NCBI RefSeq assembly: GCF_002886045.1
Contig: NZ_CP025791.1
Location: 2,247,001 to 2,311,000 of the forward strand
Direction of reading: 5' to 3'
Source: Flavivirga eckloniae
Lineage (GTDB): Bacteria > Bacteroidota > Bacteroidia > Flavobacteriales > Flavobacteriaceae
Length of the DNA: 64,000 nucleotides
In this document: piece by piece, positions 1 to 64,000 of the stretch
Layout of the letters: every line of letters starts with the position of its first letter
Numbering within the stretch: the stretch's first letter is position 1
Made by a program: the position numbers and the translations under genes
The notes under the pieces: model-generated
Seen by the model: only the letters and a program-made list of their open reading frames with translations
Told to the model about the DNA's origin: nothing
Databases searched by the model: none

Positions 1-274
1 GCTTGTTTAAAGCAAAACAAAGCCCTTTTGCGGCCGAAACTCCAATTCGTAAGCCGGTATAAGATCCAGGGCCTTTACTTACGGCTATTGCATCTATATT
101 GTCCGATATTATTTTGGCTTCTTTTAAAACATCGTCTATATAAACATGAAGTCTTTCGGCATGCGAATAGTTTTTATCGTAGTCTTCTTTTAAAACTACA
201 GTTTCCCCATCTTTTGAAAGTGATACGGAACAATTCGTTGTTGCTGTTTCTATACTTAAAATGTATGTGCTCAT
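1..274 (-). CDS. tsaB: TsaB, tRNA threonylcarbamoyladenosine biosynthesis protein (5' part, cut by window edge)
   Basis: The visible N-terminal 91 residues begin MSTYILSIETATTNCSVSLS and include the KGPGSYTGLRIG segment typical of TsaB. TsaB is the non-catalytic partner of TsaD in forming N6-threonylcarbamoyladenosine at position 37 of ANN-decoding tRNAs, and it has the ASKHA fold. The ATG is at 274 and the gene runs off the left edge, so about the first 40 percent of the usual 220-230 residues is present. It is separated from the efflux operon by a hairpin repeat and is probably not co-transcribed with it. The assignment is confident despite truncation. Confidence 0.92.
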   Translation of the reverse strand, partial: MSTYILSIETATTNCSVSLSKDGETVVLKEDYDKNYSHAERLHVYIDDVLKEAKIISDNIDAIAVSKGPGSYTGLRIGVSAAKGLCFALNK

Positions 275-336
275 TTTGTTCTTTCTGTCAAAAAAATACC
301 ATTATTTAAATGGAAAGAGGTTATCCATAAAGTTTG

Positions 337-466
337 TTTTGTCATTCTGAGGAGTCTCGATGGCTATCGGGACGACGTGAGAATCTATCTTTTCTTTACT
401 TAAACAACTTTTAAGTTAATAGTAAATAGATTGCCACAGTCGTACCTCCTTCGCAATGACACAAAA
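337..466. repeat. Dispersed intergenic inverted-repeat element
   Basis: The ends form an imperfect inverted repeat: TTTTGTCATTCTGAGGAG on the left and CTCCTTCGCAATGACA on the right, about 125 bp apart. It fills the gap between tolC (stop at 502) and tsaB (start at 274). Fragments with the same GTCATTC / GAATGAC ends occur elsewhere in the window, for example at 15767-15890 and 39671-39720. This looks like a short non-coding dispersed repeat (MITE- or REP-like) rather than a gene; no reading frame of note lies inside. It could also act as a transcriptional stop for tolC. Confidence 0.6.
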
Positions 467-501
467 AATAAACTTTTAGGAAGCCTCAACTATTTCTTCA
501 A

Positions 502-1914
502 TTAGTTAGTTAAAGATTTTCCCATGTAAAAGTCTAAAACTTTTGTCTTAAAAACAAAATTATACTTTGCATTAATCAAGGATGCTTGAGCATTTATTAA
601 TCGATTTCTAATTTGTTCAAAATCAAAAGAATTTATAACTCCCAAGGTATATCGTTCTTGTGCATTTTGCAAAGCATCTTGTTGCAGCTTAACCGATGAT
701 TCTGATGCTAGATATTGGTTTAAAGCCGCTTTAGCATCTGCAAAAGCTTGTTCTATATTAGACCTAAGTGTTTGTTTTTCTTCTTCCAGTCTAAGTTCAC
801 TCTTCTCTCTATTTATTCTAGCTTTACTAACATTGGCTTTATTCTTAAATCTACTAAAAATTGGAATACTGAGACTAAAACCCAAATTATAACCTAAGTT
901 GTCTTCCAACTGCCGTCCAAATCCGTTTGGAACAAATACCAAAACATCGTCGCTGGGATCGTTGGGATCATTTATTTGAACTTCTGGTCTTACATCTCTT
1001 TGCCCCTGGCTATGTTGGTAGGAAGTTCCTGCTCCTGCACTAAAACTTAAAGATGGTAAAAAAGCACTTTTAGAAATTTCAATTGATAAATCCGAATTTT
1101 CTATATCTAAATTTGCTCTTTTTATCTCTGGTCGTTTAGTTTCTGCAACGTTATAAATATCATCCGAATTATTATATGCTATAGCTAGTGACGATACTTC
1201 TAAAAGAACATCTTCAACATCAAATCCTTTATGAGTAATTTGTAATAACTGTGCTAAATTTAATAAAGCCAAGTCTACACTATTTCGAGCATTTACTAAT
1301 CGTTCATTATCTGTTGCAAGTTGTGCCTCAACTTCTAATATTGTAGATCTTGCTCTTACCCCAGATTCAACAAAAGCCTTTGCTTGATTTAATTGTTTTT
1401 GAGTTACCTCTATCTGCTCTAAGGCTATTTTTAAATTTTCCTTGTTAAGCAAAATATTTAAGTAGGCATTGGCTATATTAAGAGACATATTATCGGTTAA
1501 TATATCTAGTTGTATTTGACTAGATTTCAAACCAAGTTTAGATTGCTTATATAAGTTTGTATTTCTAAACCCATTAAATATAGTAACACCAGTCCCTATA
1601 CTAAAGCTATTCCCCCTACTGTCTATAGATATACGTCCTCCATTTTGATCTATAAAAGAGCCAAAATTATAAGTATGTGATGCAGATGCACTAACTGATG
1701 GAAGAAAATTTCCTCTGGCATCTACTACATCTTGCTTTGCTGTTTCTGCATCAAATCTTGCTTGCTTTACAGAGAGGTTATTCTCTATAGCATAATTCAC
1801 ACATTCCTTAAGTGTCCATTTTTTTTCTTGTGCAGATAATGCTAAACCGATTAACAAAAATGCTGATACAAATAAATATCGTTTCATAGCGAGTGGTTTA
1901 ATCTTCTTAATCAT
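502..1914 (-). CDS. TolC family outer membrane efflux protein
   Basis: 470 residues. A signal peptide (MKRYLFVSAFLLIGLALSAQ) is followed by WTLKECVNYAIENNLSVKQA, the usual opening of Bacteroidetes TolC-like outer membrane factors, and then long heptad-rich helices in two homologous halves, as in the OEP family. It should form the outer-membrane and periplasmic channel of the tripartite pump encoded upstream. Its ATG at 1914 overlaps the stop of the adaptor gene (TAATG), suggesting translational coupling. An in-frame ATG at 1887 starts exactly at the classical signal peptide and is the alternative start. It is the last gene of a five-gene operon. Substrate unknown. Confidence 0.93.
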   Translation of the reverse strand: MIKKIKPLAMKRYLFVSAFLLIGLALSAQEKKWTLKECVNYAIENNLSVKQARFDAETAKQDVVDARGNFLPSVSASASHTYNFGSFIDQNGGRISIDSRGNSFSIGTGVTIFNGFRNTNLYKQSKLGLKSSQIQLDILTDNMSLNIANAYLNILLNKENLKIALEQIEVTQKQLNQAKAFVESGVRARSTILEVEAQLATDNERLVNARNSVDLALLNLAQLLQITHKGFDVEDVLLEVSSLAIAYNNSDDIYNVAETKRPEIKRANLDIENSDLSIEISKSAFLPSLSFSAGAGTSYQHSQGQRDVRPEVQINDPNDPSDDVLVFVPNGFGRQLEDNLGYNLGFSLSIPIFSRFKNKANVSKARINREKSELRLEEEKQTLRSNIEQAFADAKAALNQYLASESSVKLQQDALQNAQERYTLGVINSFDFEQIRNRLINAQASLINAKYNFVFKTKVLDFYMGKSLTN

Positions 1915-3044
1915 TAATCTTCTTCGTTTTCTTCATCGTCATCTTCATTATCCTTGGAAGCCTTGTTCCACACCTTAATTTTATCTCCTTCTTTTACTCC
2001 TTCTGTAATTTCGACATTAATACCATCGGATAAACCTATCTTAACATTTTCCTTTTTAAACTTATTATTACCGTTCATAACTTCAACAAAAGGTTTTTCG
2101 GTAATTCTGTTATACTGAAGCAAAGCTTCCCTAATGGCCAAAACACTATCCTTGCTTTCTATTTCTATCTCTGCATTAGCACTATATCCGGCTCTTATAT
2201 TGGTAGTAGAATCTATACTTACATTCGCTTTTATTGTAAACTGAACCGCTCCGTTTTCTTCTTTTCCTTTTGGAGCCACAAAAGTTAACTTAGCAGGAAA
2301 CTCTTTATCGTTAATCGCTCCAAGTATTACTTTTATCTCTTTACCTTCTTCTAGCTTCCCTACCTCGGCTTCATCTACTTTTCCTTCAAAAATCATTAAA
2401 CTCATATCGGCAATGGTAGCAATGGTTGTTCCTGCATTAAAATTATTACTCTGTATTACTTGATCTCCTTCTCTTACCGGAATTTCTAAAATTGTTCCTG
2501 CTATTTGAGCAATAATATTGGTATTTGCTGCACTACCTCCAGAAATAGAGCCTCTTTTAATAATTTGATAATCGTTTTGTGCCTGAGCTAACGATTCTTT
2601 AGTCTGATTGTACGACAGTTCGCTGTTTTCGAAATCCTGAACTGAAATAACACCTTTATCAAATAATGTTTTATTTCGAGTATACAATACTTTGGCATTA
2701 TCGAAAGACAATTTTGCCGAAGCGATTCTACTTTTTGCACTTACCAAACTTTGCTCATTAGGCACGACCCTAATTTTAGCAATAAGATCTCCTTTTTTTA
2801 CAATATCACCTTCTTCAACAAGAATTTCATCTACTATTCCTGAAATTTGGGGCTTCAACTCAATCTCCTCTTCTGGATTCAATTTACCGGTAGCTACTGC
2901 CTTGGTATTTATAGAAGTGTAAAACGGTTCTTCTATTTTGTAATCTACAACATCTTTCGAATTGGCATCTTTAAAGTACTTTAACACCCATGCTAATAGT
3001 ATAATCGCTACTATTATTACAATAATTCTTACTGTCTTGTTCAT
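1914..3044 (-). CDS. HlyD/MacA-like periplasmic adaptor subunit of an ABC efflux pump
   Basis: 376 residues with an N-terminal membrane anchor (about residues 5-22) and then a lipoyl-like half (ATGKLNPEEEIELKPQISGIV, VEEGDIVKKGDLIAKI). A coiled-coil hairpin (about 100-170) is followed by the second lipoyl half (IAGTILEIPVREGDQV) and beta-barrel segments. This is the membrane fusion protein architecture linking inner-membrane permeases to TolC. The C-terminus is highly acidic (NEDDDEENEED), which is unusual for MacA but common in flavobacterial homologues. It sits 12 bp after a permease gene and overlaps tolC by one base. MacA-like is preferred over RND-type because the partners are MacB-type permeases and an ABC ATPase. 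Confidence 0.92.
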   Translation of the reverse strand: MNKTVRIIVIIVAIILLAWVLKYFKDANSKDVVDYKIEEPFYTSINTKAVATGKLNPEEEIELKPQISGIVDEILVEEGDIVKKGDLIAKIRVVPNEQSLVSAKSRIASAKLSFDNAKVLYTRNKTLFDKGVISVQDFENSELSYNQTKESLAQAQNDYQIIKRGSISGGSAANTNIIAQIAGTILEIPVREGDQVIQSNNFNAGTTIATIADMSLMIFEGKVDEAEVGKLEEGKEIKVILGAINDKEFPAKLTFVAPKGKEENGAVQFTIKANVSIDSTTNIRAGYSANAEIEIESKDSVLAIREALLQYNRITEKPFVEVMNGNNKFKKENVKIGLSDGINVEITEGVKEGDKIKVWNKASKDNEDDDEENEED

Positions 3045-3056
3045 TTCTTTGATTGT

Positions 3057-4301
3057 TTATTCTTCTCTTAATGCTTGAATTGGTTTTATGCTTGTGGCTT
3101 TAAATGCCGGAATTAACCCGATTAAAGTCCCTAAAATCACTAATATTATTAAGGCTATAAATACAACAGCTATCGAAACTGAAGCGTTTACAAGAGCTGC
3201 TTCTGTTCCTTGACCATAAATGGCGTCTATTAAAATTAAAATCCATCCTCCTGTTATTATCCCAATTATACCGGCAACTATTGTTATAAAAACTGCTTCT
3301 AAAACTATTTGTCTCTTAATCTCAAAAGGAGTTGCTCCTAAAGCACGTCGTACACCTATTTCTTTGGTACGCTCTTTTATTGTTATAAGTAGTATGTTCC
3401 CAATTGCAAAAACGCCAGCAAACAATGTTGCGATACCGACAAACCAAGTTAAAAATTGCATACCTGTTAAAAACCCTGTTATTTTACCAAACTCCTTACC
3501 TAAATTGAAGCTCCCAAGTGCCCGGTTATCTTTAGGGTGAATTTTATTTAAATTCTTAATCAATAATTTAGCATCGGCTTCTATTTGTTTAATATCATAT
3601 TCTGGTTTTCCTGTTATCATCATCCACCCAATCTGATCTCCCATATTATATATTTGCTGAAATGTTGTAAACGGAATATGCATATCTGTTGTTGGTCCCA
3701 TATTAACATCGCCATTTTTAAAGATCCCAATAACTTTAAAACTCATGCCATTAATTTCTACATATTCCCCAATAGCGTTTTCGTCTTTTTCGAATAATTG
3801 CTTATATGTATCTTCAGACAATAACACTACTTTTTTATCAACATCAATATCATTTTGATTGATAAATCTTCCATGTATTAACTTTTTCTTCTGTACTTGA
3901 TCTAACAACGGATAATCGCCTGCCATTTGAAAGCTTCCCGAAAGGAATTTTCTAACTACTGTTGCTTGATTCTGGCTTCTTGGAACAACAAATTCTATTC
4001 CTTCAACGTTTTCTTCTATTTTTTTTGCATCTGTTAATGATAATCGCACACGTCTACCTTCTTGAAATCCTTTAAAGGGCTTGCTTGTACTTTGCCCCCA
4101 TACAAAAACACTATTGGTTGCAAAATCACCAAACAAACGATTAAAGCTATTTTCTAAACCTCTTGCAGAACCTAATAAAACAATTAAGAGTAAGATTCCC
4201 CACCAAACGCCAACCATGGTTAAAGCCGATCTTAGTTTATTTTTACTAAAACTATCGTAAAGTTCTTGCCATGTATCTCTATCGAATAAAAACTTAAACA
4301 T
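3057..4301 (-). CDS. MacB/FtsX-type ABC transporter permease (second of two)
   Basis: 414 residues: a cytoplasmic N-terminus, one membrane helix (about 25-45), a large extracytoplasmic MacB_PCD domain, then three C-terminal helices with the FtsX signature region ERTKEIGVRRALGATPFEIKRQI. Four-helix MacB-type permeases act as mechanotransmitters and move substrates from the periplasm outward through the adaptor and TolC. It is 1 bp from the first permease gene; the two probably form a heterodimer because the ATPase is a separate protein. Sequence similarity to its neighbour indicates an old duplication. Confidence 0.92.
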   Translation of the reverse strand: MFKFLFDRDTWQELYDSFSKNKLRSALTMVGVWWGILLLIVLLGSARGLENSFNRLFGDFATNSVFVWGQSTSKPFKGFQEGRRVRLSLTDAKKIEENVEGIEFVVPRSQNQATVVRKFLSGSFQMAGDYPLLDQVQKKKLIHGRFINQNDIDVDKKVVLLSEDTYKQLFEKDENAIGEYVEINGMSFKVIGIFKNGDVNMGPTTDMHIPFTTFQQIYNMGDQIGWMMITGKPEYDIKQIEADAKLLIKNLNKIHPKDNRALGSFNLGKEFGKITGFLTGMQFLTWFVGIATLFAGVFAIGNILLITIKERTKEIGVRRALGATPFEIKRQIVLEAVFITIVAGIIGIITGGWILILIDAIYGQGTEAALVNASVSIAVVFIALIILVILGTLIGLIPAFKATSIKPIQALREE

Positions 4302-4302
4302 A

Positions 4303-5532
4303 TTAATCGTTTCTTAATGCTACAATAGGTTTTATTTTTGATGCTTTTTTTGCCGGGAAATACCCTGCAATAGCTCCTGCAATTATTAAAGTAATGGTTG
4401 CTCCAACCACTAAGCTGGTGCTAACTGCAGGATCTTTTATAAAGTACGTTTTTAAACTAGGCCCCATCCATTCTAAAATTCCTATTCCTAGTAACAAACC
4501 AACATACCCTGCTATTCCGGTTATAATAATACATTCTATTAAAATGATTGATACAATCGATCTGGGCGAAGCCCCTAATGCTTTACGAATCCCTATTTCT
4601 TTAGTACGTTCCTTTACTATAAAAATCATGATATTACTAATACCTACAACACCGGCTACGAGCGTTCCTGAACCTATAATAAAAATGATAATACCAAGGA
4701 TAAAACTGAATTGCTGAACATTTTTAGATGCCTCTGCCATGTTTCTAACTCTTACAGCTCGTTGATCGCTTTTGGCTACCGAAAAACGATCCTTTAGCTT
4801 TTTGGTAATTTGATTTCCAAAAGCAATGGCTTTATCGTAGTTCATTTCCGGATTATAAGTAAGGTTTATTTGATCTATATAATCGTTATTGCCGTATAAG
4901 CGCTGTGCTGTACTTACCGGCATGTAAATTTTACGCTCTTCGCTATCACCTCCATCGTCTGTAAAAACCCCTACCACTTTATACTGTACACCACTTAAGT
5001 TTAAATATTTCCCTAAGGCTTTTGTTCTTAAAAACAGATCTTCTTCAACCAACTTACCAATAACAACAACCTTAGTTCTATTATTAACATCGTTTTGATT
5101 GATATATCTTCCTTCTTTTATTAAGGTTTTTTCTAAAAATTGATGATCGGGATGAACAGCTCTTAAATCGTAAGTATTTTGTTCGTTTTGAAATGAAGCC
5201 TGAACATTTCTATAAATTCGTGCGGTAATGAACTCTATTTTATTTCCAAATTCATCTTTTACATAATCGAAATCTTTATTCTTAAATGTAATACGTCTAC
5301 CAGCTTGCAAACCTTTATGGGCCTTTGTTGTTCTTCCTGAATTGATAAAGATGGAATTGGTGGCATCGTCTTTAAAAGCCTCTTCAAAGGTATTTTGTAA
5401 ACCATTGGATATCCCGAAAAGGATGGCAAACAACAATATTGCAAACGTTACCGTAAAGCCAGATAGTAGACTTCGTGTTCTATTTTTATTTATACTTTGA
5501 AATATTTCCCGCCAAAGATCCAGATCAAACAT
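4303..5532 (-). CDS. MacB/FtsX-type ABC transporter permease (first of two)
   Basis: 409 residues with the same plan as the following gene: an N-terminal helix (about 25-45), a periplasmic MacB_PCD region, and three C-terminal helices with the FtsX motif ERTKEIGIRKALGASPRSIVS. Its ATG at 5532 overlaps the 3' end of the ATPase gene by 8 bp, which points to translational coupling. Together with the ATPase, adaptor and TolC genes it forms a complete tripartite exporter. Substrate cannot be read from sequence; macrolides, lipids and peptides are all known for this class. Confidence 0.92.
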   Translation of the reverse strand: MFDLDLWREIFQSINKNRTRSLLSGFTVTFAILLFAILFGISNGLQNTFEEAFKDDATNSIFINSGRTTKAHKGLQAGRRITFKNKDFDYVKDEFGNKIEFITARIYRNVQASFQNEQNTYDLRAVHPDHQFLEKTLIKEGRYINQNDVNNRTKVVVIGKLVEEDLFLRTKALGKYLNLSGVQYKVVGVFTDDGGDSEERKIYMPVSTAQRLYGNNDYIDQINLTYNPEMNYDKAIAFGNQITKKLKDRFSVAKSDQRAVRVRNMAEASKNVQQFSFILGIIIFIIGSGTLVAGVVGISNIMIFIVKERTKEIGIRKALGASPRSIVSIILIECIIITGIAGYVGLLLGIGILEWMGPSLKTYFIKDPAVSTSLVVGATITLIIAGAIAGYFPAKKASKIKPIVALRND

Positions 5533-6226
5533 ACTGCTCGGCTCTTACTTGTTCTACTTTCGAATCTTCCATAATAACACCATCTCTCAATCGAACAATT
5601 CGTTTACACATGTTGGCAATATCCTCTTCGTGAGTTACCATTAAAATGGTTTTTCCTTCATCATTCAATTGCTGGATAAAAGCCATAATCTCATGAGAAG
5701 TTTTAGTATCTAGAGCTCCCGTGGGCTCATCGGCTAGTAACAATTTAGGATTCGCAGCTAAAGCTCTGGCTATGGCAACACGTTGATTTTGCCCTCCAGA
5801 AAGCTCTTTTGGCAAGTGTTCCGCCCAGTCTGCCAATCCTACCTTTTCTAAATGAAACAGAGCCTTCTCTTGGCGCTCTTTACGTTTCATTCCTTGATAA
5901 TATAAAGGCAAGGCTACGTTTTCTAATGCATTTTTATAATTAATAAGGTTGAATGATTGAAATATAAATCCAAGAAACTTATTTCTGTAAACTGCGGCTT
6001 TTTTTTCCGTAAGATTCTCAATGCGTAATCCATCTAAAATGTAATCTCCTTCGTCTGCTTCATCCAACATTCCAATTATATTAAGTAATGTAGATTTTCC
6101 AGATCCAGAAGATCCCATGATGGCTACCATTTCTCCTTGTTCAACTTCAAGGTCAATACCTTTTAAAACATGTAAACTAGAATCTCCTATTGGATAGGAC
6201 TTGTGCAGTTGAGTGATTTTTAACAT
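5525..6226 (-). CDS. ABC transporter ATP-binding protein (MacB/LolD class)
   Basis: 233 residues, a single ABC nucleotide-binding domain. Walker A GSSGSGKST is at 38-46, the signature LSGGQ at 142-146, Walker B LLLADEP at 162-168 and the switch histidine at about 199. The class matches stand-alone LolD/MacB-type ATPases that partner FtsX-like permeases. It is the promoter-proximal gene of the efflux operon. The 96 bp between it and the next gene upstream contains no obvious strong TAnnTTTG element, so the promoter was not identified. Confidence 0.94.
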   Translation of the reverse strand: MLKITQLHKSYPIGDSSLHVLKGIDLEVEQGEMVAIMGSSGSGKSTLLNIIGMLDEADEGDYILDGLRIENLTEKKAAVYRNKFLGFIFQSFNLINYKNALENVALPLYYQGMKRKERQEKALFHLEKVGLADWAEHLPKELSGGQNQRVAIARALAANPKLLLADEPTGALDTKTSHEIMAFIQQLNDEGKTILMVTHEEDIANMCKRIVRLRDGVIMEDSKVEQVRAEQYV

Positions 6227-6321
6227 TTCTAGGGGTGATTAATGAAAACTTTTTTATTAAGCTTTACAATTAGACTTCAAAGACAAAGAAATGTTACAAA
6301 AATTGTTCCGAAAAGTTTTTA

Positions 6322-6540
6322 TTATTTATTTAACGTACTGTATTTCTTATAAATGAAATACGCTAATCCTCCCATTAAAATGTACGGAATAGCCATCAGA
6401 TATACAATACCATCATTAATGCCTTCTGCTGCTGTTTGTCCTTCTTCACTTTCTAAAACCGCACGACACATGGCGCATTGGGTATTTCCTTTTAGAAAAA
6501 AGAAAAGAGAAAAGAGAAAAAGGATACTTTTTTGTTTCAT
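6322..6540 (-). CDS. 72-residue CxxC membrane protein of the oxidase cluster, function unknown
   Basis: An N-terminal hydrophobic signal or anchor (MKQKSILFLFSLFFFLKGNTQ) is followed by CAMCRAV (a CxxC pair), a short acidic-polar stretch (LESEEGQTAAEGINDG) and a second membrane helix (VYLMAIPYILMGGLAYFIYKK). The most likely topology places the CxxC loop in the periplasm. It follows the DUF420, SCO and cox genes on the same strand, separated from DUF420 only by the 91-bp repeat array. A role in metal or thiol chemistry for oxidase assembly is inference from the cysteines and the context. It has no family I can name, but codon use and composition look genuine. Confidence 0.7.
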   Translation of the reverse strand: MKQKSILFLFSLFFFLKGNTQCAMCRAVLESEEGQTAAEGINDGIVYLMAIPYILMGGLAYFIYKKYSTLNK

Positions 6541-6554
6541 TTTATAGATTTATT

Positions 6555-7080
6555 GATCCCGCTCTTTAGCGGGATTAATTCAACTAGCTACTTTTAGTTC
6601 GCGGTGCCCGCTCCTAAAAGTAGAGTGAAATATTATTCTTTTTTAGATCCCGCTCTCTAGCGGGATTAATTCAACTAGCTACTTTCAGTTCGCGGTGCCC
6701 GCTCCTAAAAGTAGAGTGAAATATTATTCTTTTTTAGATCCCGCTCTCTAGCGGGATTAATTCAACTAGCTACTTTTAGTTCGCGGTGCCCGCTCCTAAA
6801 AGTAGAGTGAGATAATATTCTTTTTTAGATCCCGCTCTCTAGCGGGATTAATTCAACTAGCTACTTTTAGTTCGCGGTGCCCGCTCCTAAAAGTAGAGTG
6901 AGATAATATTCTTTTTTAGATCCCGCTCTCTAGCGGGATTAATTCAACTAGCTACTTTTAGTTCGCGGTGCCCGCTCCTAAAAGTAGAGTGAGATAATAT
7001 TCTTTTTTAGATCCCGCTCTCTAGCGGGATTAATTCAACTAGCTACTTTTAGTTCGCGGTGCCCGCTCCTAAAAGTAGAG
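6555..7080. repeat. Tandem array of 91-bp units, each with two hairpins (5.8 copies)
   Basis: Units begin with GATCCCGCT at 6555, 6646, 6737, 6828, 6919 and 7010, a period of exactly 91 bp with no length variation; the sixth is cut at 7080, five bases before the DUF420 stop codon. Each unit carries a short hairpin (CCCGCT, four bases, AGCGGG) and a longer one (CTACTTTTAG with CTAAAAGTAG) whose 16-base loop holds an inner GCGG/CCGC stem. Units 1-2 and 3-5 differ in the AT-rich linker (GAAATATTATTC versus GAGATAATATTC). There are no variable spacers, so this is not CRISPR. It occupies the whole gap between two minus-strand genes and would be transcribed as an RNA of about a dozen stem-loops. 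Confidence 0.95.
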
Positions 7081-7085
7081 TTTCA

Positions 7086-7619
7086 TTAATAGTACGGAGA
7101 AATCATAATATAAACTACAACTCCGGTAACGGCAACATATAGCCATAACGGATAGGTTATTTTCGCTATTTTTTTATGTTTTTCTATATTGTTTGTTATA
7201 CCTCTAACGTATGTAATAAGCACAAACGGAATAACTACAATCGATAATAAAATATGCGTTAGCAGTATAAAGTAGTAAACATATTTAATAGCTCCTTCTC
7301 CTCCGTACTTTGTAGAATCGCTCGTCATATGATAAGCTACATACATAGCCAGAAACGATACTGAAAGCATAATAGCCAATTTCATTAACTTCTCATGTGT
7401 TGTCCTGTTCCCTTTTTTAATTTGAAAAACTGCCAACACTAAAACCAATGCTGTTATACCGTTTACAGTCGCGTAAATCGGTGGTAAAAAGGTTAATGGT
7501 TCTACATTCGGAATTTTAATTCCAAATAAAACGGCCACCACTACTGGTATTAATATCGACAATGCAACGATTAGTTTATTGTATTTTTTTTCGTCTGCTA
7601 TGTTTGTGTTTTCAATCAT
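7086..7619 (-). CDS. DUF420 membrane protein (CtaM-like oxidase assembly factor)
   Basis: 177 residues with about five predicted membrane helices (near 15-33, 45-65, 82-100, 115-138 and 155-173) and conserved histidines on helices (TTHEKLMKLA, YVAYHMT, LLTHILLS). This matches the DUF420 family, which in Gram-positives includes CtaM, needed for maturation of heme-copper oxidases. It lies directly after an SCO gene in the oxidase accessory cluster, which supports an assembly role. The exact function in Bacteroidetes is inferred, not shown. Confidence 0.85.
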   Translation of the reverse strand: MIENTNIADEKKYNKLIVALSILIPVVVAVLFGIKIPNVEPLTFLPPIYATVNGITALVLVLAVFQIKKGNRTTHEKLMKLAIMLSVSFLAMYVAYHMTSDSTKYGGEGAIKYVYYFILLTHILLSIVVIPFVLITYVRGITNNIEKHKKIAKITYPLWLYVAVTGVVVYIMISPYY

Positions 7620-7644
7620 AAGTATTCTTTATAATAGATTCTTT

Positions 7645-7672
7645 GCTTACTTCGGCTAGGCTCAGTACAGGT
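7645..7672. repeat. Left arm of a perfect 28-bp inverted repeat flanking the SCO gene
   Basis: The 28 bases at 7645-7672 are the exact reverse complement of 8482-8509. The core contains TTCGGCTAGGCTCAGTACAG. Each arm is part of a longer intergenic element that resembles the dispersed family seen elsewhere (here followed by CTGAATGACA). The arms lie just outside both ends of the SCO gene. Confidence 0.9.
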
Positions 7673-7690
7673 CACTCTGAATGACACCGA

Positions 7691-8437
7691 TTATTCGTTA
7701 AGTAATTTCTTTATATCTTCTTTTAATGCACTTATTTCCTCCTTTACACCATCGTCATCCATTTGTTCTTCCTCAGAAATGATACCCTTGTAATAAATAA
7801 TCGGATTACCAAAATCATCTTTTCTTGACCTAATGTATCCGTTCTTATCAATTAAAGCGAAGTTGCCTGAATGCTCAAAGCCTCCTGCGGCATCCTCTTC
7901 CTCTCCTGTATATAAGTTGAACCCTTGGTTCGACAGTTTGTAAATAGTTTCTTTATCCCCAGTCATTAAATGCCAATTAGGATTCGTTACACCATATTTC
8001 TCTGCATAGGCTTTAAGAATTTCTGGTGTATCATAATCGGGGTTTATCGTAAATGATGCCACACCAAAATCATCAAAACTCTTAAAAGTATTTTGAATTT
8101 GAATGAGATTGGCATTCATTCTCGGACAAATCGTAGGGCATGTTGTAAAAAAGAATTCTATAACAAACACCTTTCCTTCGTAGTCTTTATTGCTTATGGT
8201 TTTACCATCTTGATTTGTAAAGGAAAAGGCTGGTACTTTTTTTGGCTCACCGTTTATTTCTATAAAGGCTAAATCTGATAACGCCGATTTTTTATCATCC
8301 GTGAAATCACTTCTGCTTTCTTTTCTGGTAATATCTTTGTTGGAAATTCTATCTACAATTCTTGGTATAAAAATAATACCGAAAACCAGAATAATGAATG
8401 CTATTCCTATATATGAATAATTCGTTTTTTTACTCAT
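7691..8437 (-). CDS. SCO family copper chaperone for cytochrome oxidase (SCO1/SenC)
   Basis: 248 residues. An N-terminal membrane anchor (about 8-26) precedes a thioredoxin-fold domain with the copper-binding CxxxC at C100 and C104 (TTCPTICPRMN) and the third ligand histidine at about H189 (GGFEHSGNF). SCO proteins bind copper in the periplasm and help build the CuA centre of oxidase subunit II. All three copper ligands are present, so it should be active. The gene lies between the unknown thioredoxin-like gene and the DUF420 gene. Perfect 28-bp inverted repeats bracket it. Confidence 0.94.
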   Translation of the reverse strand: MSKKTNYSYIGIAFIILVFGIIFIPRIVDRISNKDITRKESRSDFTDDKKSALSDLAFIEINGEPKKVPAFSFTNQDGKTISNKDYEGKVFVIEFFFTTCPTICPRMNANLIQIQNTFKSFDDFGVASFTINPDYDTPEILKAYAEKYGVTNPNWHLMTGDKETIYKLSNQGFNLYTGEEEDAAGGFEHSGNFALIDKNGYIRSRKDDFGNPIIYYKGIISEEEQMDDDGVKEEISALKEDIKKLLNE

Positions 8438-8481
8438 TTTTTTGTTTTTATAGTTTCCTTCGTCTTTAGTTTATGTGAGCA

Positions 8482-8509
8482 ACCTGTACTGAGCCTAGCC
8501 GAAGTAAGC
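8482..8509. repeat. Right arm of the 28-bp inverted repeat flanking the SCO gene
   Basis: Reverse complement of 7645-7672 without mismatches over 28 bp. It lies 45 bp upstream of the SCO start codon and 29 bp after the stop of the preceding gene, so it is inside the presumed polycistronic transcript and could pair with its partner in the RNA or recombine with it in the DNA. Confidence 0.9.
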
Positions 8510-8537
8510 GAAGCACTCTTTTACTAAAGGTCTCAAC

Positions 8538-9254
8538 TCAATTTGATTCAGATTTTAAATCGCTAGCTCTTCTGGTATCAGAGTTAAATTCTCCTTTTCT
8601 TTTTTGTCTGTATTCCGTAAACAAAATGCGCATATCTTCACTCATCTTATTTTTAATTTCTGCGACTTCAATACAGTTATAAGAATCTAAACCATATATG
8701 GGTTTATTCTTTTCAAGCTCGTTATCAGTTCTATCATCAAGTCGACCTCTTTGGTTTAAATCTTTATCTATAATAAATACTTGATCGGTATCTAAATAAT
8801 CTGAAATATTGATACTACTTCTTAAACTAGAAAACACTTCCTGAATTTTACTATGTCCTCCAAAAACAAAATGCCAAAACCTTAAATCTTCATACGAGCT
8901 AATTTCTGCCTTAAGTTCGTCTACTGCATCTTCTGTACCATGAGGCATAAGTATTACTATTTGAAATCGTTTAAAGCCTTTAAACTTATCGTAAACCAGC
9001 TCTTTTAAATTGGATGCTGCTGTAGCTTTATCTAAAGGACGGCTTCCAAAAAAACCTAATACTGTAATATGATCTTTTAAAACGATTTTCTCTTCGGAAG
9101 CTGAATCAAACTGTTCTATATCCAATACGGATTCATTAACAATATCAAGCGGTGTGTAATTATGGGTTGCAGGATATAAGAACAATAAAAATGTTACAGG
9201 AAGAAAAAACAAAATTCCTAAAACCACATACCGACGTACTTTTTTGTAATCCAT
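8538..9254 (-). CDS. Membrane-anchored thioredoxin-fold-like protein of the oxidase cluster, unknown function
   Basis: 238 residues from the ATG at 9254; a TTG one codon earlier also starts the frame but is less likely. One N-terminal helix (VLGILFFLPVTFLLFLYPA) is followed by a soluble domain with SCO/thioredoxin-like alternation (ITVLGFFGSRPLDKATAASNL, then FQIVILMPHGTEDAV, then TDQVFIIDKDLNQRGRLDDRTD). The spacing mimics SCO proteins, but the CxxxC is absent: the equivalent position reads FGSRPLDKA. Placed between subunit IV and SCO, it is probably a redox-inactive assembly factor or chaperone. This is inference from fold-like features and context; I cannot name a family. Confidence 0.75.
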   Translation of the reverse strand: MDYKKVRRYVVLGILFFLPVTFLLFLYPATHNYTPLDIVNESVLDIEQFDSASEEKIVLKDHITVLGFFGSRPLDKATAASNLKELVYDKFKGFKRFQIVILMPHGTEDAVDELKAEISSYEDLRFWHFVFGGHSKIQEVFSSLRSSINISDYLDTDQVFIIDKDLNQRGRLDDRTDNELEKNKPIYGLDSYNCIEVAEIKNKMSEDMRILFTEYRQKRKGEFNSDTRRASDLKSESN

Positions 9255-9297
9255 CAAATAACAGTTTTTTTATAAAAAATTGTGTTTGCAAAAATAA

Positions 9298-9325
9298 ATA
9301 AAGACGGTTTAAAAACCGTCTTTAT
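9298..9325 (-). terminator. Intrinsic terminator after the subunit IV gene
   Basis: A perfect 13-bp stem (ATAAAGACGGTTT with AAACCGTCTTTAT, loop AA) is followed on the minus strand by the T-rich tract TTATTTTTG. It lies 72 bp beyond the stop of the subunit IV gene and before the next gene's start at 9254, so it would end or attenuate the ctaB-cox transcript. Confidence 0.8.
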
Positions 9326-9396
9326 ATTTCTTATTTAACACTTTACTTGTTTTGGCTTGCTTGCTACAAGCATTAATTAAAAGCCAATAAAGTTAG

Positions 9397-9777
9397 TTAA
9401 AAATCTCTTTTTACGTATCCTTCTTTATATACATCAAAAACATAACCGCCTTCTTGTAATAAAATGAATACTAGGTATAGAATCAAGAATATAGAAGTCC
9501 AAACTACCATACGTCTTAAAGACTTTAATTCGTCACGCATATGCATAAAGTCCCAAGTAATGTAATATGCTTTTACTATAGTTAGGATAATGAAAATCCA
9601 GTTAAGGGCTTTCATTCCTAACACTTGACCCATTAAAGATTCTGGTTTTATAATACCCAAAATCACCTCAACTATTGTAACTATACTCAAAAGAATCAAA
9701 ACACCCCATATTTTTTGAGTATTCGATTTAAATTTAAGTAAACCTCTAAATATTTCTAATTTATGTTCGTGTGCCAT
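9397..9777 (-). CDS. Cytochrome c oxidase subunit IV family protein
   Basis: 126 residues with three membrane helices (about 20-42, 52-72 and 88-112) and the family-like segment KAYYITWDFMHMRDELKSLRR. Small subunit IV proteins stabilise caa3/aa3-type oxidases. It is 20 bp downstream of a subunit III gene in the cluster ctaB-coxIII-coxIII-coxIV and ends at a clear hairpin terminator. The assignment rests on length, helix number, the conserved loop and synteny. Confidence 0.88.
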   Translation of the reverse strand: MAHEHKLEIFRGLLKFKSNTQKIWGVLILLSIVTIVEVILGIIKPESLMGQVLGMKALNWIFIILTIVKAYYITWDFMHMRDELKSLRRMVVWTSIFLILYLVFILLQEGGYVFDVYKEGYVKRDF

Positions 9778-9797
9778 TTTTATAATTTCTTAAATAA

Positions 9798-10781
9798 TTA
9801 AACCAGGTAGAAGAATGTAAATACAAATACCCAAACTAAATCTACAAAGTGCCAGTATAACCCCACTTTTTCAACCATCTCATAACTTTTGCGTCTTTCG
9901 TAAGTTCCTAAAATAACATTAAAGAAAATAATGATATTTATAACAACTCCAGAAAATACGTGGAAACCGTGAAATCCAGTTATAAAGAAAAAGAAATCTG
10001 CGAACAGCGGTGAACCATACTCATTAACGTGTAAATTAGCACCTTCTACAACTGCCTTTCCGTTTTGTTTTATTTGTTTTATTGACTCTGCTCTAGACAA
10101 AACCGTTTTCTCTCCTGCTTCATTAATTATCTGTGTTCTCACTAAAACGTTGTCGTGAGATTCTAAGCCTTTTGCTACTTCTGCAACAGTATAAGTTGGC
10201 AATGTTCCTTCAGATACGAACCATAAACCTTCTTTACGTTCATGTTGTGTTCTTTCGCTATGCGGATCTGCTACTACAAAATCTCTTAAAGCAACTCTGT
10301 GTCCTTCTGTATCTACAAACTGTAAAATATTACCTCCTTTTGTTTGTACTGCACCGTAATCACCTTTTATAAATGTTCCCCATTCCCAAGCTTGAGATCC
10401 TACGAATATTAAACCTCCGATAATGGTTAAAAACATGTAAAAGGTTACTTTGGCTTTATTTAAATGGTGACCAGCATCTACTGCCAATACCATAGTTACA
10501 GACGACATAATAAGTATAAACGTCATAAAAGCCACATAATACATAGGTGCTTCTACACCATGTAAAAACGGAAAGTGAGTAAACACTTCATCGGCAATTG
10601 GCCATGAATCAATAAACTTAAATCTTGAAAATCCGTAGGCCGCTAAAAACCCAGAGAATGTTAGAGCATCTGAAACGATGAAAAACCACATCATCATTTT
10701 TCCATAGCTCGCATTAAGAGGCTTATTGCCGCCTCCCCATGTTTTGCCTTCTGTTCCAGTATTTACAACTGTAGTGTTCAT
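9798..10781 (-). CDS. Cytochrome c oxidase subunit III (long form with extracytoplasmic insertion)
   Basis: 327 residues from the ATG at 10781 (MNTTVVNTGTEGKTWGG), which is preferred over an upstream in-frame ATG that would extend into the intergenic leader. It has the subunit III fold: WFFIVSDALTFSGF near the N-terminus and the C-terminal FFFITGFHGFHVFSGVV with YWHFVDLVWVFVF. A hydrophilic insertion of about 110 residues (roughly 150-260) separates the helices, as in flavobacterial homologues. It is the second of two adjacent subunit III-type genes, 15 bp or more after the first. Confidence 0.9.
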   Translation of the reverse strand: MNTTVVNTGTEGKTWGGGNKPLNASYGKMMMWFFIVSDALTFSGFLAAYGFSRFKFIDSWPIADEVFTHFPFLHGVEAPMYYVAFMTFILIMSSVTMVLAVDAGHHLNKAKVTFYMFLTIIGGLIFVGSQAWEWGTFIKGDYGAVQTKGGNILQFVDTEGHRVALRDFVVADPHSERTQHERKEGLWFVSEGTLPTYTVAEVAKGLESHDNVLVRTQIINEAGEKTVLSRAESIKQIKQNGKAVVEGANLHVNEYGSPLFADFFFFITGFHGFHVFSGVVINIIIFFNVILGTYERRKSYEMVEKVGLYWHFVDLVWVFVFTFFYLV

Positions 10782-10829
10782 ATTATAATGATTATTTTTT
10801 TTAAAGTTGCACAAAAATAGTCATTTTAT

Positions 10830-11411
10830 TCATCTAATAAAATATAAAAACAAAAAGAGATAAACCCATAATATATCTATGAAATGCCAAAAGGTTGCTG
10901 CAAGTTCCAATCCGAGTATTTTCGTTGCATCGTACTTCTGTTTAAAATGATTATAAATTACTACTAATAAGCAAATTATCCCAACAACCACGTGCAATAC
11001 ATGCACTATGGCTATTAAATAAATATAAGACATGGTTACATTGCTCGTTGGTCCCGTAAAATTGTAACCCAAGTCTATAATCTGTTGAAATCCTATAAAT
11101 TGATTGAAAATAAAGACAACTCCTAATATAAGAGTTACTAGTAACCATAGTGTGGTTGCATTTCTATTTCCATTTTTTAAAGCTTTTTTTGCTAAAATGA
11201 AAGATAGGCTACTAATAACTATTACCACAGTACTTATTAAAAAAGCATTGGGTAATTCAAAATCTTTTAACCAATCTGGTCTGGAACTACTTACAATAAA
11301 AGCACTTGTCCATCCCATAAAGGACATTATTAAGGAAATAATACCAAACCAGAGCATCATTTTTTTTGCTCTGTTATTTTTCTCTTCTTGTGTTCCTTGA
11401 GTTAAATCCAT
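10830..11411 (-). CDS. Cytochrome c oxidase subunit III family protein (short form)
   Basis: 193 residues with five membrane helices. Motifs include MLWFGIISLIMSFMGWTSAFI and, near the C-terminus, FWHFIDILWVYLFLFLYFIR, the conserved subunit III ending also seen in the longer neighbour. ctaB ends 5 bp upstream on the same strand. The pair of short and long subunit III-like proteins is usual for Bacteroidetes oxidase clusters. Both are probably structural, but how they divide the role is not evident from sequence. Confidence 0.9.
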   Translation of the reverse strand: MDLTQGTQEEKNNRAKKMMLWFGIISLIMSFMGWTSAFIVSSSRPDWLKDFELPNAFLISTVVIVISSLSFILAKKALKNGNRNATTLWLLVTLILGVVFIFNQFIGFQQIIDLGYNFTGPTSNVTMSYIYLIAIVHVLHVVVGIICLLVVIYNHFKQKYDATKILGLELAATFWHFIDILWVYLFLFLYFIR

Positions 11412-11416
11412 AGTTC

Positions 11417-12307
11417 TTATATAAATTTATCTATTACATATACTATCTGTACAAGGGTTATATAGGAAACACTAGCCAGCATAAGTTGTTTGGCTGCTTT
11501 TTCAGTCATTTCTTTAAACAACCGAACAGCGTAATACAACATGCCTATTCCTAAACTAAAAACTAATATTGCGGCAACAATTGATAATTGTAACTTTCCT
11601 GTAAATCCAAATACTGGTATAATAGATATTATTAATGTCCAAATTGTATACATGATGGTTTGCACCGCTGTCCCTTTATCTTGCTTTCCAGTTGGCAACA
11701 TAAAGAACCCTCCCTTTTTATAGTCTTCAAACAAAAACCAACCAATGGCCCAGAAATGTGGGAATTGCCAAAAAAATTGTAACGCAAATAATGTTCCTGG
11801 TTCTATACCAAAATCATCGGTAGCGGCCACCCATCCTAACATAAACGGGATTGCTCCAGGAATGGCTCCTACAAAAACGGCAAGGGGTGTTTTAGTTTTT
11901 AAAGGGGTGTACACGCACGTGTATAAAAATATAGAAATAGCACCAAACATTGCTGTTTGCTTGTTGATGGTATATAAAATGATGATTCCTAACAACGTAA
12001 AAATAGATGCTATGATAAATGCTGTATTTACAGACATCCGTCCGGCTGGTATTGGTCTGTTTTGGGTACGTTTCATTAACGCATCCAGATCTTTTTCAAT
12101 AATTTGATTGAATGCGTTGGACGCTCCTACCATAAAGTACCCTCCAAAGGCTAATAGCACTAATGTTTTAAAATCAACTACATCTACCCCCAACAAGTAA
12201 CCTGCTAATGACGAGAAAACCACACTTAATGCTAACCGCATTTTAGTGATCTCCTTAAAATCTGAAATAACAGAAGGTGTTGCTAATGAAGATTTTGTAT
12301 TGCTCAA
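11417..12307 (-). CDS. ctaB: Protoheme IX farnesyltransferase (heme O synthase)
   Basis: 296 residues, UbiA-type prenyltransferase with about nine helices. The first aspartate-rich motif (NQIIEKDLDALMKRT, then NRPIPAGRM) and the second (FEDYKKGGFFMLP) are intact. It adds the farnesyl group to heme b to make heme O, the precursor of heme A for the oxidase. The frame's first start is TTG at 12307; the first ATG (12241) would remove 22 residues just before the conserved SDFKEITKMRL. A promoter-like element 34 bp upstream of 12307 supports the TTG start. First gene of the cluster. Confidence 0.92.
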   Translation of the reverse strand: MSNTKSSLATPSVISDFKEITKMRLALSVVFSSLAGYLLGVDVVDFKTLVLLAFGGYFMVGASNAFNQIIEKDLDALMKRTQNRPIPAGRMSVNTAFIIASIFTLLGIIILYTINKQTAMFGAISIFLYTCVYTPLKTKTPLAVFVGAIPGAIPFMLGWVAATDDFGIEPGTLFALQFFWQFPHFWAIGWFLFEDYKKGGFFMLPTGKQDKGTAVQTIMYTIWTLIISIIPVFGFTGKLQLSIVAAILVFSLGIGMLYYAVRLFKEMTEKAAKQLMLASVSYITLVQIVYVIDKFI

Positions 12308-12340
12308 TGTTTTTATCTTTACGGGCTTTTATAGCGAGTG

Positions 12341-12371
12341 CAAAGATACTTTATTAAAGTTTTTCGAGCAA
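12341..12371 (-). promoter_or_regulatory. Predicted Bacteroidetes-type promoter of the ctaB-cox cluster
   Basis: Read on the minus strand, TATCTTTG (12348-12341) matches the Bacteroidetes -7 element TAnnTTTG, and ATTG at about 12372-12369 sits 20 bp upstream as a partial -33 element. Transcription would start near 12334, giving a leader of roughly 27 nt before the TTG start codon of ctaB. Consensus from established work on Bacteroidetes sigma factor; assignment here is by eye. Confidence 0.6.
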
Positions 12372-12588
12372 TGCTTTTTCTTGCTTAATTTATCGCATAA
12401 AATATTTCGTGTTTTTATTGCATTTATTAATGTTTCAAGGTTTTTAATGATGAAATCGATAAAAACATTTTGTCCTTTTTTCTTTTTTAAACACTTTGAG
12501 TATCTCCTCTCAAAATAAAGAAGTGACTATTATAAGAGTTTTGAAGGGAAAATATATGAGGTTTTAAAAAACACCTACAATTAAAAAT

Positions 12589-12655
12589 AAAAGAGAAGAT
12601 CCAAAAAGTCTTTATAATTTGACAAATCAAACTCACTTTTTAGATCTTCTCTTTT
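12589..12655 (-). terminator. Strong hairpin terminator after the secreted orphan gene
   Basis: Two 20-bp arms (12589-12608 and 12636-12655) pair with one mismatch around a 27-base loop, ending in AAAAG/CTTTT on both sides, so the element could work in both directions. It lies 84 bp beyond the stop of the gene at 12739-13266 and upstream of the ctaB promoter, insulating the oxidase cluster. Confidence 0.75.
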
Positions 12656-12738
12656 AAGAACGATATTATTTAATAATAATACCTTTTTGCTTAATAGTTT
12701 TCTTTACCATTTAGAGGTCTTAAGAAAACTCCTCCTGA

Positions 12739-13266
12739 TCATGGATACCCTTGAAAGAAATATGTAAAATTTTTCCACGGTCCCCAACCGGAAGCATCTT
12801 TTATACGAGCATCAAAACTTAAATTCAGGTATGGAGAGGCAGCATTACAACTCATATATAACACATCCCCAAAAACTCCATGAAAATTAAAATCACTACT
12901 TGTATCAAAATCAACCTCAAAATTAGAAGGGTTTAGGCTTAATTGGTGATTATTAGCATCTCGCACATAAATAACGAGATCATCATACTTAGCAAATTTA
13001 GGGTTATTGTTGAGATTTGGTTGGCTAGCATACACCTCTGGAGTTGCAGACATAACTATAGTTATACCTTTTTGTGTTGAGCTATTAAGCTTTATAGCTT
13101 TTTCTAAAGACTCATTTTTCGTTGTTTTTAAGTTTTGTTCTTCAATTCTTAAATCAATGTTTTCTGCTTTGTAGTCATAATCAGAAATCTTTACTGCAAA
13201 TAACGATGAACTTATAATAAGAAGCGCCATTATTAACACCCAGCCTGTACGTTTGATAATTTTCAT
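12739..13266 (-). CDS. Secreted or periplasmic protein, function unknown
   Basis: 175 residues from the ATG at 13266 (MKIIKRTGWVLIMALLIISSSLFA, a signal peptide); a longer frame with 21 extra residues exists but places a charged stretch before the signal. The mature part has no family I recognise. It contains the central segment GITIVMSATPEVYASQP, a beta-rich C-terminal half (DDLVIYVRDANNHQLSLNPSNFEVDF), a single cysteine (YMSCNAASPY) and aromatic repeats near the end (GWGPWKNFTYFF). There is no T9SS sorting tail and no lipobox. It stands alone, with non-coding sequence on both sides and its own strong terminator. Confidence 0.65.
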   Translation of the reverse strand: MKIIKRTGWVLIMALLIISSSLFAVKISDYDYKAENIDLRIEEQNLKTTKNESLEKAIKLNSSTQKGITIVMSATPEVYASQPNLNNNPKFAKYDDLVIYVRDANNHQLSLNPSNFEVDFDTSSDFNFHGVFGDVLYMSCNAASPYLNLSFDARIKDASGWGPWKNFTYFFQGYP

Positions 13267-13509
13267 AATTGTATTGTTTTTGGGGTTTAAATATTTTACG
13301 AGGTCTTTAGGAACTAACCTGACCTTCACCTAAATATAAACAACAAAAGATCTTTTTAGATTATGTAATTATTCTATTTTCATAGAATACATGAACTTTA
13401 ACAGTATTGTATTGAGGGAAAACCGTAAAACTTATGATTACATAAGATTAGTATGAAAAAATATTATTTGAAGAATTTCCAAATATTAATAAATTAAGAA
13501 GATTAGGTC

Positions 13510-15609
13510 TTAAAAATCAAAATACCAATTAAACAAATCGGTTCTAAGTCCAAAATTAAACCAAACGGTATTGTTTTTAAATGTAGTAGTGGTTTCTGCT
13601 TCCGGATCAAAATTTCTAAAACTAATATCTGCAAATAGCTTTAAATTAGATGCCGGGTTAATAATATAGCCAGCCTGTAAATTACCATTAAATGTCGTAG
13701 TTTTTAAGCCTTGCCCAACTTCTACTCCTGTGTCTGAAGGTCTGTCGTTATAGTTTCTATAAATATCGCCTCCATAACTAAAATTGTCTGTACCATCATT
13801 AAAATCTAACCCTCGTACGCCATATATGAGTTTTGCATCTGCAAACCAACGTTTGTACCTGTAGTGCCCTATTAAAATGGCTTCACTAAAATTTGCTCCC
13901 CATAAATGCGCCATGGGTTGGTTGTTATGTGCATTGTTAAGCACAATAGTATTATGCGAATATGTGTATGGTCTTATTCGATTATACTCGAATTGTAACA
14001 ATAAATTATCAACCTTAAAGGCGTTAAAATATTTAAGACCTAACTGGTAGCCGTACTTGTTTTTCCAACTTTTTTCTCCGGCTTTAATATCGTTAAGCGA
14101 AAACTCGTCTAAGATAAACTGTCCGTATAAATTTATATTATCACTCCATTTATATTTGGCCGATGCCCCAAGAAGTGCATTTCCTGCCCCTTGTCCGGTC
14201 TCAAACTCAATGGCTCTAAAAAATATAATAGGGTTTAAATAATTAATGTCAAACCCTCTATCGTTTGAATTTGTCCAAAGCACCGATTCGAACAACCCAA
14301 CATTTAACCTTTTAGAGACATTCCAACTTAAATAATGGGTTCCGATATATTTCGTTAAAAACGCTTTATCTTCTACAACTTCTGGTCTTACATCTTTTAA
14401 CCACATCCATGTGTTGGTATACTTTATTTTCCAGAATTTTGTGTTGAGTTTTAAAAAAGGATATGGACTTGCAACATCACTAAGGAATAAGGATCGGTAC
14501 CCGTCGCCTATAAAGTTTTTACCATGCCCAAATTGAACATTTAAAAACTCTGCTGGCGAATATGACAAATAGGCTTCTGCTACTGGATAGTCGTAAGAGT
14601 CTGTTTTAAACCTTTTTGCTATACCTCTACCAGGAATAATTGCCGGATCGGGACCAAAAGCTTTTAAACTTTCTGCATACTGATTTACATACTGTGCAAA
14701 CCTGCCCTGACTTTCGAAAATGGTGGTATAAAAGTTGAATTTTTTACCTAAGCCTCCTTGAATTAAAATACCTCTTGTATTGTTGTATGTGGTATTAAAA
14801 CTGGCATCGGTATCTTTACCTACTTGTAAATCGAATATCGGGTCTATTGTAAACCAATAATCTTTACCCTGTAGTCGCACTAGGTGCTCGTTCCAAAGTT
14901 TTCTTCCTACCCAGGTATCTGTTTCCTTTTTTAATTTTTCCTTTTCTGCTTTAAAATCATGATACTTGGAAACTTCGTCGTATATAAATGGTTTTGAAGC
15001 GGTGTGACTATTAGTTCCCACAAGATTCATTCCTCTATCGAACCTTGCATAGTCACTATGCGTAAATGGAATATTTAGTTGACTGTTATGGGCCTTATTC
15101 TCAAACGGTCTTAAATCGGCATTTACCTTATCGAACTCACTTTTCGATTGCTGTTCCAGCTTAGACAATTCATTCTTCTTTGCCAAATCCTGAGTTTGTA
15201 CTTCTTGATTTACCAAAGGAATTTTTATAGGCAAACTATACTGCTTGTACGTTTTTCTACTGTTATAGGTTGCTGGCTTAACGATTGGTAACGTTGCAAA
15301 CACACGCTTGGCTTCTTCCTTTAATTCGTTATAGATAGCATCAATATATATAACCCTAAACTGCCCCAAAGTATCCACTTCAAAAAGAACAACAACTTCT
15401 CCTTTATATTTCTCGTCATCTACTTTTTGAGGTACTTTAAAATTTTTATAGATATGTTCGAATACATTTCTATCAAAACATTGTTGTAAAGAATCTATGG
15501 CTACAGCCTCACAACTTGGAAAAACCGGAGGTTTTTCAACTAAAAAGATATCTTGCGAATAACTGGTATATTGAACCAAAAGTAGGAGCAGTACAATGAA
15601 TCTCTTCAT
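13510..15609 (-). CDS. remB: RemB-like gliding motility outer membrane protein with N-terminal TonB-C-like domain
   Basis: 699 residues with signal peptide MKRFIVLLLLLVQYTSYSQ. Residues of about 25-135 resemble the TonB C-terminal domain (PPVFPSCE, VDTLGQFRVI, KRVFATLPIVKPA, YSLPIKIPL), matching the pattern in the two tonB genes upstream. From about 200 the sequence is a long beta-barrel of the capsule-assembly Wzi type (for example GHGKNFIGDGYRSLFLSD). This arrangement matches RemB, reported to affect gliding in Flavobacterium johnsoniae. The protein ends in an aromatic residue (NWYFDF), as barrels do. The name is recalled from family knowledge; the function of the TonB-like head is not known to me. 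Confidence 0.78.
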   Translation of the reverse strand: MKRFIVLLLLLVQYTSYSQDIFLVEKPPVFPSCEAVAIDSLQQCFDRNVFEHIYKNFKVPQKVDDEKYKGEVVVLFEVDTLGQFRVIYIDAIYNELKEEAKRVFATLPIVKPATYNSRKTYKQYSLPIKIPLVNQEVQTQDLAKKNELSKLEQQSKSEFDKVNADLRPFENKAHNSQLNIPFTHSDYARFDRGMNLVGTNSHTASKPFIYDEVSKYHDFKAEKEKLKKETDTWVGRKLWNEHLVRLQGKDYWFTIDPIFDLQVGKDTDASFNTTYNNTRGILIQGGLGKKFNFYTTIFESQGRFAQYVNQYAESLKAFGPDPAIIPGRGIAKRFKTDSYDYPVAEAYLSYSPAEFLNVQFGHGKNFIGDGYRSLFLSDVASPYPFLKLNTKFWKIKYTNTWMWLKDVRPEVVEDKAFLTKYIGTHYLSWNVSKRLNVGLFESVLWTNSNDRGFDINYLNPIIFFRAIEFETGQGAGNALLGASAKYKWSDNINLYGQFILDEFSLNDIKAGEKSWKNKYGYQLGLKYFNAFKVDNLLLQFEYNRIRPYTYSHNTIVLNNAHNNQPMAHLWGANFSEAILIGHYRYKRWFADAKLIYGVRGLDFNDGTDNFSYGGDIYRNYNDRPSDTGVEVGQGLKTTTFNGNLQAGYIINPASNLKLFADISFRNFDPEAETTTTFKNNTVWFNFGLRTDLFNWYFDF

Positions 15610-15939
15610 GAAAGTGATTAATAATTGATTTTGCGCTGAAAGATACTATATTTTTTTAGATTGCTCCCCTATTAAAGTTATAGGCTAAATTTAAATATTA
15701 CTGCTTGGTTTTAAGAATATAAGCCTGGTCTTGGTTAAGAAAAAAGGTTTGAAAAGTATTATCGAATTGTCATTACTGGAGTCGACCTGTCGGTAGACAA
15801 GGAGGTACAACTTTATCAATCTGTTTAAGTCTAGATTTAACAGATTCCCTGCCTGCCGGCAGGCAGGTTCACTTCGTTCTGAATGACAAGTTCAATTTAA
15901 CTTTTCAAACCTCTTTTAAAAATTAGAATACGACACTAA
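15610..15939. other. Gene-free gap holding a nested hairpin repeat
   Basis: 330 bp between remB and the tonB gene upstream of it. The first 130 bp is AT-rich remB leader without a clear TAnnTTTG element. The rest is the large inverted repeat listed at 15741-15918. No reading frame of interest. Confidence 0.6.
15741..15918. repeat. Nested inverted repeat containing a dispersed-family element
   Basis: Outer arms AAAAAAGGTTTGAAAAGT and ACTTTTCAAACCTCTTTT enclose an inner dispersed-family copy (TTGTCATT at 15767 to AATGACAA near 15890). The inner copy contains the palindrome CCTGCCTGCCGGCAGGCAGG. Because the outer arms also pair, this copy looks inserted into, or evolved around, a terminator-like hairpin beyond the tonB stop codon at 15940. 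Confidence 0.7.
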
Positions 15940-16722
15940 CTATTCTACTTGAAAAACTATGGGCAATGTATACATGACACCCACATTTTCTTTTTGTTGT
16001 TTCGCAGGAGTCATTTTTGGAATAATATTAATAACACGTTCTGCCTCTTTTTCTAGGGCTGGATGTGAACCTCTTACTCTAACATCTGTTACTTTCCCTG
16101 TTTTATCTATTTTAAACTGAGTACGTATAACTTGTTTTCCTTTAAGCCCAAATTCGCGTCCCAAATCTCTATCAAACTTATTTTTAATTAGTTTATTAAG
16201 TTCTTTAGTCATGCATTTGCGCCTTTCCGGATTCGATTTTTTCTTCTCGCAACCAGGAAAAATCGGTACAACCTGAACAAAATCAACAGGTATAAAAACT
16301 TCTTCATCTATTACAGGTAAGTTTATGTCTTCGGGATTTATTGGTGCACCATTATTTACAATGGGTTCCACCGGTTCATCTATTATCGGGTTTATAGGCT
16401 CATCATTTGGGACTTCAATAAATTTTTTAGGATTCTCAATTCGTTTTCGTTTTACCGTTTCTTTAACAGCTTGAACTTCTGGCTTTATTACTGGAATCTC
16501 AATAGTGTAAGGGTCTTCTAGAGGGAGATTCCCTGCATAAGTTGAAATTTTAGTTTCAAACTTCATTTCAAACAGGCCATAGACTGCCAGTAAGCAAATA
16601 ATTAATCCAACCTGAAAGTATAGGGTTGAGTTTTTTTGTAAATTTGCATCATGCTTTTGTGATTTCTTCACGATTTCCTCATTTTGCCGAATGAGTTCGT
16701 GAGACTTCTTTTGATTTCTCAT
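15940..16722 (-). CDS. Energy transducer TonB (paralogue 1)
   Basis: 260 residues from the ATG at 16722 (MRNQKKSHEL); an upstream ATG would add 18 residues unlike any TonB. It has an N-terminal membrane helix (about 35-53, LYFQVGLIICLLAVYGLFE), a proline/glutamate-rich periplasmic spacer, and a C-terminal TonB domain with PIFPGCEKK, FKIDKTGKVTDVRVRG and LPIVFQVE. TonB links the proton-motive force sensed by ExbBD to outer-membrane receptors. No exbBD genes are nearby. It is a tandem paralogue of the next gene upstream, and its C-terminal domain pattern recurs in RemB downstream. Confidence 0.88.
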   Translation of the reverse strand: MRNQKKSHELIRQNEEIVKKSQKHDANLQKNSTLYFQVGLIICLLAVYGLFEMKFETKISTYAGNLPLEDPYTIEIPVIKPEVQAVKETVKRKRIENPKKFIEVPNDEPINPIIDEPVEPIVNNGAPINPEDINLPVIDEEVFIPVDFVQVVPIFPGCEKKKSNPERRKCMTKELNKLIKNKFDRDLGREFGLKGKQVIRTQFKIDKTGKVTDVRVRGSHPALEKEAERVINIIPKMTPAKQQKENVGVMYTLPIVFQVE

Positions 16723-16781
16723 AATAATTATAGTATAAATGTTAATATTATGATAAAATAACAATAAGCATACCAAAAAAG

Positions 16782-16812
16782 AAATCCCGTTACATATTTT
16801 GTAACGGGATTT
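16782..16812 (-). terminator. Intrinsic terminator after TonB paralogue 2
   Basis: Perfect 13-bp stem AAATCCCGTTACA / TGTAACGGGATTT with a five-base loop, followed on the minus strand by CTTTTTTGG. It lies 84 bp past the stop of the tonB gene at 16896 and upstream of the next tonB, so the two paralogues are probably separate transcripts. Confidence 0.88.
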
Positions 16813-16895
16813 TATATTTCGGATATGCTCAATAACCAGTCTCGATTTCGTTGTACAGCCAACTTAGATATGCGCTGTAAACATGGAATGAAACT

Positions 16896-17618
16896 TTAGT
16901 CCTGAACTTGGAAAATTATTGGTAATGAATATGGAACGTTTACTGGTTTTCCACGTTGTTTTCCTGGTTTCATTTTTGGTAATAAACCAATTACACGAGT
17001 TGCTTCTTTTTCTAAACCTGGGTGAGGTGCTCTTGCTCGTATACCAGTAATTTTACCAGTTTTATCTATTTTAAAAATTACATTAATACGTTGTCTTCCA
17101 GAAAGGCCTAAATCACTAGCTAATTCTGTGTTGAACTTTTTATTTACAAACTGTGCAATTTTCTTAGACATACAATCCCTTTTCTTGGTATTGTTCTTCA
17201 TTTTTTCACATCCTGGGAAAACTGGTACATTTTCAATTACTGAAAACGGTACGTCTATATCTTCTTCAACTTCTTCAACCTCTACTTCTTCTACCTCTAC
17301 AATTTCAGTTTCTTGATCTACCTCTGTAGACTCGATAACTGTTTCTTCTATTTCTACCTCATCCTCAACAATCTCGATTACTTCCGGTGCTGCTGGTGGA
17401 GGTGGAGGTGGTGGAGGCGTTTGTATTTGCTCAGTAATTGGGATTTCCTCTTCTAATTCTTCATCCATATTGACCATTCCAATATCTGTATCAGCCTTAT
17501 CATATGTTTTATAATTAATTGCGTAGTTTGTTAAAAACAACATTAAAGCTAAACCAATAGCGAAGTAAAGTGAACTGTTTCGTCCAACATTAGCTTTAGG
17601 ATTTTTTTTAGGTTCCAT
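16896..17618 (-). CDS. Energy transducer TonB (paralogue 2)
   Basis: 240 residues: N-terminal helix (about 16-33, SLYFAIGLALMLFLTNYAIN), a spacer with eight consecutive prolines and an extended acidic valine-glutamate repeat (VEVEEVEVEEVEEDIDVPF), then a TonB C-terminal domain (PVFPGCEKMKNN, FKIDKTGKITGIRARA, YSLPIIFQVQD). It is similar in length and motif order to paralogue 1 and probably arose by tandem duplication. It could energise TonB-dependent receptors such as the one in the trehalose locus, but that pairing is inference. Confidence 0.9.
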   Translation of the reverse strand: MEPKKNPKANVGRNSSLYFAIGLALMLFLTNYAINYKTYDKADTDIGMVNMDEELEEEIPITEQIQTPPPPPPPPAAPEVIEIVEDEVEIEETVIESTEVDQETEIVEVEEVEVEEVEEDIDVPFSVIENVPVFPGCEKMKNNTKKRDCMSKKIAQFVNKKFNTELASDLGLSGRQRINVIFKIDKTGKITGIRARAPHPGLEKEATRVIGLLPKMKPGKQRGKPVNVPYSLPIIFQVQD

Positions 17619-17678
17619 AATTTATATCATTTATCAAGATTGCTAAAATAACTATTTATTTATAAAAAAAGCAAGTGT

Positions 17679-18056
17679 TTAAAGGTTTTTAACGTGCAAA
17701 CTTTTTTTAAACCATAATACAATTGCTGCTAATAAAGCTCCAATGGTATTTGCTACGGCATCATAAGCATCTAATGCTCTCGAAGCTGTAATACTCCCCT
17801 GTAATACCTCAATAATTATACCAAAAAAGACAGAAAGAATGACTGCCAAAAATATGGCTTTCTTCTTTCTGATTTTAAATGAATATAAAAATGTATAAAA
17901 CCATAAAACCGTTAAGATAAAATAGGCAAAAAGATGAAATATCTTATCTTCAAAAGAGATTCCCAATTTTGGAACATTATCTAACCTAATTAGACTTGCT
18001 ATAATTAAAGCTAACGAGTATGTTATGGTTGCTATAGGTATTAGCTTTTTAAGCAC
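17679..18056 (-). CDS. VanZ family membrane protein
   Basis: 125 residues with four helices (about 5-22, 33-52, 60-80 and 95-115) and VanZ-like features: [17 protein letters not shown] and the conserved [33 protein letters not shown]. The start is a GTG at 18056 that overlaps the end of gcvH by 8 bp; no ATG lies near. VanZ homologues are widespread and mostly of unknown role. Its place after gcvH beside sprA is common in this family, so linkage here does not imply a shared function. Confidence 0.85.
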
Positions 18057-18429
18057 CTATTAATGCTTTATAATCGTCTGCAGACATAAGTCCATCTGCT
18101 TGAGACAGGTCTGAGCATTTTACTTTTATCATCCAACCATCTCCATAAGGGTCACTATTCACCTTTTCCGGCTCGTCTTCTAAAGTTTCATTAAACTCTA
18201 TAATCTCTCCAGATAATGGTAAAAATAGATCGGACACCGTTTTAACAGCCTCAACTGTACCAAAAACCTCTTCTGCATCTAATGTCTCATCTACAGTTTC
18301 TACCTCTACATACACAATGTCGCCTAATTCTCCTTGAGCAAAATCGGTAATACCAATGGTAGCAATATCACCCTCTATTTTAATCCACTCGTGGTCTTTA
18401 GTGTACTTTAATTCTGATGGAATATTCAT
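18049..18429 (-). CDS. gcvH: Glycine cleavage system H protein
   Basis: 126 residues. The lipoyl attachment region [16 protein letters not shown] carries the lysine at K63, and the N-terminal [21 protein letters not shown] is typical. The lipoylated H protein shuttles the aminomethyl group between P, T and L proteins; none of these genes is in the window. Length and motifs are complete. A well-formed promoter lies 29 bp upstream of the start. Confidence 0.97.
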
Positions 18430-18829
18430 AGTATTGATTTAAATTCGTTTAGTTCGACAAATGTATTTATTCAAATCTTAAATTCAAATAGATTGCTTAA
18501 TAAAAAGCAGGAAGTTTATTTATTCTAATGAATAATAATGCTAGATCGTTTGTTTGTTTAAGGGCATTAGATCATTTTGCTATAAGGACAAAGACATTAA
18601 TGACAACTAATGGACGAACATAATCGAAAACAAATAGCGCTTTTCTAAAAATAAAAAAGGAATAGATATTGATTTCATTCCTATGAAAGCAAGCATCTAT
18701 TTAAATAAATGGTAACTAAAACTACAATAAAGTGAATTCCAGCCTTCACTTCGACTACGCTAAGTGATCGCGCAGGAATGAGAACCCTGATCTTAAATAA
18801 CTTTGAATGACTCTTTTACTTCTTTTATG
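18430..18829. other. Gene-free gap between gcvH and sprA
   Basis: 400 bp. It holds the gcvH promoter (18458-18488), a weak hairpin (AGGAAT / ATTCCT near 18658-18684) that may end sprA transcription, and a dispersed-repeat copy at 18742-18783 (CCTTCACTTCGACTACGCT, then GCAGGAATGA). The same repeat core occurs before ruvB at 39671-39720. No reading frame is convincing. Confidence 0.65.
18458..18488 (-). promoter_or_regulatory. Promoter of gcvH (Bacteroidetes-type)
   Basis: On the minus strand TTTG (18488-18485) is followed after 19 bp by TACATTTG (18465-18458). This is a full match to the TTTG-N19-TAnnTTTG consensus of Bacteroidetes primary sigma-factor promoters. Transcription would begin near 18451, giving a leader of about 22 nt for gcvH and the overlapping VanZ gene. 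Confidence 0.75.
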
Positions 18830-21800
18830 TTAATTTCCGAAGTTATATCTAATAGTGATACCCGAACGGATTGTTGTTTGTGGAAATGCGGTAGAAATAG
18901 CATATTCCGAGAACGAATAATCAAAATAAAAGAGACCTGTTAGGTTTTTGCTAAACGCATAATCTGCCGTGTATTTTATTCCCCAAATTGTTTGTCCGGA
19001 GGTTACCTGATTATTTTCTAAATCCAAATACCTTATAATCGTTTTATTTTCTCTAACGGATACATCTGCTTTCATGTTTAAATCACTTACAACACGTTTT
19101 CGAGGTCCAGCTAATTTAGAGCGTATTTTTAAGTCTTTAATTCTGTAACCTAAGCCTATCACATATTCGTTGCCCAATACCTCGGTCATTAAGTTATTAT
19201 CGAAACTAAGCGATAGCATTCTGTCTTTTCTAACTTCGGCTAATATTTTAACTGAGTTTTTCATTTCAAAATCAAGTCTAACCAAAGGACTAAATGTCTC
19301 GGTTAAATTAATGTTGCTCAGTAGGCGTTCGTTTTTATAATTACCAGATTGATCCTTAGTGTTGTCGGACTGACTATCGAAATCTAAAGCCGGGTTTATT
19401 GCTTCAAAATCTAAATTAGACTGAAATTGATTTATGGTATATGCCGAACGGTATCCATGAGTTAGGGAGAAACGTTTAAAGCGTTTTTTAAACCATTTAA
19501 ACTTCATAAAACCAGTATATTTTAAATCCCAATTAGGAATTGGCACATCTCTAAATGCCCCTAATTTCACACTACTTGCATCTGTACCTGTATAGGCAGC
19601 TAAAAAGGCCGGTAGTAATACTGCTTGATTACTTTTTCCATAACCTTTTGGGAAACCGTCTTCGTCCAGATCGTTTAAGTCTGCTCCATTCTTAGCGGCT
19701 AGCCTTCTGGCGACTATCAATCTGTTCGCTCTAAACTCGTTAAAAGCATCAGACGTATTTTCATCACTTTTACTAAATGCAGTTTTTATTAATATGGTCG
19801 ATATATTAAAGTTACCAAAGGCGTTTGGCGTTAACGATTGGTATTGATAATTTCCTTCTCCACCATTAATCCTATAATTCTCGGAATAATTTTCGAGATA
19901 CCCACGGCTTCCTACAATATCTATTTTTAAACCTTTTACCGGTTCTAAATTAGCAGACACATCGAGTTGCTTAGTGTTTGTAGCTGTATATTGTTGGTTA
20001 AATTGCGGAAAGTTGGTTAACCATCCCCTTCTTGCGGCGAGGTCTCTTACATCGCTTTGACTACCAAATGTAAATCCTAATGTTGGTTTTAAAGTACCTA
20101 TAAAACCTGGTGACTGAAGGTAACCCGGTAAGAATGTCCCACTATTTTCGGAATAATTAACTTGAATTCGCTTTACACTTGTTATGATATCTATTCCTGC
20201 ATTTATTAATTTTCTAACCGATTGGCTTTTTGGCTTTTTTGGTTTTTTCTTTTTGTCGTCAACTGCTCCCGGAGGTGCACCTGCATTTGAAGCTGATCTG
20301 GATCGTACTTTTCTGATAGGTTTTTTTACTAATCCTATATATTTATAAAATCGATTCATATCGAGAGATGAATTGATATTATGAACACTAGAATTTTGGA
20401 GCGTATTACCTAAATCGTATGTATTAGGATCGTCTGGTATTGTTATAGCTCCATACAAATCTGATCCTTTTTGCCATTGGAAATTACCAGTATATTGATA
20501 CGTAGCATCAAGAAAACTAAACGTCGGTATTTTATTAATTGGTAATTGATAGGTAACTCCTAAATTTTGGCTTTGCCTATTTGGGTCTCCAAAATCGAGG
20601 AAACCATCCCAAATATCCAATGAAGGATCTTGCTCTCCATTAATAATATTGTTTTTAAAATAATTACGAACTATATTATTATTAGCTGCTGTAAAGTTGA
20701 ATTGTAACGATTTTGTTAAGTTATAATTAATGGTGTATTGAAAATCGAATGTGTAGTTTCTTCTAAATAATTCTTCTATTCCAATATTTGAGCCTCCAAG
20801 ATCGATCTCTCTAAATTTTTGTCTATTAAATTGTCTATTAATATCTGTATTAACCGTAAAGCTTGTTGGTAACAAATTGAAATTAAAGTCCTTTAATATT
20901 TTCCAATACTTGCCTCTAAATAATGAGTCACTCTTCTTGAATGGCTCTACAGTAATAGGATTAAAATTAAAGGCATAGTTTGCTCCTACTCTAACCGCTT
21001 TGTCAACAGAGTTTTCAATTTCAAAATCCCGATGCTCTACTTTGTTGTATGAATAATTCAACGTTAAATTTTCCACATCGTAAAAACGTGGAATAGCATC
21101 GGATGTTCTTGTTTTTCTAACACCAATAAAATTAATACTTTGTCTTCTGGTATAATCTTCAGACTGCTCTTTTATACGGTCTTTTTCTTCCTTTGTATCT
21201 GCAGCCTGTAATCTGGAATCTAAAGTTAAATCTTTATAAAACTGATCATACTTAGGCGTAATAAGTTCTTCGCTTTGTCCATAATTAAAAGGTAACTGAA
21301 CACCCCATTTTTTAGGTAACAATTGCCCTATATTAACATTTGTAACCACATCGTATTGCTGCACATCTTCTAAACTACGCTCACTAGGACCTTGTTCAAG
21401 GCCTCCAAAACCAGAAGTACTTTTTCTTCCTGTTGCACTTATGTTTGCAAAATCTGCAATATTGGTATCTACACTTAACACGGCGGCCCAGCCTCCTTCG
21501 TTATCCATATCGGATAAGCGAAGTTCGTTAAACCAAACATTTGCACAAGCATTAGAAGTCGTAGCATTTTTAACACCTACCATAAGTGTTCTAATATCCC
21601 CGAAATTTGGATTTCCTTTTATAGCTACACGATGTCTACCAATTTCATATCCGGCAAACTCGTTATTTACATCAACGATATCACCATTAATAACATCGTA
21701 GAACCTTGGATCGTTATTAGGCAGAGGGCCATCTGAAAGTGCCTGTGCTTTTATTCTTCCTAAAATATCTAATGGTAAATTAATTTCATTCTCGGGAGGC

Positions 21801-24800
21801 CAAACCTGATTTGGATCGTTTGAATTAATTGAAGATTTTACTAACGGAATTTCAATTTGATAATAATTCTCTGTTAAATCATTACCCATTCTAACAAAAC
21901 CAACCATTCTTCTATCTCCATTTTCCGTAAATCCTCCACCATCATCTTCTGCGTGTATAAACATTCTTAAACGCTTAAATTGACGCATATCAATATTAAT
22001 ATTTTTAAAAGCGCCTCGAGAATCCTCTGGTTGTAAATTACAAACATTGGCTATTAACGATTGTTCATTTTGTCGCACAACCGTATTATTATTAAACAAC
22101 TCTTCTGGTTGAATTCCCGGAGGACTTACATAACTCCCTTCATTTTCAATGGTGCCTATTATACCTAAAGAGAATTCTGTATCGGCATTATTAATATTTC
22201 TATTTAAAGCTTGTTTATAACGTCTCCAATCGCTTCTAACCAAATCTAATGTACCAAAACGAAATACTGTAGTTTGATCAAAGCCTTTTAAATACATACG
22301 CGCAAAACGAATGGATCTAAAATCGGTAATTCCTCCAACGCGTTTATAAGGTTTGTTAGCAGGATCTACATCATCATCAAACCTTTCCAAAGGTACATCA
22401 ACTGGAATTCTAAACAGATACCATCTAGGGTTCTTATCACCCGAAGTGGTTTCGCCATTAAGAAACCTTCTCGGCTCTGAATTCTTAAAATCAACGATAA
22501 ATGGATTTGTATCCATATTTAAAGTAGCTGGTGTTATTTCTAATTCGTATTCAAAATAACTATCAATCGTGTTCATAGTATTATCACGATTAATATCTTC
22601 TACATCTGGCTGCGTGTTTGCCGCTCTTTGTGTATCGCTAAATGTTTCTGGCGTATTTCCTTCTACGCCATTAAATTTCTTATAACGTTCAAATACATCC
22701 CCATCTGTATTTAAGAAATAGGTGTAGTTATCGTTTGCTGGATCATCTCCAAAATTGGCACCAAAAACTTCCGCTTCTTTAGCATCATTATATCCATCGT
22801 AACCGACATCTTGGTTGGTACGTTCTTCGCCTGTGGTATCGAACGCATAAATTAATGATTGATTTTGCGGCACCACTGTGCCCCAAGTTGTAGGCTGTAA
22901 CAGGCTAACATCACCGTTTTCAGGAAGACCATTTTCATATAACTTTCTTCCATCTTTGATAATATCCTCTGATATGTTACCAAGATTGAATACTAACTTA
23001 CCTCCTCTTGTTCTGGCCTCGTCTTCCTGGAAAGGATCCTGTAACCAGAATTCTATATATTCAACATTTTGTTGTTCGAAATCTGTAGAAGTTAATTGTC
23101 GCGTGATACCTGCCCAACTTTGTTCAGGATTACTTAGTACTCCACTAGTTGCCGCTGAATCAAAATTATAGGGACCTCTTTCTTCCGGATAATATGCTAA
23201 ATCCAGAGTAAAAAGTACCGAGTTTTGCCCTTGTACCAAATCTCTATCGGGAAAGAGTTCGTTTATAAATACACGACTTGTATATAGGCTTGACATATCT
23301 TCGTTTGTGATACCGGATGGACGTCGACTGCTATAAAAAATAGGATCGATACTATACCAGTTTAATAGTGCCCGGCCGTACCCATTTTGAATCCCATCCC
23401 TGTCTTCCAGTTCATCTGTATTTCCGTTTCCATTTATATCAAGGGGTCTACTAGACAAAAACCACGATTGTTGGGATTTTAAATCGATGGCATTTTGGGA
23501 ACCTTCGAAATCGTCAACATAAGATGTTGCTTCTCCATTAAGATTAGTGCCTTTAGGTGACCCTGGTGCTAAATATGCAAATTCCCCTCGTAATGAAAGG
23601 TTTGATTCTACATCTGTGTCAATATTCGGTAATTTATTTGCTAAACGGGTTAAAAAGGGGACTTGGGTAGAATAGTTCCCGTTAAACCCAAAAATAGTAT
23701 TGTTTATTGGTTCTGTTCCGAAATTTGCTTTTTGTGTTATAGGTCGCTCATTAAGATTTAAAAGTGTGGCTCCTAACACAAAATTCTCATTAAACTTATG
23801 CTCTACATTTATTCCCGTAAAGCGTCTTGTTTGCTGACCAAAAACAGCATTGTTCTCGGTTGAAACCTCAATTGGGGTATTAGAAGCTTTAAGGGCTTCA
23901 TCTAAAATCTGAACACGCCCTAACTGATAATTCACCGTATAATCGATGCCTTCAACTAAAACACGTCCTCCGGCTACCACTCTAACCGAACCTCTTGGTA
24001 CATTAAATGATCCTATAGGAATACCATCGCCTCCTGTAGATTTATAACGTCCTCTTAGTCTGAACTTGTTTTTCTCAACGGCTTCTAAAGCTGCTGTTTT
24101 TGTACTTTTATAGAGCACATCGTATACGTACTTGTTTTGGTCCTCGTTATACGAAACGTTACTATCGTAATTTCCACCTCCTAATACATTAAATAGGTAT
24201 TCACCAAAAGGTTCTGCACTGGTAAAAACTATTTTTCCGTTTTGAGGTATCACCGTTATTCCCGGATAAAAATCGAAGAAACCATCACCTCTAGCCTGCG
24301 GGTCGTTATTAAAATTGAGTTTATCTAAATTAAATACTCTTAATAATGGTATATTTTCTATTAAATCTTCATCTGGAGTATTTGTATTAACAGGGACTCC
24401 ATTTATATCGACAGCAAAACTTGCTCCAACGGGTGTTATAAAATTTAATGGTGAGGCTTCGTTGTAAAAAATATTAAGTTTAAAATCGTCTGGACTTAAA
24501 TTGAAAGCTCCAGAATCGTAGATATTCTTCATCATTAAATCCCAAATCGGTTGTTCTACACTGGTAATACTACTTTTTAATAGTTTTAAAACCAAGTTAG
24601 TATTTACAACCTGGGTTACCTGTCCTGTATTGTTTGTGGTTACATCGGTAGCATCTACACCATCGTTAGCAAATTCCCCTACCTGATATACTTTTCCGGC
24701 AACGGTATACTGAAACGCAACTGCTAAAACCTCATCGTTATTTAAACGCTGATTTAATGATATATATCCTAACTCTGAGTTTAAGGTATATTCTTGACCG

Positions 24801-26143
24801 CTTATTAATTTTCTGGCGTTTTCCAGCTTGGCATAATCTGAACCTTCACTAACTGCACCTGATTGTGATCCAAAACCTTGCTGGGCTGTTGCTATATCCC
24901 TAATAGCTTCAGTCAAAATAGACCCCGAACCAATAGTAGTAGGATTAAATCTATTATTACCATTATCTGGGAATACATTAGAGTTGGTTATAAAACCATT
25001 TGGTATCGGATCCAATAGTATATGATCATTGGCCTGATTTGCAGGGTCGTAAAACGATTCTCCTAAATCTTGAAGCGCTACAATGTTTCTAACATTTTCG
25101 GTTCTATTACTTCTGTTAGTTATCCAAACTTCGAGTCTTGTTATTTGTAACCCTTTATTATTTATAAATGGATAGTTTTTCAAGGATTCGTCGTAAGTAT
25201 CCCTAAAATATTGTGCTAAAAAGAAGTGTCTGTTTTCGTCATAGTCTCTAACGAATAAATCGAATTCTTCTAGGGTACCCCCTCCTTGCGCTACAACTGT
25301 ATTAGATTGTGATTTTTGTTCGGAAAAAACTCCTGTAAAAGTTGTTTTTCCAAACTGTAATTCTGCCTTTACACCAAATAAACTTTGTGCTCCTGTAATT
25401 AACGAGCTATTTAGAGGCATACTTACATTACCTATTTCTATTTTTCGAATGATATCATCTTCTGTAGGTGTATATTCTAATTTAACAAGATTCTGAAAAT
25501 CGAACGTTGATTCTGTATCGAAATTTGCTGTTACTTGTAGTCGTGTACCAACTTTCCCCAGCATACTTAAACTAATTCGCTGGTCGAAATCGGGAGTAAG
25601 GTTACTTCTGTTTCTTGGTGAAAATGATGGATTATCTTGTTTTGAAAACAAGAGTCCTAAATCTATTTCTACAGATCCTTGTGGAATGACTTCTATTGTA
25701 TTTCCTCCAAAAATGGATTCAAATAAACCCGATTTCACATAAAACTCTGGCAACAGGTTTTTTCGTTCGTCTTTGGAATCACCTTTTTTACCATCAAAGG
25801 CATCAATTTTTTCTTTGTAATAGGACTTTAAATTTTCTTTAGCTACTAAATCGTAATACTCTTTTGGTGTTAAGATAATCGGGTATTTAAGATCGAAGTT
25901 CCCTATCTTTTCTGTATAGATGTATCGGTTTGTTTCGGGATCGTAAGTATATTTAGATTCTACACTGTTAGGCTTAGGTGTTTTTAAACGCCCCACATTA
26001 TATCCTGTTTTAACCGAATCTTGAACAGGTTCTTGAGACCATGCTCCTACTGAGAAAAGTAGTGCTAAAATTAAAAAAGCATTTTGGCTTTTTTTAAGGT
26101 AACTTGCGGTAAATATTCCATTTAGACCGAAGTCGAAATACAT
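18830..26143 (-). CDS. sprA: SprA, outer-membrane translocon of the type IX secretion system
   Basis: About 2,437 residues from the ATG at 26143. A TTG at 26218 would add 25 residues but is a poorer start, and the longer form keeps the same signal-like segment (NAFLILALLFSVGAWSQ). SprA forms the giant 36-strand barrel through which T9SS cargo crosses the outer membrane; it is needed for gliding and secretion. Visible traits are the great length, repeated beta-barrel segments, and typical stretches such as LTPDFDQRISLSMLGKVGTRLQV and the C-terminal TTIRSGITIRYNFGN. It follows ruvA closely, the usual order in this family. It serves the sorting-tail proteins encoded later in the window. Confidence 0.96.
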   Translation of the reverse strand: MYFDFGLNGIFTASYLKKSQNAFLILALLFSVGAWSQEPVQDSVKTGYNVGRLKTPKPNSVESKYTYDPETNRYIYTEKIGNFDLKYPIILTPKEYYDLVAKENLKSYYKEKIDAFDGKKGDSKDERKNLLPEFYVKSGLFESIFGGNTIEVIPQGSVEIDLGLLFSKQDNPSFSPRNRSNLTPDFDQRISLSMLGKVGTRLQVTANFDTESTFDFQNLVKLEYTPTEDDIIRKIEIGNVSMPLNSSLITGAQSLFGVKAELQFGKTTFTGVFSEQKSQSNTVVAQGGGTLEEFDLFVRDYDENRHFFLAQYFRDTYDESLKNYPFINNKGLQITRLEVWITNRSNRTENVRNIVALQDLGESFYDPANQANDHILLDPIPNGFITNSNVFPDNGNNRFNPTTIGSGSILTEAIRDIATAQQGFGSQSGAVSEGSDYAKLENARKLISGQEYTLNSELGYISLNQRLNNDEVLAVAFQYTVAGKVYQVGEFANDGVDATDVTTNNTGQVTQVVNTNLVLKLLKSSITSVEQPIWDLMMKNIYDSGAFNLSPDDFKLNIFYNEASPLNFITPVGASFAVDINGVPVNTNTPDEDLIENIPLLRVFNLDKLNFNNDPQARGDGFFDFYPGITVIPQNGKIVFTSAEPFGEYLFNVLGGGNYDSNVSYNEDQNKYVYDVLYKSTKTAALEAVEKNKFRLRGRYKSTGGDGIPIGSFNVPRGSVRVVAGGRVLVEGIDYTVNYQLGRVQILDEALKASNTPIEVSTENNAVFGQQTRRFTGINVEHKFNENFVLGATLLNLNERPITQKANFGTEPINNTIFGFNGNYSTQVPFLTRLANKLPNIDTDVESNLSLRGEFAYLAPGSPKGTNLNGEATSYVDDFEGSQNAIDLKSQQSWFLSSRPLDINGNGNTDELEDRDGIQNGYGRALLNWYSIDPIFYSSRRPSGITNEDMSSLYTSRVFINELFPDRDLVQGQNSVLFTLDLAYYPEERGPYNFDSAATSGVLSNPEQSWAGITRQLTSTDFEQQNVEYIEFWLQDPFQEDEARTRGGKLVFNLGNISEDIIKDGRKLYENGLPENGDVSLLQPTTWGTVVPQNQSLIYAFDTTGEERTNQDVGYDGYNDAKEAEVFGANFGDDPANDNYTYFLNTDGDVFERYKKFNGVEGNTPETFSDTQRAANTQPDVEDINRDNTMNTIDSYFEYELEITPATLNMDTNPFIVDFKNSEPRRFLNGETTSGDKNPRWYLFRIPVDVPLERFDDDVDPANKPYKRVGGITDFRSIRFARMYLKGFDQTTVFRFGTLDLVRSDWRRYKQALNRNINNADTEFSLGIIGTIENEGSYVSPPGIQPEELFNNNTVVRQNEQSLIANVCNLQPEDSRGAFKNINIDMRQFKRLRMFIHAEDDGGGFTENGDRRMVGFVRMGNDLTENYYQIEIPLVKSSINSNDPNQVWPPENEINLPLDILGRIKAQALSDGPLPNNDPRFYDVINGDIVDVNNEFAGYEIGRHRVAIKGNPNFGDIRTLMVGVKNATTSNACANVWFNELRLSDMDNEGGWAAVLSVDTNIADFANISATGRKSTSGFGGLEQGPSERSLEDVQQYDVVTNVNIGQLLPKKWGVQLPFNYGQSEELITPKYDQFYKDLTLDSRLQAADTKEEKDRIKEQSEDYTRRQSINFIGVRKTRTSDAIPRFYDVENLTLNYSYNKVEHRDFEIENSVDKAVRVGANYAFNFNPITVEPFKKSDSLFRGKYWKILKDFNFNLLPTSFTVNTDINRQFNRQKFREIDLGGSNIGIEELFRRNYTFDFQYTINYNLTKSLQFNFTAANNNIVRNYFKNNIINGEQDPSLDIWDGFLDFGDPNRQSQNLGVTYQLPINKIPTFSFLDATYQYTGNFQWQKGSDLYGAITIPDDPNTYDLGNTLQNSSVHNINSSLDMNRFYKYIGLVKKPIRKVRSRSASNAGAPPGAVDDKKKKPKKPKSQSVRKLINAGIDIITSVKRIQVNYSENSGTFLPGYLQSPGFIGTLKPTLGFTFGSQSDVRDLAARRGWLTNFPQFNQQYTATNTKQLDVSANLEPVKGLKIDIVGSRGYLENYSENYRINGGEGNYQYQSLTPNAFGNFNISTILIKTAFSKSDENTSDAFNEFRANRLIVARRLAAKNGADLNDLDEDGFPKGYGKSNQAVLLPAFLAAYTGTDASSVKLGAFRDVPIPNWDLKYTGFMKFKWFKKRFKRFSLTHGYRSAYTINQFQSNLDFEAINPALDFDSQSDNTKDQSGNYKNERLLSNINLTETFSPLVRLDFEMKNSVKILAEVRKDRMLSLSFDNNLMTEVLGNEYVIGLGYRIKDLKIRSKLAGPRKRVVSDLNMKADVSVRENKTIIRYLDLENNQVTSGQTIWGIKYTADYAFSKNLTGLFYFDYSFSEYAISTAFPQTTIRSGITIRYNFGN

Positions 26144-26223
26144 AGAAGTGCTCAACACTGATTGTTTAGCACGACGATTTTTAATTAGTTTATAAAATTT
26201 AAAGTTGGTTTTATTCAAATCTA

Positions 26224-26805
26224 TTATAAATTTTTCAAAGCCTGTTTTATAATGGTTTCCACATCGGCATCTGGTTGCACGACTATAATTTTATCTACAA
26301 CACGTTCTGCCTGTTTTTTTGCAAAACCAAGGACTTCTAAAGCAGATAACGCTTCATCTTTATTGGTATTGCCCTGAGAAACGGAAACTTCGTCAATATC
26401 ATAAATCTTTAAGATTTTATCTTTTAAATCTATAATAACGCGCTGGGCTGTTTTGGCTCCAATTCCTTTTATAGATTGAATTAAAGCAACATCGTTAGAA
26501 GCTATTCCTTCTCGTACTTGTTTTGGTGTTAATGAAGATAGCATCGTACGTGCCGTACTTGCTCCAATACCACTTACGGAAATGAGCAGCCTGAAAATCT
26601 CCCTTTCTGCTAACGATGAAAATCCATAAAGCGTATGCGAATCTTCCTTAACTTGAAGATGAGTAAAGAGCTTTAAATTTTCATTATCAGGAATTTGAGA
26701 AAATGTATGTAATGAAATGTTTAGCATATAGCCTACTCCATTACATTCAAGAACAACATGTGTTGGATTTTTTTCAGTGAGTTTTCCTTGAATATGTGTT
26801 ATCAT
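26224..26805 (-). CDS. ruvA: Holliday junction branch migration protein RuvA
   Basis: 193 residues: an N-terminal OB-fold (MITHIQGKLTEKNPTHVVLE), two helix-hairpin-helix motifs (LISVSGIGASTARTML and IQSIKGIGAKTAQRVI) and a C-terminal domain III that contacts RuvB. The tetramer binds Holliday junctions and loads RuvB. ruvB is 13 kb away in this window rather than adjacent. Six bases separate the stop from the possible TTG start of sprA. Confidence 0.97.
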   Translation of the reverse strand: MITHIQGKLTEKNPTHVVLECNGVGYMLNISLHTFSQIPDNENLKLFTHLQVKEDSHTLYGFSSLAEREIFRLLISVSGIGASTARTMLSSLTPKQVREGIASNDVALIQSIKGIGAKTAQRVIIDLKDKILKIYDIDEVSVSQGNTNKDEALSALEVLGFAKKQAERVVDKIIVVQPDADVETIIKQALKNL

Positions 26806-26826
26806 GTATATTGTTCGTTAACCGAC

Positions 26827-26834
26827 CAAATGTA
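26827..26834 (-). promoter_or_regulatory. Possible -7 element for ruvA-sprA
   Basis: TACATTTG on the minus strand fits TAnnTTTG and lies 22 bp upstream of the ruvA start. The expected -33 position, which falls at the stop codon of the malic enzyme gene, reads TTTAG rather than TTTG, so the match is partial. Confidence 0.4.
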
Positions 26835-26854
26835 ATAAATTTATTCACACTAAA

Positions 26855-29152
26855 TTACTTCCTGTCAGCATTTTCTAACTCCCACTTTTCTTTATTCTGT
26901 GCATCAATCACGGCAATGGCTGCCATATTCACTATTTCATCAACGCTGGCTCCTAATTGTAAAATGTGCGCAGGCTTTTTTAACCCCATCATAATAGGTC
27001 CAATAGAGTCGGCTTCGTGCAATTCCTTTAACAATTTATAAGTAATATTTGCTGAATCCAGATTTGGAAAAACCAATGCATTTACTTTTTTACCTACCAG
27101 TTTAGAAAACGGAAACTTCTCCCGAAGCATCTCATCGTTTAATGCAAAATCTGTTTGCAACTCCCCATCTACATTCATATCTGGAAAATGACGATGTAAA
27201 TAAGAAACAGCCTCTCTAATTTTAGAGGACATCGGGTGATCTGAAGAACCAAAATTCGAATACGATACCATGGCCAATACGGGATCTAAACCAAACATCT
27301 TGATGACTTTAGCGGTCATCTGGGTAATCTTTGCTAAATCCTTGGCTCCCGGATCAATATTTATTGAGGTATCGCTTAAAAATAGCGGCCCTCTTTTTGT
27401 CATCATTAAATTGGTAGTGGCTATACGTGTTACACCATGTACCATTCCTATAAGTTCCAATATAGGTTTTACCACAGTTGGGTAATTCCGGGAATATCCA
27501 GAAATAAGCGCATCGGCATCTCCTTCGTTCACCATCATAGCTGCGAAGTAGTTACGTTCTCTCATTAAACGCTGTGCCGAGTAATAAGTAACCCCTCTAC
27601 GTTTACGCTGTTCCCAATACACTTTGGCATACTTGTTTTTACGCGGGTTCTCTTCTTCTGTTTTTGGGTCAATAATAGGAATATCAGCATCAAAGTCTAT
27701 TTCTGCCTTAAGAGATTCTATGGTTTCTTTTCTACCTAAAAGTATTGGGTGTGCGATGCCTTCCTCATAAACTATTTGAGCTGCTTTTAAAACATCCAAT
27801 TGATCTGCTTCTGCAAACACAACACGTTTTGGGTCTAGCTTGGCTCTGTTAAGAAGTAATCTTACTAACTTATTATCAGATCCCAATCGTTCCAACAACT
27901 CATCTTTATACTTTTCCCAATCGGCAATAGGCTGCTGGGCCACTCCAGTATCCATTGCGGCTTTAGCCACCGCTGGAGGTATTTCGGCAATAAGTCGAGG
28001 GTCGAAAGGTTTTGGTATTATATAGTTGTTACCAAATGTGAGTTTGGTTTCTCCGTAGGCTATATTAACCTGTTCCGGAACTGGCTCTTTAGCCAATTTA
28101 GCTAATGCTTTAACAGCAGCCATTTTCATGGCTTCGTTAATTTTTGTAGCACGAACATCTAAAGCTCCTCTAAATATAAATGGAAACCCTAATACGTTGT
28201 TTACCTGATTAGGATGATCGCTACGACCTGTTGCCATTATAATATCTTTACGAGTTGCAACAGCTACATCGTATTTAATTTCCGGATCTGGATTGGCCAT
28301 AGCAAAAACAATTGGGTTTTTGGCCATAGCTAACAACATATCTGGCGACACGATATTCGCCATTGAAAGTCCGATAAAAACATCGGCATCTTTCATAGCT
28401 TCGTCTAGCGTATCTATTTTTCTATGGGTAGCGAATTCCGCTTTTTCTTTAGTAAGGTTTTCTCTATCGTCTCTAATAACACCTTTACTATCCAACATAA
28501 CCATATTCTTTCGTTTTGCACCACAGGCTTGGTATAAACGAGAACAAGAAATGGCTGCTGCACCTGCTCCACTTATTACTATTTTTACGTCTTCTAATTT
28601 TTTTCCTGTTAATTCTACTGCATTTAACAACGCCGCAGCCGAAATTATTGCCGTTCCATGTTGGTCGTCGTGCATTACAGGAATATCAAGTTCTTCCTTA
28701 AGACGTCTTTCTATTTCGAAAGCTTCAGGGGCTTTTATATCTTCTAAGTTGATACCTCCAAATGTTGGGGCTATCTTTTTTACGGTTTGAATAAACTCTT
28801 CTACATTTTCGGTATCTACTTCAATATCGAACACGTCAATGCCAGCAAAAATCTTAAATAACAAACCTTTTCCTTCCATTACTGGCTTTGATGCTTCAGG
28901 ACCAATATTCCCTAAACCTAAAACTGCTGTTCCATTGGAAATTACAGCAACCAGATTCCCTTTTGCCGTATACCTATATACGTTTTCTTTCTTTTTTTCA
29001 ATCTCTAAACAAGGTTCTGCTACGCCTGGAGAATAGGCTAAAGACAGGTCTCTTTGACTAGCATATTTTTTAGTTGGAACTACCTCTATTTTTCCTGGAG
29101 TTGGCTTGGCGTGATAGATAAGCGCCTCTCTTCGTTTACTTTCTTCGCTCAT
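26855..29152 (-). CDS. maeB: NADP-dependent malic enzyme with C-terminal phosphotransacetylase-like domain
   Basis: 765 residues. The malic enzyme half (about 1-425) has [15 protein letters not shown], the catalytic-region [11 protein letters not shown] and the dinucleotide-binding [15 protein letters not shown]. The second half (about 430-760) resembles phosphate acetyltransferase ([49 protein letters not shown]), the usual MaeB fusion in which this domain is regulatory and not catalytic. It decarboxylates malate to pyruvate with NADPH formation in the cytoplasm. Full length. Upstream sequence contains a hairpin repeat and no evident promoter consensus. Confidence 0.96.
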
Positions 29153-29207
29153 GATTATACTTAATTAATAGTTCCCGTATTCGGGGGAATGACAGTTTAA
29201 AAAAGAA

Positions 29208-29302
29208 GGAGACCGTATCAAAAGTAAGTGCATTGTCCTATTGAGTTTATCGTTTGTACTCAATCTGACAAATTAAATTACAATAACTTTTGAGACAGTC
29301 CC
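29208..29302. repeat. Imperfect inverted repeat, MITE-like
   Basis: The outer arms share ATCAAAAGT on the left (in GACCGTATCAAAAGT) and ACTTTTGAGACAGTCCC on the right. An inner stem ATTGAGT / ACTCAAT lies in the centre. The whole is about 95 bp and non-coding, and the ends resemble terminal repeats of small non-autonomous elements. No transposase is present. Confidence 0.5.
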
Positions 29303-29432
29303 AATTTTATTGAACCAACAAAGATAACAATCCTGTTAAGTAAACCTTCATTCTTTCGGAGAATTGTCATACCTATCAATCCATTTTTAACATTATTAAT
29401 GGTTAAGTATAATTTGATTGAAAATAATAAAC

Positions 29433-29458
29433 TATCTCGCGGTTTTGACCGCGAGATA
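29433..29458 (-). terminator. Hairpin after the trehalase gene
   Basis: Perfect 10-bp stem TATCTCGCGG / CCGCGAGATA with loop TTTTGA, unusually GC-rich for this genome. It lies 88 bp beyond the trehalase stop. The following minus-strand bases (GTTTATTATTTTC) are T-rich but lack an unbroken tract, so termination is probable rather than certain. Confidence 0.55.
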
Positions 29459-29545
29459 TTAAATTGGTAAGTTTCGGGATGTTAAATCCTAAGAATCAAT
29501 AAACGACGTTTGCTCAAATAAATCGAACTGAACTATTTTTTGGTT

Positions 29546-31405
29546 TTAAGTGTTTTTTGAAAAGACCAAATCTGGGTCTTGAAGCTTATTTAAATCGTCA
29601 ACATATCTGTTTTTTAAAAGCTTAATCCCTAATTTGTAGGATGCATTGGTCCAACCAAAACCTCCTTCTGTAACGTATTTAAAATTTGTTCCTACGTTAC
29701 CATATTCTACATCTACTTCGTGGGTGCATGAATTAACATCGAACTTTTCTGGTATTAAACCATTATAATTCACCACCGTTTTTACGATAAGCCACAGCCA
29801 TCTGTAAATAAGTTCTTGTGCTTTTTCTTCGAATCCGTAATTTTTAAGTCCTTGCCAAATTAACATCTGGTGTGGTGCCCAACCGTATGGAAAATCCCAT
29901 TGTCTTTCTACTGTATCTTCGGGCATGACTTCTAATTTGGATGTTGAGGCCACGCCTCCTTTACAAATTAAATTGGGCAATTGCTTTTCTATTAGGCTTT
30001 CTGCTTGTTCCTGCGTACATAAATTTGCCCACAAAGGATATAGGTTTGTAACAGAGGCACAGGGTTGTTGTTCCTTTTTAACAAAGTTGTAATCGTAAAA
30101 TGTAGCTTCTTTTTCGTTCCACATAAAATCTGTGATTAGCTGTTTGCGCTTGTTTGCGCGTTGCAACCAATCATTTGAGTTAAAAGTTGTGTCATTATAC
30201 GAAAAGGTATTATTAAAATATGTTGTAATGAGATAAGCGATATCTGTTTCATATTTATACAATAAACTATTTAAATCGACGGTATTTAGGTGTGCCGAAC
30301 AATCGTCTAATCTATTGGTTGTATCATGCCCACTTTCCCTCATACTTCTGTCATGTATAAAATACATATCCAGAGCTTCGTCAACAATCTCCTTTTGTTT
30401 ATATTTTGTTTTAAACTCTGTAAGCGACATATTATGCTTTTTTGCATATATTTCGAATATGGCATCAAAATGTTCTGGCTCTGTTTCGTTAGGAACCCCT
30501 ATTCCTTCTCCAAAATAACGGTTTAATTGCGTATTGGTTAATCGCACATCTTGGGTCATCCAAACATTAAAATATTCTGAAATGGCTGTAGTAAGCTTTT
30601 GCTGCAACCAATTTACCTGTAATTTATCGGAATAGGTTTCGTAAAACGCTCTTATAAATGATGTAAAAAAAGGCGGCTGTGATCGGGACAAATAATAACT
30701 ACGATTGGCATTCAATATTTTTCCGTAGTGTATAATTTGATATTCAAGGTTATCAATCATAGCCCGAGCAAGATCAAACTTATCATCAATTATAAGACCT
30801 AAACCAATAAAATAACTGTCCCATCCGTACATTTCGTTAAAACGTCCTCCGGGTACAACAAACGGAATACTTTTCCCTTTTTCTTTTGAATATGCTAATG
30901 CTAAAATTCCTGGCTTTTTATTTAGTGTACTTATGTATTCGCTCGAAATATGGTCTGAAATCGTTTCGACTTTCACACGTTCATGTCCTATTGTTTTTTG
31001 TTTATAAAACGCTAGTGCTTCTGTATCTGATTCTGGCACATACAATCGCAGGTAATCTCCCTGCATTTTTTCATCTTCTAACACGTCTAATAACGCTTCG
31101 TTATTAAAACTCCTGGTTAGTTTATCCCAATAGTAATCTTTTATTACTCTGGATATTCTTTTTACAGGTTCTTCTGTAACATGTTCTAAAAAAATCTCTC
31201 CGCTATCACTAGCTAAAAGAGCTGCTTCTTGTAACAGATTAGATAAATGATACGTACCTTTTACTACGACGTCATTGCTTTTTTCGTCTTTTATAAAGAA
31301 TTCTTTTTTGCCTGAATCGTCTACTGTTATAGTAAAACTTCCGGTAGTATCTTCCTGTTTTATTAATTGGTCTATGAGTTCGTACTTATTAACTAACAAC
31401 TTCAT
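29546..31405 (-). CDS. Cytoplasmic trehalase (GH37)
   Basis: 619 residues. Both trehalase signatures are present: PGGRFNEMYGWDSYFIG (about 185-201) and QWDFPYGWAPHQ (about 500-512). Other conserved blocks include NANRSYYLSRSQPPFF and the C-terminal GGFGWTNA. GH37 enzymes hydrolyse alpha,alpha-trehalose to two glucose molecules with inversion. No signal peptide is visible; the N-terminal 120 residues form an extension in which the VDDSGKKEFFI segment loosely resembles the N-terminal region of neutral trehalases. The start overlaps the end of the MFS transporter gene by 17 bp, so uptake and hydrolysis are co-expressed. Cytoplasmic location fits import by the MFS protein. Confidence 0.95.
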   Translation of the reverse strand: MKLLVNKYELIDQLIKQEDTTGSFTITVDDSGKKEFFIKDEKSNDVVVKGTYHLSNLLQEAALLASDSGEIFLEHVTEEPVKRISRVIKDYYWDKLTRSFNNEALLDVLEDEKMQGDYLRLYVPESDTEALAFYKQKTIGHERVKVETISDHISSEYISTLNKKPGILALAYSKEKGKSIPFVVPGGRFNEMYGWDSYFIGLGLIIDDKFDLARAMIDNLEYQIIHYGKILNANRSYYLSRSQPPFFTSFIRAFYETYSDKLQVNWLQQKLTTAISEYFNVWMTQDVRLTNTQLNRYFGEGIGVPNETEPEHFDAIFEIYAKKHNMSLTEFKTKYKQKEIVDEALDMYFIHDRSMRESGHDTTNRLDDCSAHLNTVDLNSLLYKYETDIAYLITTYFNNTFSYNDTTFNSNDWLQRANKRKQLITDFMWNEKEATFYDYNFVKKEQQPCASVTNLYPLWANLCTQEQAESLIEKQLPNLICKGGVASTSKLEVMPEDTVERQWDFPYGWAPHQMLIWQGLKNYGFEEKAQELIYRWLWLIVKTVVNYNGLIPEKFDVNSCTHEVDVEYGNVGTNFKYVTEGGFGWTNASYKLGIKLLKNRYVDDLNKLQDPDLVFSKNT

Positions 31406-32615
31406 ATTTCTTCGTCATTTTGTTTAACATAAAAAGGGAGGCTATAAGAATTAACATTGGAATTAGCATAAAAACAAATGCTTTTTCTCCTCCTATATGT
31501 TCAAATAGGTAGCCTATAATTCTTGAGCCCAGTGTACCTCCTAAAGCAGAAAAAATAACAATAAGCCCCGTCATGGAGCTATGCATTTTTTTAGGTAATG
31601 CTGAGAGTACGACTGAATTGATTAGTGGATATATCGGGGCAATAAAAAGCCCTATAATTGGAAAAATGAACCCTATAAACGGGATGTCGAGCACATTTTT
31701 AATTTCCATGGTTCCTGTGCTAAGGGCATTTGGCAATACTAGCCCCACTATTATCATAGATATAATCAAGCAGGTGACAACTATAGTAAGCCATGATATC
31801 TTTTTTACAACCACACCAGCCAGTAACCTTCCTATGGCTAATGAAATAGCTAAAATACTTGCCATTTGTACACTTAAAGAATCACTAAGTGATAATACAT
31901 TTTTATTAAATGTAGGTAACCAAGTCATGATACCTTGTTCTACCATTACAAATAAAAAGGCGCTAATTGTAAAAAAGACTACCAATGGCAACGCTATTAA
32001 TTTTACCATTTCTAAAAAGTCCTGAGCCACAGATTTATCTGAAACTTCTGCTTTTACGTTTATTTTGGAGAATAAAAGAATTACAAATGAAACGGCTATT
32101 AATCCTGCTAGAAATAGATATACACGTAACCAGGCATCTGGATCGGATTCATTAAAAAAAGCAGGAAAGATAAAGTATGCCAAAGCAATTCCTACCATGA
32201 AAAACCCTTCGATAGAACTCATAAAACTACTGTGTTCTTGTTGAGTTGATGTAAGCAACCCTATCATTGAAAAAACAGATACTTTAATGAAAGCAAAGGC
32301 AACTCCAATGGTTAAAAACAAAATCTTGGTGCTTCCAAATGTATTGCCATAATACATATATATGCATCCAAAAAACACTATAAACAGAGCAAAGAGCATG
32401 CTTTTTTTATATCCTATTTTTGGCAAAAACGAGGCTACAAAAAAGGATACGAAGGCAATGGGTAAATCTTTAAAGGCTTCTAAGATACTCGCGCTTGTTT
32501 CACTTACATTATAATTTTCTATAGATTGCTTAATGACAATGCCTACGCTATTTAACAGAATGGCGAAAACAAAATAGTTAATGTAAAGAGCCGATTTAAT
32601 TCCCAGATTTTTCAT
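31389..32615 (-). CDS. MFS sugar permease, probably for trehalose
   Basis: 408 residues with about twelve membrane helices, MFS fold. Segments such as IALAYFIFPAFF, LSLSDSLSVQMASILAISLAIGRLLAG and FIGFIFPIIGLFIAPIYPLINS resemble FucP/GlcP-type sugar transporters of Bacteroidetes. It should carry the sugar across the inner membrane after the TonB-dependent receptor has brought it into the periplasm. It overlaps the trehalase gene and follows a hairpin downstream of the receptor gene. The substrate is inferred from the neighbouring trehalase. Confidence 0.88.
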   Translation of the reverse strand: MKNLGIKSALYINYFVFAILLNSVGIVIKQSIENYNVSETSASILEAFKDLPIAFVSFFVASFLPKIGYKKSMLFALFIVFFGCIYMYYGNTFGSTKILFLTIGVAFAFIKVSVFSMIGLLTSTQQEHSSFMSSIEGFFMVGIALAYFIFPAFFNESDPDAWLRVYLFLAGLIAVSFVILLFSKINVKAEVSDKSVAQDFLEMVKLIALPLVVFFTISAFLFVMVEQGIMTWLPTFNKNVLSLSDSLSVQMASILAISLAIGRLLAGVVVKKISWLTIVVTCLIISMIIVGLVLPNALSTGTMEIKNVLDIPFIGFIFPIIGLFIAPIYPLINSVVLSALPKKMHSSMTGLIVIFSALGGTLGSRIIGYLFEHIGGEKAFVFMLIPMLILIASLFMLNKMTKKYEVVS

Positions 32616-32633
32616 TTTGCCTTTTTTAAAATG

Positions 32634-32670
32634 AAATGCTGTCTAGATCTAAACTAACTAGACAGCATTT
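32634..32670 (-). terminator. Hairpin between the receptor and MFS genes (terminator or attenuator)
   Basis: Perfect 13-bp stem AAATGCTGTCTAG / CTAGACAGCATTT with an 11-base loop, followed on the minus strand by CATTTTAAAA. It lies 37 bp past the receptor stop and 19 bp before the MFS start. This position would yield more receptor mRNA than transporter-enzyme mRNA, or stabilise the receptor transcript 3' end. Confidence 0.7.
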
Positions 32671-32706
32671 TAATTAACGTTATAAAAATAAACTACTCAC
32701 TATCTA

Positions 32707-35337
32707 TTAGAAATTAATTGCTACTGATAATCTTACTGCTCTTCCTAATATTGACCTTCCAAGGAACACATCGCCATCTGCTGGTGCTCCGCCATCACCT
32801 TCGGTAAGTCCAATGGTGTTAAATAAGTTTGAGGCATCCAATCCAAATCTTAAATTGTTTATTTTATATGATGCTCCTGCATTTACTACACCAAATGCTG
32901 GTAGTTCGAAAGTATTCTCGATATCGTGGTATTTTTTCCCGAAATAAGAGTACTTAGCATATATATTAAAATTGTCGGTAATGTTATAATCTGGTCTTAT
33001 GTTACAGTAAAACTTAGAAATACGTCTTGCTAAATTTCCGTTTAAGGCTACTTGAGATCCTTCATAACCATCATATTCAGGGTTTTGAAGCGTTCCGTTA
33101 AATGTGGCGTTAAAATCCCCTAATTTTACAATAGCTTCAAGTTCTAAACCTGTATTCTTTACATTTGCAAACTTTCTTTCTGAAACTCCTCCTGCACCGA
33201 TATCCTGATAGGTTATATTATCTAATTTCATGTGAAACAAGTTAGCAAATAAAGCTAATTTTTTAGATGAATATTTGAAACCTAATTCTGTCTGGTTCAC
33301 TTTTGTTGGCTCTAAATCCTGAAAGGCTTGGTTTGCGTTTCCTTCACCACTTTCAACAGCTATATAAAAGGCTTCTTCAATAGGCGATCTAAATCCTCTA
33401 CTGTATCTTACATAAGATGCCATGTTATCGCTAAACTTGTAATTAGCAGCTGCAGTATATGAAAACTCGCTTACATCGTAATCCCAATAAATATAGTTTC
33501 CTGTTAAAATGTTTACGCCATTATCTGCATTATTATTTGGCAACACTCCTATATCGTTACCCCAGGTTCCATGATCTCCTGCTCCAGAATACTTATCGTC
33601 ATCATATCTAAAACCAAGGTTTAATGTTAAGTCATCAGTCGCTTCAATTTCAGCATCAACAAAAATGGCATTTAATGTTCCTTTTATTTGTGATTCTCTT
33701 TGTAACCATGAAATGCCAGATATACCATGGTATGTGTATTCGGTTCCTGTATTTGAATCAACCAGATTTACTAATCTACCTTCATCTTCAACACTTGCCA
33801 AGAAGCTGCTCCAGTTCCAATTTTGATTAGATTTCCAGTTAGAATAGTAGTACCCTACGTTTAAATTAATTTTGTCCCAGTTAAAGTTGAATGCTAAATT
33901 ATTAGCAAAATTATTCATGTTTTTTCTAATGTTCCAGAAATCTGCTCTTTTTAAGTTAATGTTTGAAGGCAATGCACCTCCTCCATTGTTATAAGTAAAA
34001 ACAGCATCGCCGCTAGCAATTCCCAAATCCGTTGCATAATCTGCCTGACTGGTAACGCCTCCCATCCAAGCGGCTGCGAAAATAGCATTGTAATCTAAGT
34101 TTATATCTGTATACTTAAAACTGTTCTTTACAGATACTATATCTGAAAGCTTGTATTTAAACTCACCACCAACGGCATTTGTTCTCGGGTGTATACCATC
34201 TTCCAAATCTGCTTTAAAAAATCCGCCACCACCTTGAGGCACGTTAATTTTAGTCATTTCACGATTTGCGAATGTGCCGTAATTAGCATCGAATCCTGGA
34301 TATTCTTTTACTTTATCGCCATCCTTTATAAATGGTGTTGATTGGTAGAAAATGGTTCTATCATCTAAATTTTTGAAATGGATACGGGCATAACCTTTAT
34401 CAAATCTATAAGTCATGTTAAACTTAACTTGCCCTCCGTTATTGGCTTTAAATCCTGGATCTCTAATTCCGTCGTCTACTCTGTAAAACCCTCCTACATT
34501 ATAAAACAATTTATCTTCTATAATTGATCCGCCAAGATTAAAGTCTGTTCTAAACAACCCATAGTCTCCTACTGTTAATTTAGTTGTTCCTTTAAATTCG
34601 TTTTGACCTGTATTTGAAATGAAGTTAATAATACCCCCTGGTGCTCCAGAAGCATAGATTGAGGCTGTACCACCTTTTACTGCTTCTAGTCTTTTAACGG
34701 TAAGGTCTGTTCTTTGAAAGTTATCGATATTTGCGAATTGTAAAGCACCGTCTTCGAATACCGGCAGACCATCTTCTTGAAATTGAACATATTCGTAAGC
34801 ACCTGCTGTTGGAATACCTCTTGCGAATAGGTTGTTTCCTGTTTCACCTCCCGAAGTCTCTACTAAAAACCCTGGTATGGATTGTAATAAATCGGCTGTA
34901 CTTTGTGGTGCCTGCTCTTCTATTTGTTTAGACCCCATTGTAGTAATTGCAACACTCGATTCCATTTTCTTCCTTGGGTTACCAGAACCTGTTACAACGA
35001 CTTCGTTTAATGACATTAAATCTTCCTGAAGCGATACATTTAATTGTATAGCAACACCACTTACCGTAAATGGCAGTTCTTCTGTTTTAAAACCTATATA
35101 GGAAACTACTAGTGTATAACTTCCGTTATCTATATCACTTATAACATAATTTCCATCAAAATCTGTTACGGCTCCTTTATTGGTATTTTGAATCAATACG
35201 TTTACACCCGGCAGAGGGCTGCCATTTGTGTCCGTTATAGTACCTTCAACGCCTCCGGTTTGGGCTATTGCCAAACTTGACATTACAGCCAGCACTGTAA
35301 AACAAAGCTTTTTTAAAATTGTAATTCGTAGTAACAT
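32707..35337 (-). CDS. TonB-dependent outer membrane receptor, probable trehalose importer
   Basis: 876 residues from the ATG at 35337; a TTG two codons earlier also opens the frame. After the signal peptide comes a carboxypeptidase regulatory-like domain (GGVEGTITDTNGSPLPGVNV to GFKTEELPF, about 27-95). A TonB-box-like segment (LNEVVVTGSG) is followed by a plug (QSTADLLQSIPGFLVETSGG, then LEAVKGGTASIYASGAPGGIINFIS) and a long barrel ending in LSVAINF. There is no SusD-like lipoprotein gene beside it, so it is not a classic SusCD pair. The divergent LacI gene and downstream trehalase suggest trehalose or a related glucoside as ligand. Confidence 0.92.
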   Translation of the reverse strand: MLLRITILKKLCFTVLAVMSSLAIAQTGGVEGTITDTNGSPLPGVNVLIQNTNKGAVTDFDGNYVISDIDNGSYTLVVSYIGFKTEELPFTVSGVAIQLNVSLQEDLMSLNEVVVTGSGNPRKKMESSVAITTMGSKQIEEQAPQSTADLLQSIPGFLVETSGGETGNNLFARGIPTAGAYEYVQFQEDGLPVFEDGALQFANIDNFQRTDLTVKRLEAVKGGTASIYASGAPGGIINFISNTGQNEFKGTTKLTVGDYGLFRTDFNLGGSIIEDKLFYNVGGFYRVDDGIRDPGFKANNGGQVKFNMTYRFDKGYARIHFKNLDDRTIFYQSTPFIKDGDKVKEYPGFDANYGTFANREMTKINVPQGGGGFFKADLEDGIHPRTNAVGGEFKYKLSDIVSVKNSFKYTDINLDYNAIFAAAWMGGVTSQADYATDLGIASGDAVFTYNNGGGALPSNINLKRADFWNIRKNMNNFANNLAFNFNWDKINLNVGYYYSNWKSNQNWNWSSFLASVEDEGRLVNLVDSNTGTEYTYHGISGISWLQRESQIKGTLNAIFVDAEIEATDDLTLNLGFRYDDDKYSGAGDHGTWGNDIGVLPNNNADNGVNILTGNYIYWDYDVSEFSYTAAANYKFSDNMASYVRYSRGFRSPIEEAFYIAVESGEGNANQAFQDLEPTKVNQTELGFKYSSKKLALFANLFHMKLDNITYQDIGAGGVSERKFANVKNTGLELEAIVKLGDFNATFNGTLQNPEYDGYEGSQVALNGNLARRISKFYCNIRPDYNITDNFNIYAKYSYFGKKYHDIENTFELPAFGVVNAGASYKINNLRFGLDASNLFNTIGLTEGDGGAPADGDVFLGRSILGRAVRLSVAINF

Positions 35338-35370
35338 AATCAATGCTTTTTTAGTTTAGTTTTAGTTACT

Positions 35371-35378
35371 CAAATTTA
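35371..35378 (-). promoter_or_regulatory. Predicted -7 element of the trehalose-receptor promoter
   Basis: TAAATTTG on the minus strand matches TAnnTTTG and lies 33 bp upstream of the receptor ATG. No TTTG is seen at the expected -33 site near 35398; the twin operators begin about 35 bp further upstream. A weak -33 element with upstream operator sites would fit a promoter that needs an activator, though repression by looping or overlap is also possible. Confidence 0.5.
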
Positions 35379-35412
35379 CTTTTCTTTATATTTTAAACTC
35401 TTAAAATTTTTT

Positions 35413-35447
35413 CGAAAACGTTTTCGTTTTCACCGAAAACGTTTTCG
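35413..35447. promoter_or_regulatory. Twin LacI-type operators between the receptor and regulator genes
   Basis: Two identical perfect 14-bp palindromes, CGAAAACGTTTTCG, at 35413-35426 and 35434-35447, with centres exactly 21 bp apart (two helical turns). Outer flanks TT and AA extend the symmetry so that the pair is itself an inverted repeat. The central CG step with A/T-rich arms is typical of LacI/GalR operators. The sites lie 70-104 bp upstream of the regulator ATG and 76-110 bp upstream of the receptor ATG, so one regulator can control both directions. Confidence 0.85.
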
Positions 35448-35516
35448 AAAGCTTTTAATATCACTTTCAATTACTGAATAATTATTCCTATTTTAGTGAT
35501 TTTGACATTCAAAACA

Positions 35517-36533
35517 ATGAAAGCTATAACTTTAAAACAAATTGCGGAAGAACTAAATATTTCTGTAACTACCGTTTCTAAAGCTCTTAAAGATTATCCT
35601 GATGTAAGTAAAAAAACAAAAAAGCAGGTAAAGGAATTAGCAAAAAAGCTAAACTACATTCCTAATGCTTCTGCTGTAAATTTGAGGACTCAACAAACCA
35701 AAACCATAGGTGTTATTGTACCTACCACGGTTCACCATTTTTTTGCGACTGTAATAAAAGGAATTATTAAGGCTGCTAAAAAGAAGGATTATATGGTTAT
35801 TTTAATGCAGTCTGAAGAAGATGTTGAACAAGAGATTAAATCTGTGGATTTACTCATTAGTAAAGGCGTTGATGGCATTATGATTTCTCTTTCCAATAAA
35901 ACACAAAATTTTGACCATTTAGAAAAAATAAAAAATCATGATATCCCATTAGTTTTATTTGACAAAATTTCTAAAATCACAGATTGTTCTAAAGTTGTTA
36001 TAAATGATCAAAAGGCAGCTTATGAAGCTGTTGAGTATTTAATAAAAAAAGGCTATAAGCGTATTGCTCATTTTAGAGGTGATTTAAATCCGCAAGTTTC
36101 TATAGATCGCTTTTTGGGGTATAAAAAAGCATTATTAAACAATAATATTGAATTTGATCCTTCTTTAGTTTATATCTGTAATAATAATGATGATTTTAAT
36201 GATGGTCATGCTTCTGCTAAAAAGCTAATTGATATGCATGGGAAAAATGTAGATGCTCTTTTTGCTATTACTGATATGGTGGCCATTGGTGCACTAAAAT
36301 ACTTTAATGATAATGGTATAAAAATACCTAAAGATATTGCCATAATTGGATTTAGTAATTGGTTTATGTCTTCTGTAATCACACCAACTTTAACAACTAT
36401 TGATCAGCCTGGTTATAAAATGGGGAAAACAGTGTTTAAACTTTTATATAAAGAAATAAAGGCTAAAAATGTTGATATTCCATATGAAACTATTGAAATG
36501 AAAACCAGTCTAGTTATTAGAGAATCTACCTAA
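35517..36533 (+). CDS. LacI family transcriptional regulator of the trehalose locus
   Basis: 338 residues from the ATG at 35517; a GTG at 35496 would add seven residues before the helix-turn-helix and is less likely. N-terminal HTH LKQIAEELNISVTTVSKALKD with hinge helix region KQVKELAKKLNYIPNASAVNL, then a periplasmic-binding-protein-like sensor domain (TKTIGVIVPTTVHHFFATVIKGI; DALFAITDMVAIGALKY; AIIGFSNWFMSSVITPTLTTIDQP). It should bind the twin palindromes upstream and respond to trehalose or a phosphorylated or glucose-like derivative. It is one of only two plus-strand genes in the window, divergent from the receptor and convergent with queG. Confidence 0.93.
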   Translation: MKAITLKQIAEELNISVTTVSKALKDYPDVSKKTKKQVKELAKKLNYIPNASAVNLRTQQTKTIGVIVPTTVHHFFATVIKGIIKAAKKKDYMVILMQSEEDVEQEIKSVDLLISKGVDGIMISLSNKTQNFDHLEKIKNHDIPLVLFDKISKITDCSKVVINDQKAAYEAVEYLIKKGYKRIAHFRGDLNPQVSIDRFLGYKKALLNNNIEFDPSLVYICNNNDDFNDGHASAKKLIDMHGKNVDALFAITDMVAIGALKYFNDNGIKIPKDIAIIGFSNWFMSSVITPTLTTIDQPGYKMGKTVFKLLYKEIKAKNVDIPYETIEMKTSLVIREST

Positions 36534-36539
36534 TTATAT

Positions 36540-37466
36540 TTAGTCTTTTAAAAACTTGATATTTCGCTGAAGCCCAGCAAATTTTGTGCGTTTAACTGCA
36601 GATTTCTGAAAGACTTTCTTAAAGGTATCTTCTGTAATTTCTTCCCAATCTTTTTTGGTCATGAATAATAATTCCGGATGCGGGTTAAAAAGTGGCTCGT
36701 TGTGCGGTTTTGAGAATCTGTTCCATGGGCATACGTCCTGACATACATCGCAACCAAACATCCAATCATCAAACTGTCCTTTAAATTCTGTCGGAATATT
36801 TTCTTTTAATTCTATAGTGAAATAGGAAATACATTTGCTGCCATCTACTACATAGGGTTCTGTTATAGCTTGGGTCGGGCAGGCGTCAATACAGGCTGTG
36901 CATGTGCCACAATGATCGGTTACTGGGGTATCGTAATCCAGCTCTAAATCGATAATCAATTCTGCTATAAAATAAAAAGAGCCTACTTGCTGGGTAATTA
37001 GATTACTGTGCTTACCTATCCAACCCAGTCCACTTTTGGCAGCCCAGGCTTTATCTAAAACTGGCGCCGAATCTACAAATGCTCTCCCATTAACTTCTCC
37101 TATTTCTTCTTGAATGACGTTTAAAAGCGATTTTAGTTTATCTTTTATTACAAAGTGATAGTCTCTTCCGTATGCATACTTACTAATTTTTGGAGCTGTT
37201 TTGTCTTGTTGAATTTCCGAAGGGTAATAATTCAATAATAACGACACCACACTTTTGGAACCTTCTACTAGTTTTGTTGGGTCTAAGCGTTTATCGAAAT
37301 GATTTTCCATATAACGCATTTCGCCATGCATATTTTTATTCAACCAGCTTTCTAATCGTGGAGCTTCTTCTTCTAAAAACTGTGCTTTGCTTATACCGCA
37401 TGATAAAAACCCTAGGCGTTTTGCTTCGGTTTTTATTAGGTTGGTATGTTTTGCTTTTGAATTCAT
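36540..37466 (-). CDS. queG: Epoxyqueuosine reductase QueG
   Basis: 308 residues. A conserved catalytic segment ([27 protein letters not shown]) precedes a ferredoxin-type region with two cluster motifs ([17 protein letters not shown] and [13 protein letters not shown]). QueG is a cobalamin-dependent iron-sulphur enzyme that makes queuosine in tRNA from epoxyqueuosine. The protein is shorter than E. coli QueG at the C-terminus because it lacks the extra repeat domain, as in most Bacteroidetes homologues. It ends 6 bp from the convergent LacI gene stop, with no room for a separate terminator. Confidence 0.95.
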
Positions 37467-37548
37467 TTTTTTTGTTGGGCTTTGGCTGCACTCCTAATAT
37501 TACCACAACTTATTTATTCTAAACTTTCTTTTTAAATATAATTATGGT

Positions 37549-37650
37549 GTAAATATAAATGAATTCTGTAATGTCTCACTAAGCGCAGTCGAAGTGCTTA
37601 TTTAACGATTAACAACTTTAGGGCTTCGACTGCGCTCAACCTAACAAAAT
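37549..37650. repeat. Direct repeat A flanking the GIY-YIG gene
   Basis: About 100 bp similar to 38072-38165. It begins GTAAATATAAATGAATTCT and continues through GCGCAGTCGAAGTGCT to GGGCTTCGACTGCGCTC, so each copy is itself a hairpin made from the sequence CTTCGACTGCGCT. Differences from copy B are scattered substitutions. Confidence 0.8.
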
Positions 37651-37675
37651 CGATAAAAATTTAACAATCGCAAAC

Positions 37676-37999
37676 TTAATCTTTATACTTACAATGAGTA
37701 GCATTTCGACACTCTGAAAGTATTTGAAGCATATCATAATCTCCATTTATCAAAGCTTGTTTTTTAGCTCGGGGCCACCCTTTAATTTTCTTTTCAAAAT
37801 AAATGGCTTGCAAAACATCATTAAACTCTTGATGGAACTCCAATACTAAAGGCCTTCTTTTATATGTATATGAATCGTTTTTATAACCCAATTCGTGTTC
37901 TTTGAAACGTTTTTCAATATTATTAGTGATACCTGTGTAATAGGAATCATCTGAACATTTTATTATATAAACGTAATAAAAATACATTTTAGATAACAT
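37676..37999 (-). CDS. Small GIY-YIG nuclease-domain protein
   Basis: 107 residues (103 if started at the second ATG, 37987). Motifs are YYVYIIKCSDDSYYTGITNNIEKRFKEH, with the tyrosines and arginine of the GIY-YIG active site, and YFEKKIKGWPRAKKQALI. The family includes the UvrC N-terminal domain, SLX1 and many short bacterial proteins of uncertain role that often exist in several copies per Bacteroidetes genome. It is unusual here for sitting alone between two direct repeats, with a further repeat fragment (GAGCTTCGACTGCGCTCAG) touching its start codon. Nuclease activity and biological role are unverified. Confidence 0.88.
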   Translation of the reverse strand: MLSKMYFYYVYIIKCSDDSYYTGITNNIEKRFKEHELGYKNDSYTYKRRPLVLEFHQEFNDVLQAIYFEKKIKGWPRAKKQALINGDYDMLQILSECRNATHCKYKD

Positions 38000-38071
38000 A
38001 AGAGCTTCGACTGCGCTCAGCTTGACATTATAGTTATTATTTATTTTATCTTAAAACCTTTCTAATTTTGT

Positions 38072-38165
38072 AAATATAAATGAATTCTACGATGTCACAC
38101 TGAGCGCAGTCGAAGTGCTCTATTAACGTGTAACTCCTTTTGGGCTTAGACTACGCTCCTGACAC
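38072..38165. repeat. Direct repeat B flanking the GIY-YIG gene
   Basis: Second copy of the element at 37549-37650, in the same orientation, beginning GTAAATATAAATGAATTCT and including CTGAGCGCAGTCGAAGTGCT and GGGCTTAGACTACGCTC. The second arm is more decayed than in copy A. It ends 57 bp before the P450 stop codon. Confidence 0.8.
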
Positions 38166-38221
38166 TAAAACATTGCTAGAGATAAAATTTTAGTTAATTC
38201 AGCGAAGTAGAACCTATTATC

Positions 38222-39565
38222 TCAACAGTCATTTTTTAATGTAAACTTCAATCTAACATCAACAGGTTTTAAAGTAATTAAAGGGTTTACTTTTATGGTA
38301 TCATTATCTGTAGTTATATTGAATTTTTTCAATATGGCACTAACGGCTAAAATCATTTCGTACATAGCAAAGTTATTTCCTATACATAATCGCGGCCCTG
38401 CTCCAAAAGGCATATAATAAGGCAGTACTTCTTTTCTGTTTTCTTCAAAAAAACGAGATGGTTTGAATGACTCCGGGTCATCCCAATAATTTTTATTTCT
38501 GTGTAATTCGTATATAGAAGCTCCTATTATGGTTCCTTTTTTTAGTATGTAATCATCTATGGTATCGTCTTCTATATTTACACGATCTGTTATCCATGCG
38601 GGTGGATATAAACGAAGGCTTTCTTCTATACAGCACTTGGTATAATTAAGTTGGGAAAGTTCTTGTAAAGGTGTTAAACCTTTTGTGTTGGTTTCTTTAA
38701 TCTCTGTCTCAACCTTGGTTAGCGCGTCTTTATTTTGAGCCAATAACTTTAATGTAAAAGTTAATGCATTGGCTGTAGTTTCATGACCTGCAACAAACAA
38801 GATCAATATTTCGTCAATTAATTGTTCATTTGTCATGGTTGTTCCATCTTCGTAGGTTGCAGATAGTAGCATATCCAAAAGATCGTCATGTTCTTCATTT
38901 GACTTTCGCCTTTGATCAATAATTGTATTAATGATGCTTCGGCTTTCTTTTACCAGTTTCATATGGTACTTAATCTCGCCTGTTAATGTGTACCATAATT
39001 TTTTATATGGCATTCTTAGCTCTTTAACGATAAACAATTGCAGCTTTTCTATAATAAACTGTAATCGTTTTAGGGTTTCTTTTTCTGCTGAAAAATTAAA
39101 TAATGACTTAGCTACCACTTCGAATGCCAGTTCATTCATAATTGGATACAGCTCTACGAATCCTTCTGCGTTTATACTTTCAACCTGTTCATTAACGGCT
39201 TTATTAATAATTTCTACAAGGTTTTGTATTTTCTCTTTATGGAATGCTGGTTGGATTAAGCGACGTTGTTTTAACCAATAATCACCACTTGAGGTTAATA
39301 ACCCGTAACCTACATATTTTGACAAATAAAGGGTTTGAATTTTTGATTTATGATACACTTTATGCTTTTTTTGAAGCATATGTTTTGTAATAACAGCATC
39401 TCGGGTTAATATTATATGTCCGTAAAAAGGTGATTTTATTGCAAAGGTATCTCCTATCTCATTAAACCACTTGTTGCGAAATAGCATAGGATTTTTTGCT
39501 ATTGATGATGCTTGTATTAAAAATTTAAAAAAGTGAACCTTATTTGGGTACTTGTATTTTGGCAT
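38222..39565 (-). CDS. Cytochrome P450
   Basis: 447 residues with all P450 landmarks: the I-helix oxygen-activation motif AGHETTA, the K-helix ExxR in CIEESLRLYPPAW, the meander PESFKPSRFF, and the heme loop FGAGPRLCIGNNFAMYE with the thiolate cysteine at C394. No membrane anchor is evident. The layout resembles bacterial CYP102-heme-domain/CYP4-like proteins acting on fatty or hydrophobic substrates. No ferredoxin or reductase gene is nearby, so the redox partner and substrate are unknown. It lies alone between repeat-bearing intergenic regions. Confidence 0.95.
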   Translation of the reverse strand: MPKYKYPNKVHFFKFLIQASSIAKNPMLFRNKWFNEIGDTFAIKSPFYGHIILTRDAVITKHMLQKKHKVYHKSKIQTLYLSKYVGYGLLTSSGDYWLKQRRLIQPAFHKEKIQNLVEIINKAVNEQVESINAEGFVELYPIMNELAFEVVAKSLFNFSAEKETLKRLQFIIEKLQLFIVKELRMPYKKLWYTLTGEIKYHMKLVKESRSIINTIIDQRRKSNEEHDDLLDMLLSATYEDGTTMTNEQLIDEILILFVAGHETTANALTFTLKLLAQNKDALTKVETEIKETNTKGLTPLQELSQLNYTKCCIEESLRLYPPAWITDRVNIEDDTIDDYILKKGTIIGASIYELHRNKNYWDDPESFKPSRFFEENRKEVLPYYMPFGAGPRLCIGNNFAMYEMILAVSAILKKFNITTDNDTIKVNPLITLKPVDVRLKFTLKNDC

Positions 39566-39670
39566 CTGTAAATGATTAAAATAGCGTTAGTTTCGATATA
39601 GCTTTTTCAGCACAACAATGCTAATAATCACTTATCAGTTTAAACCGTAAGAGAAGTCTAAATAGGATGA

Positions 39671-39720
39671 GAATCCTGCCTTCACTTCGACTACGCTCTG
39701 TGACCAAACAGGAATGACAT
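39671..39720. repeat. Dispersed-family repeat copy downstream of ruvB
   Basis: GAATCCTGCCTTCACTTCGACTACGCT to CAGGAATGACAT; the core CCTTCACTTCGACTACGCT is identical to the copy at 18749-18767 after sprA. The ends CCTGC / CAGGAATGACA pair partly. It ends 5 bp before the ruvB stop codon. Confidence 0.7.
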
Positions 39721-39725
39721 CAACA

Positions 39726-40748
39726 TTAAAACAATCCGCCTTGAATGTTTCCTTTTACTCTTCCTAAATGTTTATAGGCTTGCTCTGTAACTTCTCGCCC
39801 TCGAGGGGTTCGCATAATAAAGCCTTGTTGTATTAAAAAAGGCTCGTAAACTTCTTCTATAGTTTCCGGGCTTTCACTAACTGCCGTAGCTATGGTTGTA
39901 ATACCAACGGGACCTCCTTTAAATTTATCTATTATGGTCGATAGGATTTTATTGTCCATTTCGTCCAAACCATGAGCATCAACATTTAGCGCTTCTAATG
40001 CAAACTTTGCTATTCCAATATCTATACTTCCGTTGCCTTTTATTTGAGCAAAATCCCGAACACGACGTAATAAAGCGTTTGCTATTCTTGGCGTACCCCG
40101 GCTCCTACCTGCAATTTCTATGGCTGCTTCCATAGATATCGGCACACCTAAAATACTAGCACTTCGTTGTATGATGGTTGTTAATAAATCTGTTTTATAA
40201 TATTGTAACCTGCTTTGAATACCAAAACGCGCTCGCATGGGGGAAGTTAATAACCCTGATCGGGTTGTAGCTCCAACTAAAGTAAAGGGATTTAAATTGA
40301 TTTGTACGGTACGTGCATTTGGTCCGGACTCAATCATGATATCAATCTTATAGTCCTCCATAGCTGAATACAAATATTCTTCTACTATAGGACTTAATCG
40401 ATGGATTTCATCTATAAACAATACATCGCGCTCTTCTAAATTGGTTAATAAACCTGCCAAGTCTCCCGGTTTGTCCAGAACAGGACCCGATGTTACTTTT
40501 ATGCCGACATTTAACTCGTTAGCCAATATATGGGCTAAGGTTGTTTTTCCTAACCCTGGAGGACCATGAAACAGGGTATGATCTAAAGCTTCTGTTCTTA
40601 AATTCGCAGCTTGAACAAATATTTGAAGATTTTCCAATACTTGATCCTGACCTGTAAAATCATTAAAAGCCAGTGGTCTTAATTTTTTTTCTACGTCTAA
40701 TTCTTCAGGAGAAAAATTTTCGTTAGATGGATCTAGGTTTTCGTTCAT
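39726..40748 (-). CDS. ruvB: Holliday junction branch migration ATPase RuvB
   Basis: 340 residues: AAA+ domain with Walker [10 protein letters not shown] (62-70), Walker [13 protein letters not shown], sensor 1 [19 protein letters not shown], and the C-terminal winged-helix domain ([33 protein letters not shown]). RuvB hexamers drive branch migration with RuvA. The gene is complete and intact. Its first 510 bp recur in decayed form at 42651-43158, fused to an ompA fragment. The 5' leader contains CCTGC / GCAGG hairpin sequence of the dispersed repeat type. Confidence 0.98.
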
Positions 40749-40880
40749 AGTAACTTCCTGCGAAGGCAGGAATTTTTTTATTACTTAAATAATTTACAAC
40801 AGCATGGATTCCCGTTTATCAAATATCGACTTTGATTATAGGGATACTGAAGCAATTTCAGTATTAACAAATATAATCAA

Positions 40881-40907
40881 AAAGCCTTTCTGAATTAGAA
40901 AGGCTTT
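40881..40907 (-). terminator. Intrinsic terminator after the secreted 235-residue protein gene
   Basis: Perfect 11-bp stem AAAGCCTTTCT / AGAAAGGCTTT with loop GAATT, followed on the minus strand by TTGATTATATTTG. It is located 39 bp past the stop codon at 40946. The same AAAGCCTTTC stem sequence is used after two other genes in the window (46283 and 53720). Confidence 0.82.
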
Positions 40908-40945
40908 ATCAAATATTTGTTTATAATAACTATCGTTCGTTATAT

Positions 40946-41653
40946 TTAACCATTTGCACCTCCTCCAATCCAAGCATCCATTACACTACTGTAATAGAAA
41001 GTAACCATGTTAGACTCTAATATACCAAAAGATAAAGGGTAATTAACTATTACTCCTGCAATGCGTAATATTTTTCCATTTCCGCTTATACGAGCAGCAT
41101 TATATATGGAACAAATAACCAATTTCATACCATCTACTGGTGAAGCTGGAAACGATACAATATAGGGTCCATTGATGAAAACAAGTTGATCACCAACATC
41201 TAATGTTGTATCCTCATTGATTGTTATTATTCTAGAACCTCCAGAAATAGTCTCTGCTGTTTTGGCATGTAAGGCATAAGGAACACTTAATAATTGACTG
41301 GTTCCTTTTATAGTATATGTTGTACCTCCCTTTGGGTCGGTTTCTATTTTTATAAAATAAGGCCCTTTACTCCAATCAATAGAATTAAAAGCACCTGAAA
41401 CGATAGTTCCCGATCCTATTTCAAGACTTATTAGCCCATTGGCATTAGAATTTGGCACATGTGTTTCCACATATACCGTAGTACCATTCACGCTCCCCTG
41501 TATAATGCTAATTTGTGTACCTACGGTCTGGTTAGCAACTAATACATTACTAGCATCTCTTACTACGGCTTGGTAAGTCATTTTTTCTGGACTCTGCGCC
41601 CATGTAATTGCTGTAAATAGAAATACAGCTGCTATTGTAAATATTCTTTTCAT
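40946..41653 (-). CDS. Secreted protein of unknown function
   Basis: 235 residues with signal peptide MKRIFTIAAVFLFTAITWAQ. The next part, PEKMTYQAVVRDASNVLVAN to LLSVPYALHAKTAE (about 22-130), is a beta-rich module often found at the N-terminus of flavobacterial surface proteins and resembles tail-fibre or collagen-like stalk heads. The second half (TINEDTTLDVGDQLVFINGP, to the end) is beta-rich and glycine-rich. No T9SS tail is seen. It follows the sorting-domain gene upstream by 6 bp, so the two are one transcript and probably work together at the cell surface. Confidence 0.75.
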   Translation of the reverse strand: MKRIFTIAAVFLFTAITWAQSPEKMTYQAVVRDASNVLVANQTVGTQISIIQGSVNGTTVYVETHVPNSNANGLISLEIGSGTIVSGAFNSIDWSKGPYFIKIETDPKGGTTYTIKGTSQLLSVPYALHAKTAETISGGSRIITINEDTTLDVGDQLVFINGPYIVSFPASPVDGMKLVICSIYNAARISGNGKILRIAGVIVNYPLSFGILESNMVTFYYSSVMDAWIGGGANG

Positions 41654-41659
41654 ACAATT

Positions 41660-42139
41660 TTATTTTTTAATTATTCTAAATGTTTTTGAGGTTTTCTTAT
41701 TATCACTCACTTTTAGAAAGTAGGTGGCTGTTGGTAATTTTTCCATTATTATAGTAGTCGTTTTGTTTTCCAACCATCCACTTTTTAGTTGATTTCCATG
41801 TATATCATAGAGTTGAAAGTTCAACATTGAAAATTCAATGTTATCTACATTTAATGTTAAACGATTGGTAGTAGGATTGGGGTATACCATCAATTCTAAA
41901 TGTATCAATCCATTATCAGTCGCAAGAGTCATTCCATAAGGCTGGTGTACTCCTTGTGATAAACTACCGTTTAACCCAGTATTGGTGGTACAGACAACCT
42001 GACCTACGGAGTAACTCACTGTACCTCCTGCTCCTTTTGCTTTGCCATTTGTGACTGTTGGACTTTCTTGTGCTTGTAATATCCCTCCTGCACTTAAGAG
42101 TAAAAATGCAGCACCTGTTATTGCTTTTATATATGTCAT
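41660..42139 (-). CDS. Small T9SS type A sorting-domain protein
   Basis: 159 residues: signal peptide MTYIKAITGAAFLLLSAGGILQAQ, a short middle region (VTNGKAKGAGGTVSYSVGQVV to SQGVHQPYG) and a C-terminal T9SS sorting domain (LMVYPNPTTNRLTLNV, then TYFLKVSDNKKTSKTFRIIKK). Proteins of this plan, with a short GTVSYSVGQVV stretch joined to a sorting tail, are common in flavobacteria and have no assigned function. It is promoter-proximal in a two-gene unit. The sorting tail should direct it to the cell surface through the SprA translocon. Confidence 0.82.
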   Translation of the reverse strand: MTYIKAITGAAFLLLSAGGILQAQESPTVTNGKAKGAGGTVSYSVGQVVCTTNTGLNGSLSQGVHQPYGMTLATDNGLIHLELMVYPNPTTNRLTLNVDNIEFSMLNFQLYDIHGNQLKSGWLENKTTTIIMEKLPTATYFLKVSDNKKTSKTFRIIKK

Positions 42140-42521
42140 CTGTTTTATATAATTCGAGAGTTAGATTAATATAAATTTGAAAAATGTGAAAATTGAAGGT
42201 GAACGTGCAATATTTGAATATACGCACCTCTTTGTTTAACAGCTCAGTACACCATACCTATTAATCTATCACCTATAACAGGAACAAAAAAGTCTGTATT
42301 GAAATCAATTACCATAGTTTGTAAAAAGAACTCTCAAAAGGCAAAATGAGAATTAATAAAATAAATAAAGACGTGATTTTCTTCATGGCAAAAATATTTG
42401 GGAGTGGTTATTGGCTAATTATTGTTTTTAGTTCTAAATTTCGACAAAAGTATTAAATACACTGTTTTAAATTAGACTCCAAAAAGACCAGAATAGCCCG
42501 AAAAGACCAGAATAGTTCGAA
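42140..42521. other. Gene-free leader upstream of the sorting-domain gene
   Basis: About 380 bp, AT-rich, with no convincing frame and no TAnnTTTG element on the minus strand. It contains a pair of 19-bp direct repeats at its right end (listed separately). The ompA-derived part of the chimeric pseudogene begins at 42521. Confidence 0.55.
42482..42519. repeat. Two 19-bp direct repeats
   Basis: AAAAGACCAGAATAGCCCG (42482-42500) is followed without gap by AAAAGACCAGAATAGTTCG (42501-42519), differing at two positions. They directly border the edge of the ompA-derived segment at 42521. They could be a regulator binding site or a scar of the rearrangement; nothing decides between these. Confidence 0.7.
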
Positions 42522-42557
42522 ATTTGGTTAAAATTATAGCTAGTTATATATTGTTAA

Positions 42558-43158
42558 CTAATTTATAATCGAGAATTCACAACGACGGTTTACATCGTAT
42601 TCCTCATCTTTACAAATTCCTTCTTTAACACATTTGTTAAGCAGTTGCATGGGTGAGGTTAATAATCCTAATCGAGTAGTAGCACCAACTAGTGTAAAAG
42701 GATTTAAATTGATTTGTACAGTACGTGCATTGGGTTCCAACTCGATCATGATATCAACCTTATAGTCCTCCATAGACGAATACAAATATTCTTCTACTAT
42801 ATTAGGACTTAGTCGATGGATCTCATGTATAAACAGTACATCGCGCTTTTCTAAATTGGTTAACAAATCTGCCAGGTTTCCCGGTTTATACAGAACCTGA
42901 GGTTACTTTTATACTAACATTTATCTCGTTAACCAATATATGGGCTAAGGTTGTTCTTCCTAATCATGGAAGACCATGAAACAGGGTATGATCTAAAGCT
43001 TCTGTTCTTAAATTCGCAGCTTGAACAAATATTTAAAGATTTTCCAATACTTGATCCTGACCTGTAAAATCATTAAAAGCCAGTGGTCTTAATTTTTTTT
43101 CTACGTCTAATTCTTCAGGAGAAAAATTTTCGTTAGATGGATCTAGGTTTTCGTTCAT
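42558..43158 (-). pseudogene. Chimeric pseudogene: 5' half of ruvB fused in frame to the 3' end of the ompA-like gene
   Basis: Positions 43158-42651 align with ruvB from its ATG through codon 170 (40748-40239), and 42650-42521 align with the end of the ompA-like gene plus 37 bp downstream (46447-46318). The join shares GCAT with both parents and keeps frame: TSPM of RuvB continues as [20 protein letters not shown] of OmpA. The ruvB part is dead: codon 42 is CAA to TAA, codon 65 in Walker A is GGG to TGA, Walker A lysine 68 is arginine, Walker B FIDEIHR is FIHEIHR, and a net 5-bp deletion near 42895 shifts the frame. A 3-bp insertion is also present. The residual frame 42866-42558 could in principle make 102 residues but has no recognisable signal for translation. 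Confidence 0.95.
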
Positions 43159-43492
43159 TTTTTCTACTCGCTCTTAATTACACGAAGAAATAAAATTTTG
43201 ATAATGCCTTGATTGAATCTAAAAATTAAACATGTAATACATTTCTCGTACTCATGTGGATATTTTAATAATTTATCGATAAAGTGAAATAACCAGGGGT
43301 GATATGTAAAAAAATCATATGCCATTAATGATATGAGGCATATATCAAAACATTCCTTGCCCTCTTTAAATGCAAAAGCATATATATTGTTTCTCAATTC
43401 TTTACAACAAGGTAACTAGAATATTAACATGTGTGATCTAGTAAATAGAGTCCGATCCTAATAGTTATGTTACCATATTTTTACTGAAAATT
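43159..43492. other. Gene-free gap before the BNR-type secreted protein
   Basis: 334 bp of AT-rich sequence. A minus-strand frame of 77 codons (43164-43397) is rich in Phe, Tyr, Ile and Cys, has no family features and is not accepted as a gene. No clear TAnnTTTG promoter is seen for the plus-strand gene starting at 43493. The sequence right after the ruvB-derived segment does not match the ruvB leader, so the duplication ended at the start codon. Confidence 0.5.
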
Positions 43493-46246
43493 ATGAAAAA
43501 GACAATTTTATTTCTAACTGTTTTGGGGCTTTCTGCACTACGTGTAATGAACGCACAACACGACACTGCTAATGGTTTTGATTTTATTATATCTGATGAT
43601 GGTGTCTGGACATGGTATAACGATGAAAGGGCGGCATTTAAAAACGACAAACTTTATACTTCCTATGTGAAAAAAAATGGAAGAGTAGGATTAAGTGTTA
43701 ACGACATTAAAACGGGAGCCAATGTTGGTACTGAGACCTTATTAAGCAATTGGTTTGAAAAAGACGATCATAACAATGCCTCGTTGCTTCTCCGTCAAGA
43801 TGGAAAAATCATGGCTTTTTTTACTGCGCATATTAGGGAGAAAGTAAACTATTTCCGGATATCTAATGTAAACGAACCAACCCAACAAAGTGATTGGGGG
43901 GCTCAAGTCTCGCAAGTTACCACTAACGATTCTGACAATAAGGGAGCTACTTATAATAATGCATACCAGTTGAGTGCGGAAGCAGGAAAGATTTATAACT
44001 TCATGCGTACCAATAACTTCAACCCTAACTTTAAAGAATATCTGGCAGATGGTACGCCTGTAAGAGATGGAAAAGACCTTATTTTATTTCAAATTGGTAA
44101 TGGTAGTGTGCGTCCTTACTTAAAATGCACCTCAAATAATACAGATAGAATTGATTTCTTTTTTACAGATGGACATCCGGTAAATGTTGAAAATAACTTA
44201 TACCATTGTTATTATAAAACAAATGCGGATGGTTCTCAGGGAAGTATTTATCAAACCGACGGAACGCTTATAACTACTATGGCAAGTGTAATTGGTACCG
44301 ATACAACCCCGGGAGTGCCAATTCAAGTTTCTTCAGTAAACAAAGTTTATGTTTTTGGAAGCGATGGTACTCAAGACAGACCTTGGACACATAATATAAA
44401 CTATGATCCTGTAACCGGACACCCAGTTGTAACTTACTCTAAGCAAAGAAACATCAATCAAATTACGTATCACTATGCCAAGTGGAACGGTACCCAATGG
44501 AATAACTATTTTGTTTCTGATGCAGGACAAGGGTTTGTTGAACTTGGACAAGAAGATTATACTGGGCTTATAACTACAAATCCTTATAATACTAACGAAA
44601 TATTCATGTCTTCAAATCGAAATCCGATTACTGGGATTGAAAATAATCGTTATGAAATTTACTCAGCCATTACCCCAGATGGTGGAACAACTTGGAACTG
44701 GACTGAAGTTACTAGTAATTCAATTCAAGACAATTTACGTCCATATGTACCAAAAGGAATTACTACCCCAGAAGATAGAGTCGTATTATGGTTTTATGGG
44801 AATTATATTTCATATTTAAATTATACAACGATGGTTGTTGGAGAATATATCAATAAAGTGTACGATGGCCCAGCGCCAATAATACCAGAACCGATACCCC
44901 CGATTGATACAAATATTGCCTACGGCGTTGATATTAATGGACGAGTTGGTGGTAATGGAGCCGTTGGACCAACACTAAACCCATTCGTTGCTATGGATGC
45001 AGTGGCCAATGCCTCTGCGACAGATAATGGTGTAACATTTACGCTATTTGGTTCTGTAGAGGGTAGTAGAGATAGAGGATCCAGTACTCCAAATAATTTA
45101 GTTAGAGACTTTGTTTATGCAGCTGGTAATGGAACCAGTACAGGAATGCGTATTGAAAATTTGCCAGCTGGCGAATATACCTTTAACAGTTTTCACTATG
45201 ATAATGATTATGCAGCTCCGGTAACCGTGGTTTTAAGAGAACAAGGGGGGGCGCAAATAGGAAACACCATTGCTATCGACAATGTTGAAACTCCTGCAAG
45301 TTTTACTATTAATGCTGAAGCTGGAAAAGTTTATGAGGTTGTTGCTACAGGTACTTCCAGTAATGGTTCTAGATTTAACGGGCTTTCTATTATAGATCCC
45401 AATGCAACTATTGATGTATCGGGTATAAATTTAGATATTAATAGTGAAGATAATGGTGGCTCGAATTTAACAGAAAGTGGTTTTGAAGCTTTGGTTTCTC
45501 CTAGAGATAGCGCACCAACCAATAATTCCATTACAATTGACGGTGTTACTATAACTTTAGGTGGTAACATAGCTGGTTCAAGAAACCGGGGTGGCGACAA
45601 TAATATGATAAGAGATTTTATTTTTGGGGCAGTCAATTCTACAGAAACCATTGTAAGCATTACCAATCTTCCAGCAGGAAGTTATTCCATTAACAGCTAT
45701 CATTTCGATTACAGATACCCGGCACCAGTTATGGTAACGCTTAGAGAAGTTGGAGGAGCTACTATAGGTACTGTAAACTTAAACGAAAATACCGACGCAA
45801 AAGATGATAATCAAACGCCTCCAATTGCTGGAAATTCTTCAGATCCTGCGTCATTTAGTTTTACCAGTGATGGGTCCAAAACCTATGAACTAGCAATCGT
45901 TGGAATTGATGGTAGTAATGGTGATACTCCAAATGGCAGAGGTCCAAGATTCAATGGTTTGGAGATAAGTTCCCAAGCTCTAAGTACAGATGATTTTTCT
46001 AAGACCGCAAATAATATTGAAGTATTTCCTAATCCTTTCAATAACGATTTAAATATTAAATCGACAGCTAATATTACCAAGGCTAAATTATACAATGTCA
46101 CTGGTGGCTTAATAAAAGAGGTGTCTTTAGCCAACCAAAATGGTTCTTATAATTTTGAAATTGAAGGCTTACCTTCAGGAGTTTATTTTCTAAATATTTT
46201 TGAAAATCAAAACCTTTTAGTGGTAAAGAAACTCATCAAAGAATAA
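43493..46246 (+). CDS. T9SS-exported BNR-type beta-propeller protein with two tandem beta-sandwich modules
   Basis: 917 residues with signal peptide MKKTILFLTVLGLSALRVMNAQ. Residues of about 25-455 form a BNR_4-like propeller (DDGVWTWYNDERAAF, TSYVKKNGRVGLSVND, GVPIQVSSVNKVYVFG, YDPVTGHPVVTYSKQ), a fold used by carbohydrate-active enzymes such as some ulvan lyases and sialidase-like proteins. A proline linker (about 461-475) leads to two related modules (about 476-635 and 640-825) that share FxLFGSVEGSRDRG / ITLGGNIAGSRNRG and LPAGEYTFNSFHYD / LPAGSYSINSYHFD. A type A sorting tail (EVFPNPFNNDLNIK to LVVKKLIKE) ends it. Likely a secreted polysaccharide-acting or -binding protein; the substrate is unknown. 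It stands alone on the plus strand. Confidence 0.82.
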   Translation: MKKTILFLTVLGLSALRVMNAQHDTANGFDFIISDDGVWTWYNDERAAFKNDKLYTSYVKKNGRVGLSVNDIKTGANVGTETLLSNWFEKDDHNNASLLLRQDGKIMAFFTAHIREKVNYFRISNVNEPTQQSDWGAQVSQVTTNDSDNKGATYNNAYQLSAEAGKIYNFMRTNNFNPNFKEYLADGTPVRDGKDLILFQIGNGSVRPYLKCTSNNTDRIDFFFTDGHPVNVENNLYHCYYKTNADGSQGSIYQTDGTLITTMASVIGTDTTPGVPIQVSSVNKVYVFGSDGTQDRPWTHNINYDPVTGHPVVTYSKQRNINQITYHYAKWNGTQWNNYFVSDAGQGFVELGQEDYTGLITTNPYNTNEIFMSSNRNPITGIENNRYEIYSAITPDGGTTWNWTEVTSNSIQDNLRPYVPKGITTPEDRVVLWFYGNYISYLNYTTMVVGEYINKVYDGPAPIIPEPIPPIDTNIAYGVDINGRVGGNGAVGPTLNPFVAMDAVANASATDNGVTFTLFGSVEGSRDRGSSTPNNLVRDFVYAAGNGTSTGMRIENLPAGEYTFNSFHYDNDYAAPVTVVLREQGGAQIGNTIAIDNVETPASFTINAEAGKVYEVVATGTSSNGSRFNGLSIIDPNATIDVSGINLDINSEDNGGSNLTESGFEALVSPRDSAPTNNSITIDGVTITLGGNIAGSRNRGGDNNMIRDFIFGAVNSTETIVSITNLPAGSYSINSYHFDYRYPAPVMVTLREVGGATIGTVNLNENTDAKDDNQTPPIAGNSSDPASFSFTSDGSKTYELAIVGIDGSNGDTPNGRGPRFNGLEISSQALSTDDFSKTANNIEVFPNPFNNDLNIKSTANITKAKLYNVTGGLIKEVSLANQNGSYNFEIEGLPSGVYFLNIFENQNLLVVKKLIKE

Positions 46247-46282
46247 ATATTAAATAACTGCACGAACCTTATACAAAATAAA

Positions 46283-46310
46283 AAAGCCTTTCCCAACCAG
46301 GAAAGGCTTT
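46283..46310. terminator. Bidirectional terminator between convergent genes
   Basis: Perfect 11-bp stem AAAGCCTTTCC / GGAAAGGCTTT with loop CAACCA, preceded by A-rich sequence. It lies 37 bp past the stop of the BNR-type gene and 45 bp past the stop of the ompA-like gene, so it can serve both. It belongs to the same stem-sequence group as the terminators at 40881 and 53720. Confidence 0.85.
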
Positions 46311-46354
46311 AGCAAATAATTTGGTTAAAATTATGGCTAGTTATATATGGTTAA

Positions 46355-48241
46355 CTAATTTATAATCGTGAATTCACAACGACGGTTTACATCGTATTCT
46401 TCATCTTTACAAATTCCTTCTTTAATACATTTGTTAAGCGGTTGCATTTCTCCATAACCTATACTTTTTAATCGGTTTCTTTCTATGCCTTTGCTTACTA
46501 AATATTCTAAAGTTGCTGCTGCTCTGTTTTTAGATAAATCCAGGTTGTATTGATCTGGTCCTCGTGCATCTGTATGTGCAGATACTTCAACTTCCATATC
46601 TGGATATTTCTTCATTAAATCTACCAAAACATTTAAAGTTGTTGCAGCATCTTCGCGAATATTGGATTTATCGAAATCAAAATAAATCTTATCTAATTGA
46701 ATTTGAACATCGCCTCTTTCGTTTTTCTTAACGTTTTCTTCTGCATCCGTATATGCCTCTAAAGTTAAGTAGATATTATGGCTAATTTTACCTTTGCTGT
46801 CTGTAGAGAATTCAACATCTTGTGGAATATATGCTTTTCGTGTTCCTCTAATTTTATACTTTTTATTAGGTTCTATTTTGAACAAGTAATCCGCTTTTTC
46901 CCCTACTAAAGAATCTTGAATTACAGTACCTGTTTCGTCAAATAGTGTTACTAAAGACCCTGCTAATAGTTCTTTGGTATTTTTATCTTGAACGATACCT
47001 TCTACTAAGTATTTGGTTAAAATATTTTCTTCTCTGGCAAAACCATATAATCTATCGTAACCTCCCCTGTTTGAAGACACATAACCTTTATTATTCTTTT
47101 CTCTTATGGTATATGAAAAATCGTCCAGGTTACTATTTATTGAACCTCCTAAGTTTATTGGTTTGTTAAAATTAACATTAACCATATCGCTTCTAAATAC
47201 ATCTAATCCACCGTAGCCCAAGTGTCCGTCTGATGAAAAATATAATACATTAAGTGCGCTTATATACGGGAATTGTTCACGATGTTTTGTATTTACTTTA
47301 TTGCCCAGGTTTACTGGTTCTCCGTAAGTACCATCCTCGTTTACTGTTACTTTGTAAATATCGAAACTACCAATGGTTCCAGGCATATCGCTAGCAAAAT
47401 ACAGTGTTTTACCATCCTTACTAAGTGCCGGATGTTCGCAACTATATGCATTCGAGTTAAATGGTAATTCTGTTACATTCGTCCAATTACCATCTACCAA
47501 CTCCGCTTTAAATATTTTAATGTGGGCTATTTTATTTTCATCGGTTTTAGTACGTGTACTATTGGTTCTGTTGAAGTACATAGTTTTACCATCTTTACTA
47601 AATGTGGCATTACTTTCGTGAGAATCGGTATTTATTTCATCTGAAAAGGGTGTAATATCTTGTAAAGTTCCACTATCGGTCATCGTAGCCTTGTACAGAT
47701 CTAAGTATGGCAACTTATTCCATGAGTAAGATGGGTTTTTGCTATTTCTTGCCGACGCAAAAGCAACTTTGTCATCACCATAAAACACTAAACCAAAATC
47801 GCTACTGGAATTTGTGTTTTCTATCTGTTTTAGTTTAAAAGTATGTGGCGTTGTTTTCTCTAAAGCATCAATAAAAGCTGGTGTGTTTACTTTTTTATTG
47901 TAATATCTACTTAAGTGAAAATCGGCTTCTTTATAATCTTTAACTCCTTTTAAGGCTTGCGCATATCTAAAATGGAACTCAATGTCTATGGAATCTCCAT
48001 AGCTTACAAATAACTCACGGTATGTTTTTATTGCTTTTTGCAAATTGGCATTGTAGTAATAGCTATCTGCTAAATTTTGAAGCACTTCCTGATTGCGTTC
48101 TTTCTTTTCATAAATCTCGGCAGCCTCTATATAAGACCTCATTTCAAAAAGCTTATTGGCTCTTTTTAAATTTCCTTTTTGTGCTAATGCCATTCCACTA
48201 ACTAATAAAAGGCTTGCAAGTATGTATATGTTTTTTTTCAT
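46355..48241 (-). CDS. OmpA-family protein with TPR-like and PD40 repeats
   Basis: 628 residues from the ATG at 48241, which begins the signal peptide MKKNIYILASLLLVSGMALAQ; a longer frame would overlap the porP gene by 130 bp and add non-signal sequence. Order: TPR-like helices (about 22-130), WD40-like PD40 blades (ATFSKDGKTMYFNRT, PALSKDGKTLYFASD, FPYISALNVLYFSSD), a carboxypeptidase-regulatory-like domain (EGIVQDKNTKELLAGSLVTL), and a C-terminal OmpA peptidoglycan-binding domain (IYFDFDKSNIREDA, VSAHTDARGPDQYNLDLSKNRA). It forms a typical flavobacterial module with PorP/SprF and an adhesin. Its 3' end was copied into the chimeric pseudogene. Confidence 0.92.
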   Translation of the reverse strand: MKKNIYILASLLLVSGMALAQKGNLKRANKLFEMRSYIEAAEIYEKKERNQEVLQNLADSYYYNANLQKAIKTYRELFVSYGDSIDIEFHFRYAQALKGVKDYKEADFHLSRYYNKKVNTPAFIDALEKTTPHTFKLKQIENTNSSSDFGLVFYGDDKVAFASARNSKNPSYSWNKLPYLDLYKATMTDSGTLQDITPFSDEINTDSHESNATFSKDGKTMYFNRTNSTRTKTDENKIAHIKIFKAELVDGNWTNVTELPFNSNAYSCEHPALSKDGKTLYFASDMPGTIGSFDIYKVTVNEDGTYGEPVNLGNKVNTKHREQFPYISALNVLYFSSDGHLGYGGLDVFRSDMVNVNFNKPINLGGSINSNLDDFSYTIREKNNKGYVSSNRGGYDRLYGFAREENILTKYLVEGIVQDKNTKELLAGSLVTLFDETGTVIQDSLVGEKADYLFKIEPNKKYKIRGTRKAYIPQDVEFSTDSKGKISHNIYLTLEAYTDAEENVKKNERGDVQIQLDKIYFDFDKSNIREDAATTLNVLVDLMKKYPDMEVEVSAHTDARGPDQYNLDLSKNRAAATLEYLVSKGIERNRLKSIGYGEMQPLNKCIKEGICKDEEYDVNRRCEFTIIN

Positions 48242-48260
48242 AATTGTAGTCATTTTTAGG

Positions 48261-49217
48261 TTAGAAGAATCTTGGTGAACGATCGTACCCGCCTTTAAGT
48301 CCGAATAAATCAATATCAAACAAAACAAATATTTCGTGAGATCCTGAATTGTAATCGCCCAGATTCGAGGTTGTAAAATCGTATGCATATCCAATTTTTA
48401 AATCTGGTGATACTCTAAAACTTGCTAACCCACTTATGGCATCATCTAGCCTATAGCCCAACCCCAGTTCTAATCTGTTATTAAATAACACGTTTGCTGT
48501 TAGGTCTACCGATAAAGGTGCGCCTCTAACCGATTTCGCCATAAACGCTGGCTTAAACTTTAGCTCTCTATTAATATCGAAAACATACCCTCCTGTTAAA
48601 AAATAATGAATGTCTTGTACACCCGTAGATTTTACGCCGTTTTCTGTTTCTATATGTTTTGTCGTTAATAGATTTGGGGCAGATAGTCCTACGTAAAAGT
48701 TACTGGTAAAATAAAATGCTCCAATACCTACGTTAGGGAATGTTTTATTGATGTTTTCGTTAAATGCTACATCTGTTGATGTGTTTCCTGATTGTAAGTT
48801 GAAATCATCAAAATTAACATCAAACAGCGTAACACCTGCTTTAATACCAAGTGATAGTTTCGCCTGAAATCCTACGCGTAGTACATAGGCAAAATCTGCA
48901 TAGATATTATTTTCATTTACAACATCGCCAATGTTATCGTTAGTAAACGACAGACCTATTTCTATCTTTTCATTAATAGGAGTGTGGGCGAAAAACGTTC
49001 CTGTTTTAGGTGCTCCTTCTACGCCAACCCATTGTGTTCGATAGAGGCCTCCTAAATTTAGAATCGCTTCTTGGGCTGTTGCATATGCCGGATTAATTAC
49101 ACTCATGTTATTCATGTACTGTGTAAATTGGGGGTCTTGTTGTGCAAAACTTTGTAATGACAAGAGCGTCAAACTTAACAAAGCAGCTATTTTATGATAT
49201 ATACTTAAATTTTTCAT
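48261..49217 (-). CDS. PorP/SprF family T9SS membrane protein
   Basis: 318 residues with signal peptide to FAQQDPQFTQYMNNMSVINPAYA, the hallmark start of PorP/SprF proteins, followed by an outer-membrane barrel (QWVGVEGAPKTGTFFAHTPI, ELGLGYRLDDAISGLASFRV, GYAYDFTTSNLG). SprF-type proteins are needed for export or surface attachment of the type B sorting-domain adhesin encoded beside them. It is 27 bp downstream of the adhesin gene and 19 bp upstream of the ompA-like gene, so the three are one operon. Confidence 0.94.
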   Translation of the reverse strand: MKNLSIYHKIAALLSLTLLSLQSFAQQDPQFTQYMNNMSVINPAYATAQEAILNLGGLYRTQWVGVEGAPKTGTFFAHTPINEKIEIGLSFTNDNIGDVVNENNIYADFAYVLRVGFQAKLSLGIKAGVTLFDVNFDDFNLQSGNTSTDVAFNENINKTFPNVGIGAFYFTSNFYVGLSAPNLLTTKHIETENGVKSTGVQDIHYFLTGGYVFDINRELKFKPAFMAKSVRGAPLSVDLTANVLFNNRLELGLGYRLDDAISGLASFRVSPDLKIGYAYDFTTSNLGDYNSGSHEIFVLFDIDLFGLKGGYDRSPRFF

Positions 49218-49244
49218 CGTTTCTTAAATTTTGCTTTATATGAA

Positions 49245-52200
49245 TTATCTGCTTAAGTATAAGCGTCCTTGTTCTGGTTTGTTTTCTCCATCATTAAAAA
49301 TGAAAACATAGTAATATACACCTACTGGTAAATCGCCATTTCCTATGGTTCCGGACTGATTGGATGTACCATCAAATCTTGGTGTATTAGCATTTCCTTT
49401 ATAAACAATGTTTCCGTATCGGTTAAATATCTCTATTACAAAGTCTGGATACAGAATATGTAAATTGTCGAAATCGTATGTATCGTTTGTACCGTCTCCA
49501 TTTGGTGAAAATCCGTCTGGAAGTATCAATTTACCACATGATGTTAAATCTGTAGTTAATGGTAACCTTACGCTGCTTTCGCAACCAGTAGTTGCATCTA
49601 TTAATGCTGCATAGTAGGTTGCTTCGTGATTTAAAAGTGTACTACTTGAAATCGCAGAACCACCTGTTGCCGCATCGTACCAAACGATATTATTTGCTGA
49701 TGAGTCATATTCTGTAATATTTAATGAGAGATCATTAATTATCGGACCATCGTTGATACAGTATTCTACACTAAGGTCATTTATTGTAGGGGTTGGCGTA
49801 TCGTGAATAACAACATCTACCTGTACGCTTATTGATGACTCACAGCCTGAAGCATTTCTTTGGGTGGCATGATAATCTTCGCCATCTACTAATGCATCTG
49901 TAAGATCTAGTTGCGTTGTTAAGGTAGCATCATCATACCAAGTAATAGTTCCTGTTACGGTTAAAGCCGCATCTAGATCTGCTACTGTTGGATTGTTTAC
50001 CAAACAAAACTCCATGGTTGCATTGTTTACAACCGGTGGGGTAATATCGCTAACTGTTACTGTTATATCTGCAGTAGCATCTGTTGCACAAGGCGCGTTT
50101 GCTGTTACTGTATAGGTATAAACGCCTTGGGCATCTACTAAAGGATCAAAAACGCCTGTGCCACTAGCCAATGCCGGTGTCCACGTCCCTACAGCATCTG
50201 CTCCACCTAAAAAGGTAAATAAATCTGTAGGACCATCGATAACGCAAATTAAGGCTGCGTTATCTGTTCCTGCATTTGGTGCTTGCGTTACTGTAACTAC
50301 AACTTCGCTACTTGAAGTTCCGCAAGCATTAGTGTGTGTGTATCTGTAGGTAGCACTTGGGTCAACTGATGGATCGAAAACGCCTGTTCCGCTTGTTAAT
50401 GCTGGCGACCATGTTCCTCCTGGGTCTGCTGCTCCCAGAAGTGTAAATAAGTCTGTAGTTCCATCGGTACTACAAGCATCCAAGGTATTATTCGTTCCCG
50501 CACTTAAAGGTTCATCGATAGTTACCGTTATGGTTATACTGTCGTCTATACATGGTGCGGAAGCAGTTACATAATATGTAAATTGGTAATTATTGGCGCT
50601 TAATCCTGTTACATCGTATGCTGTTGGGGTTGCTACTATTGTTCCTGAATTATTTGGGCCTTCATACCATGTTCCGCCACTATCTTGCGAACCATCTAAA
50701 CCATCAAAAAGGTTTATTGTAGTATTGTTACATTCTGAAATTGCCGGATCTGCCAAAGCTCCTGCACTTGGTGATTGATGTATAGTAACTGTTACTTCTG
50801 TTCTTGTAGAAGATTCACATCCTGTAGTTGCATTTGTTTGTGTGGCAAAATAATTTTCTCCGTTTATTAAGGCTGTTGTTCCTGCTAATGGTGTTCCTCC
50901 TGTTGCATCATTGTACCATTGTATTGTTGCTCCTGTCGCTGTTAAATCTGCAACTGTTGCTGTATCACAGAATTCTTGAGTTGCTGCTGCTGTTGGTACC
51001 AATGTATCATTTATTGTAATTGATACTGTTACATTAGGATCGTCGCAAGTTCCAATTGCAGTTACATCGTATGTAAAGTTATATGTTCCGGGCATAAGAC
51101 CATCAATTGTAACTGAGCTCCCAGATAAGGCCAAACTAGCGTCATCGTCGTTCCATGTTCCTGATGGGTCTTCTCCTGTTAGTAAATCAAATAAGTCTAC
51201 TGCTTGGTTTGTTGTAATGTCTACCACACAAAACTCAGGTAAAGTAGCTATTGGTGTTCCTGATTCTGGAGCATCTTCAACTGTAATTGTTACTGTTGAA
51301 CTATTCATACATCCATTTGCATCTGTTATACTATAAGTATAATTAAATGACCCTATTATTAGGGCAGTTAAATCGACATTGCTTCCTGATAATGCATTTG
51401 AAGTATCGTCATCTGTCCATGTCCCTCCTAAGCTTTCTCCTGTAAGTTGATCAAATAGGTCTAATGATGAAGCGGTGGCTAAATCATTTTCACAATATGT
51501 TGCCGGTGTAGGTGTACCTGTATTGGGTAATGGATTTATTGTAACAGAAACGGTTACTAATACATCACTACAAGCCACTAGCGGAGTTACTTCATAGGTA
51601 AAATCGTATGTTCCAGGGGTTAAGCTAGACAAATCTGTTGGGTTTGGAGCTACGGCTCCTAAGTTGTCTGGTCCCAAATACCATGTTCCTGCTTGATCTT
51701 CTCCGTCTAACAAATCAAATAAATCATAATTTGCTGGTGCTGTTCCTTCACAGAATTCTGAAAAAGTTGCCACTGGTGTTCCTGATTCCGGGGCTTGTTG
51801 AATTGTTATTGTTATTGCTTCGGTGTCTGAACACGTTCCGTTATCTATAGTATAATTAAATGTATAAGGACTTCCGGCTACAGTAAAACCTGTAATATCT
51901 ATTGGGGTTGTAACTGGATTATTCGTGGCATCTGTCCACGTACCACCATTATTATCCTGCGAGCCATCTAAAGCATCAAATAAGTTATAGTTTGCTACTA
52001 AAGCGTTTTCACAAAAGGAGTCATTTAAAGCTGTTCCCGCATTAGGGTTGGCAACTACTTCAAGTTGAACAGTTGTAGAATCTTCCGGACAGGGGGTTAA
52101 ACGATTTTGTGTATAGGTAAAATTATATACTCCTGGTATGAAAGCGGTTAAATCTATTGGTGACGTAACCATAGGATCGGTACTTAAAGTACCACGTGTC

Positions 52201-53429
52201 CATTGTCCTCCTGGATCTTCATCATTATTCAGTAATGTTGTTAAGTCAAAGTTTACAGATAAATCAGAGACGCATAATACCGTAGCCGTAGGGGATGGTG
52301 TTCCCGGAGACAATCTTGGTGAAATAGTAATTGTTACGGTTGAAGTACTGGGCGGACAAGCGCTTGGGGCATTGTTAAGACTATAAGTAAACACATATGT
52401 TCCTGCAATTGACGCAGAGATATCCACAGTTCCTAAATGACCGTTTGTTGTTGTTATAGATGGGGGTGATGCCCAAGTACCTCCAACGTCTGGCATTCCT
52501 CCTAATTCATCAAACAAATTAAAGGGTGCTGTTGTAGGAATATCGTCTTCACAAAACTGTCTGCTTCCAGGTGTTCCTGCATCTAAAGGAATATCAATGT
52601 TTACTGTTACGGGTATTGGGTTACTATCACAAAGTACATCGTCTATTATAATATAATATGTATTTCCATCTACCAACGGTGTCGTTAGCGATAATGCTGG
52701 TGGAATAGGGTTTCCAAAAATATCAATACTTTGGTACCACACAAAGTTAGTCGCTAGTGTTCCTCTGTCTAAATCGCCAACAGTTGGATTTGTATTTGCA
52801 CAAAATTCTTGTGGACTTGCAGGTGTTGGATCTTGTGGGGCGGGAACTAAATATGTTAAACCATTTTCAAATTGACTTTTACAACCTAAATTATCTACAA
52901 ATGTTACAAGTAAACTTGTTGATCCCGGAGCAACGGGATCTGTAGGGGTAATTGGAACTGGCGGGTTGGGTGATACTGCTGGATAATAAACCTCGACAGA
53001 ACCTCCTGCTGGAATACTTGGAACTAAAATTTCATTTATATAGTCTTGTAAAGTAGCATTTGCATTGTCGCAATAAATACGGTGCAAAATTCGCCCTGTA
53101 GGAGCTACATCAAAATTTACGGTTAAAGATTGTCTAGTGCCACAAGAACCAGAATCATCATCGGCATAATAAGTTGCCCCATCTAAAACCAATTGGTTTG
53201 CACTTAAAGGGGTTCCCCCAGTTGGAACATCATACCAAGCAATACCATTAACTATATTTGTTGCATAAACATTTAAATCATTAACAGTAAGTCCAGATGC
53301 ATCACAAACAGTTTGGGGTGAAACTGGTATATCGGGGCATTGCGCAAAAACTGATAATGATGTACAACATAACATCAAAACATAGAAAGCATTCTTTAAT
53401 ACATTTCTAAATACTAGTGCTAGTTTCAT
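49245..53429 (-). CDS. Large surface adhesin with gliding motility-associated (type B) C-terminal domain
   Basis: 1,394 residues with an N-terminal signal (FYVLMLCCTSLSVFAQ). About a dozen Ig-like or HYR-like repeats of 75-90 residues follow, many with the pattern GTWxxDDxS...TYNFTYxVT...CxDxxVTVSITI and paired cysteines. The C-terminal type B sorting domain is LPDGFSPNGDGTNDTYDF to GVYYYVFIFNDG...GRLYLSR. SprB-like adhesins of this class use a dedicated PorP/SprF partner, which is the next gene. The repeats are acidic and threonine-rich, so the mature protein should be an extended surface fibre. Ligand unknown; a role in adhesion or gliding is inferred. Confidence 0.93.
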   Translation of the reverse strand: MKLALVFRNVLKNAFYVLMLCCTSLSVFAQCPDIPVSPQTVCDASGLTVNDLNVYATNIVNGIAWYDVPTGGTPLSANQLVLDGATYYADDDSGSCGTRQSLTVNFDVAPTGRILHRIYCDNANATLQDYINEILVPSIPAGGSVEVYYPAVSPNPPVPITPTDPVAPGSTSLLVTFVDNLGCKSQFENGLTYLVPAPQDPTPASPQEFCANTNPTVGDLDRGTLATNFVWYQSIDIFGNPIPPALSLTTPLVDGNTYYIIIDDVLCDSNPIPVTVNIDIPLDAGTPGSRQFCEDDIPTTAPFNLFDELGGMPDVGGTWASPPSITTTNGHLGTVDISASIAGTYVFTYSLNNAPSACPPSTSTVTITISPRLSPGTPSPTATVLCVSDLSVNFDLTTLLNNDEDPGGQWTRGTLSTDPMVTSPIDLTAFIPGVYNFTYTQNRLTPCPEDSTTVQLEVVANPNAGTALNDSFCENALVANYNLFDALDGSQDNNGGTWTDATNNPVTTPIDITGFTVAGSPYTFNYTIDNGTCSDTEAITITIQQAPESGTPVATFSEFCEGTAPANYDLFDLLDGEDQAGTWYLGPDNLGAVAPNPTDLSSLTPGTYDFTYEVTPLVACSDVLVTVSVTINPLPNTGTPTPATYCENDLATASSLDLFDQLTGESLGGTWTDDDTSNALSGSNVDLTALIIGSFNYTYSITDANGCMNSSTVTITVEDAPESGTPIATLPEFCVVDITTNQAVDLFDLLTGEDPSGTWNDDDASLALSGSSVTIDGLMPGTYNFTYDVTAIGTCDDPNVTVSITINDTLVPTAAATQEFCDTATVADLTATGATIQWYNDATGGTPLAGTTALINGENYFATQTNATTGCESSTRTEVTVTIHQSPSAGALADPAISECNNTTINLFDGLDGSQDSGGTWYEGPNNSGTIVATPTAYDVTGLSANNYQFTYYVTASAPCIDDSITITVTIDEPLSAGTNNTLDACSTDGTTDLFTLLGAADPGGTWSPALTSGTGVFDPSVDPSATYRYTHTNACGTSSSEVVVTVTQAPNAGTDNAALICVIDGPTDLFTFLGGADAVGTWTPALASGTGVFDPLVDAQGVYTYTVTANAPCATDATADITVTVSDITPPVVNNATMEFCLVNNPTVADLDAALTVTGTITWYDDATLTTQLDLTDALVDGEDYHATQRNASGCESSISVQVDVVIHDTPTPTINDLSVEYCINDGPIINDLSLNITEYDSSANNIVWYDAATGGSAISSSTLLNHEATYYAALIDATTGCESSVRLPLTTDLTSCGKLILPDGFSPNGDGTNDTYDFDNLHILYPDFVIEIFNRYGNIVYKGNANTPRFDGTSNQSGTIGNGDLPVGVYYYVFIFNDGENKPEQGRLYLSR

Positions 53430-53512
53430 AATTGATCATTTTTATTCATATCTTGATAGCTCTGAATAAAATTGTATCATCTTCACTATTTGTCTTAAAT
53501 TGAAATCAAATA

Positions 53513-53590
53513 CAAATTTATTCGATGCGCAATTTAACGGATTTTTTTGTATTTCGTCGACTTTTTTGTATTTTTTTGGTATTTCGTCGA
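53513..53590 (-). promoter_or_regulatory. Adhesin operon promoter region with 12-bp direct repeats 30 bp apart
   Basis: TAAATTTG on the minus strand (53520-53513) fits the -7 consensus TAnnTTTG, 84 bp upstream of the adhesin ATG. No TTTG is found at -33. Two identical copies of GTATTTCGTCGA (plus-strand reading) at 53549-53560 and 53579-53590 lie exactly 30 bp apart, about 42-84 bp upstream of the expected transcription start, a position suited to an activator binding on one face of the helix. The regulator is unknown. Confidence 0.5.
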
Positions 53591-53719
53591 AGAAATCAAC
53601 CTTTTAGCGACTTTACGAGTGTTGAAAAATTGTATTTTAAGACTTAAATGTCTGTTTATAGCGCTTTTTTGTGCTAAAAATCCGATGTGAATATAATCCT
53701 GAATGTCAATTAATTATAA

Positions 53720-53755
53720 AAATAAAGCCTTTCTATTTTTAGAAAGGCTTTATTT
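53720..53755 (-). terminator. Intrinsic terminator of the actB-ctaD operon
   Basis: Perfect 16-bp stem AAATAAAGCCTTTCTA / TAGAAAGGCTTTATTT with loop TTTT, 26 bp past the ctaD stop; the strongest hairpin of the AAAGCCTTTC group in the window. On the minus strand it is followed by TTATAATTAATTG, so there is no long T tract beyond the stem's own ATTT end. Confidence 0.88.
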
Positions 53756-53780
53756 AATATGTTGAAAGTAGTACTAGCTA

Positions 53781-55571
53781 CTAGTGCTGTAATTCTTCTT
53801 CTCCTTCTTTTAAAGGGATATTTTGAGGCACAAAATCGGCATCATGTCCTGGTTTACTATAATCGTAAGCCCAACGATACACGTGTGGAATTTCACCTGG
53901 CCAATTTCCATGCATATGCTCTACTGGAGCTGTCCACTCTAATGTTGTAGATTTCCATGGGTTTTTCGTTGCTTTCTTTCCAAAGAAAATACTAGCAAAG
54001 AAGTTGTATAAATAAACGATTTGTACAACACCTCCTATTAAGGCAAATATGGTAATGATAACATTTACGTTAGCTAAATCATCAAATAATGGGAAGTTAC
54101 TATTGGTATAATAACGACGTGGTAGTCCTGCCATACCAATAAAGTGCATTGGGAAGAATACACCATAAGCACATACTGCAGTAATCCAGAAATGGATGTA
54201 ACCTAAATTCTTATTTAGCATACGTCCGTACATTTTAGGATACCAGTGGTAGATTCCTGCAAACATACCATATAATGCAGATATACCCATTACCAAGTGG
54301 AAGTGAGCCACTACAAAGTAAGTATCGTGTACATTAATATCTAAGGCACTATCTCCTAAAATAATTCCTGTTAAACCTCCTGTTATAAATGTTGATACAA
54401 AACCAATTGAGAATAGCATGGCTGGATTCATCTGTAAGTTACCCTTCCAGAGTGTTGTTATCCAGTTAAATGCTTTTACTGCTGATGGTATTGCAATTAA
54501 TAATGTTGTAAATGTAAATACAGATCCTAAGAATGGGTTCATTCCTGATACGAACATGTGGTGACCCCAAACGATTGTTGATAAAAATGCAATCGCTAGA
54601 ATAGATGCAATCATCGCACGGTAACCGAAAATTGGTTTACGCGAGTTGGATGCCATAATCTCTGAAACGAGTCCCATTGCTGGTAGTATTACAATATATA
54701 CTTCCGGGTGTCCTAAGAACCAGAATAAGTGTTCGAATAGAACCGGAGAACCTCCTTGATAATGCAATACTTCGCCTTGAATGAATATATCTGATAAGAA
54801 GAATGATGTTCCAAAACTTCTATCCATTATTAATAATAAGGCTGCTGATAATAATACTGGGAATGAAACCACACCAATTATAGCTGTAACAAAAAATGCC
54901 CAGATTGTTAATGGAAGTCTTGTCATAGACATTCCTTTTGTACGTAAGTTAATTACCGTAACAATATAGTTAAGCGATCCTAGTAATGATGATGCGATGA
55001 ATATGGCCATAGAAACTAACCATAACGTCATACCCATACCTGAACCTCCTTGAGCCATTGGTAAAGCACTTAACGGTGGATAGATTGTCCAACCTGCTGC
55101 CGCTGGTCCAGCTTCAACAAATAGGGATATTACCATGATTACACTCGATAAAAAGAATAACCAGTACGATACCATATTTAAAAAGCCTGAAGCCATATCA
55201 CGCGCTCCAATTTGTAACGGTATTAATAAGTTACTAAACGTACCACTTAAACCAGCTGTTAGTACAAAGAATACCATAATGGTACCATGAATGGTTACTA
55301 ATGCTAAATATATATCTGCATCCATAACACCGTCTGGCGCCCATTTACCTAGTAATGCTTCAAACAATACATTAGGTTCTTCTGGCCATGCGATTTGCAT
55401 ACGAAACATCATAGACATTAAAACACCTATAACTCCCATTATTGTACCGGTAACAAGGTACTGCTTGGCAATCATTTTATGGTCTTGACTAAATATATAT
55501 TTAGTTACAAACGTTTCTTTATGATGATGTCCGTGGTCGTCGTGTGCGTGAGTATCTGCGTGTGCTGACAT
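53781..55571 (-). CDS. ctaD: Cytochrome c oxidase subunit I
   Basis: 596 residues with twelve or more helices. Heme and copper ligands are intact: TIHGTIMVFF (low-spin heme His), WFLGHPEVYIVILP (CuB His with the cross-linked Tyr two turns away), WGHHMFVSG (CuB His pair) and DTYFVVAHFHLVMG (heme a3 and a His). The N-terminus is histidine-rich (MSAHADTHAHDDHGHHHKE, seven His). It is the catalytic subunit reducing oxygen and pumping protons in the inner membrane. Last gene of the ACIII-oxidase operon, 30 bp after ctaC. Confidence 0.97.
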   Translation of the reverse strand: MSAHADTHAHDDHGHHHKETFVTKYIFSQDHKMIAKQYLVTGTIMGVIGVLMSMMFRMQIAWPEEPNVLFEALLGKWAPDGVMDADIYLALVTIHGTIMVFFVLTAGLSGTFSNLLIPLQIGARDMASGFLNMVSYWLFFLSSVIMVISLFVEAGPAAAGWTIYPPLSALPMAQGGSGMGMTLWLVSMAIFIASSLLGSLNYIVTVINLRTKGMSMTRLPLTIWAFFVTAIIGVVSFPVLLSAALLLIMDRSFGTSFFLSDIFIQGEVLHYQGGSPVLFEHLFWFLGHPEVYIVILPAMGLVSEIMASNSRKPIFGYRAMIASILAIAFLSTIVWGHHMFVSGMNPFLGSVFTFTTLLIAIPSAVKAFNWITTLWKGNLQMNPAMLFSIGFVSTFITGGLTGIILGDSALDINVHDTYFVVAHFHLVMGISALYGMFAGIYHWYPKMYGRMLNKNLGYIHFWITAVCAYGVFFPMHFIGMAGLPRRYYTNSNFPLFDDLANVNVIITIFALIGGVVQIVYLYNFFASIFFGKKATKNPWKSTTLEWTAPVEHMHGNWPGEIPHVYRWAYDYSKPGHDADFVPQNIPLKEGEEELQH

Positions 55572-55601
55572 AATCTTATATCGTTTTATCTTTTAAATTT
55601 G

Positions 55602-56672
55602 TTAGTTAATTAGAGAGTTTTTGAATGCTTTCTGCTCTTTAATCCAAGCATCATATTCTTCTTGAGTTTCTACAACTATTTTCATTTGCATGTTGTAATG
55701 AGACTTTCCACAAATTTTGTTACATATTAACAAGTAATCAAATGTGTAAGGCTCTAAAGCTTCTTCTCCTTTTGCTAATAGTGGTTTACTATTTTCTACT
55801 CTAATATCATTAATTCTATTAACCTTCTCTTTCATTTGAGGTGTTTCCCTCATATCTGCAGTTGTAACTGTTGGCGTGAAACCAAATTGGGTAATCATAC
55901 CCGGTACACAGTTCATTTGCGCTCTAAAATGAGGCATATAAGCTGAGTGCAATACATCTTGCGAACGCATCTTGAATAATACCGGTTTTCCAACTGGTAA
56001 GTGTAGCTCTGTAGTTATTACATCGTCTTGTGCATTAGGATCAGATTCATCTAAACCTAAGATGTTAGCACGATCTATATCTATTAAACGTACATTAGCT
56101 TTTCCTAAAGTATTATCTGCTCCAGCGTATCTGGCTTTCCAGTTAAACTGCTGCGCATATAACTCAACTACTAGCGGATCGTCACTTTCATCAACACCCA
56201 TTATGTTAATCCAAGTGTTTAATCCGTAAATAATCAAACCTGCTAAAACGATTACTGGAATGATTGTCCAAATAGCTTCTAGCTTATTATTGTCTGCAAA
56301 GAATAATGCTTTCTTTCCTTTTTCACCCTTGTACTTATAAGCAAAGTAGTGTAATAAGAATTGTGTAATGGTTTGTACTATGAAGATAATTATCATAGAG
56401 ATAACCATCAAACTATCGATAGTAGGACCGTGTGCCGAAGCTGAATTTGACATTAATGGTAAATCACCCCATTTTATAAAGCACACTATGGTTATGATAT
56501 AAATGAAGGCTAAAAAACCCATCATTAAATATGCATTCATTGTGTTATCCTTATCGGTAGCAACTTGACTATTCTCGCCTTTGGTAGCTTGTGCCAAATC
56601 GAAAATCTTTACCATTTGCCAAATGGCTACTGAAATAAATACTAAAACTATAATTGTTAATAAAGCAGTCAT
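55602..56672 (-). CDS. ctaC: Cytochrome c oxidase subunit II
   Basis: 356 residues. N-terminal helices (about 3-22, 47-68, 86-110 and 133-155) precede a cupredoxin domain whose CuA ligands are all present: H242 (LHSAYMPHF), C317, C321, H325 and M328 (CNKICGKSHYNM). QFNWKARY is the conserved electron-entry aromatic region. No C-terminal cytochrome c domain is fused, so electrons probably arrive from ActE or a soluble carrier. It is the partner of ctaD and follows actF by 30 bp. Confidence 0.96.
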   Translation of the reverse strand: MTALLTIIVLVFISVAIWQMVKIFDLAQATKGENSQVATDKDNTMNAYLMMGFLAFIYIITIVCFIKWGDLPLMSNSASAHGPTIDSLMVISMIIIFIVQTITQFLLHYFAYKYKGEKGKKALFFADNNKLEAIWTIIPVIVLAGLIIYGLNTWINIMGVDESDDPLVVELYAQQFNWKARYAGADNTLGKANVRLIDIDRANILGLDESDPNAQDDVITTELHLPVGKPVLFKMRSQDVLHSAYMPHFRAQMNCVPGMITQFGFTPTVTTADMRETPQMKEKVNRINDIRVENSKPLLAKGEEALEPYTFDYLLICNKICGKSHYNMQMKIVVETQEEYDAWIKEQKAFKNSLIN

Positions 56673-56702
56673 TGTTATCGTTCGTCTTTATTTATATCTT
56701 AA

Positions 56703-58070
56703 TTAATAATGAAATTCTTCACTTTCTTTTCTAAAAGGATATCCTTTTACTAGCAATGGTGCTTTTGTTAAAGCGGTAAATACTATAAATATGAATAATC
56801 CAGCAAATAGTAATATTGAGCTTATTTCTGGAATTCCTATAAACCATCTGTCTCCAACTGTAGCTGGCATAATCATATTGAAAATATCAATATAATGACC
56901 TGCTAATATTACCAACCCTGCCATAACAACAAACCAAGGAATACGTTTGTAATCGGCATTCATTAACATAAGTATTGGGAATACAAAGTTCATAACTACC
57001 ATACCTAAGAATGGTAATTTGTAATCGCTAAAACGAGTTACGAAATAAGTTACCTCTTCTGGTATGTTAGAGTACCAGATAAGCATGAATTGAGAGAACC
57101 ATAAATACGTCCAGAAGATACTAAATGCAAACATGTACTTAGCAACATCATGTAAATGGTTTTCGTTTACAAATTCCAACTGTCCTTTAGACTTTAAGTA
57201 TAATGTGATTAAAGATAATACTGTTATTCCACTTACAAACATACTTGCAAACACATACCATCCAAATAAGGTAGAGAACCAGTGTGGATCTACACTCATA
57301 ATCCAGTCCCAAGACATCATAGATTCTGTATATATAAAGAATACTAAAAATCCTGCTGCTATACGGAATGACTTTTTAAAGTTGCTTTTATCTTCGGCTG
57401 TATCTTGTGCAATTGAAAATTTACGTGAAAAGTGACGGTATAAACTCCATCCTGCTATAAAAATTAAACCACGAATAATAAATCCTGTTTTGTTTAACCA
57501 ACCAGATTTACCTGCAACTAATTTATCGAAGTGCTCGCTTTCTGGATTTACCATATCTGGGTTCATCCATACGAATAAATGATCGCCAGCAAATATAGCT
57601 ATAGCTAATACGATTAAAGCTCCAGGTAGTAAATACGCCGTCATACCTTCCATGACTCTAAATAATACCGGAGACCATCCTGCCTGTGATGCAATTTGTA
57701 TGGCATAAAATGCCAATATTCCTAAAGCAATCATCATAAAGAAAAAGGCAGCTACGTATAAAGCAGACCATGGTCTGTTATGTATTTGATGCATGACATG
57801 TTCTACATGTTCTTTATGTGCATCTTCCCCTTGATGACCTGCATCTCCATGAGCTTTCTCGCCGTGTGAATCGGTTGCATGACCAGCTGTTGCTGTAGCA
57901 TGTCCTGCCACATCTCCATGACCACCATGATGAGCCTCTTCAACTTCAAGTAAGTGCTCAACTTCTTCAAAAGATTTATGAGATGTTATAAAACCATATC
58001 CAACACCTAGTAATCCTAAAACCATTAGGACGATTGAAAATGTCTTTAATTTATTTGAAAATGTATACAT
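56703..58070 (-). CDS. actF: Alternative complex III subunit ActF (quinone-binding membrane subunit)
   Basis: 455 residues with about ten helices of the NrfD-like/ActF type (TESMMSWDWIMSVDPHWFSTLFGWY, FSIFWTYLWFSQFMLIWYSNIPEEV). The region 47-97 is a histidine-rich soluble insertion with 13 histidines (for example HHGGHGDVAGH, KEHVEHVMHQIH), placed after the first helix. ActF belongs to the membrane part of ACIII, which oxidises menaquinol and passes electrons to cytochrome c or the oxidase. Operon context with actB-E and ctaCD is canonical for Bacteroidetes. Confidence 0.93.
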   Translation of the reverse strand: MYTFSNKLKTFSIVLMVLGLLGVGYGFITSHKSFEEVEHLLEVEEAHHGGHGDVAGHATATAGHATDSHGEKAHGDAGHQGEDAHKEHVEHVMHQIHNRPWSALYVAAFFFMMIALGILAFYAIQIASQAGWSPVLFRVMEGMTAYLLPGALIVLAIAIFAGDHLFVWMNPDMVNPESEHFDKLVAGKSGWLNKTGFIIRGLIFIAGWSLYRHFSRKFSIAQDTAEDKSNFKKSFRIAAGFLVFFIYTESMMSWDWIMSVDPHWFSTLFGWYVFASMFVSGITVLSLITLYLKSKGQLEFVNENHLHDVAKYMFAFSIFWTYLWFSQFMLIWYSNIPEEVTYFVTRFSDYKLPFLGMVVMNFVFPILMLMNADYKRIPWFVVMAGLVILAGHYIDIFNMIMPATVGDRWFIGIPEISSILLFAGLFIFIVFTALTKAPLLVKGYPFRKESEEFHY

Positions 58071-58092
58071 ATCTATAATAATCTTATCAATC

Positions 58093-58644
58093 TTACTTTT
58101 CTAAATCTGCTTTTAACTTCAACACGTAGGATACTACCTGCCAACGTTCTTCTTCTTTCAATTGGTTTGCATAAGAACCCATTGCATTTTTACCATAATA
58201 AATGGTATGGTAAATACTACCAGCAGTAATTGCTCTACCTGCATCGTCGTAACTTGGGATACCAAGTATTTTTTCTCGCTTTACAAGTTTCCCTTGTCCT
58301 TTACCTTTATTACCATGACAAATGCCGCAGTAAATGTCGTATAATGCTTTTCCTCTTTCTAAATCTACTTGAGTAGAATCCAAAGGGCTTACCAATGTTG
58401 TTTTAGCTAACTCGTAACCTGCTGTTGAATTTTCTATATCGAATGGAATGTGTCCTCTAGCAACAGTTCCTTTTACTGGCACCTGTGCTTCTACACCATT
58501 AGGAAACGCAGCTTCACCATAAGTTTCATATCCTGCAGATTCATACATATTAGGCATGAATTGATAGTTTGGTGCAGTATCGTTTTTACATGATACGGCT
58601 ACTAAAACCACTGCTACTACTAATATTTTAATTAAGCTTTTCAT
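58093..58644 (-). CDS. actE: Alternative complex III subunit ActE (mono-heme cytochrome c lipoprotein)
   Basis: 183 residues. An N-terminal lipoprotein signal with lipobox VAVSC (cysteine 19) is followed by a cytochrome c domain with heme motif CGICH (106-110) and a distal methionine in GKNAMGSYAN. The lipid anchor places it on the periplasmic side of the inner membrane, where it hands electrons from ActB/ActA to the oxidase. It has one CxxCH; ActA, the multi-heme subunit, is outside the window. It is 10 bp from actD and 22 bp from actF. Confidence 0.94.
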   Translation of the reverse strand: MKSLIKILVVAVVLVAVSCKNDTAPNYQFMPNMYESAGYETYGEAAFPNGVEAQVPVKGTVARGHIPFDIENSTAGYELAKTTLVSPLDSTQVDLERGKALYDIYCGICHGNKGKGQGKLVKREKILGIPSYDDAGRAITAGSIYHTIYYGKNAMGSYANQLKEEERWQVVSYVLKLKADLEK

Positions 58645-58653
58645 ATTACTAAA

Positions 58654-59187
58654 TTAATGCGCTTCTTTATCGACTAAATTAACTTCAACGGCTCCTGTTT
58701 CTGCAAGTAAACTTTCTAGTTCTTTTTCATTTCCATGAACTGCTATTTCCATTAAGAAATGATCATCTGTAGTTCTAGGATCAGGATTTTCAGCCTCTTT
58801 AAATGGCCACATTCTACTACGTAAGTAAAATGTTATTACCATTAAATGCGCCGCAAAAAATACCGTTAACTCAAACATAATTGGTACAAATGCTGGCATG
58901 TTTTCTAGATAACTAAAACTTGGTTTACCTCCAATATTTTGAGGCCAATCTTCTATCATAATGAAATTCATCATCGTGATAGCTACTGTTAAACCAACCA
59001 AACCGTACATAAATGCTGTAATAGCGATACGTGTTGGTGCCAAGCCCATAGCTTTGTCTAGTCCGTGAACCGGAAATGGTGTATATATCTCTTCGATATG
59101 ATGTTTTTCTGCCTTAACTTTCTTAACAGCCGACATTAATACATCATCATCCGTATAAATAGCGTGAATAACTTTTGAAGCTTCCAT
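58654..59187 (-). CDS. actD: Alternative complex III subunit ActD (DUF3341)
   Basis: 177 residues. The N-terminal cytoplasmic part (KVIHAIYTDDDVLMSAVKKVK, HHIEEIYTPFPVHGLDKAMGL) is the DUF3341 signature, followed by two membrane helices (about 58-80 and 100-122). ActD is a structural membrane subunit of ACIII without known cofactors. Spacing is 9-10 bp on both sides, indicating tight co-expression. Confidence 0.94.
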   Translation of the reverse strand: MEASKVIHAIYTDDDVLMSAVKKVKAEKHHIEEIYTPFPVHGLDKAMGLAPTRIAITAFMYGLVGLTVAITMMNFIMIEDWPQNIGGKPSFSYLENMPAFVPIMFELTVFFAAHLMVITFYLRSRMWPFKEAENPDPRTTDDHFLMEIAVHGNEKELESLLAETGAVEVNLVDKEAH

Positions 59188-59196
59188 TGACTATAT

Positions 59197-60951
59197 TTAG
59201 TTTATTAAATTTTTAGCTTGTCCAGACCAATCATCACGTTCTGCTCTTCCTGGGAAAGAACCTGTAATAGCGTCTAACAAGTCGTATTCTTTTTTCGTCA
59301 TCTTACTAACCTGAAGGAAGGTATAAATACCAATACTATTAAGGGTCTCTTCCATTTTTGGTCCGATACCATTAATTTTCTTCAAGTCATCAGCTGTTTG
59401 CGTTTCAACATCAAAAGATCCTATACTACCAAGTAAGTCACTTACTTTAGCTGTATTATCTTCTGTTGTATTATCTTCTTCAGTAGTAGGTGTTTCAGCT
59501 GCAGGTGCTGGCTTAGGAGCTTGTCCTCCTGAAGTTCTTGCATCTACGCCAGTTCCTACTAAACTCTCTCCTCTTTCTCTAATTTTCTTATAACGCTCTC
59601 CAGATGATTTTAAGATTGTCTTAACCTCTGCCTGTGCTATTACTGGGAATGTTCTAGAGTATAATAAGAACAATACAAAGAAGAATCCTATGGTTCCTAT
59701 AAAGATACCTATATCTACAAATGTTGGTGAGAACATCGTCCATGAAGATGGTAAGTAATCTCTATGTAATGATGTTACGATAATTACAAAACGCTCAAAC
59801 CACATTCCTATGTTTACTACAATAGAGATAAAGAAAGAGAACATAATACTTGTTCTTAGTTTCTTAAACCACATGAATTGCGGAGAGAATACATTACAAG
59901 TCATCATTGCCCAATATGCCCACCAGTAAGGTCCTGTTGCTCTGTTTAAGAATGCATATTGTTCGTATTCTACACCAGAATACCAAGCTATGAATAACTC
60001 TGTTATATATGCCACACCAACTATAGAACCCGTAATCATAATGACTATGTTCATTAATTCGATGTGTTGTACTGTTATATAATCTTCAAGGTTACACACT
60101 TTTCTCATGATAATAAGAAGCGTGTTTACCATGGCAAATCCTGAGAATACCGCTCCTGCAACGAAGTAAGGAGGGAAAATCGTGGTATGCCATCCTGGAA
60201 TTACAGACGTTGCGAAGTCAAACGATACAATAGTATGTACAGAAAGTACTAATGGTGTTGCTAAACCTGCAAGTACCAAAGATACTTCTTCAAAACGTTG
60301 CCAATCTTTAGCACGTCCAGACCATCCAAAACTTAATAGTGAGTATATTTTCTTTTGGAAAGGTTTAATGGCTCTATCTCTAAGCATAGCGAAATCTGGT
60401 AATAAACCAGTCCACCAGAATACTAACGATACCGATAAATACGTAGAGATCGCAAATACGTCCCAAAGTAATGGTGAGTTAAAGTTTACCCAAAGCGATC
60501 CGAATTGATTTGGTATTGGTAATACCCAGTATCCTAACCATGGACGACCCATGTGAATAATTGGGAATAAACCTGCTTGTACTACCGAGAAAATAGTCAT
60601 TGCCTCTGCAGAACGGTTAATTGCCATTCTCCATTTTTGACGGAATAATAATAGTACTGCAGAAATAAGTGTTCCTGCGTGACCAATACCTACCCACCAA
60701 ACAAAGTTAGTAATATCCCAAGCCCAACCTACGGTTTTGTTTAAACCCCAAGTTCCAATACCTGTAGATATTGTGTAAATAATACATCCAATTCCCCAAA
60801 GAAAAGCAGCTAGTGAGATACCAAAAACTATCCACCACTGTTTATTTGCTTTTCCTTCTACAGGTTTTGCCACATCTACAGTAACGTCGTGATATGATTT
60901 TTCTCCTGTAACTAAAGGTCTTCTAATAGGTGCTTCGTAATGAGACGCCAT
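59197..60951 (-). CDS. actC: Alternative complex III subunit ActC (NrfD-like) with C-terminal helix-hairpin-helix extension
   Basis: 584 residues. The first 450 or so are an NrfD/PsrC-like ten-helix membrane protein (WDITNFVWWVGIGHAGTLISAVLLLFRQKWR, SFDFATSVIPGWHTTIFPPYFVAGA) that binds quinone and may move protons. ActC proteins of this kind usually end near here. Here a low-complexity Pro/Thr/Glu linker (about 470-505) leads to a helix-hairpin-helix-like domain (about 520-584: ADDLKKINGIGPKMEETLN, then FLQVSKMTKKEYDLLDAI). The extension is in frame and free of stops. It faces the cytoplasm if helix count is as usual. Function of the tail unknown. Confidence 0.93.
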   Translation of the reverse strand: MASHYEAPIRRPLVTGEKSYHDVTVDVAKPVEGKANKQWWIVFGISLAAFLWGIGCIIYTISTGIGTWGLNKTVGWAWDITNFVWWVGIGHAGTLISAVLLLFRQKWRMAINRSAEAMTIFSVVQAGLFPIIHMGRPWLGYWVLPIPNQFGSLWVNFNSPLLWDVFAISTYLSVSLVFWWTGLLPDFAMLRDRAIKPFQKKIYSLLSFGWSGRAKDWQRFEEVSLVLAGLATPLVLSVHTIVSFDFATSVIPGWHTTIFPPYFVAGAVFSGFAMVNTLLIIMRKVCNLEDYITVQHIELMNIVIMITGSIVGVAYITELFIAWYSGVEYEQYAFLNRATGPYWWAYWAMMTCNVFSPQFMWFKKLRTSIMFSFFISIVVNIGMWFERFVIIVTSLHRDYLPSSWTMFSPTFVDIGIFIGTIGFFFVLFLLYSRTFPVIAQAEVKTILKSSGERYKKIRERGESLVGTGVDARTSGGQAPKPAPAAETPTTEEDNTTEDNTAKVSDLLGSIGSFDVETQTADDLKKINGIGPKMEETLNSIGIYTFLQVSKMTKKEYDLLDAITGSFPGRAERDDWSGQAKNLIN

Positions 60952-60981
60952 AATCCTTTTATAATTGTTTCTTAATTAATT

Positions 60982-63900
60982 TTATGCTTCGGTTGTATTT
61001 CTCACTTTCGTTTGATAGATCACGTTTGGTTTTGTTCCTACGTGCTCTAATAAGTGATACATACGATTATCTTCCTTAAGTTTTGCAACTTTACTTTCCT
61101 TATCGTTGATGTCTCCAAACGTCATAGCACCACTACTACATGCTGCAGAACATGCTGTTTGGAACTCATCTTTTCCTACTTTACGTCCATCACGTTTAGC
61201 ATCAAGAATCGTTTTCTGTGTCATTTGAATACACATAGAACATTTTTCCATCACACCACGAGAACGTACTACTACATCTGGGTTTAATACCATACGTCCT
61301 AAGTCATCATTCATATGATAATCGAACTCATCATTTCCGTTGTATAAGAACCAGTTGAAACGACGTACTTTATAAGGACAGTTGTTAGCACAATATCTTG
61401 TACCTACGCAACGGTTATATGCCATATGGTTTTGACCTTGACGACCGTGCGATGTTGCAGCCACAGGGCATACTGTTTCACAAGGTGCGTGGTTACAGTG
61501 CTGGCACATTACCGGTTGGAATGCTACTTGAGGGTTCTCTGAAGCGTTTTCCATTTCACCAAACTCACTTAATGAACTACCTAATCCAGATATATTATCC
61601 TTTTTAGTATTATCACCTTCAAATGACTCTTCTGATGAATAGTATCTATCAATACGTAACCAATGCATATCACGGCTACGACGCACTTCAGTTTTTCCTA
61701 CTACTGGTACATTGTTTTCTGCATGACAAGCAATCACACAAGCACCACAACCTGTACAGGCATTTAAATCGATTGATAAGTTGAAGTGATGTCCGATAGA
61801 ACGATCAAACTCATCCCATAAATCAACATCTGGTGATGTTACTGGAGTTTCCTTATGGTTTAAGGATACTACAGGAACGGCATTCCAGTGTTTCTTATCT
61901 TTAGTATTAAATACTTCTAAAGTGGTTTCTTTTACAATATCACCACGCCCCATTAGGGTATTGTGTAATTGTACCGAAGCAAACTCATGCTCTCCGGCAA
62001 CAGGCTCAATAGTTACATTTTGAACAGTATTGAATCCTTGATATAGTTTATAGGCGTTTACACCTGTTTGCATTTCGGTTTTTAAACCTTTGGTTTTTCC
62101 GTAACCAAATGCCAGTCCAACAGAACCTTTAGCTTGTCCTGGTTGAATCATTACAGGAACAGTAATAGTTGCTCCATTTACCGTAACGTTAGCATAACTA
62201 CCATTTAAAGCACCGTTTGCTACATGAGTATTCTCTAACCCTTTTTCGTCTGCATCTGCTTTTGAAATGGTTAGGTAATTATCCCAAGATGCTCTTGTAA
62301 TTGGATCTGGAAATTCTTGTAACCATGGGTTGTTGGCTTGTTGTCCATCACCCATACCTACTTTTGTATATAAGGTTAATTCTAATCCGTTACTTTTTGC
62401 AGAAGTTGCTAATGCTCTGGCTGCATTTCCAGAAGGCGCTGCTGTTTCGGCAGACTCTTCTGTAGCATCTGAGGCAGAAGCTTCAGAGGCTGGCCCCGCA
62501 GTCTCAACAGTTTCAGTAGCAATCGTTCCAACAAATACACCATCGTGTAACGCTTTGTTAAAAGAACCACCGCCTAGTATACCTGTACCCCAAGCATCTT
62601 TTATGTAATCATGGTAAGAAACATCATTTCCTGTCCATTTTAATAAAGCTTCTTGAAATTGTCTGGTATCGAATAAAGGACGAATAGTTGGTTGTGTTAA
62701 CGCATAATGTCCTTTTTTAATCTCAACATCTCCCCAAGATTCTAAGTAATGAGGTGCTGCTGCAACATATTGTGTTTCTGATGACGTTTCGTCTATTTTC
62801 ATAGAAAACGTAACAGATAATTTTGTCTTTTTTAACCCTTCAACAAAATCAGCAGCGTTTGGTAAAGTATAAACTGGATTTACACCACTCATTATAATTG
62901 CTCCAACTTTACCTGCTTTCATATCAGTAACTAACGCATCAACTGCCTTATCGTTACCTTGTCTTGTTTTAATAGGGGTATCTTTATCGAAAGCTTTACT
63001 CGCTAATGCTTCGTTTATTTCTAAAGCAACGGTTTGTGCATTTACATCTTGAATTCCTGTAACTACAACACCATTACTTCCTGCTTTCTTAAGCTGCGAA
63101 GCTGCACCTTTAATTGCTGCTTCTACTTTCTCTGGCAAACCATTTACCGAAACATTATTACCGGTAACCAGGCTATATAATTTTGCTAAAGCTAATTTTT
63201 GTTGGGTTGGTGTTAATGGCACACGTTTATCTGCATTGGCTCCAGTTAAAGACATATTAGACTCAAACTGAATATGACGTGACATTTTACCATGATCTGG
63301 CACTCTGTTTTTAGCATATCCAGAATCAAATCCACCACCTTGCCAATCTCCTAAGAAATCGGCTCCAACAGAAACGATAGTCATGGCTTTAGCGAAATCG
63401 TAACTTACTAATCCACGCTCTCCGTATTTAGCTTGGTAAGCATCTAATGCAGTCGATTCTGAAACAGCATCATAAACTACATGACGAACGTTACCATATT
63501 TTTCTTTGAATTCTGAAATTAGCTTACTTGTAGATGGACTTGCATATGTTTGTGTTAATAACACAATCTCCTGACCAGCACCACTTAGTTCTGCTAATTT
63601 CTGGGTTGTTTCAGAATCAAAAGCACTCCAAGAAATAGATTCTCCTGCTTTCTTAGGACTTTGAACTCTTAAACTGTCATACAAACCTAAAACTGATGCA
63701 TTCACTCTGGCATTAGCACTACCATTGGTAGCTGCCATAGTGTTATTTTCAATTTTAATTGGACGACCTTCTCTGGTTTTAACTAAAACACTCGCAAAAT
63801 CGAATCCGTCTGCAATGGTAGTTGCATAATAGTTGGCAACACCAGGAATAATTTCCGTTGGTTGTACAACGTATGGAATAGATTTTTTAACAGGACCTTC

Positions 63901-64000
63901 ACAAGCCGCTAATGAAGCAGCTGCAGTACTAAAACCTACATATTTTAAGAAATCGCGACGCGTTGTAGATGATGCTTCTAATGTATCTTTATCACCTAAA
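60982..64000 (-). CDS. actB: Alternative complex III subunit ActB (iron-sulphur and molybdopterin-oxidoreductase-like; 5' end beyond window)
   Basis: At least 1,006 codons; the frame stays open past 63738 to the right edge, so an ATG at 63736-63738 is internal. The upstream part shows a Tat-type signal (TTRRDFLKYVGFSTAAASLAAC). A large molybdopterin-oxidoreductase-like region follows, then a ferredoxin-type part with four cluster motifs: CTGCGACVIACH, CQHCNHAPCETVCP, CVGTRYCANNCPYKV, and CSMC with CSAACSSGA. In ACIII the molybdenum site is lost and ActB passes electrons between quinol oxidation and the cytochrome subunits. The start codon should lie within about 50 codons beyond 64000. First visible gene of actBCDEF-ctaCD; actA presumably lies further right. 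Confidence 0.95.
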   Translation of the reverse strand, partial: LGDKDTLEASSTTRRDFLKYVGFSTAAASLAACEGPVKKSIPYVVQPTEIIPGVANYYATTIADGFDFASVLVKTREGRPIKIENNTMAATNGSANARVNASVLGLYDSLRVQSPKKAGESISWSAFDSETTQKLAELSGAGQEIVLLTQTYASPSTSKLISEFKEKYGNVRHVVYDAVSESTALDAYQAKYGERGLVSYDFAKAMTIVSVGADFLGDWQGGGFDSGYAKNRVPDHGKMSRHIQFESNMSLTGANADKRVPLTPTQQKLALAKLYSLVTGNNVSVNGLPEKVEAAIKGAASQLKKAGSNGVVVTGIQDVNAQTVALEINEALASKAFDKDTPIKTRQGNDKAVDALVTDMKAGKVGAIIMSGVNPVYTLPNAADFVEGLKKTKLSVTFSMKIDETSSETQYVAAAPHYLESWGDVEIKKGHYALTQPTIRPLFDTRQFQEALLKWTGNDVSYHDYIKDAWGTGILGGGSFNKALHDGVFVGTIATETVETAGPASEASASDATEESAETAAPSGNAARALATSAKSNGLELTLYTKVGMGDGQQANNPWLQEFPDPITRASWDNYLTISKADADEKGLENTHVANGALNGSYANVTVNGATITVPVMIQPGQAKGSVGLAFGYGKTKGLKTEMQTGVNAYKLYQGFNTVQNVTIEPVAGEHEFASVQLHNTLMGRGDIVKETTLEVFNTKDKKHWNAVPVVSLNHKETPVTSPDVDLWDEFDRSIGHHFNLSIDLNACTGCGACVIACHAENNVPVVGKTEVRRSRDMHWLRIDRYYSSEESFEGDNTKKDNISGLGSSLSEFGEMENASENPQVAFQPVMCQHCNHAPCETVCPVAATSHGRQGQNHMAYNRCVGTRYCANNCPYKVRRFNWFLYNGNDEFDYHMNDDLGRMVLNPDVVVRSRGVMEKCSMCIQMTQKTILDAKRDGRKVGKDEFQTACSAACSSGAMTFGDINDKESKVAKLKEDNRMYHLLEHVGTKPNVIYQTKVRNTTEA

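Follow-up and report, generated by a model that had tools for sequence, protein, structure and literature searches.

Introduction

Among the described systems closest to the sequence reported here are the REPINs, each of which is an inverted pair of one short palindrome. REPINs are described as small mobile DNA without a gene of its own (PMC3116915). The Bacteroidetes RAYTs of subclass 2.6 are reported to have "atypical secondary structures" that are copied elsewhere in the genome, and IS200/IS605 elements to use the lagging-strand template (PMC6006769). IS608 is reported to insert precisely 3' of a tetranucleotide that is kept in the left flank, and to have subterminal hairpins and a right cleavage site encoded by the element (PMC5934647).

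Here, we describe a tandem array in a window of 64,000 nucleotides of Flavivirga eckloniae (contig NZ_CP025791.1, positions 2,247,001 to 2,311,000), whose genome (G000) is one contig of 5,665,358 bases. The array is a copy of a dispersed, mobile-looking element which is like IS608 in its subterminal hairpins, its insertion 3' of a kept tetranucleotide, its right site within the element and its lagging-strand bias. Unlike IS608, it has no tnpA, its target is TTTA instead of TTAC, and its left end consists of two hairpins with a conserved GA/GA internal loop. Like the REP/RAYT systems, it is a structured repeat dispersed in genomes of Bacteroidetes with RAYTs. It differs from REP sequences in having no GTAG/GTGG foot in alignment A1 and an 81-nt core as compared to a palindrome of 20-40 bp, and from REP/RAYT in lying beside no RAYT of G000, in its length of about 80-200 nt and in its fixed TTTA target. 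It is similar to the REPINs as small mobile DNA without a gene of its own, but it is not an inverted palindrome pair, and its arrays run head to tail in one orientation.

Results

The array between the DUF420 and CxxC genes

The array (6555-7081) was scored by TRF with a period of 91, 5.8 copies, 98% matches and 0% indels (score 1012), and the distance from start to start of its units is 91 x 5. The units are 97-100% identical over their whole length, and a few diagnostic bases tell them apart. Both flanking genes lie on the minus strand, which is also the sense strand of the array (Table 1). The initial annotation had described a 91-bp period without indels and an array that fills the whole gap between the two genes, and both statements agree with the TRF result and with the gene coordinates, respectively; it was also right that the array is not protein-coding and, given the identity of the units and the lack of variable spacers, not a CRISPR. 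Its reading of the near-identity as recent expansion or homogenisation stands as well.

The two hairpins noticed in each unit were found again by folding. On the minus strand, CTACTTTTAG...CTAAAAGTAG forms hairpin A, which encloses a GCGG/CCGC stem, and ATCCCGCT...AGCGGGAT forms hairpin B. Two units folded on both strands gave energies from -25.7 to -33.0 kcal/mol (z from -3.3 to -5.7), which on either strand were matched by none of 200 shuffles. Hairpins A and B are parts of one larger conserved fold, and the complete element is present only in unit 1, with the layout TTAATGAAAC / hairpin A / GTTGAATTAAT / CCCGC hairpin B; the other five units (73-76 bits) are without the basal helix. Unit 1 adjoins DUF420, overlaps the DUF420 stop codon and leads the presumed mRNA.

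Table 1. Features of the array and of its flanking genes (window coordinates).
Feature	Position	Strand	Remarks
DUF420 gene (PF04238)	7086..7619	-	upstream of the array
Unit 1	7009..7089	-	99.5 bits, model 1-81 of 81; sole complete core
Unit 2	6918..6998	-	76.4 bits; hairpins A and B intact, without basal TTAAT/ATTAA helix
Unit 3	6827..6907	-	76.4 bits; like unit 2
Unit 4	6736..6816	-	76.4 bits; like unit 2
Unit 5	6645..6724	-	73.4 bits; hairpin A with one base change
Unit 6	6554..6633	-	73.7 bits; adjoins CxxC start codon, own 3' flank
72-aa CxxC gene	6322..6540	-	downstream of the array

The 72-aa CxxC protein gave no Pfam or NCBIfam match at E 0.001. Rfam gave no match in the window and, at 6300-7700, only scores far below gathering. 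A simple assembly artefact seems unlikely, since the diagnostic bases differ among the units and three relatives carry arrays of other lengths.

A dispersed family with a conserved fold

The initial annotation had treated the element as specific to this locus, which it is not: a covariance model of the unit gave 30 matches at 25 loci in G000 and matches, some of them weak, in 30 of 149 genomes, its own included. Hosts among the matches listed are Arenibacter, Gelidibacter, Dokdonia, Aquimarina, Kordia and Maribacter. The dispersed relatives have in common TTAGTGAAAC, hairpin A, AGTTGAACTAAT, a CCCGC hairpin B and GGGATCT, and this core element measures 81 nt. In an alignment of 18 copies, a compensating change was observed in 15 of 29 pairs and 96.0% of the cells were paired; no shuffle out of 500 matched the paired cells or the covariation score, whereas 89 of the 500 had as many further pair types. 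A GA/GA mismatch within the basal helix is kept in all 18 copies. Among 80 copies from named genomes, 96.5% of the cells were paired (0/500 shuffles as high). The stretches for alignment A2 were fetched by an exact 16-mer, so that conservation of that 16-mer is built in; at least 117 such stretches were taken in, and all 117 were scanned with the covariance model.

This strong covariation would also suit a functional cis-acting structured RNA of Flavobacteriaceae, located between DUF420 and CxxC and involved in processing, stability or regulation, with copy number as a dosage dial and dispersal as a secondary event. We regard this explanation as rather unlikely, and one point against it is a 199-nt subfamily of G000, whose 12 full-length and several shortened copies are dispersed and have unique flanks (the other 11 copies are 80-94% identical to the query, 9 of the 11 at 90% or more). 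The Arenibacter-type copies share the left end but differ in their right half.

Neither viral contigs (exact 42-base pattern) nor plasmids contained a match to the element, and phages gave three matches, at E 7 only. No description of it was found by core-string and topic searches (repeats, flavobacterial RNA) in those parts of the literature that were accessible, a result that leaves its absence unproven; the family is apparently undescribed so far. The unit could have been a fragment of a known transposable element without conservation of structure, as the initial annotation had considered. It does look like a fragment of a mobile element, albeit not one that is known, and conservation of its structure is strong.

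A palindrome like TGTGCTGAACTTGTTTCAG lies beside the RAYT of L189, on its upstream side, and similar palindromes are nested in the hairpin B loop of most copies of the G000 subfamily (L141, L142, L151 and others) and of the last array unit of G009. The same 16-base core is also contained in the repeat of a CRISPR-like array of a Desulfurellaceae MAG (L206, 1-420); this locus was rejected as a family member, the match in a CRISPR array being apparently due to chance.

Insertion site and ends of the element

At L141 and L160, compared with four uninterrupted copies of the host repeat as paralogous empty sites, the element is inserted within another repeat, exactly 3' of a TTTA, and its own end is TTTA. 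The host of these two insertions is a second dispersed repeat family of G000 (L318, L324, L315, L152, L141, L160). At L159, the element is absent in G011; the downstream context differs there and gives no clean right junction.

Flanks were counted over 110 loci, namely 24 of G000 (array omitted) and 86 of named genomes, with the first copy taken from each array; some of these loci belong to one subfamily and are thus not independent. The left flank is TTTA at 57 and TTTT at 22 of the 110. A T-run is present upstream at 64 loci as compared to 10.2% of control points, and a terminator-like hairpin with a T-run lies directly upstream at 27 loci (0.41% of 4180 control points). The element is dispersed and multi-copy, with a conserved double-hairpin left end located 3' of TTTA or a T-run. 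Since many copies lie behind terminators, little transcription of them is expected, which is a further point against a functional RNA.

Full-length copies end in TTTA without inverted repeats. In the alignment of Arenibacter-type copies, the right end is TTTA despite a left flank of ATTA, TTTC, TATA or TTGA (L265, L222, L286, L289) and hence does not represent a target duplication; the right-end search pattern for this type demanded T..A itself, and the alignment is the fairer evidence. In the other type, TTTA was found in 12 of 14 rows, TTCA in one and TTAA in one. Terminal inverted repeats were not found by inspection. Subterminal imperfect hairpins are present on one strand, those of the left end recognised by covariation and that of the right end by inspection. 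Candidate pairs of guide and cleavage site, judged by eye, are TGAAA (in front of hairpin A) with TTTTA and TGAAT (in front of the right hairpin) with ATTTA.

TTTA at both junctions might recall a DDE-type MITE with duplication of a TTTA target, an explanation that we consider very improbable in view of the missing terminal inverted repeats, of a right TTTA that is fixed though the left flank varies and of the orientation bias reported below. The least probable of the explanations considered is an integron-like attC array. The box motif of attC sites is RYYYAAC. Folded ends with AAC..GTT and the occurrence in arrays are reminiscent of such sites, but cassette ORFs are absent between the units and the left box of the element misfits the motif.

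Orientation with respect to replication

According to skew samples, the replication origin of G000 lies at 2.9-3.0 Mb and the terminus somewhere within about 0.1-0.6 Mb. The TTAGTGAAAC strand is on the lagging-strand template at 22 of the 23 loci outside 0.2-0.5 Mb, the copies at 455376 and 469462, near the terminus, being excluded and that at 1243598 being the only one against the fork. This corresponds to p 3e-6 with respect to an expectation of 0.5, and to p 7e-5 with respect to 58.4% leading-strand coding, a value derived from 18 of 20 skew samples. A wider exclusion (0.05-0.5 Mb) left 19 of 20 loci fork-oriented. The same orientation was observed for 8 of 8 copies in G001 (one reverse-overlap match excluded; two of the 8 only 1 kb apart; the copy at 1615796 between samples of opposite skew) and for 12 of 13 in G003, with one copy against the fork (six matches at 1.24 Mb merged; three matches near skew switches and two on contig C2 excluded), some copies being common to genomes. 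All strand-bias figures are hand counts. In only 13 of 24 cases does the nearest upstream ORF point in the same direction as the element. Orientation follows the replication fork, not the neighbouring genes, and a functional RNA would not be expected to track replication in place of transcription.

KOPS and Chi are polar DNA sites linked to replication or recombination. An orientation bias would be consistent with a site of this kind, whose direction is kept by selection, to which we assign a probability as low as that of the DDE-type MITE: only about 25 loci are present in G000, the insertion junction, the expansion of a subfamily and the TTTA target do not fit it, and the bias is already visible within the 199-nt subfamily, where 14 of 15 copies are fork-oriented (hand count).

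The DUF420-CxxC locus across the genus and the growth of arrays

The DUF420 and CxxC genes are adjacent in 12 of 12 genomes of the genus. The element lies between them in 9 and is absent from 3, and its copy number varies between these related species (0, 1, 2, 4, 5 and 6 units): five species carry one unit, G010 two, G009 four, G008 five and G000 six. In the empty genomes (G002, G006 and G007), 13-15 bases separate the last aligned DUF420 codon from the CxxC start, as compared to 2 bases in G017, the outgroup from the family. In the empty species and in G017, DUF420 ends with one more codon (V or I), which the carriers lack; the empty state therefore looks ancestral. A hairpin A sequence common to the nine carriers was not seen at any other locus and argues for one insertion; independent insertions at this site are disfavoured for the same reason. 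The empty species do not form a clade (AU p 1e-6), and presence of the element takes 3 changes on the tree within the genus, or 4 with the outgroup counted as empty. Given this scatter, a single gain would call for several later losses, precise excision or allele exchange. In G001 the hairpin A loop is inverted, and the core of G004 is shorter by 6 bases.

In the arrays of G000, G008 and G009, neighbouring units meet at short shared sequences immediately in front of hairpin A. Arrays were present at 14 of 110 other loci, and several of them break inside or just before hairpin A. These positions suggest slippage near hairpin A as a source of arrays. An Arenibacter array (L220, 5 x 120) has the complete CCTTTTA|TTAGTG junction in its repeats, a pattern to be expected if the TTTA at each right end becomes a new target.

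Conservation and possible role at the locus

Divergence at the DUF420 locus was compared in 8 of the 9 carriers (G001 was left out owing to its inverted loop, and gaps were skipped). It amounts to 0.026 in GTTGAATTAAT and 0.025 in the basal TTAATGAAAC, as compared to 0.51 in the hairpin B loop, which has 4 columns only; the flanking genes diverge by 0.50 at their fourfold sites. That the loop has drifted as far as these sites argues against a late arrival of the element, and the conserved core argues for its use at this locus: with a core so much less diverged than the loop, the old copy may have been put to use there. Regulation of the CxxC gene by the array is possible in the light of this conservation, and so is a role in RNA processing or as a copy-number switch for that gene, as the initial annotation had proposed.

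The same divergence values are an argument in favour of the functional RNA introduced above, together with the position of the element just after the terminator of DUF4293 genes, observed at 7 of 7 loci with such a gene, from 6 groups; most of these loci, however, had been retrieved on account of the element itself. Quasi-palindrome repair or exchange between copies could mimic part of the core conservation. Moreover, 3 of the 12 species are empty at the DUF420 locus, and the loss of 6 bases in G004 speaks against a strict need for the core. Downstream of DUF4293 in L281, two tandem units have very different hairpin A sequences, as if a newer copy had inserted at the terminator before an older one.

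Search for the mobilising enzyme

In G000, the search for an autonomous copy yielded nothing but fragments of the left or the right end. The best of them, in L385, is a right end that directly follows one gene of a duplicated, adjacent and very similar pair (1645-3116; 188 aa each), Crp/Fnr-like as judged by eye.

The Y1 proteins encoded by G000 resemble RAYTs, and the ends of the element were seen with none of them. No copy lies within 5 kb of the Y1/RAYT genes of G000, and the model gave no match at E 1 in the 4 Y1_Tnp loci; three of these genes have other palindromes alongside (by eye). In the copy-rich G046, the element lies 0.2-2.2 kb from 3 of 5 RAYT loci, never as a flanking pair: in L407, a copy (1611-1691) on the opposite strand precedes, by 215 bases, a gene whose start is RAYT-like (1906-3405), and in L408 and L409 copies are 2.1-2.2 kb from two RAYT pairs, just before other genes. 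RAYT matches were found in 22 of 30 carrier genomes and in 32 of 119 others (p 4e-6) and, outside the genus, in 10 of 18 carriers against the same 32 of 119 (p 0.025), kinship being ignored in both comparisons. Some carriers have no RAYT match; G110, with 5 copies, has none at 1e-5. Three RAYT/Y1 queries against 309 loci matched only loci fetched as Y1_Tnp, and no transposase was recognised by eye in the 25 largest ORF clusters near copies. The best lead is that the element may be one of the structures linked to subclass 2.6 RAYTs.

Two kinds of long reading frame were seen along the way. L191 (G000, at about 2.81 Mb) contains, at 1477-2961 on the plus strand, a RAYT-like Y1_Tnp domain and a complete coproporphyrinogen III oxidase in one frame (PF01797 and PF01218). 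Open frames of 495-535 aa with RAYT matches are present in G004, G005, G006, G009, G011 and G046.

Discussion

The array has probably arisen by tandem amplification of one 3'-truncated copy of a structured mobile DNA element of Flavobacteriaceae, which is non-autonomous and moved as a single strand. A TTTA site, ends without inverted repeats and orientation with the fork are hallmarks of single-strand transposition of the IS200/IS605 type. A Y1 enzyme of the HUH type, either IS200/IS605-like or RAYT-like, would mobilise the element in trans, the single-stranded DNA both leaving and entering at the lagging-strand template. At the DUF420 locus, one insertion may have been followed by multiplication that took place later and independently in several lineages, presumably by slippage at the short repeats before hairpin A and then homogenisation. 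The old copy may by now have a function between the two genes, as a structure formed by RNA or DNA, considering that its core was conserved while the loop drifted.

More tentatively, the whole family could be described as single-stranded DNA mobilised in trans, with a GA/GA two-hairpin left end and with TTTA and the T-runs of terminators as targets, of which the oldest copies (DUF420-CxxC and the DUF4293 terminator) would have been domesticated as structured elements, amplified time and again into arrays and made to set the spacing and expression of the next gene.

With these results, an intergenic array becomes a member of a widespread, apparently undescribed family with a testable mechanism of single-strand transposition. 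Its target preference sends the element behind terminators, and a single locus allows insertion, change in copy number and sequence conservation to be traced over 12 species.
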